A stretch of DNA of 42,176 nucleotides from an uncultured Methanomicrobiales archaeon. Its GTDB lineage: Archaea > Halobacteriota > Methanomicrobia > Methanomicrobiales > Methanospirillaceae. The stretch is from assembly GCA_903828975.1 (NCBI GenBank), contig CAIKOD010000164.1, forward strand, positions 1 through 42,176. The letters run 5' to 3'. How positions within the stretch are numbered: the first letter of the stretch is position 1; the number at the start of each line of letters is the position of its first letter. Positions 1 through 42,176 of this stretch are shown here, piece after piece. The notes under the pieces were generated by a model. That model searched no databases. It was given only the letters and a program-made list of their open reading frames with translations, and had not been told where the DNA came from. Both the position numbers and the translations under genes were made by a program.

Positions 1-367
1 GCACATTAAATTCAGGGTATTTTTAGATAGTCTCAATCCCAACCGGGGTCGCCACAGCGGCGGGGCGGAGCCCCGGGAGCGTGGGTTAATTTCGGAACAA
101 CCCGAAATCGCTAGAAATTATCAGAGCATTTCTACAGAGCCCATATTTTTTTAACCTATTCACTGCAGAATCCATGGAATATATCGTCATTGATCGCATC
201 TCGACTTGATGTTCTTCCTTCCCTGCTTGAGGGCTATTTCCAAACTTTTTTTTCAGACAGCAAATAACCCTCCTTACACAGAATAACGGTATAAAAATAG
301 AGGATAATCATCAGGTCACTGAATTGCGCTCTCCCCCAACACCGCAACGAAAAAATGGCAATTCATC
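1..367. other. intergenic edge with short GC hairpin
   Basis: No convincing coding region is visible here. The stretch is downstream of the TPR gene. It contains a GC-rich patch with a perfect 6-bp stem (CGGGGC, GGA loop, GCCCCG) at 61-75, which could be a structured transcript end of a neighbour lying outside the window. The rest is AT-rich and featureless to the eye. Confidence 0.4.
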
Positions 368-2677
368 TTATTGGATATGAAGTGCTCCATTGAGCGGTGA
401 ATATTTCAACCATTCTCCCGGCTGGAGTTCTCTCATGTCCTGGTATTTGAACTGGTCCCGGTTTATATCGTAATAGGTATAGAAATTGGGGTCTACCTCA
501 TACACCTCACCGGTATCCGGATTATATACCCGGTCCCTATCTAGAATTGTATCGGTAAATTTCTCCATGAATTCATCATTATGTTCCTGCTTTCCCTCGT
601 AGAGTTTTAAGTTCTCTTCTCTCATCTGATCGGCATTCCGGGTCAGAGTATCTCCCACTTTATGGGCACCCTCCCATGCGGTATTCAGGTTACCCATGCA
701 TGCATGAAGTGTGGAACTGCTATAATCAATCGAATAAAAGATCTTCAGGAGTTCTGGGGCATCTGCGGTAAATCGGTCCGAAGTGGAAAAAATTCCCCAC
801 ATAGATGCCACGGCAGTTGAAACGCCGGTCTGATATGTTGCCACAGTAAAAGAACCCGTACAGGGAACACCATTCGAATTAAACGAGATCCGCATAGGTT
901 TTGCATTTATATTACCCTGGTTAAGGGCCGACACATCCAGGTTCTCATAGGTGAGGATCCTGACATCGGAAACTGTTTTTCCTCCTACGGAGAAGTCCTC
1001 AGGCATGTAGGTCGTGAGATATTGTTCCGGTGTCACACCTGGCGGAAGCGGCTGAATACTCTGGTGAAGCCCGTTCAAAAATACTACCCCCCGTGGTCCA
1101 GTCACCGGGTCTACGGCAACAAGTCCCGAACATCCCGGCAATACCAGAGTGTTCCAACCTTTTGGGAGTAGGATATGAATTCCTTCGGTCTGGACTGTGG
1201 GCTGTAACGGCCCAATGGTACTTTGCCAACTCACCTGCGTCGTTGACAAAGGTGCGGGAGGGTTTTCCTGCCGATAACTTTCAATAATTGCCCTAAGCAG
1301 GCCTTCCTTTCCGCTGAACAATTCTTTACGGGTCTCATAGCTGCTCAAAATGGCATACGGGGTGTTCACAAATATGGTGTATACACCACGCATACTGATC
1401 CCATTTTTCAAAAAGGAAGACGTGACCACGAGGACCTTTCCATCCTGAGATGCACGTACATCATCGACCGTAAACTGTGAATATCCCTGCTTGTCTTTCC
1501 CAATAAGGTAATTGGCGATGTCTCCTGCAGTCATACTCCTATATTTCCCACTCAGGTGGACTGGTTGAATTCTGACCCGAGTTATACCCCCGTCAGATGT
1601 ATCTGAGGCGACTATCGAATCAGAAACCGATAAAGACCATTTTTCGGGTATACCGATGGAAAAATAGTTGCTTTGGTCCCGGTATTCCCTGAGTGGTTCT
1701 GCATTTGAAGTGGTCAATGGTATGGAGGAACCCGCTGATTTGGAGAGGCCCACATTCCCCAGTGGGTTTAATACGGAGGCCAGGAAGAATATTGCCAGAA
1801 GGATGATCAAAACCCCGGATATAATGAGAATTGTGGGAATTTTGACCGGCATTCCCGCAGCCTTTTCCGGAGGGGCACCTACCGGTTTTTCTTGGGGAGA
1901 CGATGAGGATCTGGATATATGATTCCGTATACCCGAAACAAAGATGGCAAAACGATTAGATTCCTGTTTCAAGGTCCCCGATTTTTTCCGGAAGAATCCT
2001 TTGACCTGGTCGAGGAAATACCATATCAAGATTAATGCTACCAGAACGAGAAGTACCAGAATAGAAGGGATAATCGGGATATCTATTGGGGTTACCGGTT
2101 GTGTCTGTAATGCTGTGACCGTATTAGTCACGGTGGTGCTGGTAGCTGTCACCATGGGACTAGAGATCGTGGTGACCGTCGCAGTAGAAGACGGGGTACT
2201 TAATGCAGCAAGGTTCTTTTTTGCATCAGAATTATTAGGGTTAAGCAGGGTAACTCTCTTGTATGCGTTGACCGCAAGATCTTTTCTTCCCATGGCGGTG
2301 AATACATCACCTTCTTTCATCCAGGCCTGTTCATCCTTTGGACTGAGTTCTATGGCCCGGTCAAGTGCTGTAATTGCACCCTGGTAATCTTTCAGGGCAA
2401 AATGTGCGAGACCCTTCCCGTACCAGGGAGGCTCATTATAGGGATCAAGTAAAATAGCCCTGTTAAATGAATCAAGGGATTCGTTGAAGCGGGCCTGTTT
2501 ATATAAATCGAAACCCTTAGATGTCAGGAGAGTGGCATCATTGCCAGAGTAATCAGCAAAAGCAAATCCTGATAGAAACGTGCAGATAAGGAGTGAGATA
2601 AACAGTACACGTAGTTCATGGTGATTCCGAAGACGCATAATTAGATTTTCTGGAAGAGATAAAAAGGTACTCCTCAT
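368..2677 (-). CDS. TPR-repeat membrane protein with PsbP-like tail
   Basis: The 769-residue product has an N-terminal hydrophobic signal/anchor (about residues 21-41). Three TPR-like helical repeats follow (about 48-150), with the expected alternation around 'WYGKGLAHFALKDY' and 'AWMKEGDVFTAMGRKD'. A Thr/Ser-rich linker leads to two strong membrane helices (about 203-222 and 280-302). The large C-terminal part holds two related segments starting near 'YFSIGIPEKWSL' and 'IHILLPKGWNTLVLPG', resembling PsbP/lipoprotein-type domains. The start overlaps the stop of the upstream TrkA-N/RyR gene by 4 bp (ATGA), so the two are probably co-translated. A start 13 codons further in is possible. TPRs suggest protein binding at the membrane; no enzymatic motif is seen and the function is unknown. 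Confidence 0.75.
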   Translation of the reverse strand: MRSTFLSLPENLIMRLRNHHELRVLFISLLICTFLSGFAFADYSGNDATLLTSKGFDLYKQARFNESLDSFNRAILLDPYNEPPWYGKGLAHFALKDYQGAITALDRAIELSPKDEQAWMKEGDVFTAMGRKDLAVNAYKRVTLLNPNNSDAKKNLAALSTPSSTATVTTISSPMVTATSTTVTNTVTALQTQPVTPIDIPIIPSILVLLVLVALILIWYFLDQVKGFFRKKSGTLKQESNRFAIFVSGIRNHISRSSSSPQEKPVGAPPEKAAGMPVKIPTILIISGVLIILLAIFFLASVLNPLGNVGLSKSAGSSIPLTTSNAEPLREYRDQSNYFSIGIPEKWSLSVSDSIVASDTSDGGITRVRIQPVHLSGKYRSMTAGDIANYLIGKDKQGYSQFTVDDVRASQDGKVLVVTSSFLKNGISMRGVYTIFVNTPYAILSSYETRKELFSGKEGLLRAIIESYRQENPPAPLSTTQVSWQSTIGPLQPTVQTEGIHILLPKGWNTLVLPGCSGLVAVDPVTGPRGVVFLNGLHQSIQPLPPGVTPEQYLTTYMPEDFSVGGKTVSDVRILTYENLDVSALNQGNINAKPMRISFNSNGVPCTGSFTVATYQTGVSTAVASMWGIFSTSDRFTADAPELLKIFYSIDYSSSTLHACMGNLNTAWEGAHKVGDTLTRNADQMREENLKLYEGKQEHNDEFMEKFTDTILDRDRVYNPDTGEVYEVDPNFYTYYDINRDQFKYQDMRELQPGEWLKYSPLNGALHIQ

Positions 2678-4356
2678 TTATTTTTAAGAGAGATTAGGTC
2701 CAGGTCAACCTTCCTGATTATTTTAGGAATTGCACGAATGCTTTCGCGATCCTTTTCTTTTTCTTCCTCAGATAGTTGTTCATACGGTATCATGCATGGA
2801 TGTTTCATGTGGCCTTCATCACGGATCTGTCCGTAACTCCAACCATTATTCAACCTCTCTTTCATCCATCGTGCATGTTCCATCTGTGCAAGAAATTCTA
2901 TCTCCCCTAGTGGAAACTGGAACAATGGGGATTCCCAATCTGTCAGAGGAATGATTGTCACTTGAATCATCTTCAATTTCTTGAAAATATCATCGGCCTG
3001 TCTCCTGTTTGCTTCCCTGTAAAATTCCGGAAGTTCCTCCCACGATTTCATCGCGGGATTTGTGAGAGCGCCAAGGCCAGATTCGGTCCCTCTTTGTAGA
3101 TACTCTTCGTGGATAGCTCGTGCAGTTAGCTCATGAGTACTTCCGATGATAAGATCGAGACCGCATGTCCGGTCAATAACAGGAAACGCGTGGATAATTG
3201 CGGGTTCGTTATCACCCGATGGGAACCTGTTCAGGATGGAGGTGAGGCCATCGGAATATTTTGTCCTGATGATTATTGGGATCCTTTGAATGACACCGCG
3301 GACTTTTATCTGTCGTATGAGGTCAAGCGCAACTGATAATCCCAGGTATTCATCAGCGAGGCATACATACACCGAAGTAACATTGCAATTATTAGCTTTA
3401 CTGATAAGGAACTCTCCTTTGAGGAATTCCGGGGAAAATACCTTCATTTCTGCAGAGATTATTTCACAGTACTTCAAGAGTGTCGGGTAACGAATTGTAA
3501 GTGAGGACTTGATCGTCTGCGCTTTATTATCGATCAAGGTTATGGTAAACTTTTTCCCGGTCTTTCCATACCTTTCACGCCAGTTTTTTGCACAATGAAT
3601 GATAAGATTCTCCCCCATACGACCTCCCCCAATCAGGAGCAGGTGTATATCTGGGGGGTCAGAGGGAAGATACGGGAATGGGGGGTAATCCTTCAGGACA
3701 ATATATGCTGCGGTTTTATAAATATTAAAAAATTCCAACCTGAAAATCGTATCATCAATAATTTCGGGCTGATTGGTAGAGAGTAAACTGCATAAATTGG
3801 GGTCTACTATATGGACAAAACAGCTGACGATTTTATCCGGGGATTTTTGTACGATGGCATAGGCCCGTAATGCAATCTCGGCATTCATACCATCATCCTC
3901 GCTGACACACAGGAGGTACCTGGCCCTTCGGACCCCCGCAATCTCGAGAATTTCCGGGTCTGTGGGGTCCCCCTGAATTACCCGGGCCCCTAAGTCACGG
4001 TATTCATGTAGTTTATCCTGGGTGATGTTTTTTTCAACCAATACGACCTGAAATCCCTGGATGAGAAAATTCCGGACAAGTGCAGGTACCAGATAGCTTG
4101 ATCCGAAAATAATGACGTGTGAACGGAAAAAACGTAGTAAAAACAACTCCATATTATTGTAAAACAATAGCAGAAAAATAAGAAGAAGCGTATAAAGGGT
4201 CAGGCCTGTAGTAAGAAACGGAACAGTGTAGAAAATAAAATATCCAATAATGAGAGCAACAATGATAATTCCTGCTCTTATAAGAATCCTCGTAACTGAA
4301 GGAGCTAATGAATACCATTTTCCTGAACTTTTAAGCTTCTGACTATCTATCTGCAT
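2674..4356 (-). CDS. membrane TrkA-N (RCK-like) protein with C-terminal RyR domain
   Basis: The 560-residue product has two membrane helices (about 23-43 and 50-68). A Rossmann NAD-binding domain begins at 'VIIFGSSYLVPALVR', with the acidic 'VVLVEKN' strand end and 'GDPTDPEIL' typical of TrkA-N domains. A second Rossmann-like segment starts at 'HLLLIGGGRMGENLI'. The last 70 residues (from 'MEHARWMKERLNNGWSYG', through the HPC/MIPYEQL motif) match the RyR domain named after ryanodine receptors. No pore helix with a TVGYG-type filter is seen, so it is not an obvious potassium channel by itself. A Shine-Dalgarno AGGAGA precedes the ATG. Family knowledge: prokaryotic RyR domains occur fused to TrkA-N and are suspected ligand-binding modules. 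A role as a nucleotide-gated membrane sensor is inference. Confidence 0.8.
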   Translation of the reverse strand: MQIDSQKLKSSGKWYSLAPSVTRILIRAGIIIVALIIGYFIFYTVPFLTTGLTLYTLLLIFLLLFYNNMELFLLRFFRSHVIIFGSSYLVPALVRNFLIQGFQVVLVEKNITQDKLHEYRDLGARVIQGDPTDPEILEIAGVRRARYLLCVSEDDGMNAEIALRAYAIVQKSPDKIVSCFVHIVDPNLCSLLSTNQPEIIDDTIFRLEFFNIYKTAAYIVLKDYPPFPYLPSDPPDIHLLLIGGGRMGENLIIHCAKNWRERYGKTGKKFTITLIDNKAQTIKSSLTIRYPTLLKYCEIISAEMKVFSPEFLKGEFLISKANNCNVTSVYVCLADEYLGLSVALDLIRQIKVRGVIQRIPIIIRTKYSDGLTSILNRFPSGDNEPAIIHAFPVIDRTCGLDLIIGSTHELTARAIHEEYLQRGTESGLGALTNPAMKSWEELPEFYREANRRQADDIFKKLKMIQVTIIPLTDWESPLFQFPLGEIEFLAQMEHARWMKERLNNGWSYGQIRDEGHMKHPCMIPYEQLSEEEKEKDRESIRAIPKIIRKVDLDLISLKNK

Positions 4357-4710
4357 ACAGACTCTGTCTCCTGAAGGGGTATGTATAGTATCGAAAAGTA
4401 ATAGATGATGCGTTTAATCATGGTATTGGATTGAGAACTAAAAATTCCACATTTCATCAATTCGGTACGAGGGCCTATTAATTTCATTGGCTTCACATCT
4501 TGTTCCCTCGTTGGTTTGTTTCAATCAAATAAAACCAAACTCTACCATACTACCTTACCGGTTTCGTACCGCCCATGAGCGTAATATTGAATCTACTAAT
4601 TCCGGAGATCCCCTAAATCTCCTTTACATCATTGGCAGAAAACAGGGTGCATTTTCAAAATTAAAAGGTAGAGACGGCCAGAACCACATCCGGATATTCC
4701 CCTCCAAACT
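4357..4710. other. intergenic region between two minus-strand units
   Basis: It holds the probable promoter and leader of the TrkA-N/RyR gene (AT-rich 'ACTATACATAC'-type element and AGGAGA Shine-Dalgarno on the minus strand near 4357-4400) and the 3' flank of the ABC transporter unit. A 91-codon open frame on the plus strand lacks a ribosome binding site and protein-like composition and is not called. Confidence 0.4.
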
Positions 4711-5382
4711 TCAGGTATTTACAATCTTCCCGTCTTTTAACTGGACAATCCGGTGGAAATAGTCCTTGTGCCAGTCCTCGTGAGAGACCATAACGATCGT
4801 CTGTTTCATATCTTCATTGATCTCCCTGAACAGGTCCAGCACCATTCTCGAGTTTTCTGAGTCAAGGTTTGCACATGGTTCATCTGCAAAGAGGATATCG
4901 GGCCTATTCACCATCGCACGTGCGATTGAAACACGCTGCTGCTGCCCGCCGGAAAGTTCGCGGGGGAGGTGGTCACGCCGGTCGCAGAGGCCGATTTTCC
5001 TGAGTATCCCGTAACTGTCTTTGCGGATCTGTTCTTCGGTCCGGTCCTGCCGCAGCATTGCCGGCAGGGAGACATTTTCCATCACCGTAAGATCCGGGAC
5101 CAATGCATAGTCCTGGAAGACATACCCGAGCTTGTAAAGCCTGAACATGGTCTTCTCATAATCTGTGAGAGCTAATACATCCAGACCATCAATAACAATC
5201 TTTCCCGATGTAGGTTGGTCAAGGAGACCGAGCATATGCAGGAGCGTTGTTTTCCCACTGCCGCTTGCCCCTACGATGCCGAGGAATTCGCCCTTTTCGA
5301 TACCGAGCGTAACACCGTCAAGGGCATTGACCTCGACGTTTCCCATACGATAGGTCTTCCGCAGATCAGTAATCTCGATCAT
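4711..5382 (-). CDS. ABC transporter ATP-binding protein, MacB/LolD type
   Basis: The 223-residue product is a complete nucleotide-binding domain: Walker A GASGSGKTT at residues 38-46, a Q-loop in 'YVFQDYALVPDLTV', the signature LSGGQQQR at about 143-150, Walker B 'ILFADEP' and the H-loop histidine in 'VMVSHE'. Length and sequence match the LolD/MacB/FtsE subgroup that powers FtsX-like permeases rather than solute importers. Its ATG follows the permease stop after one base, and it is the last gene of a three-gene unit with a secreted CARDB-like protein. It should hydrolyse ATP on the cytoplasmic face and drive conformational work on the extracellular domain of the permease. The substrate cannot be named. 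Confidence 0.93.
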   Translation of the reverse strand: MIEITDLRKTYRMGNVEVNALDGVTLGIEKGEFLGIVGASGSGKTTLLHMLGLLDQPTSGKIVIDGLDVLALTDYEKTMFRLYKLGYVFQDYALVPDLTVMENVSLPAMLRQDRTEEQIRKDSYGILRKIGLCDRRDHLPRELSGGQQQRVSIARAMVNRPDILFADEPCANLDSENSRMVLDLFREINEDMKQTIVMVSHEDWHKDYFHRIVQLKDGKIVNT

Positions 5383-5383
5383 T

Positions 5384-6604
5384 TCAGGCCCTCATCGCAG
5401 TCTGGATATCCTCACGGGAGACCTGGTACGCGGGGACATACCCGGCAACAACTGCTGCACAGAACAGTACCACGGAATTGGTCAGAAGATCCCATGGTGT
5501 GATATACAGGTATGCAGACCATTCGGGTGTCACGATGGGATGTACATACATGTATGCCGCGAGCGCGAGCGTGATGATGATCCCAAGGATAATGCCGAGG
5601 ATGCCGAGGATGATGACCTGGAACCCGTAATTATGCATGATTACCTGCTTGTCCACGCCGATTGCCTTTAGGATCCCAATCTGTTTGCGGCTGTTGAGAG
5701 TCTTGATTGTAATGACAATGAACAGCACAACCGTCGTAATGATAACGCTGACCATCAGGGACACCATATTGATAATAGCAAAACTCTGGAGCACCTTCCC
5801 TACGCTTTTACTCAGCAGGTCTGTCATTGTCTGGACCTTGCCATTTTCACCCACCCCGTAAGAGAGGAGTTCGTTCTTGATGAACTGCTCGGAATACCCT
5901 GGTTTCGCTCTTACGGTGATATAATTTGCCCTGTCCAGTGTCTTTCCTTCCACCTGTTCCATATCGGTCCAGGTTACAAACGCTGCGTTGTCAACCGGAC
6001 TCCACCCGGTGGAATAGATTCCCTTGACCCGGTAGTCTTTCGTATACCCGTTGCCGTACTCAACCGTAATCGAGTCCCCGACCCGGACACCCCCGAGGGA
6101 CTCCTGGAATTCATCTTCCTGGCGGACAGAGGAATCACCGGCTATCGGTTTGCCGATGATGATCTCACCGGTGTCGTCCTCCCCGAGATAACTGCCGGCC
6201 ACCATTTTCGTGTATACCGGTGATACCTCCTTCTCATCCGTGGGAGTTATGGCACGCACGGAAACACCGATAACCCGCTGCCGGTACTTGAAGGTAGCCC
6301 CTTTGGAATACTGGGGGGATGCCCGCTGCACCCCCGGCATGCCATTGATCAGATCGAGCGTGGCATCAAGGTCTGTGATGTACTGGTCGCCCGATTTGGG
6401 ACTGACGAGGACATTTGAGACCTCATAATCCACCAGCTGTTTTGTAATGCCCTGGCCAATCCCGCTGAACATGGAGGGGAGGAATATCATGTTGGTAAAG
6501 CACATCCCGATAATAAGGACGGTCAGGATCGTGCTTGAGCGGCTCCCCCGTTGGAGTGAACGCAGTGCGAGGAGGAAGGCGACTTTCAGCTCTTTTTTAC
6601 CCAT
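5384..6604 (-). CDS. FtsX/MacB-family ABC transporter permease
   Basis: The 406-residue product has one N-terminal membrane helix (about 24-45), a large extracytoplasmic MacB-PCD-like domain (about 50-270), and three C-terminal helices (about 277-300, 328-352, 370-395) with 'LNSRKQIGILKAIGVDKQVI', the characteristic coupling region of FtsX-type permeases. This topology matches the MacB/LolCE/FtsX fold. It overlaps the upstream secreted-protein gene by 19 bp and is separated by one base from the ATPase gene, so all three are almost certainly one operon. Such complexes act by mechanotransmission on envelope substrates or regulate cell-surface enzymes; the role here is unknown. Confidence 0.92.
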   Translation of the reverse strand: MGKKELKVAFLLALRSLQRGSRSSTILTVLIIGMCFTNMIFLPSMFSGIGQGITKQLVDYEVSNVLVSPKSGDQYITDLDATLDLINGMPGVQRASPQYSKGATFKYRQRVIGVSVRAITPTDEKEVSPVYTKMVAGSYLGEDDTGEIIIGKPIAGDSSVRQEDEFQESLGGVRVGDSITVEYGNGYTKDYRVKGIYSTGWSPVDNAAFVTWTDMEQVEGKTLDRANYITVRAKPGYSEQFIKNELLSYGVGENGKVQTMTDLLSKSVGKVLQSFAIINMVSLMVSVIITTVVLFIVITIKTLNSRKQIGILKAIGVDKQVIMHNYGFQVIILGILGIILGIIITLALAAYMYVHPIVTPEWSAYLYITPWDLLTNSVVLFCAAVVAGYVPAYQVSREDIQTAMRA

Positions 6605-7842
6605 GGAAGGGCTCCATTGCCATTTTTCCGTGGCAGGTACCAGTACTTGTACCCAAGGATTCCACCAACGATAATGATCAGCAGGGCAAGGAGAAACATC
6701 CCGGTATTGTCTTCAGGTATTACCCTGACTGACATCGGGCTGGAAATCGTATGAGTCCCGAGATCGTCGACGTACGTGATGATTGTTGTATACTCATAGG
6801 TGCCACCCTTTGCGCCGTCAAGCGAAAATACAGCAGGTGCATCATTGCCAGGCTTGATCTTGCCGATAAATGCCTGTTTTGTACCGGTCATCGGGAGGTC
6901 TACAGTCGCAACCACCTGTTTTGCTTCACCGGTGCCGGTATTCTCTATCCTGATAGTCAGGTCAAACGGCTGGTTTGCAATTACCCTCCGCGGGCTTGTT
7001 TCAACCGAGACAAAACCAAGCTCGGCCTTTCCTTTCACCATGACATCAATGGAAGTTGTTTCTACATGCGCTGATCCATCTATCCAGTTGTACTGGAGCG
7101 TGACCGGCACCCGGAACAGACCGGGGGGGGTTTTCCTGTCAGACAACAGGACGAGGTTAACCGTCCTGGAATCATTGGCGTTTATCGCACCGATATGGTA
7201 GAAATCAGTCGTCTTCGGTGCAATCATATTGCTTACGTTATTAATCCGGACAGTAACATCATCCGTGCTGGTCTCACCCCCGTTCCGGACAACAAGCATT
7301 ACCGGGATCTCGTCACCAGGGTTCACTGTATCAGGGAGTGAACTTTCCACGATCATAATAGCCCTTTTCTGGATCCCCACAGGAGTGTTAACGTTAACCG
7401 GGATTGGGAACCGGGTGCTCCTCCCACCCGTGGTATCGACCCACACTTCAGGATAGTACATCCCGGTCACTGGTGGCGCCCGGATGGTAAATGTCAACGG
7501 GAGCGACTGACCCGGACCGAGTTCCCCCACCCGCTCGAAATCTTTGCTAATGACCAGGATCCCCTTTCCCTCGAGCTGGACATTTTCGATATTCACGTTG
7601 ATATCCGTAACTTTGGTTGTCGTAAAATCATTGGCAAAAACTCCTGCGTTCTCCTTAATGGATGCGGTGGATGCCGTATTTTTCACGACTACGGTGATTG
7701 TCCCAAGACTGTCAGGCATCATTATTGGAGGGTTCACCTGGTATTCGCTGATCTGTACAGTTGGATCACCGGCAGCTGATGCCGGTAATAGTATACCAGC
7801 AGAGATTGCGAGTGCAATTATGAATATGTGGATTAACTTCAT
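6586..7842 (-). CDS. secreted CARDB/COG1361-like protein with C-terminal membrane anchor
   Basis: The 418-residue product begins with a signal peptide (about 1-23, ending ASA). At least three Ig-like beta-sandwich repeats follow, with the CARDB/COG1361 look: 'VVVKNTAST', 'LVVRNGGETSTDDVTVRI' and 'IRIENTGTGEAKQVVA'. A C-terminal helix (about 385-402) is followed by Lys/Arg residues, placing the bulk outside the cell. The start has a GGGTGGAC Shine-Dalgarno. It is the first gene of the ABC unit and overlaps the permease start, so it is probably the extracellular partner of that transporter, for example an adaptor reaching into the S-layer. That role is inference; the architecture is directly visible. 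Confidence 0.85.
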   Translation of the reverse strand: MKLIHIFIIALAISAGILLPASAAGDPTVQISEYQVNPPIMMPDSLGTITVVVKNTASTASIKENAGVFANDFTTTKVTDINVNIENVQLEGKGILVISKDFERVGELGPGQSLPLTFTIRAPPVTGMYYPEVWVDTTGGRSTRFPIPVNVNTPVGIQKRAIMIVESSLPDTVNPGDEIPVMLVVRNGGETSTDDVTVRINNVSNMIAPKTTDFYHIGAINANDSRTVNLVLLSDRKTPPGLFRVPVTLQYNWIDGSAHVETTSIDVMVKGKAELGFVSVETSPRRVIANQPFDLTIRIENTGTGEAKQVVATVDLPMTGTKQAFIGKIKPGNDAPAVFSLDGAKGGTYEYTTIITYVDDLGTHTISSPMSVRVIPEDNTGMFLLALLIIIVGGILGYKYWYLPRKNGNGALPWVKKS

Positions 7843-8091
7843 CGTGTTCAGTCCACCCTATCGGGGAAATTTTTTAACTAGCGGGATTTTTGTTTCTTTA
7901 GAAACTTATTCTGAATATATTCGCATGAAGTGATAGTATATTTATTTATCAGCTCCATGCCCTATTGTTCCCTTCATGCTGTGAATCGCGAAATGCATCC
8001 ATCCTTTCCATGTTGAAACGGGGTTGCAGATTGTTACCGCCACCTGACCAGTCGGGGACTGAATGTGTTATACTGCCGACTGGTTCAACAG

Positions 8092-8934
8092 TCAGCCATA
8101 GAAGGAATCGGAACGTGGTATCAGGGGTATTCCCTGCTCCTGGATGGCATATAAAACCCTGAACCTGCAGTCGCTGTAATTCATCACTATTTTCTTCGGG
8201 TGTAACCTGCTCAGGTAAAATGGTGGTAATATGCGGTCGAGTTCGCCTAATCCCCCGGAAAAAAAGGACTCTATGTCCTTTCCAGACGGATTCGTCAGGA
8301 TCACTTCAATTAACAGGGACCGTTGCTGCCTGTCCGTAACATCCAGGTCATAAATAAGCAGTGAGTCTGACCGGTTCTCCCCCGGAGTCGTATAAATCCG
8401 GATTAATTTCGCGGTAAGGCGGTGTACTTTTTCCAGACCAAGCCGCCGGGAAACGGTATCTGCAATATACCCAAACGGGATTACCCCGACGCCGATAATC
8501 AGGATGGGCAGTTCTTCCTGCAACATTTCTGTACTACTCCGGTACGACACAGCAGTCCCGAGAATTTCACTAATTTCCCGTAGGTGCCCTGTTTTTTCCG
8601 GTGTCACTGAGATCATATTACACCAGACCCCGAACTTTCCCTGGGGCATGTTCACTGTTACAACCCTTTTATCTGCAGACGTCCCACTTTTTGGGATAAA
8701 ATCAGGGCCAAATAATTCAACAGTGACATCGAGGGCAAATTCACCATCTTCCAATCCTCTAATAACACCTGAAACTACTCTCCCTATCGGGGGTTGCCGG
8801 GGATCGTGGACAGAGTACACAGGGATAATCACCTGATCTATCATAGCAATATGCTGCTTCAGTTCATCAAGAGTTACGACCTGATTGCCTGGAACAGCAT
8901 GGGTGGTGGCTATCCGGATAGATTGAAGGGTCAT
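8092..8934 (-). CDS. conserved-looking protein of unknown function
   Basis: The 280-residue product is not recognised. It looks like a soluble alpha/beta protein: no signal peptide, no long membrane helix, a hydrophobic strand-like stretch 'LPILIIGVGVIPFGYIAD' near the middle, and a C-terminus rich in aromatic and basic residues. A TATA-like TTTTATTAA lies about 32 nt upstream of the ATG on the minus strand and no Shine-Dalgarno is visible, which fits a leaderless transcript. The GACTG/CAGTC inverted repeat just beyond its stop (about 8076-8091) could be part of the transcript end. It stands alone between the ABC unit and a divergent archaellin-like gene. Confidence 0.7.
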   Translation of the reverse strand: MTLQSIRIATTHAVPGNQVVTLDELKQHIAMIDQVIIPVYSVHDPRQPPIGRVVSGVIRGLEDGEFALDVTVELFGPDFIPKSGTSADKRVVTVNMPQGKFGVWCNMISVTPEKTGHLREISEILGTAVSYRSSTEMLQEELPILIIGVGVIPFGYIADTVSRRLGLEKVHRLTAKLIRIYTTPGENRSDSLLIYDLDVTDRQQRSLLIEVILTNPSGKDIESFFSGGLGELDRILPPFYLSRLHPKKIVMNYSDCRFRVLYAIQEQGIPLIPRSDSFYG

Positions 8935-9130
8935 TGCTGGTAGGTAATTTTCGGTCTGGTAGGATTAATAAAACCTTGCTACAGGTTGTCGGGCACCAGG
9001 AATATCCAGTAATACCGTGGTTAACTTTGACGGGTGCTAGCGATAACGGACCCTGGAAAGACGAGGCCTACCAGGTCCCTGGTATCCCGGGCATCCATTT
9101 TTTATCTTCGGAACATCAGGTTACTATTGA

Positions 9131-9763
9131 ATGGCCCTAAGGTTTTCGCCCGATGAAGGGAATATAGGGACAATGGCTGGCGCCCTGGCGATAGCAATAC
9201 TCCTGTCTCTGGCAATGTTCTCATGGTTCATACTTCCGGGTTACTCAAGCGGGCAGAAGGCATATTCCGGACTGAACCAACTGGCGGATTCTCCCGTCAT
9301 TGCCAGTAATGTGACAGGATATGCAGATCTTTCTGGTATACTCGGGCCGGTACAGGTGACAACCCCGGCCCCGAGTCCGAACAAACTCGGCGCAGTGGTG
9401 ATGAAGATCCAACTTGACTCCCTGCGGTATGTATGGAAACCGGGAGCAGGTGTAGACCTCGATAAAAGCACGGTGATTTTTTCAAGCCCTGCGGGCCGGG
9501 AAGTTGTACCAAGGAATAGCGGGCAGCCCATGAAGAAACCAGGATGGGCAATTGTCCAGAAAGGAAGTACTATCCCATACCAGGGTGCTGACCAGGACAA
9601 TATCCTCGAACCTAACGAGGCGTTTGTACTATTTGTCTACCCTTCCACTCCGCTCCCCCCATCGACACCATTTACCGTAACAATCAGTATGCCGGAGGAA
9701 AACGCGCTTATGGTAAACCGTACCGTTCCCGTTCAGGTGAAACCTGTAATGAACCTTGGGTAG
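9131..9763 (+). CDS. archaellin/type IV pilin-like surface protein
   Basis: The 210-residue product has a short leader, a DEG motif (residues 8-10) and a 20-residue hydrophobic helix ('AGALAIAILLSLAMFSWF'), the class III signal organisation processed by the archaeal prepilin peptidase. The remainder is a beta-rich extracellular domain. The end 'MVNRTVPVQVKPVMNLG' strongly recalls the archaellin C-terminus. It is unlike ordinary archaellins in that no further fla/arl genes lie next to it. A T8 tract immediately follows the stop. It is likely a minor filament or pilin-like subunit; assignment as true archaellin is less certain than the class III signal. Confidence 0.75.
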   Translation: MALRFSPDEGNIGTMAGALAIAILLSLAMFSWFILPGYSSGQKAYSGLNQLADSPVIASNVTGYADLSGILGPVQVTTPAPSPNKLGAVVMKIQLDSLRYVWKPGAGVDLDKSTVIFSSPAGREVVPRNSGQPMKKPGWAIVQKGSTIPYQGADQDNILEPNEAFVLFVYPSTPLPPSTPFTVTISMPEENALMVNRTVPVQVKPVMNLG

Positions 9764-9765
9764 CC

Positions 9766-9773
9766 TTTTTTTT
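9766..9773 (+). terminator. oligo-T terminator of the archaellin-like gene
   Basis: Eight consecutive T residues begin two bases after the TAG stop. Oligo-T tracts without a strong hairpin are the usual archaeal terminator signal, and the next gene starts 150 bp on. Confidence 0.55.
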
Positions 9774-9919
9774 AAGCCGGACTAATCAGGTACTATTTAT
9801 TAAAGCGACGAAAAGCCGGGGAATCTCCCTTGTTCATCGGGTGATCTATCAGATTTCTCAACCGGCAGATTTCTGTAACGAAAGAAGGGAATAAAAGCCG
9901 CGATTACCTAGTAGTATTC

Positions 9920-10249
9920 ATGAAGTATACAGCGCGACACGTACGTAAATTCCTCGAGCAGGGAAAGATCGACTCAGAGCTCTGGAAGATTCATTTTCCT
10001 TCACTACTCGAGTCAAGAGTACCCACCTGCGAGGAATGTGATGATTTTAAAAGTAACCTTTGCACAGGTGGGAAAGACCCGGTTGAATGTTTCCTCGCGA
10101 TTGAACCCTGTACTGATCAACAGCCCAACGATGAAACAAAAAAACAGGCAGGAAAGGATAAATCAAAGAAATACCAGTGGAACAGCAAAGGGAAAGAAAA
10201 AATAATCCCGTCTGGCGCGAATAAAGCGTACGACCAGTCTAAATTATAA
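9920..10249 (+). CDS. small hydrophilic Cys-containing protein, unknown function
   Basis: The 109-residue product is not recognised. The N-terminal half contains a possible metal-binding pattern, 'CEECDDFKSNLCTGG' followed by 'VECFLAIEPC'. The C-terminal third is very Lys-rich and low in complexity, probably disordered. The start ATG is preceded by an AT-rich stretch. The frame is maintained over the whole length and codon use resembles neighbours. The four to six Cys could hold zinc or a cluster, but the spacing matches no family I can name. Confidence 0.55.
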   Translation: MKYTARHVRKFLEQGKIDSELWKIHFPSLLESRVPTCEECDDFKSNLCTGGKDPVECFLAIEPCTDQQPNDETKKQAGKDKSKKYQWNSKGKEKIIPSGANKAYDQSKL

Positions 10250-10334
10250 CCCTTTTTTAAAAAGGTGATTGTGTAACTCTTGCCCCTAACTTGATGTAAG
10301 GGGCGAATAGAATTACAAATGTGAACTTTACCGA

Positions 10335-10548
10335 TTTCATAAGTATCGCGTCTGATAATAAGAAATATGCTGAAAATGAAAATAGTTGAATTAAACAGCC
10401 ATGCAGTGAGGCCGACACCCAGGTCGCTTATCACCTGTGTTACATGGTACCCTGGATACAAGGCTTCGGAGAGAATGATACCAGAAAAAATGCGGCAGTC
10501 CCAATAAAAATCAGCAACCCTGCAAGAATTTTATTCGTATATTTCATG
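10335..10548 (-). pseudogene. DUF998 membrane protein remnant, frameshifted and truncated
   Basis: An ATG at 10546-10548 with a perfect GGAGGT Shine-Dalgarno 10 nt upstream starts a hydrophobic segment ('MKYTNKILAGLLIFIGTAAFF'-like, then out of frame). The DUF998 hallmark continues one frame over: 'GIILSEALYPGYHVTQVISD' and a following membrane segment ending near 'LIIRRDT'. The frame switch falls in a T6 run (minus strand) near 10488. Beyond about 10335 the family similarity is lost and the reading runs into the tail of the convergent small Cys-protein gene. Intact DUF998 proteins have about six helices and roughly 200 residues, so at least half is missing. A sequencing error could explain the frameshift but not the lost 3' half. 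Confidence 0.65.
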
Positions 10549-10824
10549 AAAGTATTAACCTCCGATGTAACGATGGGTCTATTGGATATTCAGGATTTCG
10601 AATTGAGAAAAAGCCAGAAGTAAGATTTCCAGACTGTCTGCTCTGTTAGAAGTTTGAGCTGCCTGACCCTGGTTGATGAAATTATCGGCAGACTCTTTTT
10701 CAGACCATAGACTATTGAGAATTGCAAGTGCATCTGGTTTTAAGGTAAACCGGGGAGATATTCAATACCAAAGGAGTTCTCTATAAGAAAAAGAGCTGTT
10801 ACCGATTTAAACCCTGTACAAAGA
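10549..10824. other. gap with possible gene remnant
   Basis: No intact gene is visible. On the minus strand an open frame of 60 codons (10579-10761) encodes protein-like sequence ('ALAILNSLWSEKESADNFIN' region) that ends 30 bp before the DUF998 remnant start. It has an upstream stop and no usable start codon. It may be the tail of a decayed upstream gene. The remainder is AT-rich. Confidence 0.25.
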
Positions 10825-10896
10825 AGCCGCTGGAGGGATTTGAACCCTCGACCTGCTGATTACGAATCAGCCGCTATACCCCTAAGCCACGGCGGC
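10825..10896 (-). tRNA. tRNA-Thr (anticodon CGT)
   Basis: Read on the minus strand, a full cloverleaf is present: acceptor GCCGCCG, D arm, anticodon stem GCTGA/TCAGC with loop TTCGTAA (anticodon CGT), T arm GAGGG-TTCAAAT-CCCTC, and discriminator T. CCA is not encoded. The acceptor has one visible defect: position 6 C faces position 67 A (plus-strand base T at 10831), whereas a G at 67 would be expected. No intron is seen. Confidence 0.93.
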
Positions 10897-10978
10897 AAAA
10901 ATATCCTATATCTATAGTAGTTCAGCATTTATTAACATTTAGAGTGGTATTCCGGAACCTTTCCGGAAAAAAACGGTA

Positions 10979-11275
10979 TCAGGAGTAACCCCTTATCGTC
11001 GTCACGCTATCAACCGACGGACGCTCTCCTTTGGGTTCTATTTTCCCGAATTTTGATTCAAAATCTGCCATTGTTTTCTCAAGGACCGCAAGGAGGTTCT
11101 TTGCATGGGTCGGGGTAATACTCACAATAGCCTTGGCCCTTGCCTGGTTAACACCGGGTAACTGGTGAAGGAAGACAAAGGTGAATTCATCCTCCTTGTA
11201 CGCTATCTGGATCATGTTGCTGTAGACCGGGTCGAGGGTCTGTGGAATATTTACTGATATTTCCTGATTCGTCAT
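10979..11275 (-). CDS. DUF3467 family protein
   Basis: The 98-residue product matches the small DUF3467 family by its beta-strand pattern and the motifs 'YSNMIQIAYKEDEFTFVFLH' and 'ARAKAIVSITPTHAKNLLAV'. These are short cytoplasmic proteins of unknown role, widespread in archaea and bacteria, usually about 90-110 residues, so this one is full length. It is transcribed away from the HAMP cluster and stands alone next to tRNA-Thr. No regulatory signal is obvious beyond an AT-rich upstream region. Confidence 0.85.
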   Translation of the reverse strand: MTNQEISVNIPQTLDPVYSNMIQIAYKEDEFTFVFLHQLPGVNQARAKAIVSITPTHAKNLLAVLEKTMADFESKFGKIEPKGERPSVDSVTTIRGYS

Positions 11276-11496
11276 GCTGAATACTATGTTCTGAATTCAT
11301 AAAAACAGTACTGACTTTTTGAATGGGTTGGGGATATCCTTTTCAGGGCAAGGACATACGGTAAAATACCGTTCTCATGTTTTAACATTTTTATTCACAC
11401 AAGGGCGCACGGAAAACCGGCACCCTGTAACAATTAAAAAGAATCAAACAGCTGTTTTTTCAAATACCCCATAATCCGAATTTCCCATTGAGTGAA

Positions 11497-11515
11497 GATA
11501 ATGATATACATTATC
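11497..11515. promoter_or_regulatory. palindrome upstream of the HAMP gene
   Basis: A perfect 7-bp inverted repeat (GATAATG, ATATA spacer, CATTATC) lies 48 bp before the ATG of the HAMP protein. Symmetry, spacing and position suit a dimeric repressor or activator site. No matching regulator gene is in the window. Confidence 0.4.
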
Positions 11516-11562
11516 ATGCATCACTGTAAAACCTTAATACTGTTGAGAGGGATGTATTCATC

Positions 11563-11994
11563 ATGGTTCAGGATAGTGGTAACACGAAACGAAAAGAGAT
11601 CAGGATCCAAATTCCTATTTTTTTTAAGCTCATGATTAGCATGCTGTTTGTGGCAACAATCCCGATATTTCTTTTGGGAATCGTTTCAATGGGAGGTACT
11701 GCAAGTATAACAGCAAGTTTAGGTCTCCAGACCACAATTATTCTGCTGACTGTGGTTACCCTCGCCATCGTCCTTATGTGGAGTTTTTTCCTCGCAAGCA
11801 GTATTACGAGCCCTATTGTCAGACTATCAAATATAGCGCAACATATGAGCCAGGGGGAGATAAAAACCGCAGAAATTGATGTTATGTCAAATGATGAAAT
11901 AGGTGAGCTCGTCACTTCGTTTAACAAGCTCATCAACACCTACCGCATTCTCGATACACTAGCAAAGGATGATACAGGTCATAAAGAGGTCTGA
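11563..11994 (+). CDS. stand-alone HAMP membrane protein
   Basis: The 143-residue product has two membrane helices (about 21-45 and 52-74) with almost no extracellular loop. A HAMP domain follows (about 75-130), with the expected Pro after the second helix ('SSITSPIVRLSNIAQHMSQG') and the 'DEIGELVTSFNKL' second helix. It stops there: no methyl-accepting, kinase or cyclase output domain is attached. HAMP domains normally pass signals from sensors to outputs, so this one probably acts through partner proteins. The neighbouring LC7 and receiver genes are candidates, though a 217-bp gap with its own TATA-like element separates them. Confidence 0.85.
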   Translation: MVQDSGNTKRKEIRIQIPIFFKLMISMLFVATIPIFLLGIVSMGGTASITASLGLQTTIILLTVVTLAIVLMWSFFLASSITSPIVRLSNIAQHMSQGEIKTAEIDVMSNDEIGELVTSFNKLINTYRILDTLAKDDTGHKEV

Positions 11995-12174
11995 ATAAAA
12001 GATTTTACAATAATTTTCCTCGCACTCTTTCAATTACCTGGGTTGCCGATTTCAATGTCCAATGTTCAGGGATATGAGGGATCACGTCCTGCCCCGGTTT
12101 CAGGTGTAAACCATGCCGGGGTTCAGACCAGTTTTTATACCGTTACTCTGCATACCTTCATAGACTGTGATATG

Positions 12175-12183
12175 TATAAAAAC
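12175..12183 (+). promoter_or_regulatory. TATA-like promoter of the LC7 operon
   Basis: An AT-rich box (GTATAAAAAC region) is centred about 33 nt upstream of the ATG of the Roadblock gene, and no Shine-Dalgarno is seen between them. This fits a leaderless or very short-leader transcript starting near 12205-12210. Confidence 0.45.
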
Positions 12184-12211
12184 AAGAGACCACAATAATT
12201 GAAAAGCGGTT

Positions 12212-12559
12212 ATGTTCGAAGATATCCTTAATAAATTCTTAATAATTGACGGCGTCTCATCTGTTACAATTATCCGGGATAATGGTGAGGTTGTGGAAAG
12301 CCAGAAAACGGGAGATTTCGATGATGGCCAACTTGCGGCAGTAATCTCGTTTGTCCTCGAAGAGTCAAAATCAATGGCTTCAAAACTTGGAAAAGAACCG
12401 CTTTCAATGGTATTTATTGAATTCCGTGATCATATCCTCCTGTCAGCACCGTTAAAAGAACATATATTCATCGTATTAATTGCAAAACCAAGTGCGAATA
12501 TTGCCCAGATAAACCTGGAACTGAAAAAGAACAGAGAGAGATTATTAATGATATTATGA
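12212..12559 (+). CDS. Roadblock/LC7 domain protein
   Basis: The 115-residue product is a single Roadblock/LC7 (MglB-like) domain: 'IDGVSSVTIIRDNGEVVES' opens the sheet, a central helix runs through 'LAAVISFVLEESKSMASKL', and 'SMVFIEFRDHILLSAPLKEH' plus 'IFIVLIAKPSANIAQINLEL' complete it. Length is typical. In bacteria and eukaryotes such domains bind and regulate Ras-like GTPases or act as homodimeric scaffolds. No GTPase is encoded next to it. It overlaps the next gene by 4 bp (ATGA), so translation is coupled. Confidence 0.87.
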   Translation: MFEDILNKFLIIDGVSSVTIIRDNGEVVESQKTGDFDDGQLAAVISFVLEESKSMASKLGKEPLSMVFIEFRDHILLSAPLKEHIFIVLIAKPSANIAQINLELKKNRERLLMIL

Positions 12560-13527
12560 TAAAAAATCTGCCGGAAGGAACATCTATTGGAGAGATGCGG
12601 GCCTCACTGCAGTGGGTACTCTCGCATACTGCGCGGTTTGCCGGTCTCGTACTCGTGACAATCCAGGGAAGCCGCGGGTTTATCCTGATTAATATGGGTA
12701 AACCACTGGCATATTATTTCAGGCACGGTCAAAACGTCCTTAATGGCCACGCTGCATATGAGTATTTCCATAGCCAGCCGTTTATCCAGTTTGAACTGAG
12801 GAAGTATACTGCTTTGGAAATGACCCTTGCTCTTGGTCTTGCTTCTGCAACTGAAGTGACTGCAGTTCAGCCGTCACCAGGAAAACAAACAAATGGGACA
12901 GTAAAGGAGCTATCTGGTCCTTCCGCTGAACCTTCACCCGCCGAAACAACTCCTGATAGCAGTAATCCTCAGATCCCCCTGTCAGCAGAAGAAGATGGTC
13001 TTTCTGCAAATGAAATGGAGTTGAATGAATATTCGACATTTGCTAACGATACTATTCCATATATTGGGTTATCCCAAAACTTCACGTTATCAGAGGATGA
13101 CGAAAATGACCTCTCCCTTTTCCCGCATGTACCCCTCAGGACTATAGGAAAATTGCTGGACTCTAAGAAGACGGATGTTGGGGATCTAATCCTTGGGCAG
13201 ATAATCAACCTTCCCGGAGTGCTGGCTGTCACCATATTCGGGCGTGGTATTAATGTCCTTTCAATTGGGGAGATCAATCCTGAAAACCTTGTTGACGTGG
13301 CAGAGGACCTGATTAACAGCTCAAAAGGACTATCTTCCGTCATGAGAACCGGGCCGTTTATACAGGTGACACTCCAGATCCCTGCCGGTAATATTATCAT
13401 CGCTCCCTACTACGATGAATATCTCTGTATTCTCACCAGTCCTGGTATTAATCTTGGACAGATTAGGAAAATTATCCGGGAACTTCCCGGGATCGAAACA
13501 CCCGGGGAAGCAGGAGCGGTATTCTGA
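12556..13527 (+). CDS. two-domain protein: DUF2226-like N-terminus plus Roadblock/LC7 C-terminus
   Basis: In this 323-residue product, the N-terminal domain (about 1-95) has the pattern of archaeal DUF2226-type domains ('FAGLVLVTIQGSRGFILINM', then 'GKPLAYYF'). A Ser/Pro/Glu-rich linker spans about 100-195. The C-terminal domain (about 205-318) is a second Roadblock/LC7 domain ('LPGVLAVTIFGRGINVLSIG', 'GPFIQVTLQIPAGNIIIAPY', 'CILTSPGINLGQIRKI'). It is coupled to the upstream LC7 gene by ATGA and to the downstream receiver gene by a one-base overlap. The two LC7 domains could form a heterodimeric platform. The N-terminal family name is tentative; the LC7 call is firm. Confidence 0.75.
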   Translation: MIKNLPEGTSIGEMRASLQWVLSHTARFAGLVLVTIQGSRGFILINMGKPLAYYFRHGQNVLNGHAAYEYFHSQPFIQFELRKYTALEMTLALGLASATEVTAVQPSPGKQTNGTVKELSGPSAEPSPAETTPDSSNPQIPLSAEEDGLSANEMELNEYSTFANDTIPYIGLSQNFTLSEDDENDLSLFPHVPLRTIGKLLDSKKTDVGDLILGQIINLPGVLAVTIFGRGINVLSIGEINPENLVDVAEDLINSSKGLSSVMRTGPFIQVTLQIPAGNIIIAPYYDEYLCILTSPGINLGQIRKIIRELPGIETPGEAGAVF

Positions 13528-14180
13528 TGTATACAGTCCTTGTTGTCGATGATAACCCTTCGATTGTTGACATTTTTGTTAATATGCTTGAACAAGGAGG
13601 GTATCGTGTTCTTTCTGCCACAAGTGGTGAAGGAGCGCTTGAAATCCTGGAAACTTCCAGGCCTGATGTGATCCTCCTTGACATCCTGATGGAACCAATC
13701 GACGGGTGGCAGACATTGGAACAGATAAAATCGGGTCCTCCCTCTATGTCGTCTATTCCCGTTATGATGCTGACTGCAAAACCCCTGAGTCCTGAAGAAG
13801 CTAAGAAATTCGGGCTTTCTATCGAGGACTATATTAATAAACCTATCACCCGCCGGGCCCTGTATGGTGCAATAGAACGCTTTTTCCAGCGTCGCGACCG
13901 CATGGAGACCCATATGCAGATTGCGGGAGAAGGTGGCGCCACCCCGGAAACCCTGAAGGAATACAGGATGCTGTGTCGGGCTACCGATGTACAAAAGCGG
14001 CTTCTTCGTATTCTTGAACATGTTGCGATAAACGAAAACCTTGAACCGGGAAAATATGAAGAGATAACCTCGGCAGTCAGGGATATGAAAGAGAGCCTTA
14101 CCGGTAAAAACGAGCGACTTGAGGTGATAAGGCGTCAGTTCTCTGATCTCGGGATAACGCCTGATGAGGTGCAGCGGTGA
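13527..14180 (+). CDS. response regulator receiver protein with helical C-terminus
   Basis: The 217-residue product has an N-terminal CheY-like receiver (about 1-120) with all key residues: acidic pair D8-D9, phosphoacceptor D52 ('ILLDILMEPIDG'), T83 ('MLTAKP') and K105 ('INKPITRR'). The C-terminal 90 residues are charged and helical, without a recognised DNA-binding or enzymatic domain. It is co-translated with the two LC7 genes. No histidine kinase is encoded nearby, so phosphate must come from a distant kinase or the receiver works without one. It is probably the output or input switch of this cluster. Confidence 0.9.
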   Translation: MYTVLVVDDNPSIVDIFVNMLEQGGYRVLSATSGEGALEILETSRPDVILLDILMEPIDGWQTLEQIKSGPPSMSSIPVMMLTAKPLSPEEAKKFGLSIEDYINKPITRRALYGAIERFFQRRDRMETHMQIAGEGGATPETLKEYRMLCRATDVQKRLLRILEHVAINENLEPGKYEEITSAVRDMKESLTGKNERLEVIRRQFSDLGITPDEVQR

Positions 14181-14360
14181 TACTGTCTGTTCAGGCCCCA
14201 TGGTGTCCATTCTATCACCTGTTCAACCGGATTTCCCGGAATGGTCCACAGGAAACCACTATGAGGGCAATCTATCCAAGGTTTTATCCATTATTACCCG
14301 GTATGGATAAAGGATTGAATCGTATAATCCCGTTCTTCTTCTCCCTCTGGACCTGTTCTG

Positions 14361-15029
14361 ATGAATAGTCAGCTCATACCGGTGTCAGAGCTCGCATCAG
14401 CAGCAGGATGCCCTGTCCGTGTATTTTTTAACCGTTCAAACCCATGGGTAGAACCTTCCTCGTATACTATATGCAAACAGATTTCCTACCACCTTGGTAG
14501 CCGTATTGAAAGAGATGAGATATGGCAGGAGATCTGCAGGGTGGCGCCAGGAATTGATCCCTCGTACAAATCGTATTATGACACGTGTATTGATCACTGT
14601 TGTAATAAGGAATGGAGGGCTGCATCCGAATATGATCTTTTTGTGACGTCAGATCGTTTCGGGATCTGCGGGACAGTTGACAGGATTTATACTGAAGCTC
14701 CCTACTTTTCAGTAACAAGGTCTGTGAAACCACCGGTTCAGGGTATTTATCCTGGTGACCGGATACGGGTGCTGGGTTATGCCCTCTGCCTGTCGGAACT
14801 ATTAGGGATGGAGTTGCGTGGAGCTTCAATAGATTATATTCCTGGAGGAATAAGCCGCTATTATGAGATCCAACCCCGGGACATGAGGAAGTTTTATTCG
14901 ATACGGAAGGTCCTGGCGAATATATATGCAGGGAGTGTCCCTAAAAAACCACTCCATGCCCCGTGTGGGACCTGTTATTACCAGGGGCGATGTGACCCTG
15001 GACCTACCCGGCTTTCAGATCTTTTCTGA
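14361..15029 (+). CDS. Cas4-like iron-sulfur protein with degenerate nuclease site
   Basis: The 222-residue product has four cysteines placed as in Cas4/AddB-type nucleases: C17 near the N-terminus ('ASAAGCPVRVFF') and C202, C205, C211 at the end ('PCGTCYYQGRC'), likely binding a 4Fe-4S cluster. The PD-(D/E)XK core is recognisable: H44, D107 in 'GTVDRIY' and K123 in 'SVKPP', followed by 'DRIRVLGYALCLSELLG', the usual Cas4 helix. The acidic residue two positions before K123 is replaced by S121, so cleavage may be lost. No cas genes or repeats are nearby. Function is uncertain: a solitary Cas4-like DNA-binding or residual exonuclease protein. Confidence 0.75.
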   Translation: MNSQLIPVSELASAAGCPVRVFFNRSNPWVEPSSYTICKQISYHLGSRIERDEIWQEICRVAPGIDPSYKSYYDTCIDHCCNKEWRAASEYDLFVTSDRFGICGTVDRIYTEAPYFSVTRSVKPPVQGIYPGDRIRVLGYALCLSELLGMELRGASIDYIPGGISRYYEIQPRDMRKFYSIRKVLANIYAGSVPKKPLHAPCGTCYYQGRCDPGPTRLSDLF

Positions 15030-15030
15030 C

Positions 15031-15063
15031 TTGAGAAACCTCAAAAAAAGTTCCTTCTTTTTT
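15031..15063. terminator. bidirectional terminator region
   Basis: Between two convergent genes lies a short stem (TTGAG/CTCAA) with an A7 run (T7 on the minus strand) and a plus-strand T6 run at 15058-15063. Each strand therefore has an oligo-T tract shortly after its gene. Confidence 0.5.
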
Positions 15064-15114
15064 ATGTGAAACTCCTGACCGGAAGTGAACTACCTCTTAT
15101 AAATGTATCACTTT

Positions 15115-16038
15115 TTACTGCTCCAGCAGGGTAATGGACTTGATATATTCTCCCCTTGCTTCCCGGGTAGTACCGACTATCAGCCAGTACTCGTCCCCGT
15201 GGCGCTCGCATATTCCCTGAGCTATGATCCTCTCGCCGCGAACTGCCTGTCCGCTATAGGTATGGGTAAATGAGAGTACCCTGGAAATTTTTTCATGTGA
15301 GACAGAATACACTGCAGGATTATCGTATGCATATGAGGCATCGGTCACAATAGCTTCGATAGTCATTGACCCAAGGATCTCCCCTTTTTCGGAAACGGCA
15401 CTGCCGATCTCCTCATATCCCCTGGAATACAGAAGATCAAAATACGTCCCTTCAATCTGGCCACGGTTCCATTTTCGCTTTTCGTGAAGGATAAAATCCT
15501 CAAAGGAAATCTCGGGTCTGCGTTTTCTGTATACCGTTTCCCAGAGTTCTTCACTCATTGGTTCAAGCAGACCTTTTTCTACAGCTGATATTAGTTGTCT
15601 ACGGGCTGCAAACCAGTCCCTTCCATATACAATAAAATCAATATCTGAAGATTCTATCTCCAGTCCACAAAGAAGTGACCCTGTGCAGCCCATTGATGAA
15701 ATTGGAACACTAAATAATTTCATCAGTTTTCTAACACGGGAATCTCTGGATACTATGGCAGGGAGCTCAATTTCCGGTTTGTAAATCCGTTTCACATCGG
15801 TTGGAGGTACCCGGTGGATAATGTCCAGATAGTGTGGTTTTCTCTCTCCGATTAATTTAAACGACGGTTCAAAATCAAGTTTCTGATAACGTGCTCCCGT
15901 CCTGCTAATTCTTTCTCCGTGAGGATCTGGTATATAACGTAAAATGCAACCGATACGTTCGGTATTGTCATAGGCAGAAACTGCATACAGCCACCCGTCA
16001 TGGTCTTCGATAAAGTCGCGGAGCCTGAGTGGCAGCAT
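15115..16038 (-). CDS. predicted nucleotidyltransferase, COG1665-like
   Basis: The 307-residue product carries a polymerase-beta-type nucleotidyltransferase motif near residues 116-140: 'GCTGSLLCGLEIESSDIDFI', i.e. the GS...(S)DxD pattern with two metal-binding Asp residues. The N-terminal 100 residues and the C-terminal segment ('GERIIAQGICERHGDEYWL') are typical of the archaeal COG1665 group, whose substrate is unknown. It is the last gene of a three-gene unit: it starts 6 bp after the TsaC-like gene. The tight spacing with a tRNA-modification gene suggests, but does not prove, an RNA- or translation-linked role. Confidence 0.82.
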   Translation of the reverse strand: MLPLRLRDFIEDHDGWLYAVSAYDNTERIGCILRYIPDPHGERISRTGARYQKLDFEPSFKLIGERKPHYLDIIHRVPPTDVKRIYKPEIELPAIVSRDSRVRKLMKLFSVPISSMGCTGSLLCGLEIESSDIDFIVYGRDWFAARRQLISAVEKGLLEPMSEELWETVYRKRRPEISFEDFILHEKRKWNRGQIEGTYFDLLYSRGYEEIGSAVSEKGEILGSMTIEAIVTDASYAYDNPAVYSVSHEKISRVLSFTHTYSGQAVRGERIIAQGICERHGDEYWLIVGTTREARGEYIKSITLLEQ

Positions 16039-16044
16039 CCAGGT

Positions 16045-16620
16045 TCACTCCATTATTGAGAGGTAATTCCTGACCTCTCCAATAAGTGCACCTTCCCGGA
16101 TTATGCACCGGTTCACTAAATCTACCACCGTGCTCGGTGTTCCGGGGAGAATTCCCCCGTCAATAAGGAAATCATAGGGGACATGGCATTCACCCGGGGT
16201 TATGGGGTCCTTTGCCCCGGACTGGTTTGCACTGGTCGCGGTTACAGGAGAATCGAAACGGGAAATCAGTTCGATCGCAACAGGATGTGCCGGATACCGG
16301 ACACCGATCATCCCTGTCCCCACTGTCAGCATGGCAGGGAGATACGAGCGTGCTTTAACAACGACGGTGACGGGTCCGGGTAAAAATTTATTGATGAATT
16401 CCTCTTCCCGCGGGCCGATTTGAGTGACCGCGGCCATCATATCCAGATCAGAAACGGCAATCGATAGTGGCATTGAAAGGGACCTGTTTTTTGCTTCATA
16501 GACTTTAAGGATTGCGTCTTCGGAAAATGCGTCACCACCCAGACCATAAATCGTTTCGGTTGGATAGACGACCAATCCATCTGTCATCAGGGTTTTAACG
16601 GCTTTCTCTATTACGTCCAT
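16045..16620 (-). CDS. threonylcarbamoyl-AMP synthase, Sua5/YrdC/TsaC family
   Basis: The 191-residue product is a single YrdC domain: 'VVYPTETIYGLGGDAFSEDA', the 'AKNRSLSMPLSIAV' KxR loop, 'GVRYPAHPVAIELI' and 'SATSANQSG'-like (seen as 'VTATSANQSGAKDP') nucleotide-binding segments. It makes threonylcarbamoyl-AMP from Thr, bicarbonate and ATP, the first step of the universal t6A37 modification of ANN-decoding tRNAs. It is the short TsaC form, lacking the C-terminal Sua5 domain. Its ATG abuts the stop of the ACT-domain gene directly, and the nucleotidyltransferase gene follows after 6 bp. Confidence 0.9.
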   Translation of the reverse strand: MDVIEKAVKTLMTDGLVVYPTETIYGLGGDAFSEDAILKVYEAKNRSLSMPLSIAVSDLDMMAAVTQIGPREEEFINKFLPGPVTVVVKARSYLPAMLTVGTGMIGVRYPAHPVAIELISRFDSPVTATSANQSGAKDPITPGECHVPYDFLIDGGILPGTPSTVVDLVNRCIIREGALIGEVRNYLSIME

Positions 16621-17295
16621 CTAGAACTCCCGGCCGCGGACCCTGTTTATATCGAACACTGCCTTACTGCTGACGTGCATGACGGCAAAAACTCCTGCCT
16701 GAATCGGGTCAGTGACAACGAGGTCTGCATGTTCCGGTACACTACCTGCCATCTTCAGAGCGATAACCGGTATCCCAGCTTCCCGGACGCGGTCGACAGC
16801 GATTGAAATCTCTCCACCCATTAATGATCCCGCAAGTACGAGGATAGCTGCCCTTGGGAGTCTTGCTACCGCGTCGACTGCCTGTGCAACAGTTCGTTCA
16901 CCTACGAGCGGTATGGTATCGACCGAGATCCGTTCACCCCTGATATTATGCCGGTCAGCTTCGTTAACGGCGCCAAGTGCGACCTGCGCCACCTGGGCTC
17001 CACCCCCTATGATTATGACCCTGGTCCCGAAAATGTTGGAAAATGGTTTATAGGGCTTTACACCCTTAACCGATGGAATCCCTTCAAGTTCACCGATCAG
17101 TTCTTCAAAATCGGACCCGCCTTCGTACTCGACATATATCTCTGCGAGGTGGTTCATCGGCCCCGATTCAAATACCTCCTGGTGTATCATCATGATATTT
17201 GCATCATGACAGGCGACAACGGTGGTAATATCGCGAAGTACACCTTTTGTATTCTCTGCAATAATCCTGATAGCAAAAAGTTCGTGTTCGGCCAT
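16621..17295 (-). CDS. ACT-domain protein, DUF5612/COG2061-like
   Basis: The 224-residue product has an N-terminal ACT domain (about 5-80: 'FAIRIIAENTKGVLRDITTV', 'IYVEYEGG'), which in related proteins binds amino acids. The second domain has a Rossmann-like start ('RVIIIGGGAQVAQVALGAVN') and glycine-rich strands ('AAILVLAGSLMGGEISIAVD', 'IPVIALKMAGSVPEHADLVV'). This matches an archaeal family annotated as DUF5612 or as a predicted allosteric regulator of homoserine dehydrogenase (COG2061). The name is from memory of the architecture. It heads the operon with the TsaC-like and nucleotidyltransferase genes, and tRNA-Gly lies directly upstream. Confidence 0.8.
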   Translation of the reverse strand: MAEHELFAIRIIAENTKGVLRDITTVVACHDANIMMIHQEVFESGPMNHLAEIYVEYEGGSDFEELIGELEGIPSVKGVKPYKPFSNIFGTRVIIIGGGAQVAQVALGAVNEADRHNIRGERISVDTIPLVGERTVAQAVDAVARLPRAAILVLAGSLMGGEISIAVDRVREAGIPVIALKMAGSVPEHADLVVTDPIQAGVFAVMHVSSKAVFDINRVRGREF

Positions 17296-17302
17296 AAATA
17301 GA

Positions 17303-17373
17303 TGCGATAACCGGGGATCGAACCCGGGTTAGAAGCTTGGGAAGCTCCTGTCCTACCGCTAGACTATTATCGC
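17303..17373 (-). tRNA. tRNA-Gly (anticodon CCC)
   Basis: On the minus strand: acceptor GCGATAA paired with TTATCGC, discriminator A, D arm with 'TCTAGCGGTAGGA', anticodon stem GGAGC/GCTTC with loop TTCCCAA (CCC), and T arm CCGGG-TTCGATC-CCCGG. CCA is not encoded and no intron is seen. It ends 8 bp upstream of the ACT-domain gene start, in the same orientation. Confidence 0.95.
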
Positions 17374-17520
17374 GAAGATTTCACTACCGTATTGTTCTTT
17401 TGGACTGATAAAGGTTATTTTATCGGGTTAGAAGGTATCTGGTATCAAGGAATGAATTAAAAGGGAAAGAAAAAATTACTGGCCTGATTTGTTAAGAAAT
17501 GAATTTGTCGGTTCCCCGTT

Positions 17521-18441
17521 TTAAGGGCGTTTTGGTGAATGTACCTTCTGTAACTCATACATAATCTCGCGATGATATCCTAGCAGCATATCGCTTATTA
17601 CACCGAACATGAAAACCTGGAATCCCACGACTACCAACAAAACGGTAAGGACCGTAAGTGGCAGGTGATCAATTCCACGGAACCACTCGAAAAGAACATA
17701 AGTCCCGGTAAAGAACCCTGCGATCATGATCATTACCCCGATTAAACCGAAATAGAACATCGGGTTGTTACTTTTTGCAAGCCTGTATATCGTCGTCGTA
17801 ATTTTCAGACCGTCGTGGAACGGGTTTAATTTTGTATTGGTCCCGGGTCTTTTAAAATACCGGACTGGTACAATTTTAATGTTCTGGTCATTTCGTACTG
17901 CTTCCGCAGATATCTCTGTCTCAATCTCAAAACCGGTCTCTTTCAGGTGGAGCTGTTTAATTGACTGAATGGTAAATGCCCGGTATCCCGAAAGGATATC
18001 GAATAAAAACTTTCCCTGTGCCAGTTTGAAAAGCCGGTTGATAAGCTGGTTGCCAAATAAATTTAGCCTTGAAAATGCGGGTTGGTTATCCGGGATCAGC
18101 CGGTTCCCAATCACCTGGTCATATCCTTCTAACAGGGGTGAAAGCATGTTTTCTGCATCCTGTGGAGAGTATGTCCCATCGCCATCAAGCATCAGGATAT
18201 AGGGTGAATCGATAGTATGGAAGGCTTCTATCAGTGCATTTCCTTTACCCTTTGCAGACTGCACCATCACCCGGGCGCCGGATTCCACGGCGATTTCCCT
18301 GGTTGCATCACGGCTGTTCCCGTCCATAACTACGATAGTGGGATAGCCCAGAGCTTTGAATTCATTAATAAGATCCCTGATCGTCGGGGCCTCATTTAAT
18401 GTCGGGATAAGGATGCAGACCTTATCTTTTTCGATATTCAT
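17521..18441 (-). CDS. family 2 glycosyltransferase, AglJ/dolichol-phosphate type
   Basis: The 306-residue product has an N-terminal GT-A domain (about 8-225): 'VCILIPTLNEAPTIRDLI', the metal-binding 'MLDGDGTYSP', the acceptor-side 'IGNRLIPDNQPAFSRLNL' and 'DILSGYRAF'. Two C-terminal membrane helices follow (about 230-253 and 263-288). The layout matches the S-layer N-glycosylation enzyme AglJ, which adds the first sugar to dolichyl phosphate, and polyprenyl-phosphate sugar transferases in general. It acts at the cytoplasmic membrane face. No other agl genes lie beside it, so the exact sugar is unknown. A dolichol-type carrier would be supplied by cis-prenyltransferases such as those at 36-37.5 kb. 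Confidence 0.85.
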   Translation of the reverse strand: MNIEKDKVCILIPTLNEAPTIRDLINEFKALGYPTIVVMDGNSRDATREIAVESGARVMVQSAKGKGNALIEAFHTIDSPYILMLDGDGTYSPQDAENMLSPLLEGYDQVIGNRLIPDNQPAFSRLNLFGNQLINRLFKLAQGKFLFDILSGYRAFTIQSIKQLHLKETGFEIETEISAEAVRNDQNIKIVPVRYFKRPGTNTKLNPFHDGLKITTTIYRLAKSNNPMFYFGLIGVMIMIAGFFTGTYVLFEWFRGIDHLPLTVLTVLLVVVGFQVFMFGVISDMLLGYHREIMYELQKVHSPKRP

Positions 18442-18479
18442 TCAATTACTATATTAGATTCATCGACATAAGTGCTTTC

Positions 18480-19049
18480 ATGCATATCTCCAAAAAAGGA
18501 ATCCGGGCACTGGGTATTGCCGAGAGTTATTCCGGGAGAGAGCAATCGGTTATCTGCGGTGTCGCAATGAGAAAAGACCTCCGGATAGATGGTATCGGGT
18601 TTGGGACTGTCACTGTCGGGGGTACTGACGCAACAGATTCAATACTGTCCCTGGTAAAAAAACTCGCGAGAAGTGATATAAACGTCCTTCTTCTTGGTGG
18701 ATGTCTTATATCTTGGTATAACATTATCGATCCGTTACGGTTGTATAAAGAACTTAATTTACCCATTATTTGTGTTACCTACGAATCATCAGAAGGTCTT
18801 ATGGAAGATATTGGAAAATATTTTCCAGGTGATTCAGACCGTATTTCAATGTACATACGTCTGGGTGAACGATTTCCTGTGGTACTAAAAACCGGCAGGA
18901 CGATATATCTCCGATCGTGGGGGATCACTGATGCGGATGCTTCAAAGATATGCGATGATTTCACACTTGATGGCAAAATTCCGGAGCCTGTAAGGGTGGC
19001 AAGGCTGAGTGCCCGGGCATTTATGCGATATGGGTATAACTTGAAATAA
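18480..19049 (+). CDS. DUF99 family protein
   Basis: The 189-residue product matches DUF99: 'KKGIRALGIAES', 'DGIGFGTVTVGGTDATDSIL', 'INVLLLGGCLISWYNIID' and the closing 'EPVRVARLSARAFM'. The family is almost exclusively archaeal, about 190 residues long, structurally related to endonuclease V, and of unknown function. It is transcribed divergently from the glycosyltransferase and overlaps the convergent pilin-like gene by 29 bp at its 3' end. Confidence 0.88.
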   Translation: MHISKKGIRALGIAESYSGREQSVICGVAMRKDLRIDGIGFGTVTVGGTDATDSILSLVKKLARSDINVLLLGGCLISWYNIIDPLRLYKELNLPIICVTYESSEGLMEDIGKYFPGDSDRISMYIRLGERFPVVLKTGRTIYLRSWGITDADASKICDDFTLDGKIPEPVRVARLSARAFMRYGYNLK

Positions 19050-19536
19050 GAGCGCCCGATGGCTTTTGATACACTTCAAACCTGATGTTGTCTCCCGGGT
19101 GAAAGGTACCGTCGGTGAAGTCTATCATAATTTGTTCACCAGGTTCCCACCATGTCCCTGTACACCCAGAGCCCCCCATTGTCTGAATTCCGATGTGGAC
19201 TGTGGGGATGAAATTATGGCCGTTCATGGTGCTGATACGGCAGTCCAATTTCTGGTTATTTCTGAAAAAAGATGCCTTAAGACGGTCATTCTCCAGTCGC
19301 TCTGTACCATGATGATAGAGGAGTACCCTGCTGTCGTAGTTTATTATCCCTGCTTCGTTTGTACTGTATACTTTTTTTATTTCGAGGAATGAGGGTGGTT
19401 TGTATATTTCCATATTTGGCATCTGAAACATAAGATAGGCCAGCAAGGCGAGTAGAATCGTGATTGTAACCATTAATATTACTGCAATAGTGTGGGAAGA
19501 TCCTTCGTCCGTGTTTATTCGCCGGTGCATATGCAA
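19021..19536 (-). CDS. type IV pilin-like protein (archaeal Pilin_N type)
   Basis: The 171-residue product has a basic leader with DEG (residues 10-12), then a long hydrophobic helix 'AVILMVTITILLALLAYLMF', the archaeal Pilin_N/DUF1628 organisation. The rest is a beta-rich domain ('GIQTMGGSGCTGTWWEPGEQ', 'FHPGDNIRFEVYQ') with two cysteines that could form a disulfide. The second Met (residue 3) is an equally good start. The 3' end overlaps the convergent DUF99 gene by 29 bp. It is probably a minor or adhesive pilin exported by type IV pilus machinery; no pilus motor genes are present here. Confidence 0.8.
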   Translation of the reverse strand: MHMHRRINTDEGSSHTIAVILMVTITILLALLAYLMFQMPNMEIYKPPSFLEIKKVYSTNEAGIINYDSRVLLYHHGTERLENDRLKASFFRNNQKLDCRISTMNGHNFIPTVHIGIQTMGGSGCTGTWWEPGEQIMIDFTDGTFHPGDNIRFEVYQKPSGALISSYTHIA

Positions 19537-19740
19537 AGTACCAGATGTTGCTTGGTAGTTGGAGATTAATGTATTGAAATTATCACAAAATATGCAAGTC
19601 CGGGTCTAAAATGAAATCTAAAAATCATTATGGGTGAGCAATACTACGAAATGAATCGGTAACACTTAGTTCAAAATCCCCTGTTGAGGGAAATTAGCAT
19701 AAGTATTATTCTGCAAACTTTAAAAAAGGGAAAATGGGGT

Positions 19741-20070
19741 TTATTCTTCAACCTCGCCCGTCCTTACACGGATCGATTTCGTGACAGGTGATACAAATAT
19801 TCTCCCGTCACCAATTTTCCCTGTCCGTGCGGCTGTGATAATGAGATCCAGGATCATTTGGAGGTCTTTATCTCTTACCACGACTTCCACTTTACATTTT
19901 GGAATGAGGTCCACTGTAATTTCTCCACCCCTGTACTGGAGCAGGATCCCTTTCTGATCTCCCCGCCCCTCTACGTCTGATACAGTCAGTCCATATATTT
20001 TATTCTCCTCAAGTGCTCGTTTCACGAATTCAAACCGCTCTGGTTTTATTATTGCTTCGATTTTTTGCAT
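19741..20070 (-). CDS. glnK: nitrogen regulatory protein PII (GlnK1)
   Basis: The 109-residue PII protein starts at the ATG at 20068-20070, chosen because an AGGTGA Shine-Dalgarno precedes it and the conserved start 'MQKIEAIIKPERFEFVKRAL' aligns with the family. The T-loop ('DQKGILLQYRGGEITVDLI'), B-loop ('TGKIGDGRIFV') and C-terminal 'RVRTGE' are all present for ATP/ADP and 2-oxoglutarate binding. Residue 51, the Tyr uridylylated in enterobacteria, is Ile here, so control is presumably by ligand binding only. It lies 10 bp after amtB1; GlnK proteins plug the ammonium channel when nitrogen is sufficient. Confidence 0.95.
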   Translation of the reverse strand: MQKIEAIIKPERFEFVKRALEENKIYGLTVSDVEGRGDQKGILLQYRGGEITVDLIPKCKVEVVVRDKDLQMILDLIITAARTGKIGDGRIFVSPVTKSIRVRTGEVEE

Positions 20071-20080
20071 CCTGTTCACC

Positions 20081-21289
20081 TCATGCATTGATACGTTCAC
20101 CATGCTGGGATATATCCAGTCCCACATATTCTTCAGTTTCAGATACACGCAGTCCCATGAATTTGTCTACGGCCCACGCAAGGATATAGGTAACCCCAAA
20201 TGCATATATCAGTGCAGAAAAGGCAGCGATCGCATTTACTACAAACTGGTGTGTGTTTCCTTCCAGGAGACCGGAGTACCCGTTCACCGCGGCTGCTGCA
20301 AAGATACCGGTTGCGAGCGCTCCCCAGAGCCCTCCCATCCCGTGAACTGCCCATGCATCGCAACTCTCATCGAGTCCTTTCCGCATACGGAAGAGCATCG
20401 CGCCGTAACATAAGAGACCTGCAAAGGCACCAATTGCGATCGATGCCATTGGTGTTACATACCCTGAGGCAGGAGTAATTGCTACAAGGCCGGCAATTGC
20501 GCCTGATACCATCCCTAGAGAACTTGGTTTCCCCTGGTACCAACTTGCAAACATCCAGGCCAGGGCCCCTGCAGCGGCTGCCGTGTTCGTGACAACAAAT
20601 GCATTCGCAGCAAGGCCATTGGCCGCAATTGCACTGCCGGCATTGAACCCGAACCAGCCGAACCAGAGTAACGCAGCTCCGAGCAGGGTCATTGGTATGT
20701 TATGAGGCTCCATCATGTACTTGCCGTAACCCGAACGGGCACCGATTACAAGGGCAATTGCCAGCGCTCCGAAACCCGAACTTATATGAACAACGGTACC
20801 TCCTGCGAAATCAAGTGCACCCATCTGTTGTGCCCATCCGCCACCCCATACCCAGTGTGCGAGAGGATCGTACACAAGCGTGGTCCAAAGGAGCGCGAAT
20901 ACTATGAATGATGAGAGTTTGATCCGCTCAGCAAGTCCTGATGTTATAATTGCCATCGTTACTGTTGCGAAGGTAAGCTGGAAAATCATGTAGAGTAACC
21001 CCGGAATTGCGGGACTATATGGTCCGGCCTCCATCCCTACTCCTTCGAGACCAAGATTTGAAAGGTTGCCAATGAAACCCCCCGTGTCCCCGCCGAACAC
21101 CAGCGTATATCCAATTAGTACCCACTGGATACTGACGAGTGCAAACGCAATGAATGCCAAGGCTATCATTGAGATAAAATTTTTCTTACGTACCAGCCCG
21201 CCGTAGAAGAATCCTACACCGGGTGTCATGAGCATTACCAGTGCCGTGGCTGCGAGGAGCCAGGCTGTTGTTCCCGTATCGATTGCCAT
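20081..21289 (-). CDS. amtB: ammonium transporter Amt (AmtB1)
   Basis: This full-length 402-residue Amt protein has 11 predicted helices. The twin-His pore is visible in '[20 protein letters not shown]' (first His) and '[15 protein letters not shown]' (second His); the phenylalanine gate and '[12 protein letters not shown]' are also family-typical. The N-terminus has no cleavable signal. The start ATG has a GGTGA Shine-Dalgarno. It forms an operon with glnK1 downstream. A GGAA-N6-TTCC palindrome lies 192 bp upstream, suggesting repression by NrpR when nitrogen is plentiful. The role is high-affinity ammonium/ammonia uptake across the cytoplasmic membrane. Confidence 0.96.
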
Positions 21290-21656
21290 GTAATTTTCAC
21301 CATCCTGTTGAACGAAAGGTAGCGTCCATAATTTAATTTTACTTTTCTGTCAGGAATTAAATTGATCTTCTTCAAATTCTTGAATGAGGGCTTATCAGAG
21401 GAGGGACCGGAGAGGTGAATGTCCTGATACTTACCCTTATCCGGGGTATCATGATTCGATTGGTACCTCCTCTGGTAGAAGGAAGTTTGTTTCCATCTAT
21501 TATAATAATATCTATTATTCCGAAATTTAAACATGATAAAAGAGAAATTTTTGCTTGTATTATAATAAAATCGCGCGGGTAGTTGTCCTTATAGTAACCA
21601 TACTATGCGGTATTTTCCGATATTTTTTCCAATAAAAAAAGAAATTTTTCTTTGAT
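21290..21656. other. amtB1 upstream region
   Basis: It contains the NrpR-like palindrome at 21481-21494, AT-rich promoter-like stretches at 21495-21531 (including TTTAAATTT on the minus strand) and a leader of up to about 190 nt. The leader contains a GAGGAGGT Shine-Dalgarno-like motif (complement of 21465-21472) and a 26-codon frame (21372-21452, minus strand). No larger gene is supported: a 99-codon frame through this stretch crosses the amtB1 start out of frame. Confidence 0.45.
21481..21494. promoter_or_regulatory. candidate NrpR operator upstream of amtB1-glnK1
   Basis: A perfect GGAA-N6-TTCC palindrome (N6 = GTTTGT) is present. This is the consensus form bound by the nitrogen repressor NrpR in Methanococcus maripaludis. 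On the gene strand its 5' flank AGAT gives AGATGGAAA, shared exactly with the glnA site. NrpR itself is not encoded in the window. Confidence 0.6.
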
Positions 21657-22013
21657 TTAGATATCAAGGATCGTGCGTAATTTTTTTTCGATATGAATAC
21701 TGATCGGGTAATGACCAGGAATTTCGGTTTCTTCATCCCGGTAGAGAACGGCCTCATCAATATCTTCATCGGTGATACCATATTGGCTGTGGTCAATCAC
21801 CTCCATAGAATAAAGGCTGCCACCTGAAATATTCAACCGGCAGATCGTCGGGTTATCCCCGCCCGACCGGATATAATAATATGATGACCCGATATAACTC
21901 TCCCGGCGGTCAGAAAGCCACTCGAGGACTTCTGAATAACGCATCGGGTCCTGAGGCCCCGACCATTCACTGTCATATGCCATATTTCCGGTTGATTTAA
22001 ACACTTCGACCAT
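21657..22013 (-). CDS. small acidic protein of unknown function in the ammonium region
   Basis: The 118-residue product has a strong Shine-Dalgarno (GGAGGT, 6-7 nt before the ATG), which supports the start. It is not recognised. It is acidic, soluble, rich in Tyr/Ser/Asp, without signal or membrane helices. Features include 'YSEVLEWLSDRRESYIGSSY' and 'GITDEDIDEAVLYRDEETEI', suggesting a compact alpha/beta domain. It lies between the two amtB-glnK pairs and is transcribed in the same direction, 367 bp before amtB1, so it may belong to the nitrogen response. Any interaction with PII or Amt proteins would be speculation. Confidence 0.72.
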   Translation of the reverse strand: MVEVFKSTGNMAYDSEWSGPQDPMRYSEVLEWLSDRRESYIGSSYYYIRSGGDNPTICRLNISGGSLYSMEVIDHSQYGITDEDIDEAVLYRDEETEIPGHYPISIHIEKKLRTILDI

Positions 22014-22522
22014 TTTTATTACCTCCTTCTGACTCTTTGGTTCCGCTGCTGTACCGCACCAAAAAGACCCGCTGTCACCCGATGTTATCGTACGGATTAC
22101 GGGTAGTGGTCTATGGGGTGGACCGGAAAAAATGTCCCGCCCTTATTGATTTTACGTATGGGCACCCCCCCGTCTGAACCGATCCGTTGATTTCCAGGTG
22201 ACAAGAATCCCCTTGTAGAACCGGGATTGTTTTCTGCCTGGGGTACCGGTCGGCTGATAAGTAAAACCAACAGGGAAGATAGAAAGAAGGGTACTTCTTA
22301 TAGTATTAATAATTATTTATTTATTTTGTACTACTATGAATAAATATAAAAACTATCCGTGTTTTTTGCGACTCGCTGGAACTTATTTTTAGTATTTCGC
22401 CATATATTTAAACGACAAAAGCAAAACAGGATTAATCCGGGGATAGTTGGAGTCTAATCCCCGGATTAATGTGTGTAGAGAGCACTACACAAGAGAGTTG
22501 GGAGGATGATATGGGTTACATA
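22014..22522. other. intergenic region with promoter and hairpins
   Basis: No gene is supported. The 22270-22430 part is very AT-rich, holding the presumed promoter of the small acidic gene on the minus strand, and 22431-22490 carries two hairpins that lie just after glnK2. A plus-strand open frame beginning at 22469 is the antisense image of glnK2. Confidence 0.45.
22431..22490 (-). terminator. double hairpin downstream of glnK2
   Basis: A perfect 13-bp inverted repeat (22431-22443 with 22458-22470; ATTAATCCGGGGA / TCCCCGGATTAAT, 14-nt loop) is directly followed by a 6-bp stem GTGTAG/CTACAC (22473-22490). Both lie 33-92 bp beyond the glnK2 stop. They could terminate or stabilise the amtB2-glnK2 transcript, or bind a regulator. 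Confidence 0.5.
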
Positions 22523-22852
22523 TTAAACCTCCACTTCATCTGTCCGCACGCGGACAATTTTTTCCACGGGTATCTGGAATATTTTTCCATCCCCCATTTT
22601 TCCCGTTTTTGCTGCCTGTTGGATCAGGCTGATAACTGTTTCTGCATGGTCATCCCTGATAATCACTTCAATCGATGTCTTTGGGAGGAGATCGATAGCC
22701 ATTGTTCCGCCCCTGAACTGCAGCGTAATCCCTTTCTGGTCTCCTCGTCCCATTACTTCGGTAACCGTCATACCATAAAACCCGTGGTCTTCGAGGGTTT
22801 TTTTAACGAAATCAATGCGTTCAGGGCGGATAATTGCTTTTATCATCTTCAT
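22523..22852 (-). CDS. glnK: nitrogen regulatory protein PII (GlnK2)
   Basis: This 109-residue PII protein is full length. Its T-loop is 'DQKGITLQFRGGTMAIDLLP', its B-loop 'TGKMGDGKIFQI' and its end 'RVRTDE'. Residue 51 is Met and residue 46 is Phe, so it lacks both Tyr residues of the enterobacterial T-loop and cannot be uridylylated at the classical site. It differs from GlnK1 in T-loop and C-terminal residues, so the two may discriminate between Amt partners. It starts 20 bp after amtB2 with a GGAGGTGAT Shine-Dalgarno and is the last gene of that pair. Confidence 0.95.
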   Translation of the reverse strand: MKMIKAIIRPERIDFVKKTLEDHGFYGMTVTEVMGRGDQKGITLQFRGGTMAIDLLPKTSIEVIIRDDHAETVISLIQQAAKTGKMGDGKIFQIPVEKIVRVRTDEVEV

Positions 22853-22872
22853 ATCATCACCTCCTTTCTAGA

Positions 22873-24075
22873 TTATGCACGTTCCCCGTGCTGGGATAGA
22901 TCCAGTCCTACATACTCCTCTTCCTCAGTCACCCGCAAGCCCATTACCCGGTCTACAACTGTTGCCAGTACCCATGTCAGACCGAATGCGTAGAACATGA
23001 TGAACAGGGCGCCTCCTACCTGTATGAGAAACTGGTAGACATTTCCATACATCAGACCCGTGTAACTGTTGATAGCAGCAGATGCAAATATGCCGACAGC
23101 AATTGTTCCCCAAAGGCCTCCTATCCCATGTACAGACCAGGCATCAAGGCTTTCATCCATTTTCTTATTCATACGCCAGAGCATTGCCCGGTAACAGAGA
23201 ATACCTGCTACTGCTCCAATGAGGATCGAGACCAAAGGTCCCACATATCCTGCGCATGGTGTGATAGCACCAAGGCCTGCAATCGCTCCGCTCACCATCC
23301 CAAGAGAACTGGGATGACCACTAATCCACGATGCAAACAGCCATGCGAGTGCTCCGGCAGCGGCTGAAGTATTGGTGACCACCAGAGCATTAACAGCGAG
23401 CCCGTTCGCTGCCAGCGTGCTTCCGCCATTAAAACCGAACCAGCCGAACCATAACAGTCCGGCACCCAGGAGTGTCATGGGAATATTGTGCGCTTCCATC
23501 GCATAGGTCCCGAAACCCGCTCGTTTGCCGATGACTATTGCAATGGCAAGAGCTGAAAACCCTGCAGTAATATGGACGACTGAACCGCCGGCAAAATCAA
23601 GGAATCCAAGTGAGCTCAGCCATCCCCCTCCCCAGACCCAGTGTGTGACAGGGTCATATACAAGCGTGGTCCAGAGAAGTGCAAACAGGACGAAAGAGCT
23701 CAATTTTACCCGCTCCGCCATACCTGAGGTTACGATTGCCATGGTAACAGCGGCGAACATCAGCTGGTATGCCATAAAGAGGAGACCGGGAATTGCAACG
23801 CTGTAGGGGCCGGGGTCCATCCCCACTCCTTCAAGTCCTACCAGGGAAAGATTTCCCATGGCCCCTGACACATCTCCGCCAAATGCGATTGAATAGCCAA
23901 TAATAATCCACTGGATACTTACCAGTGCAAACGCCACGAAAGACATCGCGACCATGGAGATGAAATTCTTCTTACGTACAAGACCCCCATAAAAAAGCCC
24001 GACACCTGGTGTCATCAACATCACTAAGGCGGTTGATGCGAGGAGCCACGCGGTATCTCCACTGTCAATTGCCAT
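22873..24075 (-). CDS. amtB: ammonium transporter Amt (AmtB2)
   Basis: A 400-residue Amt channel, closely related to AmtB1 from the first residues ('[20 protein letters not shown]') to the last ('[13 protein letters not shown]'). The pore histidines are in '[20 protein letters not shown]' and '[15 protein letters not shown]'. The ATG at 24073-24075 is preferred over a GTG 12 bp upstream because a GGTGA Shine-Dalgarno overlaps that GTG and the paralogue starts at the same residue. It is followed by glnK2. A small unknown gene ends 46 bp upstream on the same strand and may share its transcript. No perfect NrpR-like palindrome was found upstream. Confidence 0.95.
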
Positions 24076-24120
24076 GTATATAATCACCTGATTTTCTGTG
24101 AAATTTCCATGCTGGGTACA

Positions 24121-24402
24121 TTATTCCAGTCCTTTCTTCTGGTCCCGGTGCCTCAAACATTGGTCCGGATGATTTTTGCAATACCGGGAGATGTCGCATC
24201 CATGTTCAAAATCTTCCATGGTAACATGTAACGAAACAAGGATCTTTTTACAGGGTTCCAGGGGAATTATCTGAGCACCTGCTGTATGTTCCATATCAAA
24301 CCAGGCTCCATTATCAATCGATAATTGATCACCCAAAGGTACAATGCTCCCACCTGTTTCGTGGACATTATATTCTTCAGCACCATGGCCATGTTGTTTC
24401 AT
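24121..24402 (-). CDS. small His/Cys-containing protein upstream of amtB2
   Basis: The 93-residue product is not recognised. It begins with 'MKQHGHGAEEYNVHETGGSI', has a central segment 'GDQLSIDNGAWFDMEHTAGA' and 'KKILVSLHVTMEDFEHGCDI', and ends with a Cys/His-rich stretch ('CDISRYCKNHPDQCLRH') that could bind metal. No membrane segment is seen. A TATA-like ATATATATAG element lies about 65 bp upstream. It lies 45 bp before amtB2 on the same strand, so co-transcription with amtB2-glnK2 is likely. A link to ammonium sensing is inferred only from position. Confidence 0.65.
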   Translation of the reverse strand: MKQHGHGAEEYNVHETGGSIVPLGDQLSIDNGAWFDMEHTAGAQIIPLEPCKKILVSLHVTMEDFEHGCDISRYCKNHPDQCLRHRDQKKGLE

Positions 24403-24489
24403 TGTCGTTCCGGTTTTAGTCCGACTACTCCCTACCCATGGAAGGATCCTATTTACCAGACTATATATATTTTTCTTTTTTGACGAATT

Positions 24490-24497
24490 AAAAAAAA
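24490..24497 (-). terminator. oligo-T terminator of glnA
   Basis: Eight T residues on the minus strand immediately follow the glnA stop codon. The next gene downstream has its own TATA-like element beginning about 20 bp later, so transcription probably ends here. Confidence 0.55.
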
Positions 24498-25829
24498 TTA
24501 ATAGTTCGCCAGGTAGCGCTCAAGTTCCCAAGGGTGGACTGCGAGACGGAATGCATCAGACTCCATCTGTGCGGTGCAGGTCAGACTGTCCATAATATGT
24601 CCACCAAGAGTTTTTGTGAGCACTTTATCCTTCATCAGGTAGTCATGTGACTCTGTGAGGCTTCCCGGGAGCATTTCAATGCCCATTTTGTCCCGTTCCG
24701 CTGCAGTGAGGTGATAAATGTTCTTGTCTGTCGCTTCTGGGGGCATGGTTTTATTCCTGACGCCATCAAGACCTGCAGCCAGCATGGAGGCAAACATGAG
24801 GTAGGGGTTGCACATCGGGTCAGGGCTGCGGAATTCTGCACGTGTACCATTGCCACGGGCGGCAGGGACCCTCACGAGTGCCGATCTGTTCGCGTCGCTC
24901 CAGGTGATGTAACATGGTGCTTCATATCCGGGGACGAGACGTTTATACGAATTGATCGTCGGGTTTGCAACCCTTGTAATGGCCTTCGCGTGTTTCAGAA
25001 GCCCGCCTATGTAATAGAGGGCGATATCACTCAGTTGTCTCGGGGCCTTTGGATCGAAGAATGAATTCTTTCCGTCTTTTGAAAGCGACCCGTGTGTATG
25101 CATACCGCTGCCATTGATCCCACCAATTGGCTTCGCCATGAATGATGCATGGAGGCCATGTTTCAGCGCAATTGCCTTTGTTGCAAATTTCTGGGTCATG
25201 ATCTGATCTGCGGTGGTGACCGCGTCCCGGTACTTGAAATTGATCTCGTGCTGGCTTGCTGCTACTTCGTGGTGGGACATCTCAATCTCAAATCCCATCT
25301 CGGTGAGTGCCATCACGATTTCCCTGCGAACGTTCTCCCCCTTGTCATTCGGGGCAAGATCGAAATAACAGCCCTGGTCAGAGAACTGTGTTGAGGGTTT
25401 TCCATCCACCATGTTGAAAAGGAAAAATTCCAGTTCAGGACCTGTATTGAAGGAGAAACCCATCTTTGCGGCTTCATCCATTGTCTTTTTCAGGATATAC
25501 CGGGGGTCCCCTTCGAATGGTTTGTTGCCATATGTATATACATCGCAGACGAACCGTGCAACACGGGTATCATTAGATCTCCAGGGCAGAACAGTGTACG
25601 ACGCTGTATCAGGTTTTAAAAGCATATCTGATTCTTCAATCCGGGTGAAGCCTTCAATGGAAGAACCATCAAACCAGATACCCTCAGTGAGGGCTTTTTC
25701 TACCTGTTCAACAGGTATTGCAGCATTCTTTGGTTGCCCCTGCACATCAGTAAACTGGAGGCGTACAAACTTTACAAGGTCTGCATCGATACGCTCGAGC
25801 ATCTGGTCAACATCTTTCTTGCTTGACAT
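24498..25829 (-). CDS. glnA: glutamine synthetase, type I-alpha
   Basis: The 443-residue GSI enzyme makes glutamine from glutamate, ammonia and ATP. The N-terminal beta-grasp domain ('VKFVRLQFTDVQGQPKN') carries the 'DGSSIEGF' signature. The catalytic domain shows 'GPELEFFLF', 'HEVAASQHEINFKY' and 'KPIGGINGSGMHTH'. The length and absence of the 25-residue insertion mark the I-alpha group, close to the Bacillus-type length. The C-terminal 'FRLAVHPWELERYLANY' is typical. A TATAAA 28 bp upstream of the ATG without a Shine-Dalgarno suggests a leaderless transcript. A GGAA-N6-TTCC palindrome lies 133 bp upstream. It supplies glutamine to the split glutamate synthase encoded nearby. Confidence 0.97.
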   Translation of the reverse strand: MSSKKDVDQMLERIDADLVKFVRLQFTDVQGQPKNAAIPVEQVEKALTEGIWFDGSSIEGFTRIEESDMLLKPDTASYTVLPWRSNDTRVARFVCDVYTYGNKPFEGDPRYILKKTMDEAAKMGFSFNTGPELEFFLFNMVDGKPSTQFSDQGCYFDLAPNDKGENVRREIVMALTEMGFEIEMSHHEVAASQHEINFKYRDAVTTADQIMTQKFATKAIALKHGLHASFMAKPIGGINGSGMHTHGSLSKDGKNSFFDPKAPRQLSDIALYYIGGLLKHAKAITRVANPTINSYKRLVPGYEAPCYITWSDANRSALVRVPAARGNGTRAEFRSPDPMCNPYLMFASMLAAGLDGVRNKTMPPEATDKNIYHLTAAERDKMGIEMLPGSLTESHDYLMKDKVLTKTLGGHIMDSLTCTAQMESDAFRLAVHPWELERYLANY

Positions 25830-25854
25830 TATGAATAACTAAACTCTGACATTA

Positions 25855-25860
25855 TTTATA
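25855..25860 (-). promoter_or_regulatory. TATA box of glnA
   Basis: TATAAA on the minus strand is centred 28 bp before the glnA ATG, with no Shine-Dalgarno in between. The geometry predicts transcription starting at or one to three bases before the start codon. Confidence 0.55.
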
Positions 25861-25961
25861 ATTACGTATTCCGTTTTACAGACATTAACAAATAATTGGG
25901 GTTATTTCTCGGAATAGGCGATTATTTCCTGTTATTTTTAAAATTCTTCGATTATAAAGGT

Positions 25962-25975
25962 GGAAGGATATTTCC
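25962..25975. promoter_or_regulatory. candidate NrpR operator upstream of glnA
   Basis: A perfect GGAA-N6-TTCC palindrome (N6 = GGATAT) shares the flank AGATGGAAA on the gene strand with the amtB1 site. It lies immediately upstream of a TTTATAAT element at about 25949-25956 and some 100 bp upstream of the proximal TATA box, so it may control a distal promoter. Confidence 0.6.
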
Positions 25976-26322
25976 ATCTCTATTGTAATTAAAATAAACG
26001 AAACTTTTTCAATTCCCTAATCGATAAAGGAAAACAGGCAGACCCTGTTTGATGACAGATGGCGATAAAAAATAACCCTGACCTTCACCCAAGGGAATAT
26101 TCATTGATCAGGGATTTCACCGTCCATGAAGTATTCAGATTGATCAAGTCGCATTGCTAATCCCTCACAGGGTCCCCTGGTGGCAGGGTGGAGCGAGAAC
26201 AGGCGATAATCAACTTCTAAAAAGCCAGGTACCTTAAAAAAATGCCCGGATCCTGTCTAATCACATCTATGATCAAAAAAAATAAATCACTGGCCTGAAG
26301 GAACAGTGATTTCAGTTCTCTA

Positions 26323-27912
26323 TCAGTCAAGGAGGATACTGTTAGCTTTGTCCTTGTATGCATCCATCACATACGGGATGCCAGATATGCGGCTCGATTC
26401 CTCTGTTAAGGCCATCACATCATTTCTGGATATTGTCTTGAGATTGAAATTCCGGCTCCCTGCCATCAGCTGCTGGAGGCCGGTCCTGAATTTCTGTGCG
26501 TAGGTGTAGATACCGATCGCACCCATCGGGATCTCTTTAAACCGTGCCCCGTACTTCTCTTTCAGTTCTTCATAAGAGACGAAAATTTCTTCGGCCTTTG
26601 TCCCGTACTTCGAAACTGACTTCGGAAGGTCGCCATCTTTTATCCACTTCTCGATGTTCTTTCCTGTCATCCCGGGGATCATGAGCGCACGGCCCATGCA
26701 GACTGCCTTCACATTGGGACTTCCCATCGCGAGTGACTTGAAAACATTTGGTTCGTCGGAGAATCCACCGGCCATCGCTATATCAGGTACCCTGATGCCT
26801 CTCTTTTTCAGCTTCTCACAGTACTGGTTGGCCAGTGCCTGCAGGTAAAACGTAGGGATCCCCCACTCGTTCATCATTGGCCACGGGCTCATACCGGTAC
26901 CTCCGGAAGCGCCATCGATGGTCAGGAGGTCGATCTTAGCATCTGCCGAGAAACGAATTGCCATTGCAAGTTCGACTGCGGAGTATGCCCCGGTCTTTAA
27001 GGTGACCCGTTTGAACCCGATGTCACGGAGACGGTCTACCTCTTCGAGGAACCCATCTTTTGTAACAAACCCGAGACGGGAATGTCGCTCGAACTCCTTG
27101 ATTGCTCCCGCCTTAAAGGCCTTCTGGATCTCTGGAAGTGTTGGGTCAGGCAGAACAATGTATCCACGCTTTTTCAGTTCAATTGCCCGTTCCAGGGAGT
27201 TTACCTTGATTTCTCCCCCTATGCACTTGGCACCCTGGCCCCATTTCAGCTCGATGGTGTCGAGGTTATGCTTTGAAGAAACATATTCGGCTGTCCCGAG
27301 ACGGGTGTCCTCGACATTCATCTGGACTAGCATCTCCCCATACCCGTCGTAGAACTTCTTGTAAATGCCGATCCTGCGGTCCATTTCAGGGGATTCCGAC
27401 ACTTTACCTTTACTATCGAGTTTAAGGCCTGGATCAATCCCACAAACGTTCTCACCGCAGACAATGGTAATACCGGAAATTGCCGCCCCTATGGCAAAAT
27501 GTTCCCAGTTGATCCGGGCAATATCTGTGGACCCGAGGGCCCCGGTAAAAATGGGCATACGCATCTTTACCTTCTTATCCCATCCGTACTCGGTTTCGGT
27601 GTCAACTGATGAGAATACTGCACTATCAGGGCCGATTTCTGTCCCTTCGGGCAGGCCTTTTGCGCCTACCGCGTATCCCTGGATATTCAGGTGTGAATAA
27701 TCAACAGGGTAGTTTTTATCCGCCCCAGCCGTGATCTCTCCAAAAGGTCCGGGGTATAGGACTTCACGTCCGCGGAATGATGATAACCAGGTCTCGCAGC
27801 CTCCTTTACATCCATCGATGCAACGGGTACAGATCCCTGACATGGGCGATACGTCCCGGGAGCGGTTTACCGTTCCGGTCGCTTCGTTTGCATTCGGTTG
27901 TCTAAGATTCAT
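26323..27912 (-). CDS. FMN-binding glutamate synthase-like protein (single-gene form)
   Basis: The start at 27910-27912 is chosen for its AGGAGAG Shine-Dalgarno; an open frame extends 22 codons upstream without one. The 529-residue product has an N-terminal Cys cluster 'CTRCIDGCKGGC' (C-x2-C-x3-C-x3-C) and a large FMN-binding GOGAT-type TIM barrel: 'IELKWGQGAKCIGGEIKVNS', 'LLTIDGASGGTGMSPWPMMN', 'DIAMAGGFSDEPNVFKSLAM', 'VKAVCMGRALMIPGMTG'. It lacks a glutaminase domain and the GXGXG domain. It belongs to the FMN-dependent glutamate-synthase-like oxidoreductases. Its true substrate may not be glutamine-derived ammonia, since a full split GOGAT is encoded divergently next to it. Confidence 0.88.
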   Translation of the reverse strand: MNLRQPNANEATGTVNRSRDVSPMSGICTRCIDGCKGGCETWLSSFRGREVLYPGPFGEITAGADKNYPVDYSHLNIQGYAVGAKGLPEGTEIGPDSAVFSSVDTETEYGWDKKVKMRMPIFTGALGSTDIARINWEHFAIGAAISGITIVCGENVCGIDPGLKLDSKGKVSESPEMDRRIGIYKKFYDGYGEMLVQMNVEDTRLGTAEYVSSKHNLDTIELKWGQGAKCIGGEIKVNSLERAIELKKRGYIVLPDPTLPEIQKAFKAGAIKEFERHSRLGFVTKDGFLEEVDRLRDIGFKRVTLKTGAYSAVELAMAIRFSADAKIDLLTIDGASGGTGMSPWPMMNEWGIPTFYLQALANQYCEKLKKRGIRVPDIAMAGGFSDEPNVFKSLAMGSPNVKAVCMGRALMIPGMTGKNIEKWIKDGDLPKSVSKYGTKAEEIFVSYEELKEKYGARFKEIPMGAIGIYTYAQKFRTGLQQLMAGSRNFNLKTISRNDVMALTEESSRISGIPYVMDAYKDKANSILLD

Positions 27913-28195
27913 TAACTCTCTCCTGATGCTCTCTTTTAATAGCCTTGAACAAAAATCAAGGGGGGGTCCGAGCGACAATGCTCAAACAAGAGAGTTTGGT
28001 TTTTATACCGATATAAGCACTTGCCTTCTGTTGTATATAAAAAGTTTATGGTTATATCATGAGTTACTACAAGAGGACCACCCAGCTAGTCAATAATTTT
28101 TGAATTCTATCTGGGCTGGATTATCGATTTAAAGTTATTTTCGGATATTATTAGTAATGGAACGATAACCCAAACCCAATGGGTATACTTTGTAG
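27913..28195. other. divergent promoter region between the two GOGAT-type units
   Basis: On the minus strand GGTATAAAAACC (about 28000-28011) is a good TATA candidate for the FMN protein. A CAAAC-N6-GTTTG inverted repeat (27983-27998) lies between it and the predicted start of transcription. AT-rich stretches near 28030-28060 and 28130-28190 may include promoter elements for the split GOGAT operon. No gene is supported in this piece. Confidence 0.4.
27983..27998. promoter_or_regulatory. operator-like inverted repeat
   Basis: CAAAC and GTTTG arms with a 6-bp AAGAGA spacer sit just downstream of a TATA-like element of the FMN glutamate-synthase-like gene, where a repressor would block initiation. 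The arms are short, so chance occurrence is possible. Confidence 0.3.
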
Positions 28196-28480
28196 TCAGA
28201 CCCAGGCAGGATTTGTCAAATGATACATATAGGCATGATTTTGGAATATATAATCGTCCAGAGGACTATTACGATAAATAAATTCAAAACTTCTTTTTAA
28301 TCTTAGCATACTGATTGGATAGTCTCCGGTCGTTTCCAGCAACATCACGATCCATTTGAGTAGTGAATCGGTGGAAGGATACTGTATCCCATATATGAGA
28401 TTTATCAACGAGCAAATCAAATTATACTGATCCCTATAATAATCAGCCAACAGGGCATACGTGGTAACAATGTGTGGCAT
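28196..28480 (-). CDS. possible small Tyr-rich protein, doubtful
   Basis: A 94-codon frame has fairly protein-like composition ('LADYYRDQYNLICSLINLIY', 'LLKWIVMLLETTGDYPISML') but no Shine-Dalgarno, and its start overlaps the first codons of the divergent glutaminase-domain gene. It could be an unrecognised small gene, possibly with an internal start near codon 11, or chance. If it is not real, 28196-28469 is simply the upstream region of the GOGAT operon. Confidence 0.25.
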   Translation of the reverse strand: MPHIVTTYALLADYYRDQYNLICSLINLIYGIQYPSTDSLLKWIVMLLETTGDYPISMLRLKRSFEFIYRNSPLDDYIFQNHAYMYHLTNPAWV

Positions 28481-29522
28481 AATTGGTGTTATTGACAGGA
28501 AACGTGAGTTGATGGATGGGTCCTCAATCAGGCAGGCCCTCTCCAGAATGGATGAAAGAGGCAGCGGAGAGGGGGCAGGTTACGTTGCATACGGTGTGTT
28601 CCCCGAGTTTAAGAATTATTATGCGATTCATGTCTTTTTTGACAATATTCACGAAGCGAAAGGTTCTGTGGATAGCTTACTTTCCGAATGGGGGACCGTT
28701 GTCCATGATGAGGAAATTCCAACAAGTGACCACGCAAAGATCAGGAAAGTCCACACGCCCTGGAGATATTTCTTCAAACCTGATGCGACACTGATGCCCC
28801 GCAGTACCGCACCTGAAGAGGATATCGTGACACACATTGTCATGAAAGTGAATACAAAGATGCCCGGTGTACTGATTTTTTCGTCCGGTAAAAATATCGG
28901 CGTATTCAAGGCTTCCGGGTGGCCGGAGGATGTAGCAGATTTCTACAAAATTCATGAATATAAAGGATACATCTGGCTTGGCCACAACCGGTACCCTACG
29001 AATACACCCGGATGGTGGGGTGGCGCTCACCCGTTCAACCTCCTGAACTGGAGTGTTGTCCATAATGGTGAAATTACTTCATACGGCACCAACCGGCGTT
29101 ATATTGAGAGCTACGGGTACCAGTGCACGATGTTTACCGATACCGAAGTCGTCGCATACCTGGTTGACCTCCTCGTTCGCAGGCACGGTTTATCTGCTGA
29201 AATGGCGGTAAAGGCTCTGGCTCCCCCGTTCTGGGATGAAATCGATCGCATGCCTGAAAAGGAACGCCTCCTCCATACCGCGATACGACTGACTTATGGT
29301 CCGGCGCTCATGAACGGTCCGTTTGCAATTGTTGTGGCAAATGAAACCTCAATTGTAGGGTTTACGGACAGGATAAAACTACGCCCGCTTGTATCCGGGG
29401 AATATGGCAACCGTCTCTACATATCGAGCGAAGAAGCGGCAATCAGGACAATGGAACCTGATGTTGAACATATTATGATGCCAAGGGCCGGATCGCCTGT
29501 GATCGGGAGGTTGATTGCATGA
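28470..29522 (+). CDS. glutamate synthase glutaminase-domain subunit (class II amidotransferase)
   Basis: The start is placed at the ATG at 28470 rather than a GTG 9 bp upstream because it leaves Cys2 ('MCGIIGVIDRK') as the N-terminal nucleophile after Met removal, as required for Ntn-type amidotransferases. The 350-residue product shows 'IWLGHNRYPTNTPGWWGGAH', 'SVVHNGEITSYGTNRRYIES' and 'TDTEVVAYLVDLLVRRHG', typical of archaeal GltB domain 1. It releases ammonia from glutamine and passes it to the FMN subunit. It overlaps the next gene by 4 bp. This is the first gene of a four-gene operon. Confidence 0.93.
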   Translation: MCGIIGVIDRKRELMDGSSIRQALSRMDERGSGEGAGYVAYGVFPEFKNYYAIHVFFDNIHEAKGSVDSLLSEWGTVVHDEEIPTSDHAKIRKVHTPWRYFFKPDATLMPRSTAPEEDIVTHIVMKVNTKMPGVLIFSSGKNIGVFKASGWPEDVADFYKIHEYKGYIWLGHNRYPTNTPGWWGGAHPFNLLNWSVVHNGEITSYGTNRRYIESYGYQCTMFTDTEVVAYLVDLLVRRHGLSAEMAVKALAPPFWDEIDRMPEKERLLHTAIRLTYGPALMNGPFAIVVANETSIVGFTDRIKLRPLVSGEYGNRLYISSEEAAIRTMEPDVEHIMMPRAGSPVIGRLIA

Positions 29523-31030
29523 GTATCGGTACTGTACCGATGAAATTCCGGGTGAGAATTAACCAGGAACAATGCATGGCATGTGGACGGTGTGTTGAAA
29601 ACTGTTCCTACGGGGTATTCCGGATGGAGAACGGCGTTGTCCGGGTCAGTCCCAGGCATTGTGTTGCCTGTCACCGGTGTCTTGCGATGTGCCCGCGGGA
29701 TGCAATATCTATCGAAGAGCGCCCTGTTGATTACAGGAGTCACCCGCTCTGGACGACTGAGGTGAAGGAAGCGATATTCAACCAGGCACGGACCGGAAAA
29801 ATTATTGTCGCCGGGATGGGTAATGCCCTCCCGTACCCGGTCATCTTCGATCGGCTGGTACTGGATGCCTGCCAGGTGACGAACCCTAGTATCGACCCAC
29901 TCCGTGAACCAATGGAGTTGCGCACATACGTAGGAAAAAAACCCTCACACCTCGATCTTCTGACAAAGGAAAACGGGGATGTCGAATTAATGTCAGCCCT
30001 TGTCCCGAATCTCATGTTAGAGACCCCTATTATGATCGGGCACATGAGTTATGGTGCAATCAGCCTCAATGCCCAGACAAGCCTTGCAAAAGCAGTAAGT
30101 GAAATCGGGACCTTCATGGGAACCGGTGAAGGAGGGCTGCACGAGAGTCTCTATCCCTACCAGAGCAATATGATTGTACAGGTTGCTTCGGGCCGTTTTG
30201 GTGTGGATATCAATTACCTTGAGCGTGGCGCCGCAATAGAAATTAAAATCGGCCAGGGTGCGAAACCAGGGATAGGTGGGCACCTTCCCGGGGAAAAAGT
30301 CAATAATGAGGTCTCCGTTACCCGGATGATCCCGGAAGGAAGCGATGCAATCAGCCCGGCACCTCATCACGATATTTACAGCATCGAAGACCTCAAGCAA
30401 CTGGTCCGGGGCTTAAAAGAAGCAACAGAGTGGAAAAAACCGGTCTTTGTTAAGATTGCTGCGGTACATAATTCAGCAGCGATTGCAGCCGGCATCGCCC
30501 GGTCATCAGCTGATGCAATAGTTATTGACGGTTTCCGTGGTGGGACGGGTGCTGCACCACGGGTGTTCCGGGACCATGTGGGGATACCTGTGGAAGCAGC
30601 TATTGCAAGTGTCGATGCAAAGCTTCGTCAGCAGGGTATCAGGAATGAGGTATCAATTATCGCGAGTGGCGGGATCCGTGAAAGTGCCGATGTCGCAAAA
30701 ATCATTGCACTCGGGGCTGATGCAGTATATATCGGTACAGCTGCGTTAATTGCCCTCGGGTGCCGGGTATGTGGGACATGCAATCGAGGTGTCTGTGCAT
30801 GGGGGATTGCGACACAGCGGGCTGATCTCGTGAGCCGCCTGGACCCTGAGATCGGTTCAAAACAGGTAGTCAATCTCATCCATGGCTGGACTGATGAACT
30901 TGCTGAGCTGATGGGTGCAGCAGGAATCAACAGTATCGAAAGTCTCCGGGGTAACCGGGACCGTTTAAGAAGTTACATGCTCGATGAAGCGCTTATGACT
31001 GTGCTTGATGTGAAATCAGTGGGTGCGTGA
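29519..31030 (+). CDS. glutamate synthase FMN subunit with N-terminal ferredoxin domains
   Basis: The 503-residue product carries two 4Fe-4S motifs at the start: C19-x2-C22-x2-C25-x3-C29 ('CMACGRCVENC') and C48-x2-C51-x2-C54-x3-C58 ('CVACHRCLAMC'). The GOGAT FMN barrel follows: 'EIKIGQGAKPGIGGHLPGEK', 'KPVFVKIAAVHNSAAIAAGI', 'AIVIDGFRGGTGAAPRVFRD', and a 3Fe-4S-type cluster loop 'GCRVCGTCNRGVCAWGIATQ'. It converts 2-oxoglutarate plus ammonia to glutamate at the FMN, with electrons entering through the ferredoxin-like domains. This is the archaeal split form: bacterial GltB carries the parts in one chain of about 1500 residues. It overlaps both neighbours by 4 bp. Confidence 0.94.
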   Translation: MSIGTVPMKFRVRINQEQCMACGRCVENCSYGVFRMENGVVRVSPRHCVACHRCLAMCPRDAISIEERPVDYRSHPLWTTEVKEAIFNQARTGKIIVAGMGNALPYPVIFDRLVLDACQVTNPSIDPLREPMELRTYVGKKPSHLDLLTKENGDVELMSALVPNLMLETPIMIGHMSYGAISLNAQTSLAKAVSEIGTFMGTGEGGLHESLYPYQSNMIVQVASGRFGVDINYLERGAAIEIKIGQGAKPGIGGHLPGEKVNNEVSVTRMIPEGSDAISPAPHHDIYSIEDLKQLVRGLKEATEWKKPVFVKIAAVHNSAAIAAGIARSSADAIVIDGFRGGTGAAPRVFRDHVGIPVEAAIASVDAKLRQQGIRNEVSIIASGGIRESADVAKIIALGADAVYIGTAALIALGCRVCGTCNRGVCAWGIATQRADLVSRLDPEIGSKQVVNLIHGWTDELAELMGAAGINSIESLRGNRDRLRSYMLDEALMTVLDVKSVGA

Positions 31031-31776
31031 GTCGAATGAAAACTGTCGAGATCGATGCGAAAGACCTTCATTATACCCCGTTAAACCAGCAGATCAGAAA
31101 AGCCGTAAGTGAAGGGGCAAAGGAGATAATCATCAGAAATATCATGGGGCAACGGTTCATCGCGGATGGCTTAAAAGGCCAGGTATCGCTTGTCCTTCAC
31201 GGGGTAGCCGGTGGGGACCTCGGGATGTTCATGAGCGGGCCGGATGTTACATTGTATGGCAATGCCGACCATGCACCCGGTAACACGATGGATGCCGGCT
31301 CCATTGTCATCCACGGGAGTGCAGGTGATGCAGTTTCCCATAGCATGCGGGGTGGAAAAGTATTTGTCCGCGATAGTATCGGTTACCGGGGGGGCATCCA
31401 TATGAAACAATATCTGGACAAATGCCCGATACTCGTCCTGGGTAGTTCAGCACGTTCGTTCCTTGGTGAATATATGGCCGGGGGCATGATCCTGGTTCTC
31501 CGGCAGTTCCCTGATTCCATGAATGATGAACGCGGTATCGGAAGTGGAATTCATGGCGGAGAGATATTTATCAGGGGTGAGATCGGTGATAATTGTGTCG
31601 GGGTTGGAACAAAGAAAGATCTCTGCAATAGTGAGGAGATTGCACGAATAACCCCGTTGATCCATGAATTTGCAGAAAAATTTGGGATCGACCCTGCTCC
31701 ATTTCTGAAATCAAATTACACGCGGATATCTCCGGCTAGCAGCCGACCATTTGCGAATAAGTATACATGGGAGTAG
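31027..31776 (+). CDS. glutamate synthase GXGXG-domain subunit (GltB domain 3)
   Basis: The 249-residue product is a right-handed beta-helix with repeated GxxGxxxG turns: 'GVAGGDLGMFMSGPDVTLYG', 'GSAGDAVSHSMRGGKVFVRD', 'GYRGGIHMKQ', 'GEIGDNCVGVG'. This corresponds to the C-terminal structural domain of bacterial GltB, here a free subunit. It starts either at GTG 31027 (overlapping the previous stop) or at ATG 31036. It probably holds the glutaminase and FMN subunits together. It overlaps the FrhB-like gene by 10 bp. Confidence 0.92.
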   Translation: MSRMKTVEIDAKDLHYTPLNQQIRKAVSEGAKEIIIRNIMGQRFIADGLKGQVSLVLHGVAGGDLGMFMSGPDVTLYGNADHAPGNTMDAGSIVIHGSAGDAVSHSMRGGKVFVRDSIGYRGGIHMKQYLDKCPILVLGSSARSFLGEYMAGGMILVLRQFPDSMNDERGIGSGIHGGEIFIRGEIGDNCVGVGTKKDLCNSEEIARITPLIHEFAEKFGIDPAPFLKSNYTRISPASSRPFANKYTWE

Positions 31777-32807
31777 TGGTGGCGATGGAACAAAAAACAT
31801 ACCAGGACTTAAAAAAAGAAGTATGGGAAACCGGGAGTTGTTCGGGATGTGGGGGCTGCGTTGCAGTATGCCCGGCAGATGCAATTACATTCCGGGAAAT
31901 TGGCGATACATCAGCCCCGGTGCAGTCCGGATATTGTAAGCAGGTAACAGACGGGGTGACCTGCGGTGCGTGTTATGCAGTATGCCCAAGAACAGTCCCC
32001 CCTACAACAGAAACCCTTGGAAATTATATTGACCTCCTCGCGGTGAAAACGACCCGTAATATCCCCAGAAGACAAAGTGGTGGAGCGGTGACCGGAATTC
32101 TTGCGCATGCACTTGATACCGGGATGATTGATGCCGTTGTCACCATAGCCGAAGATCGGTTTACAATGAGGCCTTTATCCGTCGTCATTACTTCCAGTGA
32201 GCAGCTAATACACGATGCCGGGAGCCGGTACAGCTGGTGGGTTCCTTTTCTCGCTGCGCTTAAAACCGCAGTTGTAAACCGCAAATACAATAAGATTGCA
32301 ATTGTCGGTTTACCTTGTACCGTGCAGGCCGTATCAAGGATAAGGTCCTCTGATAATGACCTTTTAAAACCGTATGCCCGTTCCATCCGCCTGGTTATCG
32401 GGTTATTTTGTACTGAAAGTTTTGACTACGAGGCACTTGTCGGTAAGAAACTCAAATCAGAGCATAATATAGCCACGTGGGAGATAAAAAAACTCGATGT
32501 CCGTGGGAAACTCGAAGTGACCATGAAAGACGGGAGCACGTTTTCATTCCCTATGAAAGAACTCGATGAAACGGTACGGACTGGTTGCCATCATTGCACT
32601 GATACCACCGCGCTCTTCTCCGATATTTCCGCAGGGTCTGTCGGGAGTCCAGAAGGCTATACCACCCTGATTGTAAGAAGCCTTATTGGAAAATCATTCC
32701 TTGAAAGTGCTGTGCAGGCGGGCGATTTGGTTCTATCCGGGGAGGTCGATCCCGGAGCAATCGAAAAGCTGGCATCAGCAAAGATCCGGAAAAATTCTAT
32801 CAACTAA
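31767..32807 (+). CDS. FrhB-like F420-binding iron-sulfur subunit of the split glutamate synthase
   Basis: The product is 346 residues, or 340 from the ATG at 31785, which has a GGTGG Shine-Dalgarno. Two Cys clusters ('CSGCGGCVAVCP' and 'CGACYAVCP') precede an FrhB/FdhB/FpoF C-terminal domain with the hallmark 'IAIVGLPCTVQAVSRIR', a later 'GLFCTES' and 'TGCHHCTDTTALFSDISAGS'. FrhB-family proteins bind FAD and oxidise or reduce coenzyme F420. As last gene of the GOGAT operon it takes the place of the NADPH-dependent GltD subunit, which is missing here. The inference is an F420H2-driven glutamate synthase; F420H2 use is not shown by sequence alone. Confidence 0.88.
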   Translation: MGVVVAMEQKTYQDLKKEVWETGSCSGCGGCVAVCPADAITFREIGDTSAPVQSGYCKQVTDGVTCGACYAVCPRTVPPTTETLGNYIDLLAVKTTRNIPRRQSGGAVTGILAHALDTGMIDAVVTIAEDRFTMRPLSVVITSSEQLIHDAGSRYSWWVPFLAALKTAVVNRKYNKIAIVGLPCTVQAVSRIRSSDNDLLKPYARSIRLVIGLFCTESFDYEALVGKKLKSEHNIATWEIKKLDVRGKLEVTMKDGSTFSFPMKELDETVRTGCHHCTDTTALFSDISAGSVGSPEGYTTLIVRSLIGKSFLESAVQAGDLVLSGEVDPGAIEKLASAKIRKNSIN

Positions 32808-32815
32808 TTTTTCCG

Positions 32816-32860
32816 GGTGTGAACGGATTCCTGTTTTTAATCTCACTGGAGGTTCACACC
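32816..32860 (+). terminator. inverted repeat after the glutamate synthase operon
   Basis: A 9-bp perfect inverted repeat (GGTGTGAAC ... GTTCACACC, 27-nt loop) begins 9 bp beyond the last stop of the operon, and the loop contains a T5 run. It is probably a 3' end structure of the mRNA. Confidence 0.45.
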
Positions 32861-33016
32861 GTATAAGCTGATAATGTAACCTATAAGTTCTGTCAATTCC
32901 TTCGGGTATTATATCATTATAGCATCTATCACTATTACTCAGAATCAGGAAAATCTGCGGGTCACTGCGTAAATCCCGTTGTTATATACTTACGATAAAA
33001 AGAAACGAGGAAACAT

Positions 33017-34843
33017 ATGAAAATTTGTGCAATAATCTCATTATTTCTCACCGTCATCATCCTCTCAGGATTTTCTTGTGCATTTACAGCCAGTGCATCT
33101 GCAATTCCCGTAATGATAAAGGCTGATAACACGTATATTGCTCCTTTTAGCTCTGCTTACAATACCTGGCTAAATACCCGATCTACCGTACCGTCCGAAA
33201 GCCCGGAAGGTCACGGGCTGGGGTTGATCCCCGCACCCGTCGACCTGTCCGGAGTATCAGATTCCGGGACCTGGAGCAACAATGTAAACGTTCCTGAAGT
33301 TGTCGGTTACGCGTTGCAGAGAGGCGCGGGGATTGCACAAACACCTGGAACTACTCTTATCGCCACCGCGAGCTCTGACAGCTATGATCTCCGTACATTG
33401 GGAAAACTAAGCCCGATTCGAAACCAGGGCCAGGATGGTAATTGTTGGGCATTTGCATCCATTGCATCGCTTGAATCATCACTGTTACCAGGGGAAAGGT
33501 ATGATTTTTCTGAGAATAATGAAAAGAACCTGCATGGCTTCGATGTGCCCATTAACATGGGTGGCAATGATTTTATGGCAACGTCATACCTTGCCCGGTG
33601 GTCAGGTCCGGTGTCCGAAGCTGCTGACCCTTATTCTTACGGGACCACAGTTTCTGCATCAGGTCTTTCAGCTGAAAAACATGTACAGGATGTATTTTTC
33701 ATTCCAACACGAAGGGGATCTCTCGATAACGACCTGATTAAGTCAGCGCTCAGGCAATATGGTGCGGTATACTCCACGTTACGGTATGAATCATCATCCT
33801 ACACGCAACGTACCGCGTCATATTACTATTCCGGATCAGGTGGATATAATCATGCTATTGATATTGTCGGATGGGATGACGGTTATTCATCCGGGAATTT
33901 CGATAACCCACCCCCTGGGAACGGTGCATTTATAGCCAGGAACAGCTGGGGCATGACGTGGGGAGATGCAGGGTATTTCTATATCTCGTATTATGATACC
34001 CGCATTGGCAGGGATAATGCGATGTTTACTGCAGAGTCACCAAATAACTATTCACGGGTCTACCAGTACGATCCGTTTGGATGGGTTGCAAATTTCGGGT
34101 TCGGAACCGACACCGCATACTATGCAAATGTTTTTACCTCTGCCGGAAATGAACAACTGAAGGCCGTCGGGTTCTATACGTCGGCAACGAATACAGCATA
34201 TGAGGTAAAGGTGTTCATGAACCCGGATAGTGGACCGATAAGCTCCAGTGGTTATGTGTCAGAACAGAATGGGACAATCAGTATTCCCGGGTATCATACC
34301 ATCCGTCTTGATAATCCGGTCAGCCTTAAAAAAGGTGACCATTTCTCAGTCGCGGTTAAGGTGGTATCTGCCGGGTCGACTACACCAGTGGCGATAGAAT
34401 TACCAATAAACGGGTATTCTACGGGAGCAACAGCTTCGTCCGGTCAGAGTTATATCAGCAGCAATGGTGAAGGTTGGAACGATCTTACGCTGTCCCAGCC
34501 GAACACGAATGTTTGTTTAAAGGCATTCACTAGTTCGGGTTCAACCCCTGTCGCTGTGACTAAACCCTCTTCCACAGGATGGCTGACGTTAAAAAACCTT
34601 CCCAGGTCTTCAACCCCGGTAAAAAGTAACGTTGCCCGGGTTTATCTGAATATAGGCCCTGTAAATCAGAAAAACCCGGTCAGCCGGGCACTCACCGGGC
34701 AGGCATCTACCCGGAACACTCTCCAATCATTTGTACCGGCACCAGAATATTACATCTCAAGGTACCGGATGAGTACCGGAAATGTATCCTCCTCAGGCAG
34801 TTCCCCTGATAAGTTCCTCGCAAAGTACCAGGGGTCTGATTGA
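33017..34843 (+). CDS. secreted papain-family (C1A) cysteine protease with lectin-like domain
   Basis: The 608-residue product has a signal peptide (about 1-29), a short pro-region and a C1A peptidase domain (about 120-335). The catalytic residues are all present: oxyanion Gln137 and Cys143 in 'IRNQGQDGNCWAFASI', His279 in 'GYNHAIDIVGWDDGY' and Asn309 in 'FIARNSWGMTWGDAGYFYIS'. A beta-rich domain follows (about 345-530), of the lectin-like type often paired with such proteases ('EQLKAVGFYTSATNTAYEVK'). The C-terminal 80 residues are Ser/Pro-rich without an anchor. It is likely extracellular and may remodel surface proteins or degrade external protein. It is a monocistronic gene. Confidence 0.9.
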   Translation: MKICAIISLFLTVIILSGFSCAFTASASAIPVMIKADNTYIAPFSSAYNTWLNTRSTVPSESPEGHGLGLIPAPVDLSGVSDSGTWSNNVNVPEVVGYALQRGAGIAQTPGTTLIATASSDSYDLRTLGKLSPIRNQGQDGNCWAFASIASLESSLLPGERYDFSENNEKNLHGFDVPINMGGNDFMATSYLARWSGPVSEAADPYSYGTTVSASGLSAEKHVQDVFFIPTRRGSLDNDLIKSALRQYGAVYSTLRYESSSYTQRTASYYYSGSGGYNHAIDIVGWDDGYSSGNFDNPPPGNGAFIARNSWGMTWGDAGYFYISYYDTRIGRDNAMFTAESPNNYSRVYQYDPFGWVANFGFGTDTAYYANVFTSAGNEQLKAVGFYTSATNTAYEVKVFMNPDSGPISSSGYVSEQNGTISIPGYHTIRLDNPVSLKKGDHFSVAVKVVSAGSTTPVAIELPINGYSTGATASSGQSYISSNGEGWNDLTLSQPNTNVCLKAFTSSGSTPVAVTKPSSTGWLTLKNLPRSSTPVKSNVARVYLNIGPVNQKNPVSRALTGQASTRNTLQSFVPAPEYYISRYRMSTGNVSSSGSSPDKFLAKYQGSD

Positions 34844-35096
34844 GAACCTAAAAAAGTCCCGTCAGGTATGACGACCTGTCAGCACTATGGTCTCCCATTT
34901 AAAACCCGGAAGATCCCTGATTTTTTGGTAGTTGGCGAACGATTATCATCCTGTTTTCATAATAGTGTAGTTATATAAACCGTTGCGGTACCACCCCGGG
35001 AACTCCAATACGTAAAAGCTGTTCGACTAAGGTCCAATTAAGAAAGTGTTTCACCAGGTGTATCCATGTCTCCGGAAAATTACTTTGTTCAGGCAG

Positions 35097-36110
35097 GTGA
35101 ACCAGATTCCATCAAGGCGGGAAAAGATAAAAAATAATCTCAGTAAAGGTTGCCGTATCTGTAAAAAAGGGGCTAAAATGGTCCTTTTTGTCACCGGGGT
35201 ATGTCACCGTACCTGCTGGTATTGCCCGCTATCGAGTGAGCGAAAAGGAAAAGATCTAACCTTTGCCAATGAATGGTTGATTGAAAGTCCTGAGGAAGCG
35301 ATTGAAGTGGCACATCGCATGAGTGCCCTTGGGACAGGAGTGACCGGAGGAGAACCGCTCGCACGTCCCGAGCGGGTAATTAGCTATTGTTCAAGATTAA
35401 AGGAAGAATTCGGGCCGGAACACCAGATACATCTCTATACTGGAATCGCACTCGACCGTGAAATGCTTAACCGCCTTGCAGGTATTGTTGATGAAATCAG
35501 GCTTCATCCACCAGAGGAGGTTTGGGATACAATCCTGACAAGTGATTATGTGGCATCTGCCGTGAACGCAAAAGAGATGGGATTTGATATCGGGTTTGAA
35601 GTCCCGGCCCTTCCCGATGTCGGTGTTCTCGGTCAGGCACTTCCTGTACTTGACTTCCTCAATATTAATGAGCTGGAATGGGGCGGTCACAATGCCGACG
35701 GAATGCGTGAACGTAGTTATGCGCTCGAGGACGGGCTTCATAACGCAATAGAGGGTGCAAGAGAATGGGCCTCGCTTATCAGTAAAGAGGAAAAGGTCCA
35801 TTTTTGCTCCTCATCATTTAAGGACTCAGTCCAGCTCAGAAAGCGGTTAATCCGTATAGCCAGGAATACAGCACGATCTTTTGACCATGTGACACGGGAC
35901 GGGACTATTATTTATGGGAACCTGGTACCTCATGAAAAAGATCGGGAATGGCTTAAACGACTTAAAACGGGATCGTTTGAAGACCAGGGTGATCATGTTG
36001 AACTTTCATGGAGGGTACTGCGTTCCAGCGCAGAAACCCTCTCAGGGGAGAGCTGTATTATTGAAAGGTACCCGGACAGGGGCATTATCGTCGAGGTGAC
36101 GCCCATTTGA
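35097..36110 (+). CDS. radical SAM protein, COG2108-like
   Basis: The radical SAM cluster motif is 'CHRTCWYC' (C-x3-C-x2-C), preceded by 'KGAKMVLFVTGV' and followed by 'GTGVTGGEPLARPERVISYC'. Two more Cys upstream ('CRICKKG') may hold an additional site. The frame is open from 35046; no ATG is in register before the motif. A GTG at 35097 is taken as the start but has no strong Shine-Dalgarno, so the N-terminus is uncertain by up to 17 codons. The product is about 337 residues. The substrate is unknown. The stop overlaps the TTG start of the cis-prenyltransferase gene by 4 bp, so the two are co-translated. Confidence 0.85.
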   Translation: MNQIPSRREKIKNNLSKGCRICKKGAKMVLFVTGVCHRTCWYCPLSSERKGKDLTFANEWLIESPEEAIEVAHRMSALGTGVTGGEPLARPERVISYCSRLKEEFGPEHQIHLYTGIALDREMLNRLAGIVDEIRLHPPEEVWDTILTSDYVASAVNAKEMGFDIGFEVPALPDVGVLGQALPVLDFLNINELEWGGHNADGMRERSYALEDGLHNAIEGAREWASLISKEEKVHFCSSSFKDSVQLRKRLIRIARNTARSFDHVTRDGTIIYGNLVPHEKDREWLKRLKTGSFEDQGDHVELSWRVLRSSAETLSGESCIIERYPDRGIIVEVTPI

Positions 36111-36886
36111 GCCTGATATCTGCGTTAGAACCTTTGTATGAAGCACAGCTCATACGGCAGTGCGTATACAGGCCCCGTCATATTGCTATCATACAGGACG
36201 GAAACCGGCGATATGCAAGGAATACAGGTCTTGATACTGCTGATGGTCACCGTGCGGGTGCAGATGTGACTGAAAAAGTCCTTGACTGGGTGCATGAACT
36301 GGGGATCACACATATCACCCTCTATTCCTTCTCCACAGAGAATTTCAATCGGGACCCAGGCGAAATAGAATCCCTCTTTACACTTTTCAAAGAGAAATTT
36401 TTAAGTGTCCTGACTGATGACAGGGTGTCAAAATACCGGATACGGGTCAGGATGGTTGGTGACAGGACCCTCCTCCCTGATGACTTAAAAGCGGTAGTTG
36501 AGATTGCTGAAGAGGCTACAAAAGAGCATAATGATTTTTTCTTAACTATTGCCCTGGCCTACGGTGGCCGTAATGAGATCCTTCACGCTGCACGAAGAAT
36601 CCTTGAAAAAGTCAGTGAGGGTACCTGTAATCCCGAAGAGATTACGTGTTCGATGGTGGAATCACACCTCCACGAGGGGTGTGATTTACCCCCTGTAGAC
36701 CTCATTATCCGGACTGGAAATGAATGCAGGACTTCCAATTTCCTCCCATGGCTTGCGAACGGGCATGAAAGTGCGGTATATTTTTCGGCACCGTACTGGC
36801 CGATGTTTCGTAAAATTGACCTGCTCCGTGCGTTAAGGGTCTATTCACAACGAAAAAAAGCCGGAATTACTTCCCAAAACGCCTGA
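36107..36886 (+). CDS. cis-prenyltransferase (UppS family), catalytic-type subunit
   Basis: The 259-residue product has a TTG start supported by GAGGTGA seven bases upstream and a 4-bp overlap with the radical SAM gene. It contains all the catalytic hallmarks: 'HIAIIQDGNRRYA' (catalytic Asp of DGN), 'HITLYSFSTENFNRDPGEIE', 'ALAYGGRNEI' and 'DLIIRTGNECRTSNFLPW'. It condenses isopentenyl diphosphate to long cis-prenyl chains for dolichol-type glycan carriers. The C-terminus is unusual: where homodimeric enzymes end in RFG it reads 'YSQRKKAGITSQNA' (KAG). Such loss is known in catalytic subunits of two-component enzymes. The last 20 bp overlap the convergent gene for a degenerate paralogue. Confidence 0.92.
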   Translation: MSLISALEPLYEAQLIRQCVYRPRHIAIIQDGNRRYARNTGLDTADGHRAGADVTEKVLDWVHELGITHITLYSFSTENFNRDPGEIESLFTLFKEKFLSVLTDDRVSKYRIRVRMVGDRTLLPDDLKAVVEIAEEATKEHNDFFLTIALAYGGRNEILHAARRILEKVSEGTCNPEEITCSMVESHLHEGCDLPPVDLIIRTGNECRTSNFLPWLANGHESAVYFSAPYWPMFRKIDLLRALRVYSQRKKAGITSQNA

Positions 36887-37541
36887 CCCGGGACTGATAA
36901 TCACGGAGGGCCCTGATAAGGTCCACTTTCCGGATATATTGCCAGTTTGTATCAGAGAAAAAAAGTTCAGAATACACCGATTGCCATATCAGGAAATCAG
37001 TCAGGTGGTCGTCCCCGGTTTTAATCACAAAATCCGGGGTATATTTGAATGTCAGGCATGATTCGAGAAGCTTTTCGTCGACCTGCTCAGGCTGGACATG
37101 GCTTTTGGCCATTGATTTGATACATTCCGTGATCTCTTCTCTCCCACTCTTACCGATGGCAACGGTAACGGAAAGTCCTGATCCACGTTCTTCAGTCTGT
37201 TCCTTGTAATGGATGACCAGATGAGCGATAGCTCCGATTTTTCTGATTACCGGTAAGTATTTTTCAATGGACGAATATTCTTTTGTACTGATATGAAATG
37301 TCAGGCCCTTTATGGTACTGCCATTTATGGCAGATTTTTTAGTTCCCTGAGTACTCTCAATGAATGCTGGATTAGCTTTTCTGGCAGCAACCCCTTCGGA
37401 AATATCAATACACCACCTTGTACATGCAAGGATCTTATCCGGGGCATCCTGCATATCCTGTTCGGTGATCATTACGCAGATATGGGCCGGGAGGACCGAG
37501 AGCTGACGTTCGAGGCGTCGTTCATATATCCAGTAAATCAA
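36867..37541 (-). CDS. degenerate cis-prenyltransferase paralogue (NgBR/Nus1-like candidate)
   Basis: The frame is open from an ATG at 37580, but a GGAGGT Shine-Dalgarno seven bases before the TTG at 37541 makes that the better start (224 residues). The fold is recognisable from 'IYERRLERQLSVLPAHI' at the start, 'SGREEITECIKSMAKS' in the middle, and 'FLIWQSVYSELFFSDTNWQY' plus 'DLIRALRDYQSRVRRFGK' at the end. The catalytic DGN is replaced ('HICVMITEQDM'), and the RTSGE..R.SN substrate motif is degraded to 'KTGDDHLTDF', so it should be inactive alone. It keeps the terminal RFG that contributes to the partner active site in dimers. It is probably the non-catalytic subunit for the neighbouring enzyme (inference). 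Confidence 0.8.
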   Translation of the reverse strand: MIYWIYERRLERQLSVLPAHICVMITEQDMQDAPDKILACTRWCIDISEGVAARKANPAFIESTQGTKKSAINGSTIKGLTFHISTKEYSSIEKYLPVIRKIGAIAHLVIHYKEQTEERGSGLSVTVAIGKSGREEITECIKSMAKSHVQPEQVDEKLLESCLTFKYTPDFVIKTGDDHLTDFLIWQSVYSELFFSDTNWQYIRKVDLIRALRDYQSRVRRFGK

Positions 37542-37688
37542 AATGGTGACCTCCGGTTGTACTGATCTTTTCTCATGCATCCGATAGGGCCGTTAATGCA
37601 GTTCATACGATTGATCCAAAGGACTGTATGCATTATTCTCTCAATCATTAATTGGTTGTTATTATTTGTCAGGTTTCAACCTGATTTT

Positions 37689-39380
37689 TTAAGAAGCCCA
37701 ATCAATGAGTTCCTTCATTGAAAGGCTGTTTACAATGTCCCCGGGACTGCACCAACCTCGTTGTGCGAGGGTTATACCATAACGCATGTTCGAAAATTCA
37801 TTATCACGATGCGTGTCAGTACCGATTGAAATCCGAACGCCATTGTCTTTTGAATGCCTGATGTATGTGTCATCAAGGTCCAGCCTCCAGGGAGATGCAT
37901 TACATTCGAGCGAAGTCCCGGTATCCCGGGCACGATCAATTACGCGGGACATATCAATTTCGAATGCAGGCCTCTTTCCCAGGAGCCTGCCTGTAGGATG
38001 GCCGATAATATCAACGTTTTCATTCTCCAGCGCCATAATGACGCGGCGTGTCATTGTGTCACGGTCCTCTTTAAGACCGGAATGAACCGAGGCAATAACA
38101 AGGTCAAGGTCTGAAAGCGCATGGTTCGGGAGTCCAAGTGTGCCATTCGAGAGGATATCAACTTCGATGCCATGCAGTAGTGTGCAGGCACCTGCCTTCC
38201 TGTTGACACGTTCAATTTCGTGGGCCTGTCGTTGTAATTTTTCTTCATCAAGGCCATGGGTGATACCAAGAGTTGCAGAATGATCAGAGCAGAGGATATA
38301 GTCATATCCAAGCCCCTCACCTTTGACCGCCAGCTCTTCCAGGGTAAGAGCCCCGTCACTCCAGTCAGAATGGACATGGAGATCACCCCTGATGTTGGAT
38401 GGTCCGACTAAGAGCGGCAACTGGTAATCCCTTGCAAGTTCGATCTCTCCAAGGTTTTCCCGTAGCTCAGGGATAATATATTGGAGTCCCAGGAATGCAA
38501 ACATATCTTTTTCAGAAGAGAATTCATGGAGTTTACCATCTGCCCGGTCTTCTATGCCGTATTCGTTTACCTTCCGGCCTTTTTCTATGGCAATTTCCCG
38601 GAGACGTATATTGAATTCTTTAGAACCTGTCAGGTACATAAGCATGGAACCGAACTGCCGTTCATGGGTAAACCTGATATCAACCCGTTGCCCGAGTACA
38701 CGAACGGAAGTCTTTCGTTCACCTTCATCGATCACTTCGGCGGCACTATTTCTGAGTTTTGGATTGATAAGGGATGGTGATTCTGTTGTAACAATATCAA
38801 TATCTCCTATCGTGCTCCGGCCACGGCGATAACTTCCCGCAACAACCCATGTTCCTGGCGTGAGGGATCCTGCAAGCCTGTTGACAACTGCTTCTGCCTC
38901 AACCCTGTTCATCCGCCCGCCGGCTGCACGATACAAAGCAATAGACTTAAGAAATCCCTGTTCTTTTTTTTCACCAAATCCCTTCAGAGACCGTATACGA
39001 CGGCCACTGGCTGCCTTCTCAAGGTCCCCTATACTCTGGATATTCATTTTTTTCCAGAGCACTGCAATGGTTTTTGGACCCACCCCTTCCAGGTTAAGCA
39101 GTTCTACCAGTGATGGTGGTACCCTTCCACGGAGTTCTTCGAGTTCATTGCAGGTACCGGTCTCTACGATCTCCCGGAACTTCTTAGCAATCGCCGGCCC
39201 TATCCCCGGGACCAGTTTGAGTTCCTCTTCACTCATTAGTGCTACAGGGCTGTTAACACGTTCAATCACGTCAGCTGCCCTGTTGAATGCACGGATTTTA
39301 TAGACATTGTCTCCGGTGATTTCCAGAAGCTGGCCGATCAATAATAATTTTGATGCTATCTCCCTGTTTGAGACATCCAT
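37689..39380 (-). CDS. polX: DNA polymerase X family protein with PHP domain
   Basis: The 563-residue product starts at the ATG at 39380, preceded by a GGGGTG Shine-Dalgarno; a GTG 12 bp earlier overlaps that element. Domains in order: helix-hairpin-helix lyase-like region (about 1-80, 'LKLVPGIGPAIAKKF'), second HhH ('LNLEGVGPKTIAVLWKK'), nucleotidyltransferase palm with 'VVAGSYRRGRSTIGDIDIV' (two metal-binding Asp) and 'VDIRF' (third Asp), fingers/thumb ending with 'FNIRLREIAIEKG', then a PHP phosphoesterase domain ('RGDLHVHSDWSDG', 'LLHGIEVDIL', 'GHPTGRLL', 'SIGTDTHRD'). It acts in base-excision repair gap filling, with 3'-5' exonuclease or phosphatase activity from the PHP domain. All catalytic residues appear intact. 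Confidence 0.95.
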   Translation of the reverse strand: MDVSNREIASKLLLIGQLLEITGDNVYKIRAFNRAADVIERVNSPVALMSEEELKLVPGIGPAIAKKFREIVETGTCNELEELRGRVPPSLVELLNLEGVGPKTIAVLWKKMNIQSIGDLEKAASGRRIRSLKGFGEKKEQGFLKSIALYRAAGGRMNRVEAEAVVNRLAGSLTPGTWVVAGSYRRGRSTIGDIDIVTTESPSLINPKLRNSAAEVIDEGERKTSVRVLGQRVDIRFTHERQFGSMLMYLTGSKEFNIRLREIAIEKGRKVNEYGIEDRADGKLHEFSSEKDMFAFLGLQYIIPELRENLGEIELARDYQLPLLVGPSNIRGDLHVHSDWSDGALTLEELAVKGEGLGYDYILCSDHSATLGITHGLDEEKLQRQAHEIERVNRKAGACTLLHGIEVDILSNGTLGLPNHALSDLDLVIASVHSGLKEDRDTMTRRVIMALENENVDIIGHPTGRLLGKRPAFEIDMSRVIDRARDTGTSLECNASPWRLDLDDTYIRHSKDNGVRISIGTDTHRDNEFSNMRYGITLAQRGWCSPGDIVNSLSMKELIDWAS

Positions 39381-39577
39381 AACCGTGTCCACCCCCCTTG
39401 ATAGTTCCCTATGGTACGTACTGCAATGATGAACCGGTAAATTAGTTTCTTTTTATCAATCCGGAATTGGGATCCCCTAAAATAATTCCATTTATCAGGG
39501 ACTATGGGGGAAAACCTGAAGGCAGAGCGTCGCAATAGCTGCGAACTCCTTTACCCCAATATACTTTTTCACCAATG

Positions 39578-39904
39578 TTACTGTTCAGGGGCTGTTTTCT
39601 CCAGTATCTTAACCTGTGTTGGCATAATGCCAGGTCTGGTATCGGTCATCCAGGAAGTGTACGAGAGTACATGGACATGGTATTCAAGATACCCACGGAT
39701 GAAGTCAGAGAGCCCTTCACTGCGACGGCCGAGAATGAGGATTACAAACCACTGGATAATCATTATAATCCCGGCAATGAACCCGTATACCATCAGGACG
39801 ATTGCTATTGCAATACTGTAAAATATACGGACGAGGAGCTCCCACCTTCTGGCTTTATGCTCATAGGTAAAGAGCTGGAACATATTTTCTTCTGAATCAG
39901 ACAT
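39578..39904 (-). CDS. DUF4389 membrane protein
   Basis: The 108-residue product has a charged N-terminus ('KARRWELLVRIFYSIAIAIV') and two adjacent hydrophobic helices (about 25-45 and 46-60) separated by a short turn. The DUF4389 hallmark 'FVILILGRRSEGLSDFIRGY' follows, and the C-terminal 'YTSWMTDTRPG' is also typical. The family is widespread in archaea and actinobacteria; its function is unknown. It is monocistronic, between polX and the tRNA-Arg. Confidence 0.83.
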   Translation of the reverse strand: MSDSEENMFQLFTYEHKARRWELLVRIFYSIAIAIVLMVYGFIAGIIMIIQWFVILILGRRSEGLSDFIRGYLEYHVHVLSYTSWMTDTRPGIMPTQVKILEKTAPEQ

Positions 39905-40103
39905 ATAAGTTCACCTTAATTTAACCGGACCGGATGTATGCTCTGTTTCTGCCGGTCTTGTTTAAATGTCAACCTTTCACCTCAATAATGTTAGTTACCT
40001 GAACTGTTCCCGTGCTAAAAATATTTGATTTCCTTTTAAGGCACATGTTTTTAAACCATTAAAACGAATCTATTGAGTCAGATCCTTATCTGATAACGCC
40101 AGT

Positions 40104-40175
40104 GTCCCGGTAGGGTAGTGGATATCCTAGAAGCCTGCGGAGCTTTTGACCCGGGTTCAAATCCCGGCCGGGGCG
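40104..40175 (+). tRNA. tRNA-Arg (anticodon GCG)
   Basis: The acceptor GTCCCGG pairs with CCGGGGC (one U-G wobble) and the discriminator is G. The D arm contains 'GGGTAGTGGAT', the anticodon stem is GAAGC/GCTTT with loop CTGCGGA (GCG), and the T arm is CCGGG-TTCAAAT-CCCGG. CCA is not encoded. The 3' end faces a patch of broken genes, a frequent integration site for mobile DNA. Confidence 0.94.
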
Positions 40176-40280
40176 TTCGGAGCAATAGTATAGATTCCAT
40201 TTCGTATTTTTTGAGGATTGTTTCCAAAAACAATAACCACTCCATTTATTCTTTTCAAAGCCATAATTTCAATCAATCAA

Positions 40281-40562
40281 ATGACGTCTATGAACAACCA
40301 TATCGAGAATAAGCTATGGGCCGCTGCTGACCAGTTTTGGGTGAATTCGAGCCTAAAGCCATCTGAATATTCCGTGCCAGTGTTAGGGCTTATCTTTCTC
40401 AAATATGCTGACAGCAGATTTACAAAGGTTGAATCCGATGTTGCTGCTACCTATCCCACACTAGGAAGGCGATCACCTTTAACTGTAAGCGAAACCGAAG
40501 GAGAGCAAGGGAAAATCCATACCTGCCCATTATTGCAGGCAGTTAACCAGTCTCATAAATAA
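40281..40562 (+). pseudogene. 5' stump of a type I restriction-modification methylase gene (hsdM)
   Basis: The start is taken at ATG 40281 or 40290. The first 60-65 residues match the N-terminal helical domain of HsdM: '[20 protein letters not shown]', '[20 protein letters not shown]', '[18 protein letters not shown]'. Family similarity then stops and the frame ends after about 30 unrelated codons. Full HsdM proteins exceed 450 residues and need the SAM-binding and NPPY motifs, absent here. No hsdS or hsdR is in the window. It is a dead fragment left beside tRNA-Arg. Confidence 0.75.
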
Positions 40563-40608
40563 CCAGGGACCGTCCATCCCACCCGGCAACCATTACACTA
40601 CTTTTCAC

Positions 40609-40622
40609 CAGGGAAATCCCTG
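40609..40622. terminator. short perfect hairpin between two pseudogenes
   Basis: CAGGGA and TCCCTG arms with a 2-bp spacer lie between the convergent hsdM stump and hydrolase pseudogene. It could have ended either transcript; no strong T tract is attached. Confidence 0.25.
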
Positions 40623-40681
40623 CCCGACATCCCCGCACTGGTAAAACCCTCCTTCAAGCAGGCTCCTCCTTAAACGAAAAA

Positions 40682-42036
40682 TTAGGAGGAATTCCTCACA
40701 AAGTCCGCCTTGTTCCACGGGTACTCAAGCATGGCGACATGGACTCCCGTGACCGTCCCGTTGCCACCGGTGGTGAAATTCACCGCGGTCCCGGTCCCAG
40801 TCTCACGGAATGTGTCCCCGTCATAGGGTACAAGGAAATACGGCTCCGTAAGGTGGCCGGCATACAGCTTGAGTCCGCCTGAGTTCGGTTCAACCCGCAG
40901 TGTGCTGTAATACTCTTTGGAATACGAACCATGGTAGGCTGCCGGGGACCGAGAAGGTTGTGCACCAGGCGGTGCAGGCGGGAGCGGTTCGAGTGGGCCG
41001 GTGACTAAGGCCCCTGGGTTCATCGCAGCGAGAAACCCCGCATCAATCTCGCTATACCAGTCCTTCTGAACCGCCCCGGTAAAGTACAGGTCATCCCACC
41101 CGCTGATAACCGCTTTTTTGAGGATATGCCCGCCAGGAAATCCATTGGTCAGGACAACAATTGCCATCTTCTCTTCAGGGTATAACGTGATGTACGTGGA
41201 GACCCCACTGGTCAGGTCACCGCCGTGTTCAAACCGGAGCCTCCCCCCTTATCTGCAACCGTCTCCCACCCGAGGTCATAGGCCACGATACTGGTGTTGG
41301 TAGTCCTCATGATATTCTGGGGCCGGTGGGTCTCGCGGAGGGCAGCGGCATCAATGACCTGCTTCCCGTCAATACTCCCCTCGTTCAGCTGGAGCCGGGC
41401 ATACCGTGTCATACATTGATCGTAGAGCTCACCCCTCCTGCGGGACTGTTCACGTCATCGTTTATCAGCGGTCCCGCCACCGGTGTCCCGTTCATCATGG
41501 AGTAGGTATCCACGCGGTCAGCGATGTTCTCGAAATCCGCGAACCGTGCGCTCGTGTTCTTCATCCCTACAGGGACCAGTACCCGGTCGGCTACGAGGTC
41601 CTACCGCGACATCCCTACTTTCCTGGCGCCTGCTTCTGCTGCCGAGGTTATGCCGATGTTTGAATAGGCATAGGATGAACGGTAATCCCCAGTGAGCGGT
41701 ACGAGGTGGAGTTTGCTGATGATCTCCTGGCGGGTGTACCCGATGTCCTGGAGTTCATCACCGGCATAGGCAGGAAGTCCTGTCCTGTGCATGAGGAGGT
41801 CACAGATGGTGACCTTGTCGGTTACCCACGGGTCGGAGAGCCGGAAGCCGGGATCCAGGAGGACAACCCGGTCATCCCACGAGAGTTCTCCCCTGCCAAC
41901 CATGGACGCGAGCGATGCGGATGAGAAGGTCTTCGAGATGGATGCGAGCTGGAACAGTGTATCAGGACCGACCGATTCCCGTGTCGTGAGGCTTTACCCC
42001 GAAACTGCGGAGGTAGATGACGGAGTCGTTTTTAAT
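40682..42036 (-). pseudogene. serine beta-lactamase-like hydrolase, multiply disrupted
   Basis: Joining minus-strand frames gives one beta-lactamase/D-Ala-D-Ala-carboxypeptidase-like protein. Its pieces are 'NDSVIYLRSFGVK' (about 42000-42036), then 'GPDTLFQLASISKTFSSASL' with the nucleophile SxxK, 'MHRTGLPAYAGDE' and 'YAYSNIG' (YxN), then 'MNGTPVAGPLINDDVNSPAG', 'RYARLQLNEGSIDGKQVID', 'RFEHGGDLTSGV' (HGG), and the tail 'MAIVVLTNGFPGG' to 'VAMLEYPWNKADF'. Breaks: frameshift in a G4 run near 41995, in-frame TAG at 41601-41603, frameshift near 41410, and frameshift in a G6 run near 41244. The 5' end is cut where an IS1595-like element begins. No functional product is expected, unless the run-associated shifts are sequencing errors. 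Confidence 0.82.
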
Positions 42037-42051
42037 GGGTATAGTGACAAT

Positions 42052-42176
42052 CTAGCCACTAACCTCCATCTCTAACAGCTCAAGGATACGTTTCACTTTC
42101 ATCTTATCACTATCGTTTCTGTGATTGTATCGCCAGACATATTCCCCCAAATACAATGGTAATTTCTCTCTCCGTA
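42052..42176 (-). mobile_element. C-terminal end of an IS1595/ISXO2-like transposase (partial)
   Basis: About 40 codons are visible from the window edge to a TAG at 42052-42054. The segment 'KLPLYLGEYVWRYNHRN' and the following Lys/Arg helix match the conserved C-terminus of IS1595/ISXO2-type DDE transposases (L..YL.E..WR.N.R). The element end may lie near 42037, where GGGTATAGTGACAATC begins, directly at the truncated edge of the hydrolase pseudogene. The other end and target duplication are outside the window. Confidence 0.6.

Follow-up and report, generated by a model that had tools for sequence, protein, structure and literature searches.

Eukaryotic cis-prenyltransferases (cPTs) of the human DHDDS/NgBR and yeast Rer2/Nus1 type divide their motifs between two chains, with DGN and the substrate arginines on one subunit and a C-terminal RxG, one residue before the last, on the other. 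In the human complex, the RxG of NgBR enters the DHDDS active site, and NgBR ends one residue after this motif, its terminal carboxylate contacting DHDDS; yeast Nus1 has an asparagine in place of the RxG arginine. The earlier note on the DNA studied here drew its precedents for such an enzyme from eukaryotes only, but an archaeal one exists: in PMC8131916, which cites Emi et al. 2019 on this point, MM_0618 and MM_1083 of Methanosarcina mazei are described as a heteromeric cPT with C45-50 products. A further M. mazei cPT makes C25-40 products and has no assigned role, and MM_0014 crystallises as an active homodimer (PMC8131916).

Here we analysed a 42,176-nt stretch of DNA (the window) from an uncultured Methanomicrobiales archaeon, in which two genes of the cPT family (PF01255) converge tail to tail. 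To judge from their motifs and by analogy with the systems above, the products of the two genes are very probably subunits, one catalytic and one not, of a single heteromeric cPT that makes a glycan-carrier polyprenyl diphosphate. This kind of enzyme is already known, and the heteromeric reading has good support and was to be expected from M. mazei. What a specialist might not expect is the universality of the pair across the phylum and the conserved convergent order of its genes.

A convergent pair with complementary motifs

The coordinates and strands of the pair, its 20-bp convergent overlap, the TTG starts and the Shine-Dalgarno motifs could all be read in the sequence as the earlier note had given them (Table 1). 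The minus-strand start is also backed by where orthologues begin: an alternative in-frame ATG lies upstream at 37580, and the TTG at 37541 is preferred because orthologues start at the MIxWLYE segment.

Table 1. Features of the cPT gene pair and its upstream neighbour, in window positions.
Feature	Position	Strand	Details
Radical SAM protein	35046..36110	+	PF04055 E=1.6e-7; CHRTCWYC motif
Shine-Dalgarno GAGGTGA	36090..36106	+	5' of TTG 36107; read from sequence
Putative catalytic cPT subunit (DHDDS/Rer2-like)	36107..36886	+	TTG start, 259 aa; PF01255, motifs, AF2 model
Convergent overlap, 20 bp	36867..36886	both	Both coding ends, stops included; ITSQNA-stop vs FGK-stop
Putative non-catalytic cPT subunit (NgBR/Nus1-like)	36867..37541	-	TTG start, 224 aa; PF01255, A1 profile, AF2 model
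Shine-Dalgarno GGAGGT	37542..37556	-	7 nt 5' of TTG 37541; read from sequence

The plus-strand product matched PF01255 over profile positions 1-216 of 219 (E=6.8e-67, Pfam profile search), ending just before the RFG positions of the profile. Its motifs read D31-G32-N33-R34-R35, FSTENFNR (E78, N79, R82) and R202-T-G-N-E-C-R208-T-S210-N-F, so that DGN and RTGNE..SNF are kept, as had been claimed, in the form DGNRR and RTGNECRTSNF. The catalytic motifs were invariant in a 25-row alignment, as were the individual residues E78, N79, R82, R34, R35, R202, R208 and S210; by motif, human DHDDS E81, N82, R85, R37, R211 and S213, which make contact with RxG or the substrates in the human complex, correspond to E78, N79, R82, R34, R208 and S210 here. 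The C-terminal end, which varies among orthologues, has no canonical RxG. Its tail is QRKKAGITSQNA, running to ITSQNA-stop, and the earlier wording 'KAG instead of RFG' was right in substance, since the canonical RRFG is missing. The single-chain AF2 model (pLDDT 86.3) had human DHDDS 6w2l_A as its top PDB match in a structure search (E=8.6e-22, TMq 0.85). DHDDS has a long C-terminal domain that the catalytic subunit here lacks. The catalytic domain is also about 36% identical to structures of the bacterial homodimeric UppS and shares their motifs, but UppS carries DGN and RxG on one chain, whereas in the window pair they lie on separate chains.

The minus-strand product matched PF01255 only over profile positions 102-219 of 219 (E=2.4e-23), the half that holds the RFG positions. 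It reads IKTGDDHLTDF and has no DGN, K174 and L180 replace the IPP-site arginines, and its C-terminus is R221-F222-G223-K224 (RRFGK), which bears out the earlier description of a gene without DGN and substrate arginines but with a terminal RFG. In an alignment of orthologues, the best-conserved parts were the DFLIWQSVYSELFF and RRxG segments. A chance or spurious open reading frame was ruled out by the Pfam match, 98 orthologues and a folded model: AF2 predicted a cPT fold for the single chain (pLDDT 86.3, pTM 0.84), with residues 2-12 as its first helix. In a structure search, this model matched cPT folds generally (E about 1e-9), and the NgBR chain 7pb1_B had the highest target-normalised TM score in the match list (TMt 0.64); at rmsd values of 5 Å and more, these matches show likeness of fold only and not close kinship. 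A1, a profile built from the NgBR-like subunit that can also match catalytic copies, matched the human NUS1 chain over profile positions 20-205 (E=1.3e-9). Bacterial UppS outscored NUS1 against the same profile and a specific kinship to NgBR is therefore not established, human NUS1 giving no sequence sign of being closer than UppS. Eukaryotic NgBR/Nus1 proteins have an N-terminal membrane anchor, whereas none is visible here: the 224-aa product starts MIYWIYERRLER, and by inspection no hydrophobic segment precedes the cPT-like domain.

By analogy with the human complex, the two products would associate physically and depend on each other. In its sequence, the plus product retains the IPP arginines, the E-N-x-x-R loop and, with DGNRR, the Mg/allylic-diphosphate site; the minus product retains the fold and a tail in which a single residue follows RxG. 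In the complex, the minus product would itself catalyse nothing, and its C-terminus would cross the dimer interface into the plus active site, where the backbone nitrogens of F222 and G223 would bind the IPP phosphate and R221 would sit between the IPP and allylic sites, completing the sites of its partner. From the M. mazei enzyme, a product of about C45-50 used in glycosylation would be expected, the long polyprenyl diphosphate being dephosphorylated to give the glycan carrier.

Distribution across the order and phylum

In the order Methanomicrobiales, PF01255 matched in 144 of 150 genomes, nearly always exactly twice, and in 108 of the 109 high-quality genomes, G124 having a single, NgBR-like match. 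Catalytic matches ended at profile positions 214-218, and the second matches listed ended at 219. We read 111 order genomes at the catalytic gene and its surroundings; the partner lay within the fetched stretch in 98 and elsewhere in 13. Both subunit types were present in all 111 genomes inspected, and no case of one gene without the other was found among them. Every catalytic copy carried DGNRR, RTxxxxRxSNF and FSTENxxR (111/111) and none had RR[FYLWM]G near its end (0/111); 15 of the 111 had some RxG in the tail, such as RSG, in a non-canonical register in those examined by eye. All 98 partners ended in RRxG plus exactly one residue, and DGN was found in none of them.

Across the phylum Halobacteriota, the A1 profile matched 287 of 295 sampled genomes. 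As a stricter test, we searched 59 phylum genomes with PF01255, and 57 had matches, each with one full-length match and one that reached profile position 219 but not the start of the profile. The extracted phylum loci repeated the motif split, with KFG replacing RFG in 3 of the 206 partners counted (L189, L190 and L248, which end in RKFGK, a natural Arg-to-Lys change). On these sequences, the complementary split of motifs is essentially universal in the order and the phylum. The two genomes negative for PF01255 both came from family f12. In this family (G155, G164, G173, G182 and G189, 75-91% complete), A1 matches were absent from all five sampled genomes and PF01255 matches from both that were searched; a joint loss of both subunits is possible. 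In several other families (L223-L240), the cPT domain of the catalytic copies is followed by a long C-terminal extension, which is found in none of the order members and whose position recalls the C-terminal domain of DHDDS.

In a tree of 87 sequences, the catalytic and NgBR-like proteins formed the two sides of one branch with support of 100/100, the placement of a few long-branch rows being unsure. This split across the phylum ruled out a recent local inverted duplication as the origin of the pair. Taken jointly with the heteromeric explanation, it is highly likely that the pair is an ancient duplicate, both copies of which have been retained as obligate partners across the phylum, and that its tail-to-tail placement is inherited rather than recent.

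The Methanosarcina-type genome G281 offers an indirect link between the window pair and the described archaeal enzymes. Its third cPT is an MM_0014 orthologue, with a tail lacking RxG, and it encodes one further protein of each type, of which L243 fell in the catalytic clade of the tree and L244 in the NgBR-like one. Through these homologues, the window pair may correspond to MM_0618/MM_1083, likewise an archaeal two-paralogue cPT from the same phylum. The Methanosarcina-like genomes examined have the two genes far apart, whereas the window has them convergent and overlapping. MM_0014 and MA1831 are likewise archaeal PF01255 cPTs without a terminal RxG, but they represent a distinct third paralogue, homodimeric, distantly similar (phmmer E=2e-15) and absent from the window genome.

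Not every cPT strictly requires RxG, as yeast Nus1 and MM_0014 illustrate, and its absence alone is no proof that a protein depends on a partner. With MM_0014 as an example of an archaeal cPT that lacks the terminal motif and can be an active homodimer, and with all in-subunit catalytic motifs present in the plus product, the latter could be a self-sufficient homodimeric cPT, its neighbour being a diverged paralogue with another or a regulatory role. We consider this very unlikely in view of the strict co-occurrence and complementary motif split phylum-wide, and of the RRxG segment, which is among the best-conserved parts of the minus product and which in human NgBR serves the active site of the partner. 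The heteromeric enzyme that we favour would extend a two-subunit mechanism, known chiefly from eukaryotes and shown in one archaeon, to practically all of an archaeal phylum. Hundreds of naturally occurring pairs could then be used to study how an active site is completed in trans by RxG, and the origin of DHDDS/NgBR would become testable.

Conserved convergent gene order

Of the overlapping gene pairs in prokaryotes, 84% are unidirectional, and the co-directional ones are enriched in genes for complex subunits (PMC10666635). The tail-to-tail arrangement, which the earlier note called unusual, is so for complex subunits generally (PMC10666635), but here it is the norm in the order and in much of the phylum. 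All 98 pairs in the fetched order loci were convergent: 31 overlapped by 13-31 bp, 61 were overlapping or at most 100 bp apart, and 89 lay within 1 kb. The other 13 order genomes comprised three with convergent genes at longer range (G069, G053 and G074), one with divergent genes (G021), two with genes on the same strand (G033 and G014) and seven with genes on separate contigs. A scan of public genomes, which partly overlap the order set, found 71 of 71 named pairs convergent. In the phylum, by a hand tally from the listed positions of 57 genomes, 22, from 12 other families, had the pair convergent and no more than about 9 kb apart; of 23 close pairs, 22 were convergent, one was same-strand at 10 kb and none was divergent. 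The remaining phylum genomes, including those of the Methanosarcina-like family f8, had the genes far apart or on different contigs. We found no literature on a convergent cPT arrangement, which carries little weight because the subscription literature lay largely outside the search.

Shared descent explains the conserved order. Why the genes of obligate partners stay convergent, against the co-directional norm (PMC10666635), is the question that this raises. We lean towards an ancestral order that is decaying slowly and has no function, a view that concerns gene order only and is compatible with a heteromeric enzyme. A single common descent suffices for it, the gaps lie anywhere between -31 bp and several kb, Methanosarcina-like and other families have the two genes apart, and the RNA fold at the junction is ordinary (z=-0.22), with nothing unusual detected there. 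Against such passive decay, 89 of the 98 order pairs stay within 1 kb, compared with PolX, the best-conserved gene on the side beyond the minus gene, which was among the first four genes there at only 32 of 69 loci. The same 20-bp overlap recurs in a same-genus locus (L057). A conserved overlap length was rejected, the spacing being -31, -27, -20 or -13 or a short gap according to lineage. The overlap itself gave no terminator signal, terminator-like matches lying elsewhere and barely above shuffles.

A more ambitious proposal would make the heteromeric cPT an ancestral archaeal invention and the source of eukaryotic DHDDS/NgBR, with the tail-to-tail order held by selection, for example because antisense or transcriptional coupling keeps the subunits in balance. 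We regard this combination as unlikely; if true, convergent order would here do what co-directional coupling usually does for complex subunits.

Neighbouring genes and the probable product

The genome from which the window derives is 97.8% complete, and its only PF01255 genes are the window pair; no second full-length cPT was found in it. STT3/AglB is encoded in the genome. Directly upstream of the catalytic gene, the radical SAM gene overlaps its start by 4 bp, the TTGA of the 36107 start spanning the radical SAM stop. Of 69 order loci, 61 had the same gene in this adjoining position, and in other families it occurred upstream of the cPT gene with one gene between, a DUF2551 gene in the locus tested. 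This operon partner is possibly linked to polyprenol metabolism.

The conserved radical SAM partner hints at further chemistry, and archaeal cPT products vary, the extra M. mazei cPT making C25-40. The heteromer might thus be real and its main product be something other than the glycan carrier, such as a shorter or specialised polyprenyl lipid. That outcome seems highly improbable, because the genome has STT3/AglB yet no other cPT, leaving the pair as the only carrier candidate, and because the M. mazei pair makes C45-50.

Alongside the favoured role in making a glycan-carrier polyprenol, we noted a second recurrent neighbour outside the order. At 15 loci (L224-L227, L229, L230, L232, L233, L236, L238, L239, L248, L250, L252 and L256), a membrane protein is encoded on the opposite strand, divergently, beside the 5' end of the NgBR-like gene. 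In L224, the sole locus tested, Pfam identified it as DUF92, a family that includes the plant phytyl-phosphate kinase VTE6; such a neighbour fits polyprenol metabolism, as an association only. The window genome also has a DUF92 protein gene, on another contig. Elsewhere in the window, positions 33017-34843 encode a papain-family protease with a lectin-like domain, which is probably secreted.
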